From contig JAPLPS010000070.1 in assembly GCA_026400075.1 (NCBI GenBank), forward strand, positions 1-52,072: a stretch of DNA of 52,072 nucleotides, written 5' to 3'. The DNA comes from Polaromonas sp. Lineage in GTDB: Bacteria > Pseudomonadota > Gammaproteobacteria > Burkholderiales > Burkholderiaceae_C. The notes below the pieces were generated by a model. It was given only the letters and a program-made list of their open reading frames with translations, did not search any database and had not been told where the DNA came from. Both the position numbers and the translations under genes were made by a program. Positions 1 to 52,072 of the stretch are shown here, one piece after another. Every line of letters starts with the position of its first letter. The first letter of the stretch is position 1.

Positions 1-2
1 AC

Positions 3-152
3 GAGCAGATGTTTGGCCTGAAACTCGCTTTTGACGCCAAGGGGCTGCTCAACCCCGGCAAGGTGATCCCGACGCTGCACCGCTGCGCCGAGTACGGAAA
101 AATGCTGGTGCGCGGCGGGAAGATCGCGCACCCCGATTTGCCGCGCTTTTGA
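3..152 (+). CDS. C-terminal end of FAD-linked oxidase (GlcD-like), truncated by window start
   Basis: Partial frame EQMFGLKLAFDAKGLLNPGKVIPTLHRCAEYGKMLVRGGKIAHPDLPRF*; the FD.KGLLNPGKV.P motif is typical of the GlcD C-terminus. Confidence 0.8.
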   Translation, partial: EQMFGLKLAFDAKGLLNPGKVIPTLHRCAEYGKMLVRGGKIAHPDLPRF

Positions 153-218
153 CGCGCATGACCCACAGCGTCTGCGCTTTCGGCCTGAAAAGGTCTCATC
201 CATGAGAGGTTTTCTGCC

Positions 219-608
219 ATGAACGGATTGCACGGGCTGGCCTGGCTGCTGGTGTTTCAATCAGTCGGCGAGCTGCTGGCGCGGGGCCTGCATTTGCCGC
301 TGCCCGGCCCGGTTATCGGCATGATGCTGCTGATGGGCGCGCTGCACTGGCGCGTGGTGCGCGAGCCGGTTGCTATATGCGCGGGCTTTTTGCTGTCGCA
401 CCTTTCGTTACTCTTTGTGCCGGTTGGCGTGGGCGTAATGACGCATCTTTCGCTGGTAAGCCAGTACGGCTTGCGCATGCTGGCGGTGCTGGTGCTGTCC
501 ACGCTGGCGGGCCTGGGCGTGACGGCGCTGACGCTGTACGGGCTGCGCGAGCGCCCCGACGTCGCTGGTTCCGGCCAGCCGCCAAAAGACGGAGCGCCCG
601 ATGCCTAA
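219..608 (+). CDS. CidA/LrgA family protein
   Basis: 129 aa hydrophobic ORF with PGPVIGMMLL motif, overlapping an LrgB-like ORF. Confidence 0.85.
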   Translation: MNGLHGLAWLLVFQSVGELLARGLHLPLPGPVIGMMLLMGALHWRVVREPVAICAGFLLSHLSLLFVPVGVGVMTHLSLVSQYGLRMLAVLVLSTLAGLGVTALTLYGLRERPDVAGSGQPPKDGAPDA

Positions 609-1326
609 ATTTGTCGAACTGTGGATTTACCTCTCGGCCACGCCGCTGTTCGGTTTGACCGCCACGCTGGTGGTCTATCTGGCGGCGCAGGCGGCTTATA
701 AGCGCAGCGGCTACGCGTCCTGGGCCAATCCGGTGCTGCTGTCGGTGCTGACGCTGGCCTGCACGCTGCTGGCGACGGGCGTGTCGTATCCGACTTATTT
801 TGCCGGCGCGCAGTTTATTCACTTTCTGCTCGGGCCTGCCGTGGTGGCGCTGGGCTGGCCGCTGTGGCTGCGCCGCGCCGAGCTGCGCCAGCGCTGGGGC
901 CGCTTGTTAATCGCGGCGCTGGCGGGCGGCAGCGTGGCTTCCGTCAGCGCGCTGGCGCTGGGCTGGCTGCTGGGCTTGCCGCATGAAGTGATTTTGTCGC
1001 TGGCGCCCAAATCCGTGACTGCGCCGGTGGCGATGGGCATTGCCGAGCAGATCGGCGGCATTCCGGCGCTGGCGGCGGTGTTTGCGGCGATTACCGGCCT
1101 GATTGGCGCGCTGGGCGCCAAATACCTGTTTGCCATTTTGCGCATTCCTGACGATGCCGACGGCCAGGCAGCCAGAGGCTTTGCGCTGGGCACCGCCGCC
1201 CACGGTATCGGCGCAGCCAGCGCGATGCAGGCCAACGCCGACGCGGGCGCTTACGCCGGGCTGGCGCTGGGGCTGCAGGTGGTGCTGGCCTCGCTGCTGC
1301 TGCCGCTGGCGTTCAAGGTGTTTTAA
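601..1326 (+). CDS. LrgB/CidB family protein
   Basis: 241 aa; LAPKSVTAPVAMGIAEQIGG and GTAAHGIGAASA motifs of LrgB. Confidence 0.9.
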   Translation: MPKFVELWIYLSATPLFGLTATLVVYLAAQAAYKRSGYASWANPVLLSVLTLACTLLATGVSYPTYFAGAQFIHFLLGPAVVALGWPLWLRRAELRQRWGRLLIAALAGGSVASVSALALGWLLGLPHEVILSLAPKSVTAPVAMGIAEQIGGIPALAAVFAAITGLIGALGAKYLFAILRIPDDADGQAARGFALGTAAHGIGAASAMQANADAGAYAGLALGLQVVLASLLLPLAFKVF

Positions 1327-1347
1327 GCGCTGAATTTGAAGAAGACT

Positions 1348-1869
1348 TCAGACAACTGGCGGGCCTGGTTTATCCAGCAAGGCCGATTTGGGGCTGGCTC
1401 CCGGCGTGGTCAGCGTGATGTCACCGGCAATCTGGCCGCCGTCTTCGACCACCAGCTTGCCGTAGCGTATCGTTCCCGTCACCTTGCCGGTGGCGTAAAT
1501 CATCAGTTTCTGGCGCACCGTCAGGCTGCCGTCAAATTCACCCCGGATTTCGGCCTGCTCGACTTCGGCCACGCCCTTGAAAGCGCCCTGCTCGGTGATC
1601 TGGATGACGCGTGAATTCATCGTCGCCTCGACCAGGCCTTCAACCATCAGCGTGTCGCAGTCGGTGATTTCGACGCCCTTGAGCTTGATGTTCGGGCCGA
1701 CCATCAGCCGACTGCCGCCTTCTTTGATGGTGCTGCTGAAAGCTGCGGCGTCACCGGCAGATTTGAGCGAGCCTGGGCTGGATAGACCGGAACCACCGTA
1801 ACTATTCACTGCAGCGGGACGGGCAACTGCCTGGGCCTCGTCTCGTTTGCCAAAAAACGGTGTTGCCAT
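1348..1869 (-). CDS. Bactofilin (polymer-forming cytoskeletal protein)
   Basis: IKLKGVEITDCDTLMVEGLVEATMNSRVIQITEQGAFKGVAEVEQAEIRGEFDGSLTVRQKL beta-helical repeats; start set at MATPFFGK. Confidence 0.85.
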   Translation of the reverse strand: MATPFFGKRDEAQAVARPAAVNSYGGSGLSSPGSLKSAGDAAAFSSTIKEGGSRLMVGPNIKLKGVEITDCDTLMVEGLVEATMNSRVIQITEQGAFKGVAEVEQAEIRGEFDGSLTVRQKLMIYATGKVTGTIRYGKLVVEDGGQIAGDITLTTPGASPKSALLDKPGPPVV

Positions 1870-1977
1870 GTCTGTTTCCCTTGAAAAAATCGGATGGTAC
1901 GTCGCCACTTGCTTAAAAGATGGGCGCCCATGCAAGAGAGGTAACAAAATTAACTGAGCTGGCGCGCGCTGCCACCA

Positions 1978-2313
1978 TCAGCCGTGCAGGCCGCTGGCTG
2001 AGCGCTGCCCGCCCTCCCCGAGCGTGCTCCATTGGGGCGATGGGCTCTCGGCGTGGCTGCTGTCGGCCAGGCCAAGATCAAACACCAGCACGACCTCCCC
2101 GCCAAAGCGCCCGACGCCCAGCGCCCGCATCAGCATCTGCTCCTTTTCCGGGCTGTCCAGCCGCAAAAAACAAATCGCCTGCCGGGTTCCCTCGTGAACG
2201 GAAGTCAGGACATCGAGCCGGGTGATCTTTCCGAATTTTTCACACAAACTGTGCAGCTCGGGCTTGAGCGTGGCGACATCAGGGCAATTCTGGAGCCTGT
2301 CAAGTGGGTTCAT
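1978..2313 (-). CDS. Conserved hypothetical protein, RRM-like small protein
   Basis: ~111 aa MNPLDRLQNCPDVATLKPELHSLCEKFGKITRLDVLT...CFLRLDS; pattern resembles an RNA-recognition fold. Confidence 0.55.
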   Translation of the reverse strand: MNPLDRLQNCPDVATLKPELHSLCEKFGKITRLDVLTSVHEGTRQAICFLRLDSPEKEQMLMRALGVGRFGGEVVLVFDLGLADSSHAESPSPQWSTLGEGGQRSASGLHG

Positions 2314-2800
2314 GGTGGATTTCCTCTGTTGGGTGGGAGCTGATTTTTTTGGCGGCACTTTGAGTGTGCGCGGCTGCCATAAGGTATTGCTTACCCCTAG
2401 TTACCCCCGTTGATGTACGGCAACTCAAGCAGCGTTGAAAAAAATGGCCTCTTCCTGCGCCAAAAATGGCCCCGAAAACGCTGCCAATTGCGCTTCCGGC
2501 GGGCACGAAACCCCTTGGGGCTCCGCCCCCCGGACAGCCCAAAATACCGATCAGTTGATATGGCACAACAGCAACCGAACTGACTCCCGCCCGTCCGGCC
2601 CAGCTGGCGCGCAGCGCTTATAGACTGTGCGCATGCAAACCCGCCGCGAACCACAACACCGCGCACGGCGGCGGGTCGCGGTGATTGACTTTTTTACTTC
2701 ATGCAACGATTTTTTTGAGGAAAAAACGATCCCATGAGAAGAAAACTCCCTCTGCTTTTCGCTGTCCGCCCGGCCTGCACACCGGCAAGCGGCCCACACC

Positions 2801-5371
2801 TTGGCCCCGGCAGGCCCGCCAGAAACAATTCATGTAACGGTGAGCAGCGTGATTGACGCCCGGTTACAGGTGCTGAAAAATCCTCTGCCATCGGCCGCTG
2901 CCAGCACGACTCTGAGCGGCCAGATGCCTTGCGCGGCGCTGCCGCAGGCCAGCCTGCTGCTCATGACCGAGCGCACAGCGCGCATCGGCAGCTGGAGCCT
3001 GACGCTGGCGCAGCAGCAATTGCAGCATTCGCGCCAATGCGCCGCCATCCTGGCCCTGCCGCCGGGCACGCCGCTGACGCTCAAGGCGCTGGTGGCACGC
3101 TTCACGCCCGAAGCGGGCGAGCGGCTGAGCGCGCTGCTGCAGGCCTGCAGCCACGACGCAGCGCCTTTTGACGAGGAAATGCAGCTGCTCGCCCCGGCCG
3201 GGGATTGCCAGTGGGTGCGCGCCGTGGGCCAGGCCGTGCGCAGCGAGGACGGCCAGATCACCGGCCTGCAAGGCGTGCTGCAGGACATTTCGGCGCAAAA
3301 GCAGGCCCAGAGCGACACCGTGCGCCTGACCATGCGCCTGAGCACCACGCTAGCCAGCATCACCGAGGCCTTTGTCACGCTGGATCGCCAGTGCGCCTTC
3401 ACCTACCTGAACCCGGAAAGCGAGCGCCTGCTGCAGCGCCCGGCGGGCGAACTGCTGGGCCAGAAAGTCTGGAAAGATGCGAACCAGGGCGTCGGCCAGC
3501 GCCTCAAGCAGCAGCTCGAAAACGCCCTGGCCAGCGACCGCCGCACCGAGTTCGAGGATTTTTACCCGCACCTGGGCCGCTGGCTCGAAGTGCGCGCCTA
3601 CCCGTTCGCCGAAGGCCTGGCGGTGTACCTGCGCGATGTCACGAAGCGACGCAGGGCGCAGGAGCAGCAAATGCTGCTGGAGACCTGCGTGTCCCGGCTC
3701 AACGACATCGTGCTGGTCGCCGAAGTCCGCAGCGCCAGCCTGCCCCACATCGTGTTTGTCAACCACGCCTTTGAACACCACACCGGCTACAAGCGCCACG
3801 AGGTGCTCGGCCAGACGCCGCAGCTGCTGTTCAACCCCGACACCGCGCCCGGCGAGCTCGAACGCATGGCCGCCACGTTGCAGCACCAGCGCCATATTCA
3901 CCGCGAGGTGCTGATTTACCGAAAAAACGCCAGCAGCTTCTGGCTGGAGCTGGAAATCGTGCGCGTGCGCGCCCCGACCGGCGAGCTGACCCACTGGGTC
4001 GCCGTGGGCCGCGACATCACCCAGCGCAAGAACGCCGCCGACGCCATCCACCACATGGCTTTTTACGATGCACTCACGTCGCTGCCGAACCGCCTGCTGC
4101 TGCTCCAGCGGCTCGAACACCTGCTGACCCAGAACGCCCAGACCCGCACCCAGGGCGCGCTGATGTTCATCGACGTGGACAAGCTCAAGGTGCTCAACGA
4201 CACGCTGGGCCACGCGCATGGCGACCGGCTGCTGCAGCAGGTGGCCATTCGCCTGAGCAGCTGCGTTCCCAAGACCGACACCGTGGCGCGTCTGGGCGGC
4301 GACGAGTTCGTCATCATGCTCAACAACCTGGGCGACGATCCCGGCGCCGCCGCCCGCCGGGCGCGCAGCCTGGCCGACAGGGTGCTGATGCAGCTGCGCG
4401 AACCCTTCGATCTGATTGGCCACCAGCACTACACAACTTCCAGCATTGGCGTGACGCTGCTCAATGGCCAGCACGACAACGTCGGCGATGTGCTCAAGCA
4501 GGCCGATCTGGCGATGTACCAGGCCAAGGCCAGCGGGCGCAACGCCGTGTGCTTTTTTGATCCCGAAATGCAGCAGGCGATCAACGCCAGCGCCGCCGTC
4601 AGCACCGAGCTGCATATCGCCCTGCGCGAACACCAGTTCCGGCTGCACTACCAGCCCCAGGTGAACCGCCAGGGCCGCCTCGTCGGCGTCGAGGCGCTGC
4701 TGCGCTGGCAGCACCCGACGCGCGGACTGCTGGCACCGGATGCCTTCATCCCGATGGCCGAAGAAAGCGGCCTGATCCTGCCGCTGGGCCACTGGGCGCT
4801 GAAGACGGCCTGCGAACAGCTGGCCGCCTGGTCGCGCTGGCCGCTGGCCTCCAGCCTGAGCATGGCAGTCAATGTCAGCGTCTGCCAGTTCCGCCACCCC
4901 GAGTTTGTCGAGCGGGTGATGGCCGAAATCGAGCGCACCGGCATCCGCCCGCAGCGCCTCAAGCTCGAACTGACCGAAAGCGTGCTGGCCGACGGCATGG
5001 AGATCACGCTGGCCAAAATGGGCACGCTCAAGGCAATGGGCGTGACGCTGGCGCTGGACGATTTCGGCATGGGCTACTCGTCGCTGTCGCTGCTCAAGCG
5101 GCTGCCGCTGGATCAGCTGAAGATCGACCGCAGCTTTGTCAGCGATGTGCTCAGCGACCGCAACGACGCAGCCATCTCGCGCACCATCATCACGCTGGCG
5201 CACAGCCTGAACCTGCAAGTCGTCGCCGAAGGCGTGGAAACCCAGGCCCAGCGCGACTTTCTGCTCAACGAAGGCTGCGACCTGTTCCAGGGCTTTTTGT
5301 TTGCCGAGCCGCTGACGCTGCAGGCGCTGGAGGCCTATCTGGTGGCGCAGGCGGCGCGCAGCCACCACTGA
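2801..5371 (+). CDS. PAS-containing diguanylate cyclase/phosphodiesterase (GGDEF-EAL)
   Basis: PAS segments, RLGGDEFVIML, EALLRWQHP, DDFGMGYSSLSLLKRLPLDQLKIDRSFV; exact start uncertain. Confidence 0.93.
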   Translation: MAPAGPPETIHVTVSSVIDARLQVLKNPLPSAAASTTLSGQMPCAALPQASLLLMTERTARIGSWSLTLAQQQLQHSRQCAAILALPPGTPLTLKALVARFTPEAGERLSALLQACSHDAAPFDEEMQLLAPAGDCQWVRAVGQAVRSEDGQITGLQGVLQDISAQKQAQSDTVRLTMRLSTTLASITEAFVTLDRQCAFTYLNPESERLLQRPAGELLGQKVWKDANQGVGQRLKQQLENALASDRRTEFEDFYPHLGRWLEVRAYPFAEGLAVYLRDVTKRRRAQEQQMLLETCVSRLNDIVLVAEVRSASLPHIVFVNHAFEHHTGYKRHEVLGQTPQLLFNPDTAPGELERMAATLQHQRHIHREVLIYRKNASSFWLELEIVRVRAPTGELTHWVAVGRDITQRKNAADAIHHMAFYDALTSLPNRLLLLQRLEHLLTQNAQTRTQGALMFIDVDKLKVLNDTLGHAHGDRLLQQVAIRLSSCVPKTDTVARLGGDEFVIMLNNLGDDPGAAARRARSLADRVLMQLREPFDLIGHQHYTTSSIGVTLLNGQHDNVGDVLKQADLAMYQAKASGRNAVCFFDPEMQQAINASAAVSTELHIALREHQFRLHYQPQVNRQGRLVGVEALLRWQHPTRGLLAPDAFIPMAEESGLILPLGHWALKTACEQLAAWSRWPLASSLSMAVNVSVCQFRHPEFVERVMAEIERTGIRPQRLKLELTESVLADGMEITLAKMGTLKAMGVTLALDDFGMGYSSLSLLKRLPLDQLKIDRSFVSDVLSDRNDAAISRTIITLAHSLNLQVVAEGVETQAQRDFLLNEGCDLFQGFLFAEPLTLQALEAYLVAQAARSHH

Positions 5372-5513
5372 GTGGCCGAAAGGCGACGTATTCAGCCACC
5401 TTGTGGAATTCGGCTCAAGTACCTGATGGGTATTACTTTTTTCTACACATACGTAGATATTTCAACCCAACATCCATCAGTTACGATAGTTGAGCAACAC
5501 CCACAGGATCGGA

Positions 5514-5906
5514 ATGGCATTTTCACCAAACATGAAGGCAGCAGCCCAAAGACACTTGAACGCTGCAGAAGAATTGAACGCAGGGCATCGTCGTGATGTT
5601 GCTGGCTACTTATACGGAATAGCGGATGAATGTGCTATCAAGGCCATGATGATTGACGTGGGCTTTCGACCTACCGGTGCTCGTGGCGACCCTTTTTATC
5701 TGCACTTTCCTCATTTACGTACTGCACTTCTTGACAGTCTGGAAGGCAGGAGAGCAGCTCCGCTGAGCCACTTCGCCATGGACGCTTCATTTTTTAGCCA
5801 TTGGGCCATTGATATGCGCTACTGCAAAGGCGATGAAATATTGGCTGCATGGGTGGAAAGCTGGGCAGGCCAAGCGCGACAAACGGTTGCTTCAATCGGA
5901 ACTTAA
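5514..5906 (+). CDS. Small HEPN-like protein, first gene of a three-gene cassette
   Basis: AAQRHLNAAEELNAGHRRDVAGYLYGIADECAIKAMM resembles HEPN helices; ...WAIDMRY... near the C-terminus; ATG at 5514 preceded by AGGATCGGA. Confidence 0.6.
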   Translation: MAFSPNMKAAAQRHLNAAEELNAGHRRDVAGYLYGIADECAIKAMMIDVGFRPTGARGDPFYLHFPHLRTALLDSLEGRRAAPLSHFAMDASFFSHWAIDMRYCKGDEILAAWVESWAGQARQTVASIGT

Positions 5907-5915
5907 AGGACTTTT

Positions 5916-7295
5916 ATGACTGTTCGATTTGACGACAGCCTTCCCGCACTTGTATCAGTTATTGAAGCTGGATTTGGTAGCGCTGCACTTGCGGACGGTG
6001 TTGCTGTGCGTGACATCACGGGCCGCCTTGCATTCGTGCTTCCTACCGAGTTTGACGCTGAACTTGTCGAGCGTATCGGGAAACTTCTGCAAGAAGCGCT
6101 AGGCCCCTATGCGCGCAGTGATCGCCTGCTAGTGGCCTCCACCGACTTCGGCGCAGAAGCGTTGCTGACAGCGCCATCGGTTTTATCAGTCAGCGTCACC
6201 GGCCGAAGCATACGGTTGATAGATCGACGGCTGGTTGGCGCAGACTGGCTGCGCACACCCGCAAAGAAGGCGTTGCCGCCACCCCGTTTCGTTTTTGCAA
6301 GTCTGAAGGGCGGCGTTGGCAGATCAACAGCCTTGGCCATAACGGCCGCTCATTTAGCATCTACCGGGAAACGCGTATTGACCATAGACCTTGATATGGA
6401 GGCGCCGGGACTCGGTTCATTGTTACTCGACGATGGCACTTTGCCCGAGTTTGGACTCATTGATGCGCTCGTCGAAAATGGACTGGCACCATTGGATGAA
6501 ACATTCTTAGCCGACCTTGTCGGCCCTTCTGATCTCGCAGACCGGCGTGGACAAATAGACGTTATTCCTGCGTTTGGGCGGCGCTCTATCAACAATCCGG
6601 GCGACGTGCTTTCAAAGATTTCCCGTGCGTACACGGAAGATATCCGACCAGATGGCAGTATGGCGTCAATTCTTGATCAGATAAGCGATCTGGTTGACCG
6701 CTTTTCCGACCCTATGCGCTATGACGCCATTCTTATCGATGCACGCGCTGGATTGCATGAAACCACTGCAACGGCAATTCTTGGTTTAGGTGCAGAGGTC
6801 TTTCTCTTTGGTTTGGATGAGCGTCAAACCTTTCAAGGCTACGCAGCATTACTTGGTCATTTGGGGCGTTTTGCTAAATCTTCTACAGACGAAGTTCCAG
6901 AATGGTTGGGCAGGTTGTCCATGATTCAAGGCAAGGCTCCTGCTGATGCCAGTGCCAGAGATGCGTTTGCGGAAAAATGCAAACAGCTATTTATTGACAC
7001 TGGACTAGAACCGCTCAGTTCACCACCAACTATTGAACCTCGCCCTGCCGCCGGATCTTTTAGTAATGTTCCATGGGACGACGAACAGAACGATGAGGAT
7101 GTTTTACCCAAGGAACTTCGCGTTTTTCGAGAGCCAGTGGCAATTTTGAATAACGAGCAATTCATGCAGTTTGATCCTCGACAAAAAAGAAATTTACTTT
7201 CGGCAGAGGTTTATCGATCCTCCTACAGCATGTTTTTAGATCGTGTGAATGAATCGTTCCCTGAGTCGAAGAAAATTGATCATGCTGCAAACTGA
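5916..7295 (+). CDS. ParA/MinD-like P-loop ATPase with KGGVGR variant Walker A
   Basis: FASLKGGVGRSTALAITAAHLASTGKRVLTIDLDMEAPGLGSLLL; DAILIDARAGLHETTA Walker B region; ~130 aa N-terminal extension. Confidence 0.85.
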   Translation: MTVRFDDSLPALVSVIEAGFGSAALADGVAVRDITGRLAFVLPTEFDAELVERIGKLLQEALGPYARSDRLLVASTDFGAEALLTAPSVLSVSVTGRSIRLIDRRLVGADWLRTPAKKALPPPRFVFASLKGGVGRSTALAITAAHLASTGKRVLTIDLDMEAPGLGSLLLDDGTLPEFGLIDALVENGLAPLDETFLADLVGPSDLADRRGQIDVIPAFGRRSINNPGDVLSKISRAYTEDIRPDGSMASILDQISDLVDRFSDPMRYDAILIDARAGLHETTATAILGLGAEVFLFGLDERQTFQGYAALLGHLGRFAKSSTDEVPEWLGRLSMIQGKAPADASARDAFAEKCKQLFIDTGLEPLSSPPTIEPRPAAGSFSNVPWDDEQNDEDVLPKELRVFREPVAILNNEQFMQFDPRQKRNLLSAEVYRSSYSMFLDRVNESFPESKKIDHAAN

Positions 7296-8745
7296 TTTCA
7301 AAGCCTTACGCGATGCAATTTCCTCCATTCCTGCTGATGTATCGAATGATGCTGTAGGTGAATATGCGCCAAAATTGCAAGATATCTTTGCACCAGAAAC
7401 GCATGCAGCCGCCCTCGCCCCTGGAGTACCGATTGTGGTTGGATCACGAGGGGCTGGCAAAAGCTTCTGGTCAGGCGTTTTGGGTCAGGACGAAACACGC
7501 CATGCAGCAGCCACAGCCTATCCGAATCTTGGCCTAGATCGAGTTCAGGTAGGTTTTGGTTTCACAGGTGCTGTCGGTGGCAGCGAAGGCGTCACGCCTG
7601 AAATGCTCAATTCATACGTCGGGACTAATGCGACGCCAGACGAAGCAAAGGGTTTTTGGTGGGCCACGATACTGCGCGCAGCCATCAAAGGAGCAGGCGA
7701 GACGCCCCTCAGTTTCAAGGACGCTGTACGAATGGCTTTCGACTGGGAGGAACGAAACAAGTCACTGGATAGATTAGAAAAACATTATCAAGATCAAAAC
7801 ACAACATTTCTAGTTGTTTATGACGCCTTGGACACGGTAGCTACTACATGGCCAAGGAGGCGACTCCTGACCGAGGCACTACTGGAAATCGTTTGGGCCA
7901 TGCGCGCCTATCGCCGGATCAAGGTCAAGTTATTTCTTCGGCCAGATCAAATTGATGATGATGCGCTGCGATTCGTCGAATTACCTAAATTACGTAGTGG
8001 CGCCATTCTTCTAAAATGGTCTGGCGCAGATTTATATGGACTTCTTTATTCCCGGTTGATTTTATCGCAGCTTGACCCGACCAAAAATGCATTCGATCAG
8101 CTACTGCGAAGTCTCAACATACCAAGCGCTAATCAAGAAATGATCCTAGCCCGACAATGGGCGCTTGCTCATAACATTGAAAACCAATCGCGTGTCATGG
8201 CTGTTCTGGCAAGTCCGTTCATGGGAGATGGTCCGAATGGTTTTAAAAAAGGCAAGACATACGGTTGGCCGATAGAACATCTTGCCGATGCTTTTTCCGA
8301 AGTAACACCGAGAAGCTTTTTAGGACTAATGATTGCAGCATCAAAATTTGGAGGTATTCCTGAGGATCGGGCCATTACATCCGAGGGTATTCGTCATGGA
8401 TTGAGAGCAGCTTCAAAAACCCGTGTAGATCAACTACATCAAGAATTTCTCTGGATTAAGGGAGTACTCGCCCCGTTGGCAGGCTTACTGCTTCCACAGG
8501 CCGAAGAAGAAGTTTTTAAAGCATGGCGCAAGACAAATACATTGGCTCAATTAATTATGGACGCCGAGAATAACAAATACCTTCCACCCTTTGAGATCAC
8601 CAAATCAAACAGTGAGCGAGATATATTTTTAGCATTGGAAAGAATTGGCGTAATGTTCAGTCGCAAAGATGGACGCCTAGACATGCCCGACTTATTTCGA
8701 GTAGCTGCCAAGCTTCTAAAAAAAGGGGGGACGGCACCCGCCTGA
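7282..8745 (+). CDS. Large P-loop ATPase, third gene of the cassette
   Basis: VVGSRGAGKSFWSGVL Walker A, TTFLVVYDALD Walker B-like, VKLFLRPDQID; start MLQTDFKAL overlaps the preceding gene by 14 bp. Confidence 0.75.
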   Translation: MLQTDFKALRDAISSIPADVSNDAVGEYAPKLQDIFAPETHAAALAPGVPIVVGSRGAGKSFWSGVLGQDETRHAAATAYPNLGLDRVQVGFGFTGAVGGSEGVTPEMLNSYVGTNATPDEAKGFWWATILRAAIKGAGETPLSFKDAVRMAFDWEERNKSLDRLEKHYQDQNTTFLVVYDALDTVATTWPRRRLLTEALLEIVWAMRAYRRIKVKLFLRPDQIDDDALRFVELPKLRSGAILLKWSGADLYGLLYSRLILSQLDPTKNAFDQLLRSLNIPSANQEMILARQWALAHNIENQSRVMAVLASPFMGDGPNGFKKGKTYGWPIEHLADAFSEVTPRSFLGLMIAASKFGGIPEDRAITSEGIRHGLRAASKTRVDQLHQEFLWIKGVLAPLAGLLLPQAEEEVFKAWRKTNTLAQLIMDAENNKYLPPFEITKSNSERDIFLALERIGVMFSRKDGRLDMPDLFRVAAKLLKKGGTAPA

Positions 8746-8830
8746 CGCGTTTAGTTACATCAATCAAATTCTCCTGCGAACTGATTGTTCGCCACAAGCG
8801 GCAAGCGGCAGGCGCCTAATTTCTGGCGCC

Positions 8831-9571
8831 TCAAGCCTTCACGCCGCGCCCGCCAAAAATCGCCGTCCCGACTCGCACCATCGTGCTGCCTGCCTGCACC
8901 GCCGCGTCCAGATCCCCCGTCATGCCCATCGACAGCGTATCGAGCGGCGCGGGCAGCAGGCCGCTGGCGTTGAGCTGGTCAAACAGGGCTTTGGTGCGCG
9001 CGTGAACCGCGCAGGCGGCGGCAAAATCGGCCGACGGTTCGGGAATCGCCATCAGCCCGCGCAGCACCAGGCGCGGCAGACGGGCCACTTGCTGCGCCAG
9101 CGCCAGCGCGTTTTCGGGCGCCAGGCCCGATTTGTTCGCGCCGCCGTCGATGTTGACCTGCAGGCAGACCTGCAGCGGCGGCAAATCCGGCGGGCGCTGC
9201 TCGCTCAGGCGCTCGGCGATTTTCAGCCGGTCTAGCGACTGCACCCAGTCGAAGTTTTCCGCCACCAGCCGCGTCTTGTTGCTCTGAATCGGGCCGATGC
9301 AGTGCCACTCCAGCGTCGGCGCGGCCACGCCGGTGCGCGCTGTTTCAGCGTCCTGCCAGCGGCGTAGTTCCGCGATTTTTTCGACGCCTTCGGCGATGTA
9401 GTTTTCGCCAAAAGCGCGCTGCCCGGCGGCGATGGCTTCGATGACGGCGTCGGCGCCAAAAGTTTTGGAAACCGCCAGCAGGCGCACGCCCGCCGGGTCG
9501 CGCCCGGCGGCCCGGCAGGCGGCATGGATTCGGTCATGGACAAGGCAAAGTTGGTGCGCAATCGTGGTCAT
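8831..9571 (-). CDS. yggS: YggS family pyridoxal phosphate homeostasis protein
   Basis: LLAVSKTFGADAVIEAIAAGQRAFGENY...WHCIGPIQSNKTR...LSMGMTGDLDAAVQAGSTMVRVGTAIFG. Confidence 0.95.
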   Translation of the reverse strand: MTTIAHQLCLVHDRIHAACRAAGRDPAGVRLLAVSKTFGADAVIEAIAAGQRAFGENYIAEGVEKIAELRRWQDAETARTGVAAPTLEWHCIGPIQSNKTRLVAENFDWVQSLDRLKIAERLSEQRPPDLPPLQVCLQVNIDGGANKSGLAPENALALAQQVARLPRLVLRGLMAIPEPSADFAAACAVHARTKALFDQLNASGLLPAPLDTLSMGMTGDLDAAVQAGSTMVRVGTAIFGGRGVKA

Positions 9572-9615
9572 AATCCTGACTGTAAACTCAGATTCAACTT
9601 CCAAGGATTTGCCGG

Positions 9616-10659
9616 ATGGACATTACCCAATTGCTGGCCTTCAGCGTCAAGAACAAGGCCTCCGATTTGCACCTCTCGGCCGGCCTGCCGCCGATGATCC
9701 GCGTTCACGGCGACGTGCGGCGCATCAACATCGAGCCGCTAGACCACAAACAGGTTCACGCGATGGTGTACGACATCATGAACGACACCCAGCGCAAGAA
9801 CTACGAAGAATTCCTGGAGGTCGATTTCTCGTTTGAAATTGAGGGGCTGGCGCGCTTTCGGGTCAATGCCTTCAACCACAACCGGGGCGCGGGCGCGGTG
9901 CTGCGAACGATTCCGTCAAAAATCCTGTCGCTGGAGCAGCTGAACGCGCCGAAGATTCTGGCCGAGCTGGCCATGAAGCCGCGCGGCATGGTGCTGGTGA
10001 CCGGCCCGACCGGCTCGGGCAAATCGACCACGCTGGCCGCGATGGTCAACTTCCTGAACGAAAACGAATACGGCCACATCCTGACCGTCGAAGACCCGAT
10101 TGAATTCGTCCACGAATCGAAAAAATGTCTGATCAACCAACGCGAAGTCGGCCCGCACACGCTGAGCTTTAACGCAGCGCTCAAATCCGCGCTGCGCGAG
10201 GATCCGGACGCGATTCTGGTCGGCGAAATGCGCGATCTGGAAACCATCCGCCTGGCCATGTCGGCCGCTGAAACCGGCCACCTGGTGTTCGGCACGCTGC
10301 ACACGTCGAGCGCGGCCAAAACGGTTGACCGGATCATTGACGTGTTCCCGGCCGCCGAAAAGGAAATGATCCGCGCCATGCTGTCCGAGTCGCTGCAGGC
10401 GGTCATTTCGCAGATGCTGTGCAAGACCAAGGACGGCCAGGGCCGGGTCGCGGTGCATGAAATCATGCTCGGCACCCCGGCGATTCGTAATCTGATCCGC
10501 GAAGCCAAGGTGGCGCAGATGTACTCGGCCATCCAGACCGGCAGCGGCATCGGCATGCAGACGCTGGATCAGAACCTGACGGATCTGGTCAAGCGCAACA
10601 TCATCTCCCCGGCCGAAGCGCGCAGCAAGGCCAAAATCCCGGAAAACTTCCCCGGCTGA
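9616..10659 (+). CDS. pilT: Type IV pilus retraction ATPase PilT
   Basis: 347 aa; SDLHLSAGLPPMIRVHGDVRRI, VTGPTGSGKSTTLAAMV, EDPIEFVH, GEMRDLETI, GTLHTSSAAKTVDRIIDVFP. Confidence 0.97.
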   Translation: MDITQLLAFSVKNKASDLHLSAGLPPMIRVHGDVRRINIEPLDHKQVHAMVYDIMNDTQRKNYEEFLEVDFSFEIEGLARFRVNAFNHNRGAGAVLRTIPSKILSLEQLNAPKILAELAMKPRGMVLVTGPTGSGKSTTLAAMVNFLNENEYGHILTVEDPIEFVHESKKCLINQREVGPHTLSFNAALKSALREDPDAILVGEMRDLETIRLAMSAAETGHLVFGTLHTSSAAKTVDRIIDVFPAAEKEMIRAMLSESLQAVISQMLCKTKDGQGRVAVHEIMLGTPAIRNLIREAKVAQMYSAIQTGSGIGMQTLDQNLTDLVKRNIISPAEARSKAKIPENFPG

Positions 10660-10685
10660 TCGCCCCGGAGGCGCTCGAAACTCGC

Positions 10686-11321
10686 ATGAAAAGCCTGCTC
10701 GGACTCCTTGGGCTCTCGCCCGCCCCGCAGCAGGAGGGCCAGAGCGCCGAGTCGGAGTTTTTCTCGACCGCTTTTGCCGATCAGGGCGTGGATCCGGCCA
10801 TGCTGGTGCCCTGGGAGGCGCGCGCCAACGAGGTGGGCGCCAAGCGCCTGCCGCCCGAGCGCGGCAGCCAGCAGCTCCAGCAGCTGTGGCGCAAGGACAA
10901 ATACATGTCGCGCCTGGCATCGGACTCGGTCGCCGCCCGGCTGGAGCGGTTTTTTGATTTCGCCAGCCTGCCCGCCGGGCGCGACGTGATCCGCCAGGAC
11001 GAATACAGCAACTTCATGATCGTGCTGCTCAGCGGCACCATCGCCGTCGGCCGGGCGCAAGCCTGGGGCGAGCAGCTGCGCCTGAGCCAGGCGCGCCCCG
11101 GCAACATCCTGGGCGAAATGTCGCTGCTCGACAGCGGCAGGCGCTTTTCCGTCTGCACCTCGCTGAGCGAGTGCGACATCGCGGTGCTCAGCGCCCAGTC
11201 GCTTGACGAGATGATGGCCAGCGACCCGGCGCTGGCGGCGCTTTTAATTGCCGTGCTGGCGCGCAAACTGTCGGTGCGGCTGCGCATGGCCAGCACCCGG
11301 TCGGGTGGAAAAAAAGGCTGA
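10686..11321 (+). CDS. Cyclic nucleotide-binding domain protein between pilT and pilU
   Basis: FFDFASLPAGRDVIRQDEYSNFMIVLLSGTIAVGR...PGNILGEMSLLDSGRRFSVCTSLSECDIAVL matches the cNMP-binding fold. Confidence 0.85.
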   Translation: MKSLLGLLGLSPAPQQEGQSAESEFFSTAFADQGVDPAMLVPWEARANEVGAKRLPPERGSQQLQQLWRKDKYMSRLASDSVAARLERFFDFASLPAGRDVIRQDEYSNFMIVLLSGTIAVGRAQAWGEQLRLSQARPGNILGEMSLLDSGRRFSVCTSLSECDIAVLSAQSLDEMMASDPALAALLIAVLARKLSVRLRMASTRSGGKKG

Positions 11322-11372
11322 AGCGGCGCGCAGGCGCGGCCCCGGCGGATAAATACATAACCAGGAACTCTC

Positions 11373-12509
11373 ATGGAACGCGATCAGGCCAGTAAATTCA
11401 TCAACGATCTTCTCAGGCTGATGGTCAGCCGGGGCGGCAGCGACATGTTCATCACCAGCGACTTCCCGCCCGCCATCAAGGTCAGTGGCCAGATGACCAA
11501 GCTGTCCTCCCAGCCGCTCAACGCGGGTCACACGATGACGCTGGCGCGCGCCATCATGAACGACAAGCAGGCCGCCGAGTTCGAGCGCACCAAGGAATGC
11601 AACTTCGCCATTTCGCCGCCGGGCATCGGCCGTTTCCGGGTCAACGCATTCATCCAGCAGAGCAAGGTCGGCATGGTGATGCGGGTGATTCCGGCCACGC
11701 TGCCGACGCTCGACGGCATGGGCATGCCGCCGGTGCTCAAGGAAGTGGTGATGACCAAGCGCGGTCTGGTGATTCTGGTCGGCTCGACCGGTTCGGGCAA
11801 ATCGACGACGATGGCGGCGATGGTGGACTGGCGCAACGAGCAGTCGCACGGCCACATCATCACGATTGAAGACCCGGTGGAGTTTGTCCATCCGCACAAG
11901 AACTGCGTCATCACCCAGCGCGAAGTCGGCCTGGACACCGACAGCTGGGAAGCGGCGCTGAAAAACACGCTGCGCCAGGCGCCTGACGTGATTTTGATGG
12001 GCGAAATCCGCGACCGCGAGACGATGGAACACGCGCTGGCCTTTGCCGAAACCGGCCACCTGTGCCTGGCCACGCTGCACGCCAACAGCGCGAATCAGGC
12101 ACTAGACCGGGTGATCAACTTCTTCCCCGAAGAGCGCCGCATCCAGCTGCTGATGGACATGTCGCTCAACCTCAAGGCCTTCGTGTCGCAGCGGCTGGTG
12201 CCCAAACAGGACGGTAAAGGCCGTTTTGCCGCCGTCGAGATCCTGCTGAACTCGCCGCTGATTGCCGACCTGATCATCAAGGGCGAAGTCAGCGAGATCA
12301 AGGAGATCATGAAGAAAAGCCGCAACCTGGGCATGCAGACCTTCGACCAGGCGCTGTTTGACGCGTTTGAAAACAACCTGATCCACTACGAAGACGCGCT
12401 GCGCAATGCCGACTCGGTCAATGACCTGCGCCTGCAGATCAAGCTCAATTCCAAGCGCGCCAAGTCCACCGACCTGTCGGCCGGCACCGAGCATTTTGCG
12501 ATTGTTTGA
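11373..12509 (+). CDS. pilU: PilT/PilU family type IV pilus ATPase (PilU)
   Basis: 378 aa; GGSDMFITSDFPPAIKVSGQM, VGSTGSGKSTTMAAMVDWRN, EDPVEFVHPHKN, GEIRDRETMEHAL. Confidence 0.95.
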   Translation: MERDQASKFINDLLRLMVSRGGSDMFITSDFPPAIKVSGQMTKLSSQPLNAGHTMTLARAIMNDKQAAEFERTKECNFAISPPGIGRFRVNAFIQQSKVGMVMRVIPATLPTLDGMGMPPVLKEVVMTKRGLVILVGSTGSGKSTTMAAMVDWRNEQSHGHIITIEDPVEFVHPHKNCVITQREVGLDTDSWEAALKNTLRQAPDVILMGEIRDRETMEHALAFAETGHLCLATLHANSANQALDRVINFFPEERRIQLLMDMSLNLKAFVSQRLVPKQDGKGRFAAVEILLNSPLIADLIIKGEVSEIKEIMKKSRNLGMQTFDQALFDAFENNLIHYEDALRNADSVNDLRLQIKLNSKRAKSTDLSAGTEHFAIV

Positions 12510-12579
12510 AGCGCGCAGTCCATGCCTTCGGCCATGAAAATGGCGCGACCCCCTCAACCTTTTCCAGACGCACCTGAAA

Positions 12580-13479
12580 ATGTCCCTCACGCCTAAAACC
12601 TACGCCGCCTGCGCGCCCGCCCCTGTCGCCTTTCTGGGCCTGGGCGTGATGGGCTACCCGATGGCCGGCCACCTGGCGCGCGCCGGTCATGCGGTGACGG
12701 TGTACAACCGCAGCCCGGCCAAAGCGCAAGCCTGGCGCGCTCAATTCGGCCAGTACACGGCGGCCACGCCGCGTGAAGCCGCGCTCGGCGCCGCCATCGT
12801 TTTTTGCTGCGTCGGCAACGACGAGGATCTGCGCTCGGTCACGCTGGGCGCCGACGGCGCTTTTGCCGGCATGGCGCCGGGCGCGGTGTTTGTCGATCAC
12901 ACGACGGCCTCGGCCAGCGTGGCCCGCGAGCTGTACGGCGCGGCGAAAAACATCGGCCTGCAATTTATCGACGCGCCGGTCTCGGGCGGTCAGGCGGGCG
13001 CGCAAAACGGCGCGCTGACGGTGATGTGCGGCGGCCAGGCGGCAGCGTTTGACGCCATCAAACCGGTCGGCATGGCGTTTTCAAAAGCCTTCACGCTGAT
13101 GGGCGAGAGCGGCGCCGGTCAGCTGACCAAAATGGTGAATCAGATCTGCATCGCCGGGCTGCTGCAGGGTTTGAGCGAAGCCGTGGCTTTTGGCCAAAAA
13201 GCCGGACTGGACATGAACCAGGTGCTGGACGTGATCGGCCAGGGCGCCGCCCAGAGCTGGCAGCTGGACAACCGGGGCAAGACGATGGCGGCGGACAAGT
13301 TCGACTTCGGCTTTGCGGTGGACTGGATGCGCAAGGATCTGGGGCTGGTGCTCGACGAGGCCAGGGGCAACGGCGCACGCCTGCCAGTGACGGCGCTGGT
13401 AGACCAGTTTTACGCCGATGTGCAGGCGCTGGGCGGCCAGCGCTGGGACACCTCCAGCCTGATCAAGCGGCTGAAATAG
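12580..13479 (+). CDS. NAD(P)-dependent oxidoreductase (3-hydroxyisobutyrate dehydrogenase-like)
   Basis: FLGLGVMGYPMAGHLARAGHAVTVYNRS; DAPVSGGQAGAQNGALTVMCGG. Confidence 0.92.
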   Translation: MSLTPKTYAACAPAPVAFLGLGVMGYPMAGHLARAGHAVTVYNRSPAKAQAWRAQFGQYTAATPREAALGAAIVFCCVGNDEDLRSVTLGADGAFAGMAPGAVFVDHTTASASVARELYGAAKNIGLQFIDAPVSGGQAGAQNGALTVMCGGQAAAFDAIKPVGMAFSKAFTLMGESGAGQLTKMVNQICIAGLLQGLSEAVAFGQKAGLDMNQVLDVIGQGAAQSWQLDNRGKTMAADKFDFGFAVDWMRKDLGLVLDEARGNGARLPVTALVDQFYADVQALGGQRWDTSSLIKRLK

Positions 13480-13504
13480 GCGGCGCGCCGCCCGCGTGGC
13501 GGCG

Positions 13505-14131
13505 TTACAGCGACGAGCGCAGCCGCGCCAGCTCATCTTCGCTGATGATCTCCAGCACCCGGACGACTTTTTGCACGCCCGGCGTGGCGCGCACCACTTC
13601 GGTGGCGCGGTCTGCCTCGCGCTGCGTGACACGCCCCATCAGGTAAACCGTGCCACGCTCAGTGACCAGCTTGAAGGCGTTCAGCTTCAAATCGGCGGCA
13701 TCAATCAGCATCGCCTTGACGTGGCCACTGAGCAGCACATCCGAAGAGCGCACCGCAAACGAAGGACTGTCGAGCACTTCGAGCTCGTTGACCACCGAGT
13801 TCACGTTCTCCACCTGCGAGACAAGCTGCTCAACCCACTCTTTGTCCTTGAGGCTGGGCACTTCGCCAGTCATCAGCACCTTGCGGTTGTAGCTGGCCAG
13901 ATTGACGCGCACCCGGGTGCCTAGGTTGGCGCGGATCTGGCTGGCTCCGCGCAGCTCTATGCCTTCATCTTCGAGCTGGGTGCCGGAGGTGCGGCGGTCT
14001 GCCACCACCATGCCGCCGCCGACCACGGCGCCGCCAACCAGCAGCGGCCCGACACAGGCGCTGAGCGAGCTGCCCAGCAAAATGGCCGCACCCAGGGCGC
14101 AGACCAATCGGTTCATTGAAGCAAATTTCAT
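13505..14131 (-). CDS. BON domain-containing lipoprotein (DolP/OsmY-like)
   Basis: Signal/lipobox region LLGSSLSACVGPLL and two BON-like repeats ...VNLASYNRKVLMTGEVPS...RGTVYLMGRVTQREAD. Confidence 0.88.
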   Translation of the reverse strand: MKFASMNRLVCALGAAILLGSSLSACVGPLLVGGAVVGGGMVVADRRTSGTQLEDEGIELRGASQIRANLGTRVRVNLASYNRKVLMTGEVPSLKDKEWVEQLVSQVENVNSVVNELEVLDSPSFAVRSSDVLLSGHVKAMLIDAADLKLNAFKLVTERGTVYLMGRVTQREADRATEVVRATPGVQKVVRVLEIISEDELARLRSSL

Positions 14132-14724
14132 GAAGACTCCTGATCGCCAAGTAATTGGGTGTCCACGCCATCACAGATGCAGTGGAGCACTAAAAGATGC
14201 ACCTCCTGGATGCGGGCGGTGCGCTCATGCGGCACGCAGATATGCACATCGGTTTCGCGCAGGGCGTCGTTGATCTTGCCGCCACCATGACCGGTCAGCG
14301 CCACGACCGTCATGTCGCGCCCGTGCGCCGCCTCAATCGCGGCCAGCACATTGGCCGAATTGCCGCTGGTGCTGATGGCCAGCAGCACGTCACCCGCGCT
14401 GCCCAGCGCACGCACCTGCTTGGAAAAGATCACGCTGAAGTCGTAATCATTGGCAATGGCGGTGATGATGGAGCTGTCGGTGGTCAGCGCGATGGCGCCG
14501 AGTTCGGGGCGCTCGCGCTCGTAGCGGCCGACAAATTCGGCGGCGAAATGCTGCGCGTCCGCCGCCGAGCCGCCGTTGCCGCAGGCCAGCACCTTGCCGC
14601 CGCTGGTGACGCTGGCCAAAATGGCGTTGACGGCGGCGGCAATCGGCGCCGACAAGACCTGCGCCGCCTGGTATTTCAGGTCGGCGCTGTCGATAAACTG
14701 CTGTTCGATTCGTTGTTCAAGCAT
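14128..14724 (-). CDS. SIS domain protein (GmhA/DiaA-like)
   Basis: MLEQRIEQQFIDSADLKYQ; GGKVLACGNGGSAADAQHFAAEFVGRYERERP. Confidence 0.92.
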   Translation of the reverse strand: MLEQRIEQQFIDSADLKYQAAQVLSAPIAAAVNAILASVTSGGKVLACGNGGSAADAQHFAAEFVGRYERERPELGAIALTTDSSIITAIANDYDFSVIFSKQVRALGSAGDVLLAISTSGNSANVLAAIEAAHGRDMTVVALTGHGGGKINDALRETDVHICVPHERTARIQEVHLLVLHCICDGVDTQLLGDQESS

Positions 14725-14741
14725 GGGCAGATGATAGCGGG

Positions 14742-15245
14742 TCAGAAAGCATCGAAAGCCGCCTGCAACCACTCGATACAGGCGCCGCAGTCCTCGGGCG
14801 CTGCGCCTGCCAGCGGCGTGCCGTGAATCAGCAGCGCGTCAAAACGGCACGGCGGCGGGCTGGCCAGGCGCATCAGGTAGTGGCGCGCCGCAAAAATGAT
14901 ACGCCGCTGCTTGGTCGCCGTGATGCTGGCGCCCGCGCCGCCGTGGGACTGGCTGGCACGCTGGCGCACCTCGACAAACACCAGCGTGCCGTCGGGCGCG
15001 CGCATGATTAAATCAATCTCGCCGCCGCCGCGCCCCGGCGTGGCGTAATTGGCCTGGATCAGGCGCAAGCCGCGCTGGCGCAGATAGGCCAGCGCAAGGG
15101 CTTCGGCGACATCGCCCTTTGACTTGGTGGTAACCTGCTTCGTTAACTTCGGCGCGGCAACTGCTGCGCCCTGGACGAGCTTTTTGGCAAGGCCCGCTTC
15201 CCCGCCCTGCGGCAGCGGAGCCAGCTGTTTTCTGGACAACGACAT
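14742..15245 (-). CDS. UPF0102 family protein YraN
   Basis: GDVAEALALAYLRQRGLRLIQANYATPGRGGGEIDLIMRAPDGTLVFVEVRQR. Confidence 0.92.
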   Translation of the reverse strand: MSLSRKQLAPLPQGGEAGLAKKLVQGAAVAAPKLTKQVTTKSKGDVAEALALAYLRQRGLRLIQANYATPGRGGGEIDLIMRAPDGTLVFVEVRQRASQSHGGAGASITATKQRRIIFAARHYLMRLASPPPCRFDALLIHGTPLAGAAPEDCGACIEWLQAAFDAF

Positions 15246-16156
15246 TGAACGCCTCTTTTGACCTGGCACTGGATGCGGCACGCGCCGCCGCCGGCATGCA
15301 AACTTACCCCGAAGCCACGCTGTATGTCGTGGCCACGCCGATTGGCAACCTGGCCGACATCAGCCTGCGCGCACTCTACGTGCTGCAGCGGGTGGACGCC
15401 ATCGCCTGCGAGGACAAGCGCCACACCCAGCCGCTGCTGCGCCAGTATGGCATTGAAAAACCACTGCTGGCCGTGCATCAGCACAACGAGGCCGAGGCCG
15501 CCCAGCTGGTCGTCGAGCGACTCCAGCGCGGCGAGCGCGTGGCCTATGTCAGCGACGCGGGCACGCCCGCCGTCAGCGACCCCGGCGCCCGTCTGGTGGC
15601 CGCCGTGCGCGCCGCCGGGCTGAAAATCATGCCGCTGCCCGGCGCCAGCAGCGTCACCACCGTCTTGAGTGCCGCTGGCGTGACGCGGGCCGAAGGCAGC
15701 GGCGACAGCGGCAGCAGCTTTGTCTTTGCCGGTTTTTTGCCGAGCAAAGCCGCCGAGCGCGACCAGGCGATTGCCGGGCTGCAGCGCGACACCCGCGCCA
15801 TCGTGATTCTGGAAGCGCCGCACCGCATCGAAGCGCTGGCGCGTGCGATGGCCGTGCTGCAGGGCCGCCTGATCACCGTCGGCCGCGAGCTGACCAAGCA
15901 GTTCGAGGAAATCGCCACCATGCCCGCGCAGGATTTTGCCGCCTGGCTGGACGCCGGGCCGCAGCGCACACGCGGCGAATTCGCGCTCGTGCTGCACGCC
16001 ACCAGCGCCTTTGAAGGCCCGGACGACAGCGTGCGCGTGTTGAAACTGCTGCTGGCCGAGCTGCCGCTGAAAACCGCCGTCAAGCTGGCCGCCGACATCA
16101 CCGGCGCGCCCCGCAACGAACTCTACGATACCGCCTTGAAGCTAAAAAACGAATGA
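15245..16156 (+). CDS. rsmI: 16S rRNA (cytidine(1402)-2'-O)-methyltransferase RsmI
   Basis: LYVVATPIGNLADISLRAL, CEDKRHTQPLL, SDAGTPAVSDPGARLV; TTG at 15245 or ATG at 15296 may be the start. Confidence 0.94.
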   Translation: MNASFDLALDAARAAAGMQTYPEATLYVVATPIGNLADISLRALYVLQRVDAIACEDKRHTQPLLRQYGIEKPLLAVHQHNEAEAAQLVVERLQRGERVAYVSDAGTPAVSDPGARLVAAVRAAGLKIMPLPGASSVTTVLSAAGVTRAEGSGDSGSSFVFAGFLPSKAAERDQAIAGLQRDTRAIVILEAPHRIEALARAMAVLQGRLITVGRELTKQFEEIATMPAQDFAAWLDAGPQRTRGEFALVLHATSAFEGPDDSVRVLKLLLAELPLKTAVKLAADITGAPRNELYDTALKLKNE

Positions 16157-17382
16157 ATCCAAACGCCGCTGAACTCTGGCCCGGCCCGCGCTGGGCGCTG
16201 GCCGTGTTGCTGGCGGTGCTCGGCATGCTGGGGCCGTTTTCAATCGACACCTATATTCCGGCCTTTGCCGGGATGACGCAGTCGCTGGGCGCGACGCCGG
16301 TGCAGATGCAGCAAACGCTGTCGGCTTATCTGTTCGGCTTTGCCTTCATGAACCTGTTTCATGGCGCGATGGCCGACAGCTTTGGCCGCCGCCCGGTGGT
16401 GCTGTGGGGCATTGCGATGTTCACGCTGGCCTCGGCGGGCTGCGCGCTGTCGCAAAGCGTTGGCCAGTTGGTGTTTTTTCGGGCCATGCAGGGTTTATCG
16501 ACCGGCGCCGGAATTGTTGTCTCGCGCGCGGTGATCCGCGACCTGTTCCCGCCCGCGCAGGCGCAGCAGGTGATGAGCCAGGTGACAATTTACTTTGGCG
16601 TGGCGCCCGCGCTGGCGCCGATTGTCGGCGGCTGGTTGTTTGTGCATCTGGGCTGGCACAGCATTTTCTGGTTTTTAACCGCAGTGGGCGTGCTGCTGTG
16701 GACGGTCAATTTCAAATTTCTGCCCGAGACGCTGGCGCCCGAGGCGCGCCAGCCTTTCGAGGTGCGCGATCTGCTGCGCGGCTACTGGCAGCTGGTCGGC
16801 TCAAACCCGCGCTTTTTGCTGCTGGCGCTGGCCAGCGGTGTGCCGTTCAACGGCATGTTTTTGTACGTGCTCGCGGCACCGGCTTTTCTCGGCGAGCATC
16901 TGGGCCTGGCGCCGACGCAGTTTTTCTGGTTTTTCGTGCTGACCATTTCCGGCATCATGGCGGGCGCCTGGCTGAGCGGGCGCCTGGCCGGAAAAATCGC
17001 GCCCAAGCGGCAAATTCGCCACGGCTTTGTCATCATGCTGGTGACGGCGCTGCTGAATCTGGCGGCCAATTTGCTGCTGCCCGCGCATGTGTCCTGGGCG
17101 CTGTTTCCGATTGCGCTGTTTGCCTTTGGCTGGGCGCTGATGGTGCCGGTGGTCACGCTGCTGGTGCTCGATTTATATCCCGAGCGGCGCGGCATGGCCT
17201 CGTCGCTGCAGGCTTTTGTCGGCTCGACGGCGAACGGGCTGGTCGCCGGTGTCATTGCGCCGCTGGTGATGCACTCGACGCCCGCGCTGGCCGCCGTGTC
17301 GCTGGGCATGCTGTGCATTGGCCTGTTCGCCTGGCTGTACCTGCACCACCGCTGGCCGGAGATTGGCCGCACGCCGGGCTGA
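16153..17382 (+). CDS. Bcr/CflA family multidrug efflux MFS transporter
   Basis: 409 aa, 12-TM pattern, FSIDTYIPAFAGM, FHGAMADSFGRRPVVLWG. Confidence 0.93.
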   Translation: MNPNAAELWPGPRWALAVLLAVLGMLGPFSIDTYIPAFAGMTQSLGATPVQMQQTLSAYLFGFAFMNLFHGAMADSFGRRPVVLWGIAMFTLASAGCALSQSVGQLVFFRAMQGLSTGAGIVVSRAVIRDLFPPAQAQQVMSQVTIYFGVAPALAPIVGGWLFVHLGWHSIFWFLTAVGVLLWTVNFKFLPETLAPEARQPFEVRDLLRGYWQLVGSNPRFLLLALASGVPFNGMFLYVLAAPAFLGEHLGLAPTQFFWFFVLTISGIMAGAWLSGRLAGKIAPKRQIRHGFVIMLVTALLNLAANLLLPAHVSWALFPIALFAFGWALMVPVVTLLVLDLYPERRGMASSLQAFVGSTANGLVAGVIAPLVMHSTPALAAVSLGMLCIGLFAWLYLHHRWPEIGRTPG

Positions 17383-17580
17383 CGCCAGCACCGCTTCAGC
17401 AAAACATCAAGGCGATCAGCGCGGCATCCTCACCGAGGTTGAGCAGCGCATAGCTGGCAGCGCGCAGCAGCAGGTAAGCGGCCGTGTCGAGGTAGGAATC
17501 AAGATTCATCAGGAAAAAAGCTGCGCCCTGTGCGCTTGCCTGCCCAGCGTGGGCAGGAGACATCTACGGGATGTGTTTGA

Positions 17581-17656
17581 TGGTGCGGCTGGCGGGGATC
17601 GAACCCACGACCCTTGGCTTCGGAGGCCAATACTCTATCCACTGAGCTACAGCCGC
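17581..17656 (-). tRNA. tRNA-Arg (CCG anticodon)
   Basis: Reverse strand GCGGCTGTAGCTCAGTGGATAGAGTATTGGCCTCCGAAGCCAAGGGTCGTGGGTTCGATCCCCGCCAGCCGCACCA forms a full cloverleaf with encoded CCA. Confidence 0.97.
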
Positions 17657-17783
17657 AACGCTGGAAGAATGGATTCTACCAGCCTGTACAGGCGTCAGTA
17701 TCATTACAGACCCCGTGGCTATAATGCGGCGACCCTGCAGCAGCCTGCGGCAGCCCCCTGATCTCTCGTTTTTTGAGGAAGCC

Positions 17784-18650
17784 ATGAGCGAAAACGCCCC
17801 CAATACGGCCCACAACGGCCCGATCAAGACACCCAAGCAGTTTCTGTCGGCAGTTGCGCTGTCTTTTATCGTGGCTGTTTTTGCCATTATCGGTCTGGCT
17901 TTTTACGTCGCTTCGGCCAGCAAGCCAATGGCAGGCGCGGACAATTCCGAGCGGGCCATCGCCGGGCGCATCCAAAAAGTCGGCATGGTTCAAATCAAGG
18001 AGGGCAACCGTCCTCTGCGCACCGGCGAAGAGGTCTATAAGGTTCAGTGCTCAGCCTGCCACGCCACCGGCGCAATGGGTTCGCCAAAATTTGGCGATGC
18101 GGCGGCTTGGGCACCGCGTATCGGCACCGGCTTTGCGGCACTGCTCAATTCGGCCCTCAAGGGCAAAAATAACATGACGGCGCAAGGCGGCGGCGACTTC
18201 CAGGATGTCGAAGTGGCCCGCGCCGTCGTTTACATGACAACGGCCGCTGGCGGCAAGTTCCCGGAACCCGCAGTGCCTGCAGGCGCTGGCGCCGCGCCCG
18301 CCGCAGAAGCCGCTGCACCAGCAGCCGCCCCGGCTGCCGCCGTAACCCCAGCCGCTGCTGCAACGCCGCCTGCCGCCGCAGCAGCACCCGCCAAGGTCGC
18401 AGCTGCTGGCGCTGGCGCCGGTGAAGCGCTGTACAAGCAAGTTTGTGTGGCCTGCCATGCAGCTGGCGTGGCTGGCGCGCCCAAGTTTGGCGACAAGGCC
18501 GCCTGGGAGCCACGCATCAAAACCGGCCTGGATATGCTGACGACCAGCGCCATCAAGGGCAAAAATGCCATGCCCGCCAAAGGCGGCTCGGCAGCCTCCG
18601 ATGCCGACATCCGCTCGGCTGTTGAATACATGGTGAGCGCAGCCAAATAA
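17784..18650 (+). CDS. Di-heme c-type cytochrome (cytochrome c5-like)
   Basis: Two CxxCH motifs (CSACH, CVACH), N-terminal TM, Ala/Pro-rich linker. Confidence 0.92.
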   Translation: MSENAPNTAHNGPIKTPKQFLSAVALSFIVAVFAIIGLAFYVASASKPMAGADNSERAIAGRIQKVGMVQIKEGNRPLRTGEEVYKVQCSACHATGAMGSPKFGDAAAWAPRIGTGFAALLNSALKGKNNMTAQGGGDFQDVEVARAVVYMTTAAGGKFPEPAVPAGAGAAPAAEAAAPAAAPAAAVTPAAAATPPAAAAAPAKVAAAGAGAGEALYKQVCVACHAAGVAGAPKFGDKAAWEPRIKTGLDMLTTSAIKGKNAMPAKGGSAASDADIRSAVEYMVSAAK

Positions 18651-18670
18651 AAGGCGCGCTGTCTCCCCCC

Positions 18671-18699
18671 AAAAAAGCCGGTCATAGACCGGCTTTTTT
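18671..18699. terminator. Bidirectional rho-independent terminator
   Basis: Perfect 13-bp arms aaaaaagccggtc-ata-gaccggctttttt downstream of the cytochrome gene. Confidence 0.9.
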
Positions 18700-18754
18700 C
18701 ATGGGTGCCTGCAGCGCCAGAATTCGGGAGGCGCCAGCGCCAGCGGCACAAAAA

Positions 18755-19312
18755 CTATTTTCTCTGCCGCGCCTCGGGGCTGAGCACATAGCCGAAGCGC
18801 GTCGGCAAGTCTGCCGCCAGGCATTCTTCAGGAAGCCACGAGCCCTGCTCGATGGCCTCGGCCGCATAAAGCATGTCCTGCGAGTGAACCAGGCCAAAGC
18901 CCAGATCGGTGTCCAGGTACAGGCGCCCCAGCTCATCAAGCACGCAGCACTGCACGCGGGCGCTGCGGCCGGTGTGGGCGGTGACAGCCCAGCCATAAGC
19001 GGCATCGACGCGCCAGACCAGCGGCGCCGCTTCAAGCTCCACATAGACGCGCTGCGGGCCGTTCTGGAAAAACCACTGGCCGCTGGCGTCGCTCTCGTAA
19101 TTGCGCGCAATGAAGTCGATCAGCTTGTCGTGCAGCAGCAGCGAACCCTTGCTGACCCGGTGGCAGCCATCGGCTGGGGAAGCAAAAGGGCCGGCCGCCT
19201 GGGCCTGGTCGTCGCGCATATACCAGTTGCCACGCGCATCGAGACCAAGCCAGCCACAGCAGGCGGGAACATGCGGCCACTTCGCGATGGCCTGGCGAAC
19301 AATATCATCCAT
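18755..19312 (-). CDS. Conserved hypothetical protein (~185 aa)
   Basis: MDDIVRQAIAKWPHVPACCGWLGLDARGNWYMRDD...; co-directional with the adjacent YheT-like ORF. Confidence 0.7.
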   Translation of the reverse strand: MDDIVRQAIAKWPHVPACCGWLGLDARGNWYMRDDQAQAAGPFASPADGCHRVSKGSLLLHDKLIDFIARNYESDASGQWFFQNGPQRVYVELEAAPLVWRVDAAYGWAVTAHTGRSARVQCCVLDELGRLYLDTDLGFGLVHSQDMLYAAEAIEQGSWLPEECLAADLPTRFGYVLSPEARQRK

Positions 19313-19332
19313 GCGGCTATTTTCCGCGAAAA

Positions 19333-20337
19333 CTACAGCTGCGCCGCCAGAAAGGCCGCCACCGCTTCGGGCATCGCCTGCACATGGCCCGGAAAGCAAG
19401 GCCCTTGCGCCGACACAGCCGGAAAGCCGACATGGCCGCCCTGCGCGGGCTGCCACAAACTAACCTGGGCACTGACATCGGCAGGCCGGGGCAGGCTGCC
19501 CGCCGGTATGAAAGGGTCGTTGACCGCATTGAGCACCAGCGCTGGCACGGCAATCTGCGTCAGATGCGGCTTGGCCGAGGCGCGCCGCCAGTAGTCTTCC
19601 ACGCCCTTGAAGCCATGCACCGGCCCGGTGAAAATCTCGTCAAAGGCATAAAGATCGCGGGCTGCCCGCAGCGCGTCGCCGTCAAACAGGCCGGGGTGCT
19701 GGGCCAGTTTTTGCAGCGCCTTGGGCCGCATCGACTGCAAAAACATCCGGGTGTACACCAGCCGGTTAAAACCCCGGCCAATCGCCAGTCCGCTGGCCGC
19801 CAGATCCAGCGGCGCGCAGACCGAGGCGATGGCGGCCACCGCTTGGCCCGCCTGCGCGCCCATTTCACCGGCCCAGCGCATCAGCGCATTGCCGCCCAGC
19901 GAAATGCCGACGACGACGACCGGCCCGGCATGCAAATCGGCAAAGCGCTGCAAAAACCAGTCAATTTCGGCGAAATCGCCCGAATGGTAGGCGCGCGGCG
20001 CCAGGTTGATCTCGCCCGAGCAGCCGCGAAAATGCGGCACCGCGCAGGCCCAGCCGCGCCGACTGGCGACATCGGCAAACGCCTGCGCGTAGTGGCTGCC
20101 AGAAGAACCCTCCAGGCCGTGAAACAGCACCAGCAAGGGCGGCTTGGCGCCAGCGGTTTGGCCCGGTGCGCCGCCAGGGGGCACCAGCCAGTCCACATCG
20201 ACAAAGTCGCGGTCGGGCGTAGTCCAGCGTTCGCGGCGGAACACCGGCGGCAAATTGCTGAAGCGGCGCGCCCGCAGCGCCGCCCAGATGGTTTGCAGAT
20301 TGCCGCCGGGCAGCCACCAAGGGGCTTGGTAATCCAT
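19333..20337 (-). CDS. YheT family alpha/beta hydrolase
   Basis: PWWLPGGNLQTIWAAL, FHGLEGSSGSHYAQAFA, GISLGGNALMRWAGE, HGGHVGF-like C-terminus (QGGHVGFP). Confidence 0.92.
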   Translation of the reverse strand: MDYQAPWWLPGGNLQTIWAALRARRFSNLPPVFRRERWTTPDRDFVDVDWLVPPGGAPGQTAGAKPPLLVLFHGLEGSSGSHYAQAFADVASRRGWACAVPHFRGCSGEINLAPRAYHSGDFAEIDWFLQRFADLHAGPVVVVGISLGGNALMRWAGEMGAQAGQAVAAIASVCAPLDLAASGLAIGRGFNRLVYTRMFLQSMRPKALQKLAQHPGLFDGDALRAARDLYAFDEIFTGPVHGFKGVEDYWRRASAKPHLTQIAVPALVLNAVNDPFIPAGSLPRPADVSAQVSLWQPAQGGHVGFPAVSAQGPCFPGHVQAMPEAVAAFLAAQL

Positions 20338-20353
20338 CACCACCAAGAGAGTC

Positions 20354-20800
20354 TCAATGCAGCACCAGCGGAGTTGGCGAGACTTCCTGCAGTTCGTGCG
20401 CGCTGCCGGGGCTGGCATGGTGAGCCACCAGGCGCCAGCCCTGCGCCGTCTGATGGTACACATTGGTGGCCATCACATAGACATGGTGCAAGCCTTCCTG
20501 CGTCAGCACCTCGATGCGTTCCAGCACGCTGTGGACGCTGCTGCCCAGACCATCGAGCTTGCGCACCTTGACGGCCTGAATGCGGATCGTGCCATTGGCA
20601 AACATGGCCTCAAATCCCTGGCGAATCGCGGCGGGGCCAACCAGCCAGGCGCCGCCCGGATGTATGCAGACCATCTCGTCCTCGTCGCTCCAGCAGACCA
20701 TCAGCCTGTCGATGTCGCCAGCCTGCAACGCGTCGTAAAACGCCGCTTCAATGTCGTCGGGACTGCCGCTGCTGACAGGAGGAGGTTTTGATTTGAGCAT
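20354..20800 (-). CDS. SnoaL/NTF2-like nuclear-transport-factor fold protein
   Basis: DDIEAAFYDALQAGDIDRLMVCWSDEDEMVCIHPGGAWLVGPAAIRQGFEAMF. Confidence 0.8.
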   Translation of the reverse strand: MLKSKPPPVSSGSPDDIEAAFYDALQAGDIDRLMVCWSDEDEMVCIHPGGAWLVGPAAIRQGFEAMFANGTIRIQAVKVRKLDGLGSSVHSVLERIEVLTQEGLHHVYVMATNVYHQTAQGWRLVAHHASPGSAHELQEVSPTPLVLH

Positions 20801-20953
20801 GAGATCCCTCAAGTTTGCGTCAGACACGGGCCGATAAAATCCCGCACAGGATTCACGGCTTGATTTTGTTTCAGATTACACACCCTCATCAAGCCCTGCC
20901 CGGCTAAAACTCGACTATGGTAGTGTTACTGCCTGAATTTTGGAGACTGTTTC

Positions 20954-21553
20954 ATGCACTCACGTTTTTTAAGCTTCGCCTTCGCCGCTATGCTGAGTTT
21001 GCTGCTGACGGGCTGCGGCTACAACCATTTTCAGACGCTGGACGAGCAAACCAGCGCGGCCTGGTCTGAAGTGCTGAACCAGTACCAGCGCCGCGCCGAT
21101 CTGGTGCCCAACATCGTCGCCACCGTCAAGGGCGAGGCGGCTTTCGAGCAGGAAACGCTGACCAAGGTGATTGAAGCGCGCGCCAAGGCCACCTCGATTC
21201 AGGTCACGCCCGCCACGCTGAACGACCCGGCCGCCTTCAGCAAATTCCAGGCCGCGCAAGGCGAGCTCGGCAGCGCCCTGAGCCGCCTGATGGCCGTCAG
21301 CGAACGCTATCCCGACCTGAAGGCGAACCAGGGTTTCCGCGATTTGCGGGTGCAACTCGAAGGCACCGAAAACCGCATCACGGTGGCGCGTAACCGCTAC
21401 ATCAAGACGGTGCTGGAATACAACGTGCTGGCGCGCAGCTTTCCGAGCAACCTGACGGCGATGCTGTTTGGCTACAAGGTCAAGCCCAATTTCACCGTCG
21501 CCAACGAAGCCCAGATTTCTGCGCCGCCGGTGGTTGATTTCAACAAAAAATAG
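20954..21553 (+). CDS. LemA family protein
   Basis: GCGYNHFQTLDEQTSAAWSEVLNQYQRRADLVPNIVATVKG...ENRITVARNRYI. Confidence 0.95.
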   Translation: MHSRFLSFAFAAMLSLLLTGCGYNHFQTLDEQTSAAWSEVLNQYQRRADLVPNIVATVKGEAAFEQETLTKVIEARAKATSIQVTPATLNDPAAFSKFQAAQGELGSALSRLMAVSERYPDLKANQGFRDLRVQLEGTENRITVARNRYIKTVLEYNVLARSFPSNLTAMLFGYKVKPNFTVANEAQISAPPVVDFNKK

Positions 21554-21565
21554 GCCTCCTTCCCG

Positions 21566-22507
21566 ATGACGGCAGGCCGTTTTTTTGATCCAGCCATGCT
21601 TGACGGCTGGCGCTGGCAGACGGCCCGGCTGATGAGCGGCCTGCTGCTGGCTTGCTGGTTGCTCTTGGCCGCTTTCGGCGCTTGGGCGCAGGGCGTGCAG
21701 CCCGTCCCGGCGTTGACCGCCCATGTGATAGACCAGACCGCCACCCTGACGCCCGCGCAGCAGCAAGCACTGGAGGCCAGACTGACAGCCTTCGAGCAGT
21801 CGCGCGGCGCGCAGCTGGTGTTTCTGATCGTACCCAGCACCCAGCCCGAAGACATTGCCGCCTACGCCCAGCGCATCGGCGACAGCTGGAAAATCGGCCG
21901 CAAAGGCATAGGCGACGGCCTGCTGCTGGTCGTCGCCAAAAATGAGCGCAAGGTGCGTATCGAAACCACCAAGGCACTCGAAGGCGCGATTCCCGACCTG
22001 GCGGCGCGCCAGATCATCGAGAGCGCCCTCACCCCGCGCTTCAAGCAGGGCGATTTTGCCGGGGGGCTTGACGCCGCCGCCAGCCAGCTGATGGCCCGCA
22101 TCAGCGGGGAAAACCTGCCGCTGCCCGACAAGCGCCCGGCGGACAAGCCAGGCTTTGACTGGGGCAATCTGGCCATCTTTCTATTTTTCGCGGTGCCGAT
22201 TGGCGGGCGAATTTTGTCGGGCTTGCTGGGGCGCAAGCTCGGTTCTGTGGCGACCGGCGGCGCTGTCGGCGCGCTGGCCTGGCTGGTGAGCAGCAGCCTG
22301 CTGATTGGCGTTATCGCCGCGCTGGCGGGTCTGCTGCTGGCGCTGATTAGCAGCCTGGACCGAAGCCGCAACGGCCACTCGTCAGGCTGGGGCGGGGCGG
22401 GCGGTTTTGGCGGCGGCTTGGGGGGAAACGATGGCGGCGGCAGCGGCGGCTTTAGCAGCGGCGGCGGTGGCAATTTCGGCGGCGGCGGCGCTTCCGGGGA
22501 CTGGTAG
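21566..22507 (+). CDS. TPM domain-containing membrane protein (YgcG-like)
   Basis: HVIDQTATLTPAQQQALEARLTAFEQSRGAQLVFLIVPSTQPEDI...; Gly/Ser-rich C-terminus. Confidence 0.93.
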   Translation: MTAGRFFDPAMLDGWRWQTARLMSGLLLACWLLLAAFGAWAQGVQPVPALTAHVIDQTATLTPAQQQALEARLTAFEQSRGAQLVFLIVPSTQPEDIAAYAQRIGDSWKIGRKGIGDGLLLVVAKNERKVRIETTKALEGAIPDLAARQIIESALTPRFKQGDFAGGLDAAASQLMARISGENLPLPDKRPADKPGFDWGNLAIFLFFAVPIGGRILSGLLGRKLGSVATGGAVGALAWLVSSSLLIGVIAALAGLLLALISSLDRSRNGHSSGWGGAGGFGGGLGGNDGGGSGGFSSGGGGNFGGGGASGDW

Positions 22508-22509
22508 GC

Positions 22510-23052
22510 ATGTTGAACAAGCTCGAACTCCTGCTCAGGCATTTGTGGCTGGACGCCTCCGACACCCGGCGCGCCATCGCGCCCGACATGCTGGAGCGCC
22601 TGGCCGCCAGAGTGGCCGCCAGCGAGCGCCACCATAGCGGGCAGATCCGCATTTGCATAGAAGCCGCCCTGCCCGCCAGCTATCTCTGGCGGCTCAACAG
22701 CCAAAACCCCCTCAACGAGCTGATTCGACAGCGGGCCATTACCTTGTTCGGCAAGCTGCGCGTCTGGGACACCGAGCACAACAATGGCGTGCTGATTTAC
22801 CTGCTGCTGGCCGAGCAGGCGATTGAAATCGTCGCCGACCGGGGCTTGATGCAGCATGTCAACGCACAGCAATGGCAGGCGATGATTGCCCGGATGAGCA
22901 ACGCTTTCCATGAAAACCGCTACGAAGACGGCCTGGCCCAGGCACTGGAAGAAACCTCCGCCATCCTGATGACGCATTTTGCAAGGCCGGACGACCTGGA
23001 AAACGGCCAGACACCCCCCAACGAGCTGCCCGACTTGCCAATGCTGCAATAA
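22510..23052 (+). CDS. TPM domain-containing protein
   Basis: RHHSGQIRICIEAALP...LFGKLRVWDTEHNNGVLIYLLLAEQAIEIVADRG. Confidence 0.88.
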   Translation: MLNKLELLLRHLWLDASDTRRAIAPDMLERLAARVAASERHHSGQIRICIEAALPASYLWRLNSQNPLNELIRQRAITLFGKLRVWDTEHNNGVLIYLLLAEQAIEIVADRGLMQHVNAQQWQAMIARMSNAFHENRYEDGLAQALEETSAILMTHFARPDDLENGQTPPNELPDLPMLQ

Positions 23053-23096
23053 GTCCGGGCGCAACCAGCGCTGGCACCGCTCGCGCCAGCCTGAAA

Positions 23097-23127
23097 AAGA
23101 AAAAGCCCCTGGCTTGCGGCAGGGGCT
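23097..23127 (-). terminator. Rho-independent terminator of the atp operon
   Basis: agcccctg ... caggggct stem with A-rich left flank (U-tract on the minus strand). Confidence 0.75.
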
Positions 23128-23188
23128 GGAGGCAGCCTCCCTTGCGGGAGTGACTGCAATGGCGAACCGGAGTCCGCTGGGCTTGCTG

Positions 23189-23608
23189 TTATTTTTTCTG
23201 GCGGTATTTGCGCAGCGCGGCAATCTGGGCCGCCATGACGACCAGCTCGGACTGGGCCATGGCAATGTCAATATCGCTTTTGGCGTTCTTGAGGGTTTCT
23301 TCAGCCTGTGCCCTGGCAGCCGTGGCCTTGGCCTCGTCCAGATCCTTGCCGCGAATGGCGGTGTCGCTCAGCACCGTCACGCAGTTGGGCTGCACTTCGA
23401 GCAGGCCGCCAGCAACGAAGACAAACTCTTCCGTGCCATCGGCTTTTTCAATGCGCACAGCACCGGGCCGGATGCGGGTAATCAGCGGCGTGTGGCGCGG
23501 GTAAATTCCCAGCTCGCCCGCTTCGCCGGGCAAAGCCACAAACCGGGCTTCGCCGGAGAAGATGGACTCTTCTGCGCTGACAACATCGACGTGCATGGTG
23601 GTAGTCAT
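23189..23608 (-). CDS. atpC: F1Fo ATP synthase subunit epsilon
   Basis: [49 protein letters not shown]. Confidence 0.96.
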
Positions 23609-23620
23609 ATCAACCGCCCG

Positions 23621-24887
<1,267 letters not shown>

Positions 24888-24927
24888 GATTGAATCCTTT
24901 TCGTTCTTTAATCTTGGGAATCGCGGC

Positions 24928-25794
24928 TTAAACCGCTGCGGCACCGGCAACGATTTCCGAAAGTTCTTTCGTGATCGCCGCTTGACGCGTTTTGTTGTAA
25001 ATCAGTTTGAGCTCGCCAATCACGCTGCCAGCGTTGTCGGTGGCAGACTTCATGGCAACCATGCGGGCTGACTGCTCGGAGGCCATGTTTTCGGCCACGG
25101 CCTGAAACACCAGCGCTTCGACATAGCGAACCAGCAGATCGTCAATCACGCTCTGCGCGTCGGGCTCATAGATGTAGTCCCAGCCGTGCTGGTTCTTGTC
25201 ACCCTGCATGCGCTCTGCCGTCAAGGGCAGCAGCTGCTCGACCACCGCCTCCTGCTTCATCGTGTTGATGAAGCGGGTGTAGCAGATGTACACGGTCTTG
25301 ATCTTGCCTTCGCTGTACGCGTCGAGCAACACCTTGACCGGGCCGATCAGCTTGTCCAGATGCGGCTTGTCGCCGAGCTGGGTGGCGTGAGCCACCACCT
25401 TGACGCCGACGCGATTGAGAAAACCCAAACCCTTGTTGCCAATGGCAACAGCCTGCGCATCACTGCCAGCAGCCTGAATCTCCTTGAGCCGGGCCGTCAG
25501 AATGCGCAGCACGTTGGTGTTCATGCCGCCGCACAAACCCTTGTCCGTCGTCACCACGATAAACCCGGTGTCCTTGGCGTCGTTGGACTCCATGAACGGA
25601 TGGGTGTATTCGGGATTCGCCTCGCTCAGGTTTGCTGCGATATTGCGGATCTTGTCGCTGTAAGGACGGGCTGCGCGCATCCGGTCCTGCGCCTTGCGCA
25701 TTTTGGAGGCGGCCACCATTTCCATGGCCTTGGTGATCTTCTTGGTGTTTTCCACCGATTTGATCTTGCCCCGTATTTCCTTGCCTGCTGCCAT
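24928..25794 (-). CDS. atpG: F1Fo ATP synthase subunit gamma
   Basis: [39 protein letters not shown]. Confidence 0.97.
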
Positions 25795-25849
25795 ATGGGT
25801 TCCTAATGGGTTCTAGACACTTGCCAAACTTGAATAAAGCCGGACAAGC

Positions 25850-27403
25850 TTAGGCAAACGACTTCTTGAACGCCGTCACTGCCGCCGTCAACTCAGCCTC
25901 GGAATCCTTGTCCATCGCTTTGTTGGCTTCGAGTTTTGCCATCAAGGCAACGTTCTTGTCCTTGAGCCAGGCGTGCAGGCCGTGCTCGAAAGCCAGCACG
26001 CGCTTGACATCCACATCGTCCATGAAGCCCTTGTTCACTGCGAACAAAGTGGCACCCATGGTGGAGATGGACAGCGGCGAGTACTGAGCCTGCTTGAGCA
26101 GTTCGGTCACGCGGGCGCCACGGTCGAGCTGCTTGCGGGTCGCTTCGTCCAGATCGGAAGCAAACTGCGCAAACGCAGCCAGTTCACGGTACTGGGCCAA
26201 GTCGGTACGGATACCGCCGGACAGGTTCTTGATCAGCTTGGTCTGGGCAGCACCACCGACGCGCGACACCGAGATACCGGCGTTGATCGCAGGACGGATA
26301 CCGGCGTTGAACAGGCTGGTTTCCAGGAAAATCTGGCCGTCCGTGATCGAAATCACGTTGGTTGGCACGAAAGCGGACACGTCGCCAGCTTGCGTTTCAA
26401 TGATCGGCAGCGCCGTCAGTGAGCCGGTCTTGCCTTTGACTTCGCCTTTGGTGAAGTCTTCGACATACTTTTCGTTCACGCGGGCAGCACGTTCCAGCAG
26501 GCGGCTGTGCAGATAGAACACGTCGCCAGGGTAGGCTTCGCGGCCTGGTGGACGGCGCAGCAGCAGCGAGACATGGCGGTAAGCCACGGCCTGTTTGGAC
26601 AGGTCGTCATACACGATCAGCGCGTCTTGACCGCGATCGCGGAAATACTCGCCCATCGTGCAACCGGAGTAGGCGCTGACGTACTGCATCGCAGCCGATT
26701 CGGAAGCCGATGCGGCCACAACGATGGTGTATTCCATCGCGCCAGCTTGCTCCAGCGAGCGCACCACGTTCTTGATCGAGGAAGCCTTCTGGCCAATCGC
26801 AACATAGACGCAGGAAACGCCGGCGCCCTTTTGGTTGATGATGGCGTCGATGGCAACTGCGGTCTTGCCGGTCTGGCGGTCGCCAATGATCAGCTCGCGC
26901 TGGCCACGGCCGACGGGCACCATCGCGTCAATCGACTTCAGGCCGGTCTGCAGCGGCTGGTCGACCGATTTACGGGCGATCACGCCGGGAGCGACTTTTT
27001 CGATCACGTCGGTCAGCTTGGCATTGATCGGGCCTTTGCCGTCAATCGGCTGGCCGAGCGCATTGACCACGCGGCCGAGCAGCTCGGGGCCGATTGGCAC
27101 TTCCAGAATGCGGCCCGTGCATTTGACGGTGTCGCCTTCGGCAATGTGTTCGTACTCGCCCAGAATCACGGAGCCGACCGAGTCGCGCTCCAGATTCAGT
27201 GCCAGACCAAAGGTCGGCGTGCCATCGGCGGTAGCGGGGAATTCCAGCATCTCGCCCTGCATCACATCGGACAGGCCGTGGATGCGCACGATACCGTCGG
27301 CCACCGACACCACGGTGCCCTGGTTACGGATGTCGCTGCTGGCGGCGAGGCCTTCGATACGGCTCTTGATCAGTTCAGAAATTTCTGCGGGATTGAGTTG
27401 CAT
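25850..27403 (-). CDS. atpA: F1Fo ATP synthase subunit alpha
   Basis: 517 aa; [18 protein letters not shown]; full-length. Confidence 0.98.
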
Positions 27404-27469
27404 GACTCTTTCCTTCTTTCTAGGTTGTTGGCTAAAGACTTGCGTGACAGGGCGCTTGAGCGCGCCGGA

Positions 27470-28009
27470 TCATGAAATCAGCGCCACTTTCATTTGTTCT
27501 AAACGGGCTTTGACCGAGGTATCGAGCACCTCGTCACCCACGACCGCGCGAATCCCGCCAATCAAGGACTGATCGAGCTCCAGCGTGACGTTGAGCTTGC
27601 GCCCAAAACGCTTTTGCAGGGTCGCGGCAACGTCAGCCAGGGCTTGCGCATCAAGCGGAAAAGCACTGTACACGACGGCATCGGTGGAGCCACTGGCCGC
27701 GTTCTTCAGGGAACGAAACTGGTTGGCGATCTCAGGCAGCGCGGACAGGCGATTGTTTTCAATCACGAGGCGCAGGAAATTCCTGGCCGCCTCGGGCAGC
27801 GGGTTGGCCGCATCGCTGGCCACGCCGACCATCACGTCAAACACCTGCGCCACTTCCACCTTGGGGCTGTCAGCGAACTGGAGCAGCTGGGCGTTTTGCG
27901 CCACAGCTGTCAGCCGGTCAAGCCAGAGGGCGGTTGTAGCCAGATCGGAGCCCTGCGCCTTGAACAGCGCATCCGCGTAGGGGCGGGCAATGGTTGCAAG
28001 TTCAGCCAT
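27470..28009 (-). CDS. atpH: F1Fo ATP synthase subunit delta
   Basis: [20 protein letters not shown]...; C-terminal [29 protein letters not shown]. Confidence 0.95.
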
Positions 28010-28031
28010 AGTGTTGTCTGCCTTGCTTTGC

Positions 28032-28502
28032 TTAGAGCTCGGCTTTGAGGCGGCTCAGCAAATCGGCATGAACCCCGGCATTGACTTCCTTGCGGAGAAT
28101 CTGCTCGGCGCCTTTGACAGCCAGCAGGGCGACCTGCTCGCGCAGCGCCTCACGAGCCTTGACCGTTTGTTGAGCGGCTTCAGCCTGGGCTGCCGCAATG
28201 ATCTTGTTGGCTTCTTCGACGGCGCGGGCCTTGGCATCTTCAACGATGCTTTGACCACGGCGGTCTGCGTCAGCCAGACGGGCGGCCGTTTCGTTGCGCG
28301 AGGTAGCCAGTTCGGACTCGACGCGCTTGTTGGCAGAGGCGAGTTCCGATTTGGCCTTGTCGGCAGCGGCAAGGCCGTCAGAGATTTTCAGTGCCCGCTC
28401 GTCCAGCGCTTTTGTGATTGGTGGCCACACGAACTTCATCGTGAACCAAACCAGGATCGCAAAAACGACAGCCTGCAGGAACAGGGTGGAGTTAATGTTC
28501 AC
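28032..28502 (-). CDS. atpF: F1Fo ATP synthase subunit b
   Basis: [36 protein letters not shown]. Confidence 0.96.
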
Positions 28503-28544
28503 GGCTTATTTCCTTATCCAACTTGCCAGAGGGTTGTCGGGGAA

Positions 28545-28844
<300 letters not shown>

Positions 28845-28859
28845 CTAAGAAAAGAAAGC

Positions 28860-29753
28860 TCAGTGTGAATCGTGGGCCTGTCCCACGTAAATCAGCGTCA
28901 ACATCATGAAGATGAAGGCTTGCAGCGTGATCACCAGAATGTGAAAGATACTCCACACGGTTCCGGCGACAACATGCCCAAATCCCAGCCAGAACATACC
29001 CGAGAGGGGGTTGAACTGCCAGGCCCATGTGCCACCCATCAGGGCGATCAGCATGAAAACCAGTTCACCGGCAAACATGTTGCCGAACAACCGCATACCA
29101 TGAGACATGGTCTTGGCGGCGAATTCAATCATTTGCATCAGGAAGTTGACCGGGTACAAAAACCATTTGTCGCCGAACGGCGCGGCAATCAGCTCGTGCG
29201 CCCAGCCGCCAATGCCCTTGATCTTGATGTTGTACACCAGGCAGACCAGCAGCACGCTCGATGACAGGCCCAGCGTCGTGGACACATCAGCCGTCGGCAC
29301 GACGCGCATGTAATTATTGAAGCCCAGTGCTGGACCGGCGCTGTGCCACAGGGTTGGAATTGCATCGACCGGCAGCATGTCCATCGCGTTCATCAGGAAA
29401 ATCCAGACAAACACGGTCAGTGCCAATGGCGACACCAGCTTGCGGCTGGTAGCGTTGTGAATCACGCCCTTGGCCTGGTTATCGACCATTTCGGACAGAA
29501 TTTCAACGGCAGCCTGAAAGCGGCCGGGTACGCCGGACGTGGCCTTGCTGGCGGCGCGCCAGAGAAAAAAGCAGCCGATCGCGCCAAGCAGAATGGAGTA
29601 AACCAGCGAGTCAAAATTGAACAGGCTGAAGTCAATAATGCCTTTTTGCTCAACGTTCTCAAAGGAGAAGTTTTTCTGCAAATGATGCAGGTGATGCTGG
29701 ATGTACTCTCCAGACGTCGGGGCATGTGTTCCAGCGTTTTCAGCAGCAGACAT
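28860..29753 (-). CDS. atpB: F1Fo ATP synthase subunit a
   Basis: GEYIQHHLHHLQ...; SHGMRLFGNMFAGELVFMLIALMGG. Confidence 0.97.
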   Translation of the reverse strand: MSAAENAGTHAPTSGEYIQHHLHHLQKNFSFENVEQKGIIDFSLFNFDSLVYSILLGAIGCFFLWRAASKATSGVPGRFQAAVEILSEMVDNQAKGVIHNATSRKLVSPLALTVFVWIFLMNAMDMLPVDAIPTLWHSAGPALGFNNYMRVVPTADVSTTLGLSSSVLLVCLVYNIKIKGIGGWAHELIAAPFGDKWFLYPVNFLMQMIEFAAKTMSHGMRLFGNMFAGELVFMLIALMGGTWAWQFNPLSGMFWLGFGHVVAGTVWSIFHILVITLQAFIFMMLTLIYVGQAHDSH

Positions 29754-29774
29754 AGGTCACCAATTCGTCAATTT

Positions 29775-30347
29775 TCAAAAATTTTTGATCGAGTCTTTGC
29801 GCGCCGAGCGAAACCACATGGCCGCCCAATACACCTTCATCGTCACCACAAAGCCGGCCAATAAAGCCAGCCAACTTAATTCCGCAATCAGCCTTGGCGC
29901 GGCAACCAGCATTGCCACCGTCAAGGCAATCTTGACCAGTTCCCAGACAAAAAATCCAGCCAGCGCAGCATTTCCCTGCATCGCTGACTTCTGGCGCGAC
30001 AGCCCCCGTGCAAACAGGGCCGCAGGAAGCACCACCGCCAGCGCACCGTAGCCCGCCGACCAGGCCATCCGTAGCTGCCCTGTCAAAATCCAGGCCGCCA
30101 GTGTCACAAGGACACCCACGCCCACCTGTCCCGCTACCACTTGCCATAAAGAGACTGAAGGATTCGACTGGCGAATCTTTTCAGCTTCTTCACGCGTCAG
30201 GGGCTTGAACCCTTCATCCTGCGCCTCATCTACCAGATCATCTGCACCGTCCAGTGCCCTTGATGCATTCTGGACGGTTGGGTTTTGGCCCTGTTTCGTT
30301 GATTTCACCGATGCACCGTTTGTTGCATCAGTTGCCGCGTTTGCCAT
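29775..30347 (-). CDS. ATP synthase subunit I (AtpI-like)
   Basis: Hydrophobic C-terminal half with 4 TM segments directly upstream of atpB; MANAATDATNGASVKS start. Confidence 0.8.
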   Translation of the reverse strand: MANAATDATNGASVKSTKQGQNPTVQNASRALDGADDLVDEAQDEGFKPLTREEAEKIRQSNPSVSLWQVVAGQVGVGVLVTLAAWILTGQLRMAWSAGYGALAVVLPAALFARGLSRQKSAMQGNAALAGFFVWELVKIALTVAMLVAAPRLIAELSWLALLAGFVVTMKVYWAAMWFRSARKDSIKNF

Positions 30348-30403
30348 TTTGGACCTCACAAATTACATGAAGGTTACGGGCGCCGTCCTCAGCAAAGCCT
30401 CTA

Positions 30404-30432
30404 ATTATACGTAGAAACCCCCATAAATTGAT
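30404..30432 (-). promoter_or_regulatory. Candidate sigma70 promoter of the atp operon
   Basis: Minus strand has a perfect TATAAT at 30404-30409 about 55 nt upstream of atpI; -35 region (ATCAAT) is weak. Confidence 0.45.
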
Positions 30433-30590
30433 AAAAATTTCCGATGGGCGGATGCTTTGTGCCTGATGAGAATTCGCCAGTGCTGCAGAGCCGACCGGCA
30501 GGCGACAATAGCACCCTCCCGACGCCCTGAATTTTCTGAAATAGCGCGCCTCGGGGGAGCCTGCTCCTTGCTGTTAATGAAAGACGCGCC

Positions 30591-31037
30591 ATGCCCGCCC
30601 TGATGAAATTTCTCCACCTCCTTGCCGCAATCGCTTGGCTCGGCGGCATCGGTTTCATGCTGCTGGCGCTGCGCCCGGCCGCCGCCCAATTACTGGCGCC
30701 ACCACAGCGTATGCCCCTGATAGCGCAGGTTCTGCAGCGGTTTTTTGCGCTGGTGTGGGCCAGTATCGCGCTGTTATTGCTGACCGGCTTGAGCATGCTG
30801 CTGTCCACCGGAATGAAGCAAGCGCCGGTCGGCTGGCACCTGATGCTGGGCCTGGGATTGGTGATGTTTGCCCTGTTCGGCCATCTTTACTTTGGCCCTT
30901 TTCGTCGCCTGAAACAGGCGGTCAGCGCCGCCAACTGGCCCGAAGGCGGACGCCGCGCCGGACAGATTGCCACCCTGGCCGGCATCAATCTGATGCTGGG
31001 CGTGCTGGCCATTGGCGTAGTCATTTTCATAATCTGA
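30591..31037 (+). CDS. CopD-like membrane protein
   Basis: MKFLHLLAAIAWLGGIGFMLLALRPAA...; 4-TM pattern. Confidence 0.75.
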   Translation: MPALMKFLHLLAAIAWLGGIGFMLLALRPAAAQLLAPPQRMPLIAQVLQRFFALVWASIALLLLTGLSMLLSTGMKQAPVGWHLMLGLGLVMFALFGHLYFGPFRRLKQAVSAANWPEGGRRAGQIATLAGINLMLGVLAIGVVIFII

Positions 31038-31097
31038 AATTACCTGCCATCTTATGATTACGAATAAAACCCGGCCAGCCCGCAAAGAACTCTCCCC

Positions 31098-31400
31098 ATG
31101 ACACATCCCACCCTCCCCGGCGCCGCGCCCGAGCCAAGCCGCACCGAGTCGCTGATTGAGTACCCCTCGCTCTTTCCCATCAAGGTCATGGGCCTGAAGG
31201 TTGAGAGCCTGGTCCACACCATCACTCTGATTGCCCACCAGTTCGACCCGACATTCGACGCCAGCACGATCACGCTGCGCGAGAGCAAGGGCGGCAAATA
31301 CCTGAGCGTGACCATCACCGTGACGGCCACCAGCCGCGAGCAGCTCGACGAGCTGTACCGCACGCTGTCCACCCACCCGATGATTAAATACGTGCTGTAA
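31098..31400 (+). CDS. YbeD/DUF493 family protein
   Basis: 100 aa; [22 protein letters not shown]...[34 protein letters not shown], directly upstream of lipB region. Confidence 0.92.
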
Positions 31401-31524
31401 GCCAGCCGCACCGACCCAGGCCGTACAAGCCCGCACAAGCCCGCAAACGAGTGGCGCCCGATGGTCAAGCCGCGCAGGCGTTACGCTATCGCCCCATCGG
31501 CATGACTTTTCCTCTTTTATTGCC

Positions 31525-32298
31525 ATGAACGACTTCCTCGACTACACCGCAGCGCATCCTCTGGCGCCGCAAGAAGCCCTCCAGCCGCTGACCCGCGCAG
31601 AATGCGACGAGCTGCTTGGCCTGTTCAATGACGCCGGTCTGCCCGCCAGCGCCATGTCCGCCGAAATGGCCGATGGCTACCTCACCGCCTGCGCGATTGG
31701 CCCTGTTGACGTACCCAGCCACGAGTGGATGACAGCGATTTTTGGCCAGTCCAAATTGCCGGTTTGCGCCGATGAACGCCAGCAACAGCGCCTGCTGCAA
31801 CTGCTGCTGCGCCGCCGGAGCGACATTGAAACCCTCACCTCGGCGGCGCGGGACACCCTCGCGCCCGGCCAGCTGTTCACGCCCTTGACCACAAAAGTGG
31901 ACGACGCAGCGCGCATCACCCCCTACCAGCTCGACAAAAACGAAAAACGCCTGGGCCGCTGGGACTACCAGGACTGGAGCGCAGGCTTTCGCCGCGCCAT
32001 GCTGGCCTATCGGGAATGGAATATCGTCGTCCACAACCTCGACTACTTCAACCTGATCACTCCCATCATTTTGCTCGGCGAGGGCTACAACCCCGACCAG
32101 CCTGCGCTGCAGATCGAACAAGACAGCGAGCTGCCCGGCCAGCTGTCGCAAAGCATCCACGACATCCGCGACTTCTGGCTGGCCCGCAAAAATACGCCCG
32201 CCCCGATGCCCTATCAGCGCGAAGACAGCAAGGTCGGGCGCAACGACCCCTGCCCATGCGGCAGCGGCAAAAAATACAAGAAATGCTGCGGCGCCTGA
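31525..32298 (+). CDS. UPF0149/YecA family protein with SEC-C motif
   Basis: [18 protein letters not shown]-terminal [20 protein letters not shown]. Confidence 0.92.
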
Positions 32299-32373
32299 CG
32301 CCCCAGGCAGCGCGCAGCCCGACGGCCTTCACGCATGGCCGCCCGGCTGGCGACTTTTGATTGAAGCAAAACT

Positions 32374-33051
32374 GTGATAAGCATTGAGATACACCGGCTA
32401 GGCCGCCTCGATTACCCGGCCACCGTCCAGGCGATGCAGGAGTTCACCGCCGCGCGCGATGAAACGACACCCGATGCGCTATGGATTTGCGAGCACGCCC
32501 CAGTCTATACACAAGGTCTGGCCGGAAAAACCGACCATATCCTGAACCCCGGCGACATCCCCGTCGTGCAGACCAACCGGGGCGGTCAGGTGACGTTTCA
32601 CGGCCCCGGTCAGGTGGTGGCCTATCCGCTGATTGACCTGAAACGGGCTGGCTACTTCGTCAAGGAATATGTCTATCGCATCGAAGAAGCCGTGCTCAAC
32701 ACGCTGGTGCATTTTGGCGTGACCGGCCACCGCGTGAGCGGCTCGCCCGGCATTTACGTGCGGCTGGCCGACCCGTTTTCCCATGCGGCGCTGACCGGCC
32801 CGGCGCACCCGTCCGACCCGTTTCGCGGCCTGGGCAAAATTGCCGCGCTCGGCATCAAGGTCAGCCGCCACTGCACTTACCACGGCGTCGCGCTGAACGT
32901 CGCGATGGATCTTGAACCCTACTCGCGCATCAACCCCTGCGGCTACGCCGGGCTGACGACCACCGATCTTTCTACAATCGGCGTACCCGCCAGCTGGCAG
33001 GAAGCGGCAGACGTGCTGGGCCACAAACTCGCCACCCACCTGTCGCCTTGA
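32374..33051 (+). CDS. lipB: Lipoyl(octanoyl) transferase LipB
   Basis: [63 protein letters not shown]. Confidence 0.97.
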
Positions 33052-33086
33052 CTTGGCCAAAACACTCGCAAAAAATACCCCACACC

Positions 33087-34121
33087 ATGAGCCATCCAGA
33101 CGCCCTGCAACCCGCAAATCCTGCCGCCCCCATCAACCCCGTCGTCCGCGAAGCCCAGAGCCAGCAGGACTACAACCCGCTGGCCAAGCAAAAAGCCGCC
33201 GCCAAACTCTCGCGCATTCCGGTCAAGGTCGAGCGCGGCGAGCTGCTGAAAAAACCCGAGTGGATCCGCGTCAAGGCGGGCAGCCCGACCACGCGCTTTT
33301 ACGAGATCAAGGACGTGCTGCGCCAGAACAAGCTGGTGACGGTGTGCGAGGAAGCCAGCTGCCCGAACATTGGCGAATGCTTCGGCAAGGGCACGGCCAC
33401 CTTCATGATCATGGGCGACAAATGCACGCGGCGCTGCCCGTTTTGCGACGTGGGCCACGGCCGCCCGGATCCGCTGGACGTGAATGAGCCGGAAAACCTG
33501 GCCAAGACGATTGCCGCGCTGAAGCTGAAATACGTCGTCATCACCAGCGTGGACCGCGACGACCTGCGCGACGGCGGCGCCCAGCATTTTGTCGATTGCA
33601 TCGCCCGCATCCGCGAACTCTCGCCGACCACGCAGATCGAAGTGCTGGTGCCCGACTTCCGGGGCCGCGACGACCGCGCGCTGGAAATCCTCAAAGCCGC
33701 GCCGCCCGACGTGATGAACCACAATTTAGAGACCGCGCCGCGCCTGTACAAGGAAGCGCGCCCCGGCTCCGACTACCAGTTCTCGCTGAACCTGCTGAAA
33801 AAATTCAAGGCACTGCACCCCGACGTTCCCACCAAGAGCGGCATCATGGTCGGCCTGGGCGAGACCGACGAAGAAATCCTGCAAGTCATGCAGGACATGC
33901 GCGACCACGGCATCAACATGCTGACGATTGGCCAGTACCTAGCGCCTTCGACCAGCCACCTGCCGGTGCGCCGCTACGTCCACCCGGACACCTTCAAGAT
34001 GTTTGAGGAAAAAGCTTACGAGATGGGCTTTAGTCACGCCGCCATCGGTGCAATGGTGCGCTCCAGCTACCACGCAGACCAGCAGGCTGGCCATGTGCTG
34101 GCAGCGGCGCCGGACGCCTGA
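33087..34121 (+). CDS. lipA: Lipoyl synthase LipA
   Basis: [41 protein letters not shown]; radical SAM motifs. Confidence 0.98.
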
Positions 34122-34128
34122 AGCTGAC

Positions 34129-34476
34129 TCAGGCGGGCGCGAGTTTTTCCCAGGCTGCGATGGTCTCGGCGGCATACATCAGCGCCGGGCCACCGCCCAT
34201 ATAGACGCACACGGCCAGCATTTCCTCCAGCTCAGCGCGCGTGCATTGCAGCTTGTGCAGCGCCTTGACGTGAAAACCGATGCAGCCCGAGCAGTGCTGC
34301 GTGATGCCTATCGCCAGCGCCATCAGCTCCTTGTGTTTGGCGCTGAGCGCGCCTTCGGCCATCGCCGCGCGGGCCAGTTGCCCAAAGCCAGCCATCGCTT
34401 CAGGCTGGGCCTTGCGCAGCGGCGACAAGCCTGCGCTGATGTCCTGAATCAACGTGGCGTGGTCAAACGTAGTCAT
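34129..34476 (-). CDS. Carboxymuconolactone decarboxylase/AhpD-like protein
   Basis: KHKELMALAIGITQHCSGCIGFHVKALHKLQCTRAELEEMLAVCVYMGGGPALMYA. Confidence 0.93.
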   Translation of the reverse strand: MTTFDHATLIQDISAGLSPLRKAQPEAMAGFGQLARAAMAEGALSAKHKELMALAIGITQHCSGCIGFHVKALHKLQCTRAELEEMLAVCVYMGGGPALMYAAETIAAWEKLAPA

Positions 34477-34512
34477 GTCAATATCCCCGGATGGCGCCGC
34501 CCGGCGGGCGGC

Positions 34513-36276
34513 TCAAAGCAAAGTGCTGGGCTCGTCGCTGTCGAGCACTTCTTGCGCCCACAGCTTGAGCTTGGCGGTGTCGGCGCGCAAAATCTGCTGC
34601 TTGACCGCGAGAATCTGCGACGGGTGCATCGAAAAACTGCGCAGCCCCAGCCCGAGCAGCAGCCGCGTCATGCCGACATCGCCCGCCATTTCACCGCACA
34701 CGGTGACGCCTTTTCCCTGAACCTGGCACTGGGCAATCGTGTCGGCAATCAGGCGCAGCACCGCCGGGTGGCAGGGATCGTACAGATGCGCCACCGCCTC
34801 GTCGGCCCGGTCAATGGCCAGAACGTACTGAATCAGGTCGTTGGTGCCAATCGACAGGAAATCAAAATGCTTCAAAAATAGCGGCACCGTCAGCGCTGCC
34901 GCCGGTATCTCGATCATCGCGCCCAGCCGCACCGGGCCATAGGGAATGCAATGCTTGTCCAGCTGCTCGCGGGCCAGGGCAATCATCGCCAGGGTCTGGC
35001 GAATTTCACTGACATGCGCCAGCATCGGCACCAGCAAATTGACCCGGCCATGAAAAGCCGCCCGCAAAATGGCGCGCAGCTGCGCCAAGAACATCGGCGG
35101 ATCCGCCAGGCTCCAGCGAATCGCACGCAGCCCCAGCGCCGGATTCAGCTGGCCGTCCTGGGCCTTGCCGGAAAAGCGATCCAGCGGCTTGTCCGAGCCG
35201 ATATCGACCGTGCGTATCGTCACCGGCATGCCCTGCATGCCGTCGATGGCCTTGCGGTAAGCCTGGTACTGCTCGTTTTCGTCAGGCAGCTTGCCTTTGC
35301 GGCCCATGAACAGGAATTCGCTGCGGAACAGCCCCACGCCGACCGCGCCGGCCTGCACCGCGCCCAGCGTGTCCTCGGGCAGTTCAATATTGGCCAGCAG
35401 CTCGATGCGCTGGCCGTCCAGCGTCAGCGAGGGCGTGTTCCTGAGCCGGTTCAGCCGCTGGCGCTCCAGCTCGCCCTGACGCTGTTTAAAACCGTATTCA
35501 GCCAGGATGATCGGCGAAGGATCGACGATCAAGACGCCCGCCTCGCCGTCGATGATGACCCAGTCGTCCTGCTTGATCAGCTGGCTGGCGCTGCGCGCCC
35601 CGACCACCGCCGGAATGTCCATGCTGCGCGCCACAATCGCCGTGTGTGAGGTCTTGCCGCCCACATCGGTGGCAAAACCGGCAAACAGGCTCTGCTTGAA
35701 CTGCAGCATGTCGGCGGGCGAAATATCGTGCGCCACCAGCACCAGCGGCACATCGAGCGTGTCGTCGAGCAGCAGATCCTGCGACTGCTTGCGGCTGCTG
35801 CCAGCGCGCACGCCCGGATGCTGCAGCGGCGAAGCCCCGCCCTTCATGTGGCGCAGGATGCGCTCAACCACCTGCTCCAGATCGGCCTTGCGCTCGCGCA
35901 GGTACTCGTCTTCCATCTCGTCGAACTGGCGCGCAATCAGCTCGTACTGGGTGATCAGCGCCCACTCGGCGTTGTAATGCCGGTCAACAATCCAGTGCTT
36001 GACGCCGCCAATCAGCTGCTCGTCCTGCAGCAGCATCAGATGCACATCAAGCAGGGCGGCGATTTCATGCGGCGCGTCCGTCGGCAGCTCGTGCTGCAGG
36101 CGGGTGATTTCCTCCATCACGGCGTTGCGGGAAAGGCGCACCCGCTCGATTTCGGCCTCGGTTTTTTCGGGCTCGATAAAGTACTGGCCGACATCGGCCC
36201 GGCTGGAGGCCACCAGCACCGCGCGGCCAATCGCCACGCCGCGCGAAACTACCAGACCGTGGACTGAAAAAGTCAT
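34513..36276 (-). CDS. ptsI: Phosphoenolpyruvate-protein phosphotransferase (PTS enzyme I)
   Basis: 587 aa; GGKTSHTAIVARSMDIPAVVG, FRSEFLFMGR, CGEMAGDVGMTRLLLGLGLRSFSMHP. Confidence 0.97.
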   Translation of the reverse strand: MTFSVHGLVVSRGVAIGRAVLVASSRADVGQYFIEPEKTEAEIERVRLSRNAVMEEITRLQHELPTDAPHEIAALLDVHLMLLQDEQLIGGVKHWIVDRHYNAEWALITQYELIARQFDEMEDEYLRERKADLEQVVERILRHMKGGASPLQHPGVRAGSSRKQSQDLLLDDTLDVPLVLVAHDISPADMLQFKQSLFAGFATDVGGKTSHTAIVARSMDIPAVVGARSASQLIKQDDWVIIDGEAGVLIVDPSPIILAEYGFKQRQGELERQRLNRLRNTPSLTLDGQRIELLANIELPEDTLGAVQAGAVGVGLFRSEFLFMGRKGKLPDENEQYQAYRKAIDGMQGMPVTIRTVDIGSDKPLDRFSGKAQDGQLNPALGLRAIRWSLADPPMFLAQLRAILRAAFHGRVNLLVPMLAHVSEIRQTLAMIALAREQLDKHCIPYGPVRLGAMIEIPAAALTVPLFLKHFDFLSIGTNDLIQYVLAIDRADEAVAHLYDPCHPAVLRLIADTIAQCQVQGKGVTVCGEMAGDVGMTRLLLGLGLRSFSMHPSQILAVKQQILRADTAKLKLWAQEVLDSDEPSTLL

Positions 36277-36286
36277 ACCGCTGGCC

Positions 36287-36556
36287 TCACTCCCCTTCGC
36301 CGAACTTGTCCGCCACGAGGGCCAGCAAGGCCTCCATTGCGGCCTGCTCGTCGGGCCCGCTGGTTTCGATTTCGACCGTGCTGCCCAGCCCGGCGGCCAG
36401 CATCATCACGCCCATGATGCTTTTGGCGTTGACCCGGCGCTCGCCCTTGCTCATCCAGACTTCGCAGGAAAAGCTGCCCGCGAGCTTGGTGAATTTGGCC
36501 GAGGCTCTGGCGTGCAGGCCGAGTTTATTGCTGATGCTGGTGTGCGTCTTGATCAT
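36287..36556 (-). CDS. ptsH: HPr phosphocarrier protein
   Basis: KLGLHARASAKFTKLAGSF...NAKSIMGVMMLAAGLGSTVEI. Confidence 0.96.
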   Translation of the reverse strand: MIKTHTSISNKLGLHARASAKFTKLAGSFSCEVWMSKGERRVNAKSIMGVMMLAAGLGSTVEIETSGPDEQAAMEALLALVADKFGEGE

Positions 36557-36968
36557 GATTTTTACGGACTTGATTTTGGGGTGCGGTGATGGCGACCTGC
36601 ATCACGCCCTGGGTGGCGCCGACCAGCGCCCGCGCCACCAGGGCGTCGAGCGGCTCATTGCGGTACGAGACAGCGCGCAGCAGCATCGGCAGATTCAGGC
36701 CGGTGACCAGCTTGACGCTGACGCCATCGACCAGTTTTTGCGCCACATTGCAGGGCGTGGCGCCAAAGATATCGGTCAGGATCAGCGCCTGGGCGCTGCC
36801 CAGCTGCGCCAGCATAATGCGCGCCTGGGCCAGCGTTTCTTCGGGCGGCATGTTCGGCTGCACATCGAGCGCGGCCACATCGGCGGCTTGCTCCGGAAAC
36901 ACATGCAACGCGCCCGCCCGGAAAGCGGAGGCCAAAGGCGCATGGGCGATGATGAAAATGCTGTTCAT
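36525..36968 (-). CDS. PTS mannose-type EIIA component
   Basis: MNSIFIIAHAPLASAF...LILTDIFGATPCNVAQKLVDG...VTGLNLPMLLRA. Confidence 0.92.
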   Translation of the reverse strand: MNSIFIIAHAPLASAFRAGALHVFPEQAADVAALDVQPNMPPEETLAQARIMLAQLGSAQALILTDIFGATPCNVAQKLVDGVSVKLVTGLNLPMLLRAVSYRNEPLDALVARALVGATQGVMQVAITAPQNQVRKNHDQDAHQHQQ

Positions 36969-37058
36969 TGCGATCAATTATCAGCGTTTAAGCGGGTGCC
37001 AATCGATGTACCGCGATGCCGTGCCCTGGAAAACAACGCAAAGCCCCCGCCTCGGCCG

Positions 37059-37964
37059 TCAAGCACTTGCCGTGTGCGGCATACCGCTGGCGCAAACGCG
37101 GCAACTGACCTGCCCGAGCCGACGGTGGTAAGCCACAGTGGTACCGGCGGCAATTTCAGCGCCGCAATGGTCGCAAACGGTGGCGTCCATCAGGGTTTCG
37201 CTGGCAAAACCCTCGATAAAAATTTCTTCCTCGCCGACCCGGCGCGGCCAGACTTCGGTCTTGACCATGTCGGGGCGAAAGTGTTCCTCGATGCGCACCC
37301 AGCGGCTGATCTGCCCAGGGCTCAGCTTCTGTGCCTGCAGGGCCTGCAGCATCAGCGCCTGGCGATGCTCAAACAGGGCCTCGGAAATAATCATCCAGTG
37401 GTGCGCGTTGCGCGGGCGGTCGCCAAAATAGACTTTTTCGCCAGTCACGCACTGCTTCATGAAGGAATACTGCTTGTCAGTCACCCTGTCCTTGGTGACG
37501 CGCCCAAAAAAAGGACTCAGCAAGGGGTCTGCATACACCCGCTCATAAAAATCTTCCAGCACCCGGCGCACAGTCTTGCCGTCTTCGAGCTCCGCCCAGA
37601 GTTCGGGGTCGGGCTCCGGGTAAGGCAATTCCGCAGAGGCAGCGGCGCAAGTGGCGGCGGCGACAGGCTCGTCAAACAGCGCCGGATCGACCAGGTCGGA
37701 CTCCAGCGCAGGCGCAATGCTCATGTCGCTCACGGCTTTGCATTTACAGGGAAGAAAATAGCGCTTTTCCAGCAAATGAGCCGCCAGTCCGCGCTGGGCC
37801 TTCTCGGGAACGTTGCCCTCTATGCACAAGGACAGACAGGTATGGCAAGCCCCGGCCTTGCAGGAAAACGGCACATCAATGCCCGCCCGCAGCAACGCGT
37901 TCAGCACCGTTTCACCGGCCAACGGCGTCACGGCCCGATCACCATAGCGCAGCGTCAGGCTCAT
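37059..37964 (-). CDS. 2Fe-2S ferredoxin - truncated-globin-like - C-terminal Cys-rich domain fusion
   Basis: Ferredoxin CKAGACHTCLSLC...C; globin-like VRRVLEDFYERVYADPLLSPFFGRVTKDRVTDKQYSFMKQ...AHHWMIISEALFEHRQALM; C-terminal CDHCGAEIAAGTTVAYHRRLGQVSCRVC. Confidence 0.8.
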   Translation of the reverse strand: MSLTLRYGDRAVTPLAGETVLNALLRAGIDVPFSCKAGACHTCLSLCIEGNVPEKAQRGLAAHLLEKRYFLPCKCKAVSDMSIAPALESDLVDPALFDEPVAAATCAAASAELPYPEPDPELWAELEDGKTVRRVLEDFYERVYADPLLSPFFGRVTKDRVTDKQYSFMKQCVTGEKVYFGDRPRNAHHWMIISEALFEHRQALMLQALQAQKLSPGQISRWVRIEEHFRPDMVKTEVWPRRVGEEEIFIEGFASETLMDATVCDHCGAEIAAGTTVAYHRRLGQVSCRVCASGMPHTASA

Positions 37965-37965
37965 T

Positions 37966-38379
37966 TCAGTCTTTCTGCAACGCGGCCAGTTCGGACAAGG
38001 CCCGCGCCGTATTGCGGGTTTCAAGAATCAGCTGACCGAGTTTGGCCGCCGGACTGGCCGCCACCGCCAGCACGCCGACATCGCCGGCGCGGGTCAGCAG
38101 CATAGGCCCCAGGCTGCCGTCAAGGATGATCTGGCGCAGATCGCCCCGGCTGACCTCCTTGGCCGCGCGATTGGCCAGCGCCAGCAAGGAAGCGCACATC
38201 GCGCCGAACCGGTCGGCATCCACTTCTTGGGACATGACGGAGGCGATGATCAGCCCGTCGTGGGAGACCAGCGCAGTCGCCTCGACGTTTTCCGATGCCG
38301 CGCACAGGCCGCGCAAAGTGGAGCGGGTTTTGCTGGCAAGGACTTCGGCAGAACTTTTTTCAGAATTCTCAAAATTCAT
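37966..38379 (-). CDS. Roadblock/LC7 domain protein
   Basis: ATALVSHDGLIIASVMSQEVDADRFGAMCASLLALANRAAKEVSRGDLRQIILDGSLGPMLLTRAG. Confidence 0.85.
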   Translation of the reverse strand: MNFENSEKSSAEVLASKTRSTLRGLCAASENVEATALVSHDGLIIASVMSQEVDADRFGAMCASLLALANRAAKEVSRGDLRQIILDGSLGPMLLTRAGDVGVLAVAASPAAKLGQLILETRNTARALSELAALQKD

Positions 38380-38388
38380 CAGTTGACT

Positions 38389-38726
38389 TCCCGGGAAACC
38401 CCGGCCTTCAGGCTAGGGAGGTAGAGGGCGGCAGCGAAGCTGTCTGGCTGTTGGATTTTCCTTTGGCTTTGTTTGACCATACGTGTCTTTCCTGTGTTTA
38501 AAATCGGCTGCGCTGGACTTTTGCGGTGACGCACCCAGCGCAAAAACTTGTATTTCCCCGTTTTTCCGTTGGCTGCGAGTGCTCTCGTGGTTCCGGCTGG
38601 CAGGTAGTAATACTGGAAGCCAGCGTGAAGTAAGGTGCTTAACAAGTCAAGCGCCGGTTCCGGGCATGGAACCCCGTACCAGGGAATCCCCTTCCTTTCA
38701 GGAGGGGAGGATGTCAAAAAACCCAT
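38389..38726. mobile_element. Transposase-less IS200/IS605-like remnant 1
   Basis: Terminal hairpin gggaatccccttcctttcaggaggggaggatgtcaa at 38690-38722; gaaaccccggccttcaggctagggaggtagag at the other end; actggaagccagcgtgaagtaagg resembles the RNA-coding 3' region of TnpB elements. Confidence 0.6.
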
Positions 38727-38800
38727 TCAGTTATAAAACCGCAGATACCGCCTGAACTGCAGCCTTTTTCCAAGACGACTCAGGCGGCCCCGCCTGAAGC

Positions 38801-39208
38801 TTACAGAGCCCCTTCAATCTCCGGCATAGCCATGCGCGACTTGGTCAGCACCATGCCCAGATTGGCACCCTTGCGGCAGACAAAGCAGGCAACTTGCTGC
38901 TGGCGTTTGCCGCGCAGGAAGATGTGGATCAGGTTGTTGCTGTTGACGATGATTTCCTGGAAATAATGATCGTCATTGTTCTCGGGCAGGCCACGGGCCT
39001 TGCGGAAAATCGCTTCAATCGCCGACACGTTCGGGCCCTGGAACAGGTCGGCCGTTGCAGCGGCCAGCAGGTCAAACACTTCGCCGGGATGCGAATCGAC
39101 CGTTTTCATGCTCAGGATCATGCCGGAAGACAGGTCAACATAGCCAGCAGCGACACATTCAGGAATGCTGGTAACGGCTTTTTGCAATGCGGTGTCAAGA
39201 GTGCTCAT
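38801..39208 (-). CDS. Roadblock/LC7-like protein
   Basis: IPECVAAGYVDLSSGMILSMKTVDSHPGEVFDLLAAATADLFQG...VACFVCRKGANLGMVLTKSRMAM. Confidence 0.7.
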   Translation of the reverse strand: MSTLDTALQKAVTSIPECVAAGYVDLSSGMILSMKTVDSHPGEVFDLLAAATADLFQGPNVSAIEAIFRKARGLPENNDDHYFQEIIVNSNNLIHIFLRGKRQQQVACFVCRKGANLGMVLTKSRMAMPEIEGAL

Positions 39209-39234
39209 AGGGAACTTTCTTTGGAGGGGTTGCT

Positions 39235-40713
39235 TTAAAAATCTGCATCAGGTTCCAGAGAAGGAACTGAAGCTATTGTGCCTGCGGAAAGCTGAGCTAC
39301 CAGCCCCGGAAACTCTTTTAGAAAATTCTCCTGCGCCAGCGACTGAATCATGCCCGCTTCCTGCTGCCTGACGTATTTCATCGCGGCCTCGCCGCTGACC
39401 TGCCCGGCCTGGAGCCAGATCCAGTAGAGACCTAGCACCGTTCCGGTGCGCCCCAGACCGGCTTTGCAATGCACCGCCACCGTTTCTCCATTCTGCAGGT
39501 AGCGGTCTATTGCATGGCACAAAAAACAGGCATCTTCCAGCGAAGGGGCATGCATGTCAGGCATCGGCACAGCCGTGCATTGAATGTCGTAGTTGGCCGC
39601 CAGCGCTGCATCAAAAGGCGTTTCAGTGAGCGAAATAAGGCGCGTAATGCCCGCGTTGCGCAACGCTTGCAGGTCTTGATGCACGCTGCGCAGGATGCCT
39701 GGAAAAGGCGTTCCCGCCACCTTGCCGCCAATCAGCCAGACAAAGCCGCGTGGCCCGCAAAACGCACTTTTTGCTGCCGGGCTGGGCTGCAAATGCTGCA
39801 GGCGCTGCCACGACTCCAGCGCGGGCGCGGGCGCTGGCCCGGCCGTGGACGGCGTCACGGCCACAACCTCCAGCGGCGCCCTTGTTTGTTCGACCGGTGG
39901 CTTTGGCGGCGGCTCGCTGCGAACCGGTGGGACGGCATCCGCATCCGCATCGGTCTCTGTGCTTTGCCCGCTTATGCCTGACTCAGGGCAGGAACCAGTG
40001 CGCACATAGTGCTGCGCGGCGACGGTCTGCGGGCGCAAAAAGAAATCGTCTTTCGCGGCGCTTTCCTGAACTACGCCATCGGCAAGCAGGATCACCTTTC
40101 CGGCGATCTGGCGCGTCTGGGCCAGATGATGGGACACCATCAGCACTGCCCGGCTTCTGGCCAGAATTTCCAGCGTGGCTAAAACGGCCTGCGCACCGTC
40201 AGGCGACATTTTGACGGTCGGTTCATCGACCATCAGCAGGGCTGGCGCTGGCAGCGCCTGCCTCAGAATGGCAATGATGCGCTGCTCGTGCAGCGGCAGA
40301 TCAATCACCGGCATGGTCAGCTTGTCCGCCAAAATTTCCTGTCCGTTTTGCAGCAGAAAATCGCGCACATGCTCAATCTGCAACACCCGCGTCAGGCTGG
40401 AGCGGTGCGGCAATTTGGCAATCATGTTGTCCTGCACCGTAGCCATCAGCAGATACGCTTTTTGCGTCACGATCGCTGGCCTGCGTGCAGGGCACAAAGG
40501 CACGCCCCGGTAAATGGCCCGCCCCCAGTTGCGCATCGAAGAGTTGGCATCGTTCAAGCCCGCCAGCGTGCGAATCAGCGTGGATTTTCCGGTGCCCGAG
40601 GGGCCGAGCAGCACCGTGCAGCCCTGCGCCGGAATGGACAAACTCACATCAAGCAGGATGGTACGTGCAGCAAAAGCGACGCCAAATCCCTCCAGTTCCA
40701 GAACCGGCGTCAC
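39235..40713 (-). CDS. ABC-type ATPase fused to a tyrosine/dual-specificity phosphatase domain
   Basis: N-terminus LLGPSGTGKSTLIRTLAGLN, ALLMVDEPT, VSHH (PstB-like); C-terminus AVHCKAGLGRTGTVLGLYWI (CX5R phosphatase loop). Confidence 0.88.
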   Translation of the reverse strand: MTPVLELEGFGVAFAARTILLDVSLSIPAQGCTVLLGPSGTGKSTLIRTLAGLNDANSSMRNWGRAIYRGVPLCPARRPAIVTQKAYLLMATVQDNMIAKLPHRSSLTRVLQIEHVRDFLLQNGQEILADKLTMPVIDLPLHEQRIIAILRQALPAPALLMVDEPTVKMSPDGAQAVLATLEILARSRAVLMVSHHLAQTRQIAGKVILLADGVVQESAAKDDFFLRPQTVAAQHYVRTGSCPESGISGQSTETDADADAVPPVRSEPPPKPPVEQTRAPLEVVAVTPSTAGPAPAPALESWQRLQHLQPSPAAKSAFCGPRGFVWLIGGKVAGTPFPGILRSVHQDLQALRNAGITRLISLTETPFDAALAANYDIQCTAVPMPDMHAPSLEDACFLCHAIDRYLQNGETVAVHCKAGLGRTGTVLGLYWIWLQAGQVSGEAAMKYVRQQEAGMIQSLAQENFLKEFPGLVAQLSAGTIASVPSLEPDADF

Positions 40714-41303
40714 CGGGCAGCGGTCGCCGTCAGCGGGGAGGAGATGGCAGGAAAGCGTGCCGCCATCTCAAACTGGGCCACCATGACCAGCAGCAGGCTG
40801 CGAACATGGCTGGCAACGCGCGCATCGAGCTCAATCACCGGCGGCGTCACGCCGCAAAAGACAATTTTTTTCTTGCGCAGGTAATCGTCGTACAAACCCA
40901 GGGAAACTCCGGGATTCTCATCAAGGTGCGTCACCCCGATGGCCAGGGGCAGGCGATTGCCGGGAACGCGCTCACTGATGGCTTGCAGGTAATGCTCCAG
41001 TTCGGCCAGCGCGTTGGGGCTGGCGTGATTCAGGATCAAGGCCACCCCTTTGGCCTGCTGCAGCAAAATGTCCCACATGAAGTCAAAGCGATCCTGGCCC
41101 GGTGCGCCGTACAGTCGCAGCTTGTCGCTGCCCGACAGGTGCAGCACCCCCACATCCATAGACACCGTCGTGTGCGTCTTGAGGCTGCGGGTTTTATCGG
41201 TAGCCTCTACATCGGTAGAGACAACATCAATGTCCGAAATGCTTTGAATCGCCTGGGTTTTTCCTGCACCCACAGGCCCCATGAATAAAACGCCCCATTC
41301 CAT
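40710..41303 (-). CDS. MglA/Cvn-like small Ras-superfamily GTPase
   Basis: MGPVGAGKTQAI (P-loop), LYGAPGQDRFDFMWDILLQQAKGVALILNH, GVTHLDE (G4-like). Confidence 0.85.
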   Translation of the reverse strand: MEWGVLFMGPVGAGKTQAIQSISDIDVVSTDVEATDKTRSLKTHTTVSMDVGVLHLSGSDKLRLYGAPGQDRFDFMWDILLQQAKGVALILNHASPNALAELEHYLQAISERVPGNRLPLAIGVTHLDENPGVSLGLYDDYLRKKKIVFCGVTPPVIELDARVASHVRSLLLVMVAQFEMAARFPAISSPLTATAAR

Positions 41304-41310
41304 GCGCTAC

Positions 41311-41685
41311 CTACTTTCTGTCCATCAAACGCGACCATACCTTGCCCAGAAACGAGGCCGTTGCCGCTGGCAGTTCAGGACTTGCGAGTGGATCGGATTT
41401 TGGCAAAGCAGCCTGCTCAGACGTCAACACGGCCCCCACAGGGCTGATATGCCCCTTCGCATACAAGTTTTCCAGCAGCGCATAAGCCACTTGAGGCTGC
41501 ATATCCAGCATGGCTGGAATCAGCATGCCAACCGAAGGTTTTCTGGCTAAAAGCGCGCAGATGCGGGTTAGATTCGGGGCCGTATCCTGCAGCAGTTCGG
41601 ACAAGCCAGGCCAAGAGGTGAGCTGCAACAGGCTCAACTGCAGGTTTTGTTCCAGAAAGGACGACTTGTTAGCGAGAGTTTGCAT
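41311..41685 (-). CDS. Small hypothetical protein of the GTPase/Roadblock cluster
   Basis: LTRICALLARKPSVGMLIPAMLDMQPQVAYALLENLYAKGHISPV suggests a helical/winged-helix-like fold; co-directional, 7 bp from the GTPase gene. Confidence 0.6.
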   Translation of the reverse strand: MQTLANKSSFLEQNLQLSLLQLTSWPGLSELLQDTAPNLTRICALLARKPSVGMLIPAMLDMQPQVAYALLENLYAKGHISPVGAVLTSEQAALPKSDPLASPELPAATASFLGKVWSRLMDRK

Positions 41686-41827
41686 ATTTCCCTTGTGGAT
41701 TTTTTGACTGTTTTCATTCGCACCAGTAAGCCTGAAACTGCAGCTATTTGCAACAGGTGTAACACTAGCACTTTATTGTTCCGCTTACAAAGTAAGCAAT
41801 GCAGCTTTCGTGCCCAGTCATCAGTTT

Positions 41828-42252
41828 GCGCGTGAAACCTCGGCCGTCAGGCCGGGGGGAGGCAGAGCGTGGAACACGAAGTGTTCCTTGGCTAGCGGTG
41901 GCGTACCTGTCGCGTCCGTTCTACCACCCGTTGAAAAAGGTGCAGGCTTCTCACCTGCTCGGCCTTTCGGCTAACCCGTAAGGGTCTTGTGCCCCACGCC
42001 TTGCGGCGTATGTCCCCTCGGGAATGTCAGCAACCGGCTCCTACTCTTGCGAGTAGCGACTAAAACCTTCGCCCCTTTACCTTTGGGCTGCATGATTAAA
42101 GCCTTGCAGAGCAGCAAACTGAGGAAGCATTTGCTGGTGCGTCTGAACGACCTGTGACTAACGTAGCGGACTGGATACCGCTTTCCCTGCTTCAACCTGG
42201 CTTTTTGGATTTCTCCTCAAGCTCCGCCTTTTAGGGCGGGGTAGTTGACGAT
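41828..42252. mobile_element. Transposase-less IS200/IS605-like remnant 2, structured (HEARO/omega-RNA-like)
   Basis: gaaacctcggccgtcaggccggggggaggcagag at one end and ctccgccttttagggcggggtagttgac at the other; multiple internal hairpins (tactcttgcgagta, cgccttgcggcg, ggaacacgaagtgttcc); no transposase or nuclease ORF. Confidence 0.6.
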
Positions 42253-42448
42253 GTGCAATGAATAAGGAAGGCATCGGGAAAATCCCCGAGCCTCATTGGA
42301 CTATATCGCATGCGTATAAATGATTGATTTGGCGCAAACCCTTCTCCGCTTGTCACATTTCCGACTACAAGCTTGCGTCAAATCAAACTTTCCAATGCCA
42401 TACCAGCCCGCAGCTGTTGCATCACAACAACGATACGGGCCGACAGGT

Positions 42449-43726
42449 TTACACCGCTGCCAGTGCCTGGGTCAGGTCAGCCAGCAAATCGTCGATATGC
42501 TCGATGCCAACGGACAGCCGCACCATGTCGGCGCTGACGCCGGCTTTGGCCAGTTCCGCCGGGTTCAACTGGCGGTGCGTGGTCGAGGCCGGATGGCAAG
42601 CCAGCGACTTGGCGTCGCCGATGTTGACCAGACGCGTAAACAGCTGCAGCGCGTCCTGAAAACTCGTTCCGGCAGCAATCGCGTCGCTTGACTTCAGGCC
42701 GAAGCTGATGATGCCCGAGGCCTTGCCGCCCATGTATTGCTGCGCCAGCGCGTGGTCGCGGTGCTCGGGCAGGCCCGCGTAGTTGACCCAGGCGACTTTC
42801 GGGTGATCCGCCAAGAAATGCGCGATGGCCAGCGCGTTGTCACAGATGCGATCCATGCGCAGCGCCAGCGTTTCAATGCCCTGCAGAATCTGGAACGCGG
42901 CCATTGCGCTCAGCGCTGCGCCCATGTTGCGCAGCGGCACGACGCGGGCGCGGCCGATGTAGGCCGCCGCGCCCAGCGCCTCGGTATAGACGACGCCGTG
43001 GTAGCTCACGTCCGGCTCGTTCAGGCGCTTGAAACGCGCCTTGTGCTCGGCCCAGGGAAACTTGCCGCTATCGACAATCACGCCGCCCAGCGTCGTGCCG
43101 TGGCCGCCCAGGTATTTGGTCAGCGAATGCACGACGATGTCAGCGCCGTGCTCGAACGGGCGGCACAGGTAAGGCGTGGACACGGTGTTGTCCACAATTA
43201 GCGGCACGCCGCCCGCATGGGCGACGGCGGCCAGCGCAGCGATGTCGGTGACATTGCCCAGCGGGTTGCCGACGGACTCGCAAAACACAGCCTTGGTGCG
43301 CTCGTCGATCAGCGCGGCAAACGAAGCCGGGTCGCGCGGGTCGGCAAAACGCACCTCAATGCCCATTTGCGGGAAAGTGTGGGCCAGCAGGTTGTAGGTG
43401 CCGCCATACAGCGTCGAGCTGGAGACGATGTTGTCGCCGGTCTCGGCAATCGTCTGGATCGCGTAGGCAATCGCCGCCATGCCCGAGGCCACGGCCAGCG
43501 CGCCGATGCCGCCTTCAAGCGCCGCCATGCGCGCTTCCAGCACCGCATTCGTCGGGTTCATGATGCGGCTGTAAATGTTGCCCGCCACCTTCAGGTCGAA
43601 CAGATCGGCGCCGTGCTGGGTGCTGTCAAAGGCGTAGGCGACGGTCTGGTAAATCGGCACCGCGACGGCTTTGGTGGTCGGGTCTGGCGTGTAGCCGCCG
43701 TGAACGGCAATGGTCTCAATTTTCAT
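42449..43726 (-). CDS. O-acetylhomoserine aminocarboxypropyltransferase (MetY-like)
   Basis: 425 aa; [52 protein letters not shown]. Confidence 0.95.
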
Positions 43727-43830
43727 GGGCGCTCCTGGGGAAAAACCACAAGGCTAACAGGCCAATTCGCGCCCGTCCAATACCCAATCGTTGCAAGCGC
43801 ATGCGCGCCCTGAATTTCGACCTCGCCGCC

Positions 43831-44544
43831 TTATTTCAGCGCGCCAAATACCTTCTGCAAAATCGCGCTGCCGGTGCCGACCGGATCCTGGCGGATTTTC
43901 TTTTCCTCCTCGCCAATCATCAGGAACAGGCCGTCCAGCGCCTTGCCGGTGACGTACTGCTGGATGTTGGCATCTTCCTTTTTGACCAGCCCGAAACTGG
44001 CGGCCTTGCCGGCGAATTCGTTGTACTGCCGGGCCAGACCGACTTTTTCCGTCGCCTCAGTCACGACGGGCAGGAATTTGACGCCCAGCGGAACGCGGGT
44101 CTTGTCGGCAAAAAACTTTGTCACCGAGTTGTCGCCGCCGGTCAGAATGCTCTTGGCATCGTTGACATTCATAGACTTGACGGCGCCAACCAGCAGGTCC
44201 TGGCCCATAGGCACGGCCGCTTCAGCCGCCCGGTTCAGGGAAGTGACCAGCTCGTCGATGCGCCGGCCCTGGCCAAAAGTTTTCAGCAGTTTGGAGGCGT
44301 CTTCCAGATAACCCGGCAACGGGATGTGAACTTTCGGATTGGCCAGGAATCCATCGGGCCTGCCCAGCATTGCCACGGCGGCTACAGCGCCTTTTTCCAG
44401 CGCGGTTTTCAGGCCGCTGCTGGCTTCGATGTTGCTGATCCCGCCGAGGTCGCCCAGCGACAGCGCGTGCGCCTGACCGTAAACGGCTGCAATCAGCAGA
44501 CCCAGCGCGCTGGCACCGGCCTGGTTAAAATTTCGACGTTGCAT
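43831..44544 (-). CDS. DUF4197-type periplasmic protein
   Basis: LGDLGGISNIEASSGLKTALEKGAVAAVAMLGRPDGFLANPKVHIPLPGYLEDASKLLKTFG. Confidence 0.85.
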   Translation of the reverse strand: MQRRNFNQAGASALGLLIAAVYGQAHALSLGDLGGISNIEASSGLKTALEKGAVAAVAMLGRPDGFLANPKVHIPLPGYLEDASKLLKTFGQGRRIDELVTSLNRAAEAAVPMGQDLLVGAVKSMNVNDAKSILTGGDNSVTKFFADKTRVPLGVKFLPVVTEATEKVGLARQYNEFAGKAASFGLVKKEDANIQQYVTGKALDGLFLMIGEEEKKIRQDPVGTGSAILQKVFGALK

Positions 44545-44560
44545 GACAAAGGCCTTTCAA

Positions 44561-45076
44561 ATGATACAAATTACTTCCGTGGCAGTATGCCGTATGGTGC
44601 TGACGGGCGCACTGGTACTGGGAGCCACAGTGTTTTTATCGGGTTGCAGCGACGCGCAGTCAGCGCCCGAATCGACCTTTGTGCTGCTTGACGGCAGCCA
44701 GAAAACGACCGCCGACCTCAAGGGCAAGGTGACACTCGTCAACTTCTGGGCCACCAGCTGCGTGACCTGTGTCGCCGAAATGCCTAAGCTCGTGGCCACC
44801 CACCAGAAATACAAAACCCAAGGCTACGACACGCTGGCCGTCGCTATGAGCTACGACCCGCCGAGCTACGTCGTCAATTACGCCCAGACGCGCCAGCTGC
44901 CGTTCCCGGTGGCCATCGACAACACCGGCGCGGCGGCCAAGGCCTGGGGCGATGTGCAGCTGACGCCGACGACCTTCCTGGTCAACAAGCGCGGCCAGAT
45001 CGTCAAGCAGTTCGTCGGCGAGCCCGATTTCACCGCGCTGCACCAGTTGATTGAAAAACTGCTGGCCGAAACCTGA
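44561..45076 (+). CDS. TlpA/ResA-like thioredoxin-fold lipoprotein
   Basis: Lipobox LSGC; LVNFWATSCVTCVAEMPKLV (CxxC active site). Confidence 0.92.
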   Translation: MIQITSVAVCRMVLTGALVLGATVFLSGCSDAQSAPESTFVLLDGSQKTTADLKGKVTLVNFWATSCVTCVAEMPKLVATHQKYKTQGYDTLAVAMSYDPPSYVVNYAQTRQLPFPVAIDNTGAAAKAWGDVQLTPTTFLVNKRGQIVKQFVGEPDFTALHQLIEKLLAET

Positions 45077-45161
45077 GAAGCCTTGCAGCTGCTGGAAAAC
45101 CCGCCTGACGCCCTTGCGCAAAGCGCGTTAAACTGGCCAGCGTTTCCTCATCGCCGACCCC

Positions 45162-45692
45162 GTGCAACGCCCTTCCATCCAATTCATCACCCCCGACTCG
45201 CCCGAGGAGTTGGCAGCAACGCGCCAGATATTGGCCGAGTATGCAGCGCAGCTCGGCGTTGATCTGTGCTTTCAAAATTTCGAGGCGGAGCTGGCCAATT
45301 TGCCAGGCGAATACGGCCAACCAACGGGCGCGCTGCTGCTGGCGCTGGTCGATGGCGAAGTGGCCGGTTGCTGCGCGCTGCGCGGCCTCGATTCGACCGA
45401 CTACCCGAACGCCGCCGAAATGAAGCGCCTGTATGTGCGCAAGGCTTTTCGCCGCTTCGGCCTGGGCCGCCAGCTGGCCGAGGCCATTCTCGACGCGGCG
45501 CGCATGGCGGGTTACCACAACGTCCTGCTCGACACGCTGAACGACATGGAGTCAGCCCGTGCGCTGTATGCCGAGCTGGGCTTTGTCGATATTCCGCCGT
45601 TTTACTACAACCCGCTTCCCGGCGCGCACTACCTGCGAGTCGATCTGGAGCCGGCCTTTCAATGCGCCACGTCGGCGCGGCATGTTTATTGA
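45162..45692 (+). CDS. GNAT family N-acetyltransferase
   Basis: GEVAGCCALRGL...AEMKRLYVRKAFRRFGLGRQLAEAILDAARMAGYHNVLLDTL. Confidence 0.92.
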   Translation: MQRPSIQFITPDSPEELAATRQILAEYAAQLGVDLCFQNFEAELANLPGEYGQPTGALLLALVDGEVAGCCALRGLDSTDYPNAAEMKRLYVRKAFRRFGLGRQLAEAILDAARMAGYHNVLLDTLNDMESARALYAELGFVDIPPFYYNPLPGAHYLRVDLEPAFQCATSARHVY

Positions 45693-45698
45693 AACCAT

Positions 45699-45735
45699 AA
45701 AAAAAGCCGCTGCTCCTGCGAGCAACGGCTTTTTC
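45699..45735. terminator. Rho-independent terminator
   Basis: aaaaagccgctgctc-ctgc-gagcaacggcttttt stem with one mismatch, between convergent genes. Confidence 0.85.
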
Positions 45736-45749
45736 AGACGCTAAAAGCC

Positions 45750-46256
45750 TCAAGCCTTGGCTTGTGCCAGCAGCGTCTCGGCATCGCTGACTTCAAACTT
45801 GCCCGGACCTTCGTTGTTCAGGCTCACGACCTTGCCATCCTTGACCAGCATCGAATAACGGTTGCTGCGCAGACCCAGACCCTTGCCGGTCAAATCCAGC
45901 GTCAGGCCGGTGGCCTGGGCGAAGGCGGCATCGCCGTCGGCCAGCATGCGCACCTTGCCGTCGGTTTTCTGGTCGCGCGCCCAGGCGCCCATCACAAAGG
46001 TGTCATTGACGCTCAGGCACCAGATTTCATCGACGCCAGCGGCCTTGAATTCGGCAGCCTTCTCGACATAGCCGGGCACATGCTTGGCCGAGCAGGTCGG
46101 CGTGAACGCGCCGGGAACGGCAAACAGCGCAATGGTTTTGCCCGCGCTGGCGGCAATCACATCGACGGGATTGGGGCCGAGGCTGCAGCCGCCGCCTTCA
46201 ACTTCGACATATTCCATCAGCGTGGCTGCGGGAAGGGTGTCGCCTACTTTAATCAT
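45750..46256 (-). CDS. Peroxiredoxin (Prx5-like)
   Basis: KTIALFAVPGAFTPTCSAKHVPGYVEKAAEFKAAGVDEIWCLSVNDTFVMGAWAR. Confidence 0.95.
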   Translation of the reverse strand: MIKVGDTLPAATLMEYVEVEGGGCSLGPNPVDVIAASAGKTIALFAVPGAFTPTCSAKHVPGYVEKAAEFKAAGVDEIWCLSVNDTFVMGAWARDQKTDGKVRMLADGDAAFAQATGLTLDLTGKGLGLRSNRYSMLVKDGKVVSLNNEGPGKFEVSDAETLLAQAKA

Positions 46257-46354
46257 GGGTGCTCCTGGTTAGATGTCAGCGAGAAAAACGCTGTGGCCGG
46301 TATTTTGACTGACAGCCAAAGTCATCGGGCAGCCACGGTCTTTACGCCAGAAAC

Positions 46355-46380
46355 AAAAAAGCCCACCGAAGTGGGCTTTT
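46355..46380 (-). terminator. Rho-independent terminator after rpsQ
   Basis: aaaaaagcccac-cgaa-gtgggctttt. Confidence 0.85.
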
Positions 46381-46411
46381 CTGGATGACGTCATGTCAAA
46401 GTCGTGGAGAC

Positions 46412-46681
46412 TTAAACCAGCGCGCCTTTTTGCACCAAACGGGTCACAACCCAGTTCTTGGTCTTGGAGATAGGACGGCTTTCGGTGATCTCGATCACGT
46501 CGCCCATCTTGTACTCGCCCTTTTCGTCATGGGCGTGGTACTTGCTGGACAAAGACACAATCTTGCCGTACAGCGCGTGCTTGACGCGACGCTCAACCAG
46601 AACCGTGACGGTCTTGGCGCGCTTGTCGCTGACAACCTTGCCAATCAAGGTGCGCTTGAGGGATGTTTTAGCTTCCGTCAT
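46412..46681 (-). CDS. rpsQ: 30S ribosomal protein S17
   Basis: [33 protein letters not shown]. Confidence 0.97.
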
Positions 46682-46884
46682 TATTTGGCTCCTTGCTTGA
46701 CGATGGTTTCGGCCAGGATAGTCTTGGCACGAGCGATGGCACGGCGCGTCGAACGCAGCGTGGCGGTGTTGCTCAGTTGCTGCGTCGCCTTTTGCATGCG
46801 CAGGCCAAAGTGGGCTTTTTGCAGCTCTTTGACTTCAGCTTGCAGGGCGGCAACGTCTTTTTGGCGCAGTTCAGTCGTATTCAT
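46681..46884 (-). CDS. rpmC: 50S ribosomal protein L29
   Basis: [37 protein letters not shown]. Confidence 0.97.
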
Positions 46885-46900
46885 TTCTTCATTCTCCTGA

Positions 46901-47317
46901 TTACTGGCCGATCATGCGGGCCACGAAGGTGGTGCGCAGCGGCAGCTTGGCAGAAGCCAGGCGGAACGCTTCGCGGGCCAGTTCTTCAGTCACGCCGACA
47001 ATTTCAAAAATGATCTTGCCGGGCTGGATTTCAGCCACGTAGTACTCTGGATTGCCCTTACCGTTACCCATACGCACTTCAGCAGGCTTTTGGGAAATTG
47101 GCTTGTCCGGGAAGACACGGATCCAGATACGGCCGCCACGTTTGACGTGACGGGAAATCGCACGACGTGCGGCTTCGAGTTGACGAGCAGTCAGGCGACC
47201 ACGGTCGGTGCATTTGAGACCGAAGTCACCAAACGCCACCGAGTTACCACGGGTGGCAACACCAGTGTTGCGGCCTTTTTGCTCTTTGCGGTATTTTCTG
47301 CGAGCGGGTTGCAGCAT
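46901..47317 (-). CDS. rplP: 50S ribosomal protein L16
   Basis: [36 protein letters not shown]. Confidence 0.98.
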
Positions 47318-47341
47318 ATTTATTCTCCGTTATGAGGCCGA

Positions 47342-48226
47342 TTACTCGGCCTTGGCACCGTCAGCTGCTGCAGCTGGCGCGGCTTTGACGCGCTTAACGG
47401 TGTTGTTGTCGGACGCCATTGAAGGCTTGTCGCTGCCATCGGCCGGTGCGGCATTGCCGCGTGGCGCGCGCGGTGCGCCGCGAGGCGCGCCACGGTCAGG
47501 ACGGTCACCACCTGGGCGGCCATCGCGGCGCGGGCCGCGTGGCTTGCGCTCTTCTTCGGACGGTGCGGCATCCAGGCGTGCGCCTGGAGAGTCGCCACGA
47601 CCGAGGTTGTCACCCTTGTAAACCCAGACCTTGACACCGATGATGCCGTAGGTGGTCTGTGCTTCGGAGGTGCCGTAGTCGATGTCGGCGCGCAGCGTGT
47701 GAAGGGGCACGCGACCTTCGCGGTACCACTCGCAACGAGCGATTTCAATGCCATTGAGACGGCCAGACGACATGATCTTGATGCCCAGGGCACCCAGACG
47801 CATGGCGTTTTGCATGGCGCGCTTCATCGCACGGCGGAACATGATGCGCTTTTCGAGCTGCTGGGTGATCGAGTCAGCGATCAGCTTGGCATCGATTTCA
47901 GGCTTGCGCACTTCTTCGATGTTCACAGCAACCGGCACGCCCAGCTGGCGGCTCAGTTCTTTTTTCAGCGCTTCGATGTCTTCGCCCTTTTTGCCGATCA
48001 CGACGCCCGGACGTGCCGAGAAAATCGTGATGCGGGCATTCTTGGCCGGACGCTCGATCAGAACGCGCGACACAGCGGCATTCTTCAGCTTTTTCTTCAG
48101 GTACTCGCGCACCTTGATGTCTTCGGCAAGCATGCCGGCGAAATCACGGTTGCTGGCGTACCAGCGGCTAGACCAGTTACGGCTGATGGCAAGGCGAAAC
48201 CCGGTTGGGTTGATTTTTTGTCCCAT
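47342..48226 (-). CDS. rpsC: 30S ribosomal protein S3 with long C-terminal extension
   Basis: [24 protein letters not shown]; low-complexity Arg/Gly/Pro/Ala tail. Confidence 0.98.
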
Positions 48227-48238
48227 ATCCTGCTGCCT

Positions 48239-48568
48239 TTAGTTACCAACGACCACGTACACATGGCACGTAGGCTTGCTGATGCTGTTGCCACGGCCTT
48301 TGGCGCGCGCGGAGAAACGCTTGAGCGTAGCGCCCTGCTCGACGTAAATGGTCTTGACCATCAGTTCGTCGATGTCGGCACCGTCGTTGTGTTCAGCGTT
48401 GGCGATAGCGGACTCAACCACCTTCTTGATGATTCCAGCAGCTTTTTTCTGCGTGAAATTCAGGATGTTGAGCGCTTGATCCACTTTTTTGCTGCGAATC
48501 AGGTCAGCGACCAGACGGCCTTTGTCGACCGACAGACGAACGCCCCGGAGGGTTGCACGTGTTTCCAT
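48239..48568 (-). CDS. rplV: 50S ribosomal protein L22
   Basis: [36 protein letters not shown]. Confidence 0.97.
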
Positions 48569-48577
48569 GGTCTTTCC

Positions 48578-48856
48578 TTACTTTCTCACAACTTTTTTGT
48601 CAGCCGGGTGACCTTTGAAAGTCCGGGTGAGTGCGAACTCGCCGAGCTTGTGGCCAACCATTTGATCAGTGATATAGACGGGGACGTGCTGCTTGCCGTT
48701 ATGCACGGCGATGGTCAGGCCGATGAAGTCGGGCAAGATCATGGAGCGACGCGACCAGGTCTTGATCGGCTTTTTGTCTTTATTGGCAACGGCTTTTTCA
48801 GCCTTGGCTACCAAATGAAGGTCGACAAACGGACCTTTTTTGAGTGAACGGGTCAT
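48578..48856 (-). CDS. rpsS: 30S ribosomal protein S19
   Basis: [15 protein letters not shown]...[20 protein letters not shown]. Confidence 0.98.
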
Positions 48857-48865
48857 TTCCTGGCC

Positions 48866-49690
48866 TTACTTCTTGCGACGCGAAACAATCATCACTTGCG
48901 TGCGCTTGTTGTTACGGGTGCGGTAGCCCTTGGTCAGGTTACCCCATGGATCGACTGGATGACGGCCTTCGCCGGTCTTGCCTTCGCCGCCACCGTGTGG
49001 GTGATCGACCGGATTCATGACCACACCGCGAACGGTTGGGCGGATACCCATCCAGCGCTTGACACCGGCCTTGCCGAGACGGCGCAGGCTGTGTTCTTCG
49101 TTGGCGACTTCACCCAGGGTAGCGCGGCATTCGATGTGGATCTTGCGAACTTCACCGGAGCGCATACGCACCTGAGCGTAGGTGCCTTCACGGGCCAACA
49201 GCGTCGCGGATGTACCAGCGGAACGTGCAATTTGCGCGCCCTTGCCGATTTGCATCTCGATGCAGTGGATCGTGGAGCCCACGGGGATGTTGCGGATTGG
49301 CAGCGTGTTACCGACGCGAATCGGGGCTTCCGAACCGCTCAGAATCGTGGCGCCAACTTCCAGACCGCGCGGGGCGATGATGTAAGCGCGCTCGCCGTCA
49401 GCGTAGCAGATCAGTGCAATGTGAGCCGTGCGGTTAGGGTCGTACTCGATACGTTCGACCTTGGCCGGAATGGCGTCCTTGTTGCGCTTGAAATCGACCA
49501 CACGGTAGTGGTGCTTGTGACCGCCGCCTTTGTGGCGAACGGTGATGTGCCCGTTGTTGTTACGGCCGGAATGCTGGAACTGGGGTTCGAGCAGCGGCGC
49601 GTAAGGTTCACCCTTGTGCAGGTGATCCCGGGAAATCTTCACCATGCCGCGCATACCCGGCGAGGTGGGTTTCATCTTAATGACGGCCAT
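48866..49690 (-). CDS. rplB: 50S ribosomal protein L2
   Basis: [30 protein letters not shown]...[25 protein letters not shown]. Confidence 0.98.
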
Positions 49691-50028
49691 TATGCGGACT
49701 CCCCACCGATGTTCAGCTCTTGACCGGGCTGCAGCGTCACGTAAGCCTTGCGCAGGTTATCGCGGCGGCCGACAGACTTGCCAAAGCGCTTGGTCTTGCC
49801 TTTGATATTCACGACAGCCACTGCCTTGACATCCACCTTGAACATCAATTGCACAGCGGCCTTGATTTCAAATTTGGTAGCGTCCTGCAGGACCTTGAAA
49901 GTCACCGAATTGGATTTCTCGGCGATCATCGTGGCCTTTTCGGACACGATGGGAGCGACCAGCACCTGCATCAGGCGGCCTTCGTCAAATTTGACTCGGG
50001 TGCTATTGAATTTGTTGGCTGCACTCAT
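49690..50028 (-). CDS. rplW: 50S ribosomal protein L23
   Basis: [47 protein letters not shown]. Confidence 0.96.
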
Positions 50029-50645
50029 GCGAACATCTCCTTGAGTTGGTCCATGGCGGCCTTGGTCACGATCACCTTTTTGTAGTGAACGAGCGACAGC
50101 GGGTCGGCATAGCGGGGCTCAACAACCAGGATGTTGACCAGGTTGCGCGATGCCAGGTACAGGTTTTCATCAACCTGATCAGCAATCACCAGCACCGAGT
50201 TGAGGTTCATGGCCTTGAATTTGTCAGCCAAAACTTTCGTCTTGGGCGAATCCACGGTCAGGGAATCAACCACAGCCAGGCGGCCTTCGCGTGCCAGCTG
50301 CGAGAAGATGGAGGCCATACCGGCGCGGTACATCTTCTTGTTGATTTTGTGCGTGAAGTTTTCATCAGGCATGTTCGGGAAAATACGACCGCCTCCGCGC
50401 CACAGCGGGGAAGATGTCATACCAGCGCGTGCGCGGCCAGTGCCCTTTTGTTTAAAAGGCTTCTTGGTCGAGTGACGAACCTGCTCGCGATCCTTCTGGG
50501 CGCGGGTGCCTTGGCGGGCATTGGCCTGGAAGGCCACGACCACCTGGTGAATCAGGCTTTCGTTGTATTCGCGACCAAATACGGTGTCCGGTGCTTCCAC
50601 GGTGGAAGCAGCCAGACCTTGGTCATTCAGGAGTTCGACCTGCAT
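50025..50645 (-). CDS. rplD: 50S ribosomal protein L4
   Basis: [32 protein letters not shown]. Confidence 0.97.
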
Positions 50646-51325
50646 CAGTTCGCTCCTTTAGCAGCGGTTGCTTTGGCCTTGATGGCGGCACGAACCGTCA
50701 CAAAACCACCTTTGGAACCAGGCACAGCGCCGCGAATCATCAGCAGTTGACGGGCTTCGTCAATGCGCACGATGTCGAGGTTTTGCGTGGTCTTGGTGAC
50801 ATCACCGAGGTGACCCGTCATGCGTTTACCAGGAAACACACGGCCAGGATCCTGCGCCATACCGATGGAGCCGGGAACGTTGTGCGAACGGCTGTTACCG
50901 TGCGACGCGCGCTGCGAGCTCATCTTGTGACGCTTGATGGTGCCGGCAAAGCCTTTACCAATGGAAGTACCCTGCACGTCCACCAGCTGGCCGACAGCAA
51001 AAATATCAGCGGCAGGCACAACAGCGCCAGCAGCATATTTGCCAGCGACGTCAGCCGTCACGCGGAATTCTTTCAGGATTTCACCAGCTTCAACACCTGC
51101 TTTGGCAAGGTGGCCGGCTTCAGGCTTGGTCACGCGCGATGCTTTGCGCGAACCGAATGCCACTTGGAGGGCATCGTAGCCGTCGTTTGCTTGGGTTTTC
51201 ACCTGGGTCACGCGGTTGTTAGACACATCCACCACTGTGACAGGAACTGTGTCCCCATCATCAGTGAACAGACGCATCATGCCCACCTTGCGGCCCAGCA
51301 ACCCGAGGGCGTTGCTCAGACTCAT
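50645..51325 (-). CDS. rplC: 50S ribosomal protein L3
   Basis: [38 protein letters not shown]. Confidence 0.97.
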
Positions 51326-51441
51326 TGGTTTTCTCCGTTACTTTCACCGCTGCGACTTCAATTGGCCACAGACGTTTTGACGTGAAAGAGGGTTAATAAA
51401 ACTTGGCCCGGATCTGCATGACAAATCCGGGACAGCCAAAA

Positions 51442-51470
51442 AGTATAACGCAGACTGCCATAAATGGCAA
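51442..51470 (-). promoter_or_regulatory. Sigma70-type promoter upstream of rplC
   Basis: Minus strand TTGCCA - 17 nt - TATACT; -35 at 51465-51470, -10 at 51442-51447. Confidence 0.75.
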
Positions 51471-51552
51471 ATCTGCGTCAAAAACTTCAATGACCAGCAA
51501 ACCTGGGGCGTTGGTTTTTTACACCAGCGCCACCCGGCTTGCCGATTTTTGC

Positions 51553-51867
51553 TTACTGCAGCTTGATTTCGACGTCCACGCCAGCGGGCAGATCGAGCTT
51601 CATCAACGCATCGACAGTCTTGTCGGTGGGGTCAACGATGTCCATCAGACGCTGGTGCGTGCGGATTTCCAGCTGGTCGCGGCTCGTCTTGTTGACGTGG
51701 GGCGAACGCAGGATGTCGAAACGCTTCATGCGCGTTGGCAGGGGCACGTGGCCCTTGACAATCTCTCCGGTGCTCTGGGCGGTGTCCACGATCTCGGCGG
51801 CTGACTGGTCAATCAGTTTGTAGTCAAACGCTTTGAGGCGGATACGGATTTTTTGCTTGGTGGCCAT
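51553..51867 (-). CDS. rpsJ: 30S ribosomal protein S10
   Basis: [68 protein letters not shown]. Confidence 0.98.
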
Positions 51868-51891
51868 GTGAATTCCTTTAATGTTCTGGAA

Positions 51892-52072
51892 TTACGCGAG
51901 GATCTTGGCAACGACGCCAGCGCCCACGGTGCGGCCGCCTTCGCGGATAGCGAAACGCAGACCTTCTTCCATAGCGATCGGGTTGATCAGCTTGACGGTG
52001 ATCGACACGTTATCGCCTGGCATGACCATTTCTTTGCCTTCTGGCAACTCAATCGCGCCGGTCACGTCCGTC
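51892..52072 (-). CDS. tuf: Elongation factor Tu, C-terminal part (truncated by window end)
   Basis: Reverse strand encodes the EF-Tu C-terminus (...[45 protein letters not shown]). Confidence 0.95.

Follow-up and report, generated by a model that had tools for sequence, protein, structure and literature searches.

We characterized a three-gene cassette in a 52,072-nucleotide stretch of Polaromonas sp. DNA (contig JAPLPS010000070.1; hereafter, the window) and found it to be a copy of PDC-M28, a candidate defence system already catalogued in PADLOC. The locus is probably a mobile PDC-M28 operon that functions in anti-phage defence, most likely through abortive infection, with an AbiV-like HEPN protein as the output under ATPase control.

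Results

The cassette is an additional member of PDC-M28

In PADLOC searches, the PDC-M28 A, B and C models were matched near full length by three adjacent genes lying in the same order: gene 1 matched PDC-M28A (1.8e-24), gene 2 PDC-M28B (4.9e-100, residues 1-450) and gene 3 PDC-M28C (6e-114, residues 12-497). Because all three genes match a single PADLOC system, the cassette is more than a chance association. The window copy shows no material difference from the catalogued system and is an additional member of it; a reading of the cassette as unrecorded is not supported. PDC systems are PADLOC-DB 2.0 candidates that emerged from a guilt-by-embedding screen, and most of them are unvalidated (PMC10855318, PMC12988326). 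In the literature searched, which included few subscription papers and left bioRxiv outside, we found neither a paper naming PDC-M28, KGGVGR or Sll1717 nor an experiment on any PDC-M28 member.

The three genes are tightly packed on the forward strand, as initially annotated. Gene 1 (PDC-M28A; 5514..5906) encodes an AbiV-like protein of 130 amino acids with a predicted HEPN fold; gene 2 (PDC-M28B; 5916..7295), a MinD/ParA-like SIMIBI ATPase of 459 amino acids; and gene 3 (PDC-M28C; 7282..8745), a predicted ORC/Cdc6-STAND-like AAA+ ATPase of 487 amino acids. A 9 bp gap separates genes 1 and 2, and genes 2 and 3 overlap by 14 bp. The ATG at 5514, preceded by AGGATCGG, is a likelier start for gene 1 than the TTG at 5490 on the same strand; gene 3 starts with the ATG at 7282, downstream of position 7249, at which its mechanical ORF begins. 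The cassette had been drawn from position 5372; its genes stand as described, and the stretch 5372..5513 is upstream intergenic DNA, presumed to be the promoter region. Promoter and terminator scans of the locus gave nothing above shuffled sequences, and no sigma-70-like site beyond chance was found in 5372..5513. The flanks also agree with the earlier placement between a c-di-GMP enzyme gene and yggS-pilT: a GGDEF/EAL gene (2801-5371) lies to the left and yggS (8831-9604, reverse strand), followed by pilT, to the right. The intergenic DNA from the cassette to the yggS stop (8746..8830) forms the right junction of the insertion.

The cassette was acquired horizontally

Horizontal acquisition of the cassette, proposed initially, is borne out by empty sites, atypical GC3 and the grouping of the window copy with viral and plasmid copies. 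The GC content is 0.45-0.57 over the cassette versus about 0.65 around it, so that the lower GC first noted is real. GC3 is 0.435, 0.45 and 0.406 for genes 1, 2 and 3, respectively, the lowest values among the 58 non-overlapping ORFs of the window, compared with 0.87 for the GGDEF/EAL gene, 0.79 for yggS and 0.83 for pilT. Gene 3 was present in only 2 of 101 relatives. In six genomes of the same genus, the GGDEF/EAL gene adjoins yggS directly, with a gap of <20 to about 150 bases. The source genome is a 452-contig assembly with an estimated contamination of 5%; the placement of the cassette in it is supported, since the empty sites have the same flanking genes. Searches of the locus revealed no flanking repeats, integrase, tRNA target near the insertion or RNA families.

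In the gene 3 tree, the window copy and one from a viral contig, which share 60% identity, are sisters (support 0.999), and the pair then joins plasmid and viral copies (support 1.0). The copy on contig C92 of the same genome and that of a second species in the genus take other positions in the tree. The C92 copy belongs to a second, diverged PDC-M28 operon (L009, 3206-6407; about 30-35% identity), which by sequence inspection adjoins an OxyR-like regulator gene and lies near a ribosomal protein operon. A search of the genome's contigs with gene 2 alone gave one match (L008), set aside as an unrelated ParA-type protein.

The three genes travel together, in part within defence loci and proviruses

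We searched 399 same-phylum genomes with all three PDC-M28 models. Raw matches to the gene 2 model occurred in 397 of the 399; we dismissed these as MinD/ParA cross-matches and counted full-length M28B matches (E < 1e-90) alone. At each of the 20 full-length M28B loci in this set, the operon also contains M28A and M28C, and M28C was strong without A and B at two further loci (L054 and L062). The order 1-2-3 was found at 12 of the 13 plasmid loci read, the record of the 13th (L014) ending after gene 2, and several plasmid copies adjoin a tyrosine integrase. The full triple was also present on 13 IMG/VR viral contigs. Terminase, integrase, Q-like antiterminator and partition genes lie near these copies, which indicates that at least several of the contigs are real proviruses; type I restriction–modification, methyltransferase and other PADLOC genes accompany them as well. 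The annotated phages yielded no relative of gene 1 or gene 2, though IMG/VR contigs have the operon, and the E. coli genomes contained no close copy of the cassette.

On plasmids of Streptomyces, Thiodictyon and Sphaerotilus (L016-L018), the triple sits inside BREX-2. On an Enterobacter asburiae plasmid, a TIR-domain gene follows the cassette (L015, 10100-10903). Chromosomal copies mostly have housekeeping genes as neighbours, and clustering in defence islands around them looks weak on inspection, made without a matched control. In the window, there is no other clear defence system, the cassette is neither embedded in nor near a known one, and no window protein matches the BREX type 2 core proteins pglW/X/Y/Z. 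Embedding is the feature by which the candidate was discovered and is not required of every copy. Matches to mad3 among the neighbours were discounted as generic. One other window protein, of 36 scanned, matches PADLOC PDC-S12 (1.9e-28). Since the chromosomal neighbours are mostly housekeeping genes and the window holds no other system, the evidence from defence context comes from plasmids and phages. The initial annotation had asked whether the genes co-occur in unrelated genomes and in defence islands; the former holds across the 20 loci, plasmids and viral contigs, and the latter fails for the window copy and for most of the chromosomal copies examined.

Gene 2 is a KGGVGR variant and gene 3 an ORC/BrxC-like ATPase

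The early reading of gene 2 as MinD/ParA-like with KGGVGRST agrees with its match to NCBIfam NF047398 (KGGVGR-motif variant AAA ATPase; 178.9 bits, cut-off 90), the deviant Walker A motif occupying residues 131-138. The P-loop lysine is replaced by arginine (R136) in all 23 gene 2 homologues, which share the signature lysine and several aspartates without exception. MinD/ParA-like domains recur in NTP-dependent conflict systems, where they are predicted to be inactive (PMC7159879), and it is plausible that gene 2 binds nucleotide without normal hydrolysis.

Gene 3, also recognized earlier as a P-loop ATPase, carries Walker A (GSRGAGKS) and Walker B (YDALD) motifs, with G54, G57, G59, K60 and D181 invariant. 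Its AlphaFold2 model (pLDDT 87.1) finds ORC2, Cdc6/Orc1 and BREX BrxC as best PDB matches in Foldseek (probability 1.0, E 1e-4 to 1e-3); the TM-scores are low, 0.28-0.36 over the query. Gene 3 thus is a P-loop ATPase of a predicted ORC/Cdc6-STAND-like AAA+ type, and may end in a winged helix, with which the secondary structure of the model is compatible. It matches the Sll1717 family of NCBIfam only below the cut-off, and sequence searches of solved structures returned nothing convincing. BrxC belongs to the ORC/Cdc6 clade (PMC12839542); it has 1200-1300 amino acids, whereas gene 3, with 487, is too short for the BrxC coiled coil.

Relatives show fusions and variant architectures

At three loci (L059, L060 and L063), the gene 3 frame extends into a calcineurin-like phosphoesterase (metallophosphatase) and a NACHT domain according to Pfam; the same extension is assigned to L061 by sequence and to L062 by length and clade. 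A single fusion event suffices for these five proteins (1328-1790 amino acids), because all of them form one clade. The fused metallophosphatase keeps its DLH, GD, GNHD and GHQH motifs, and genes 1 and 2 are kept at four of the five loci. The C-terminal part of the L060 protein contains low-complexity repeats rich in ARD/YWAR. The domain pair is that of DS-8 from DefensePredictor, the two being compared by domain names only; DS-8 protects against phage, and the protection is lost when either domain is mutated (PMC13092281). The window gene 3, unlike DS-8, has no metallophosphatase–NACHT extension. MinD/ParA-like and calcineurin domains also appear, with FGS domains, in STAND-based NTP-dependent conflict systems (PMC7159879, PMC8195603), a link that is thematic; no VMAP, vWA or MoxR component was seen at the cassette.

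Other relatives rearrange the ATPases. At L069, genes 2 and 3 form one ORF. A KGGVGR ATPase, Metallophos, NACHT and FGE-sulfatase occur in one polypeptide at L147 (Pfam), and similarly large KGGVGR proteins were found at L146, L148 and L149. We also observed a two-gene form (L137-L143, all seven loci), in which a small gene with weak resemblance to HEPN is followed by a single protein of 875-980 amino acids with both KGGVGR and ORC-like ATPases, and a HEPN gene paired with a 667-amino-acid KGGVGR protein (L144). At L146-L149, the KGGVGR protein of 1450-1500 amino acids comes after a pair of small conserved genes, with products of about 285 and 200 amino acids; the L150 protein has 612.

PDC-M28 may be a branch of a broader immune class, for the most part undescribed, that combines KGGVGR MinD-like and ORC/STAND-like ATPases with interchangeable outputs, a reading that we offer as possible and somewhat short of an even chance. 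As output, its members would use either an AbiV-like HEPN protein encoded on its own or an NLR-like metallophosphatase–NACHT module fused to gene 3 or directly to a KGGVGR ATPase, and the class would take in the two-gene forms with both ATPases as one protein.

Gene 1 has a predicted HEPN fold and lacks the usual catalytic histidine

The AlphaFold2 model of gene 1, built with only window and viral-contig sequences as input, is all-helical (pLDDT 88.7), and each of its 12 best Foldseek matches in the PDB is a domain of HEPN type (probability up to 1.00, TM about 0.4-0.62, E-values 0.06-1.6). They include 1o3u, 1wol, 2q00/2jpu, 4nqf, 2hsb, 3o10 and 1ufb, the last of which we take to be HEPN-type. 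For 2q00, the HEPN assignment is published (PMC3710099). The predicted fold of gene 1 is thus HEPN, in line with the first impression of a HEPN-like protein. Among 28 gene 1 homologues, Pfam HEPN_AbiV (PF18728) matched 11 (best 5.3e-5) and HEPN matched four; the window gene 1 itself falls below both models, and its sequence searches against solved structures gave nothing convincing.

W-x4-R-Y occurs in every one of 41 gene 1 homologues (W97 and R102-Y103 in the window copy). Alignment of the family also shows an invariant Ex3K (E39, K43) that agrees with the Ex3[KR] motif of the HEPN superfamily, a nearly invariant R13-H14 and a mostly conserved H64. Of the 41, 38, the window copy included, have no histidine at the position homologous to that of Rx4-6H; a histidine 4-6 residues past the arginine of W-x4-R-Y occurs in only about three. 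A reading of gene 1 as a canonical HEPN RNase is therefore not supported. Families without the Rx4-6H histidine are still classed as HEPN, and in AbiV and AF0298, which keep the arginine and lose the histidine, another conserved histidine upstream may form an alternative active site (PMC3710099). The residue pattern of gene 1, as read from the alignment, resembles this variation: like AbiV from Lactococcus (PF18728), the family keeps the arginine, loses the histidine, and has an N-terminal histidine and Ex3K. AbiV blocks phage and is thought to inhibit translation (PMC3231927). It differs in having 201 amino acids and being described without ATPase partners, whereas the 130-residue gene 1 product is encoded in an operon with two ATPases.

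Discussion

A defence role for the cassette is likely in our estimate. The initial annotation had proposed a conflict module, and PADLOC assignment, BREX-2 embedding, prophage carriage and the NACHT fusion link the cassette to defence; operon co-occurrence, patchy distribution and the AbiV precedent point the same way. None of the outcomes named beforehand as refuting was obtained: the homologues co-occur, no housekeeping role for the ATPases emerged, and gene 1 is predicted to adopt a HEPN fold. Across the relatives, the constant unit consists of two ATPases and a small HEPN protein. We infer from this evidence how the window copy might act in defence. Gene 3 and gene 2 would form a nucleotide-controlled sensing or switching unit, which would release or activate gene 1 upon infection; the AbiV-like HEPN protein might then attack RNA or block translation in the infected cell, as proposed for AbiV. 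That HEPN is the gated effector is about an even call. The missing HEPN catalytic histidine, the position of gene 1 below the Pfam models, the housekeeping surroundings and the lone gene 3 copies count against the defence and effector reading.

The main rival, somewhat unlikely, is that gene 1 serves as a non-catalytic HEPN sensor or adaptor that binds RNA, the toxic step falling to the ATPases or to a partner that gene 3 recruits, which in some relatives would be the fused metallophosphatase–NACHT module. HEPN domains without catalytic residues have been proposed to bind nucleic acid (PMC3710099), and the loss of the Rx4-6H histidine fits such a role, as do the intact metallophosphatase motifs at loci that mostly retain genes 1 and 2. 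Set against this, the conserved R102-Y103, Ex3K, R13-H14 and, mostly, H64 fit the alternative active site proposed for AbiV and AF0298, and most cassettes, the window one included, have no other visible effector.

Carriage on plasmids and prophages, together with a MinD/ParA-like ATPase, would also suit a toxin–antitoxin or plasmid/element maintenance module, with gene 1 as the toxin, genes 2 and 3 as its control and defence as a side effect; toxin–antitoxin systems commonly have HEPN toxins (PMC3710099). We regard this as improbable, given that the window locus has no ParB-like partner or centromere-like repeats, that copies also occur on chromosomes, within BREX and fused to NACHT, and that two large ATPases are unusual in such modules. 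That the cassette is an old acquisition serving the host in housekeeping or as an accessory regulatory operon, for instance in cell division or DNA maintenance, is very unlikely: the MinD/ParA superfamily membership of gene 2, the resemblance of gene 3 to ORC/Cdc6 initiators and the housekeeping neighbours of other chromosomal copies are outweighed by the rarity of the cassette among relatives, its atypical composition, its carriage on prophages and plasmids, and its embedding in BREX.

An ATPase-controlled HEPN defence operon is our preferred reading. The analysis supplies a catalogued candidate with a domain-level anatomy (an AbiV-like HEPN protein, a SIMIBI ATPase and an ORC/BrxC-like ATPase), identifies a clean empty site for it and ties it directly to NACHT/metallophosphatase immunity. 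Point mutation can now address the activity of PDC-M28 and what a HEPN protein does when it lacks the usual catalytic histidine.
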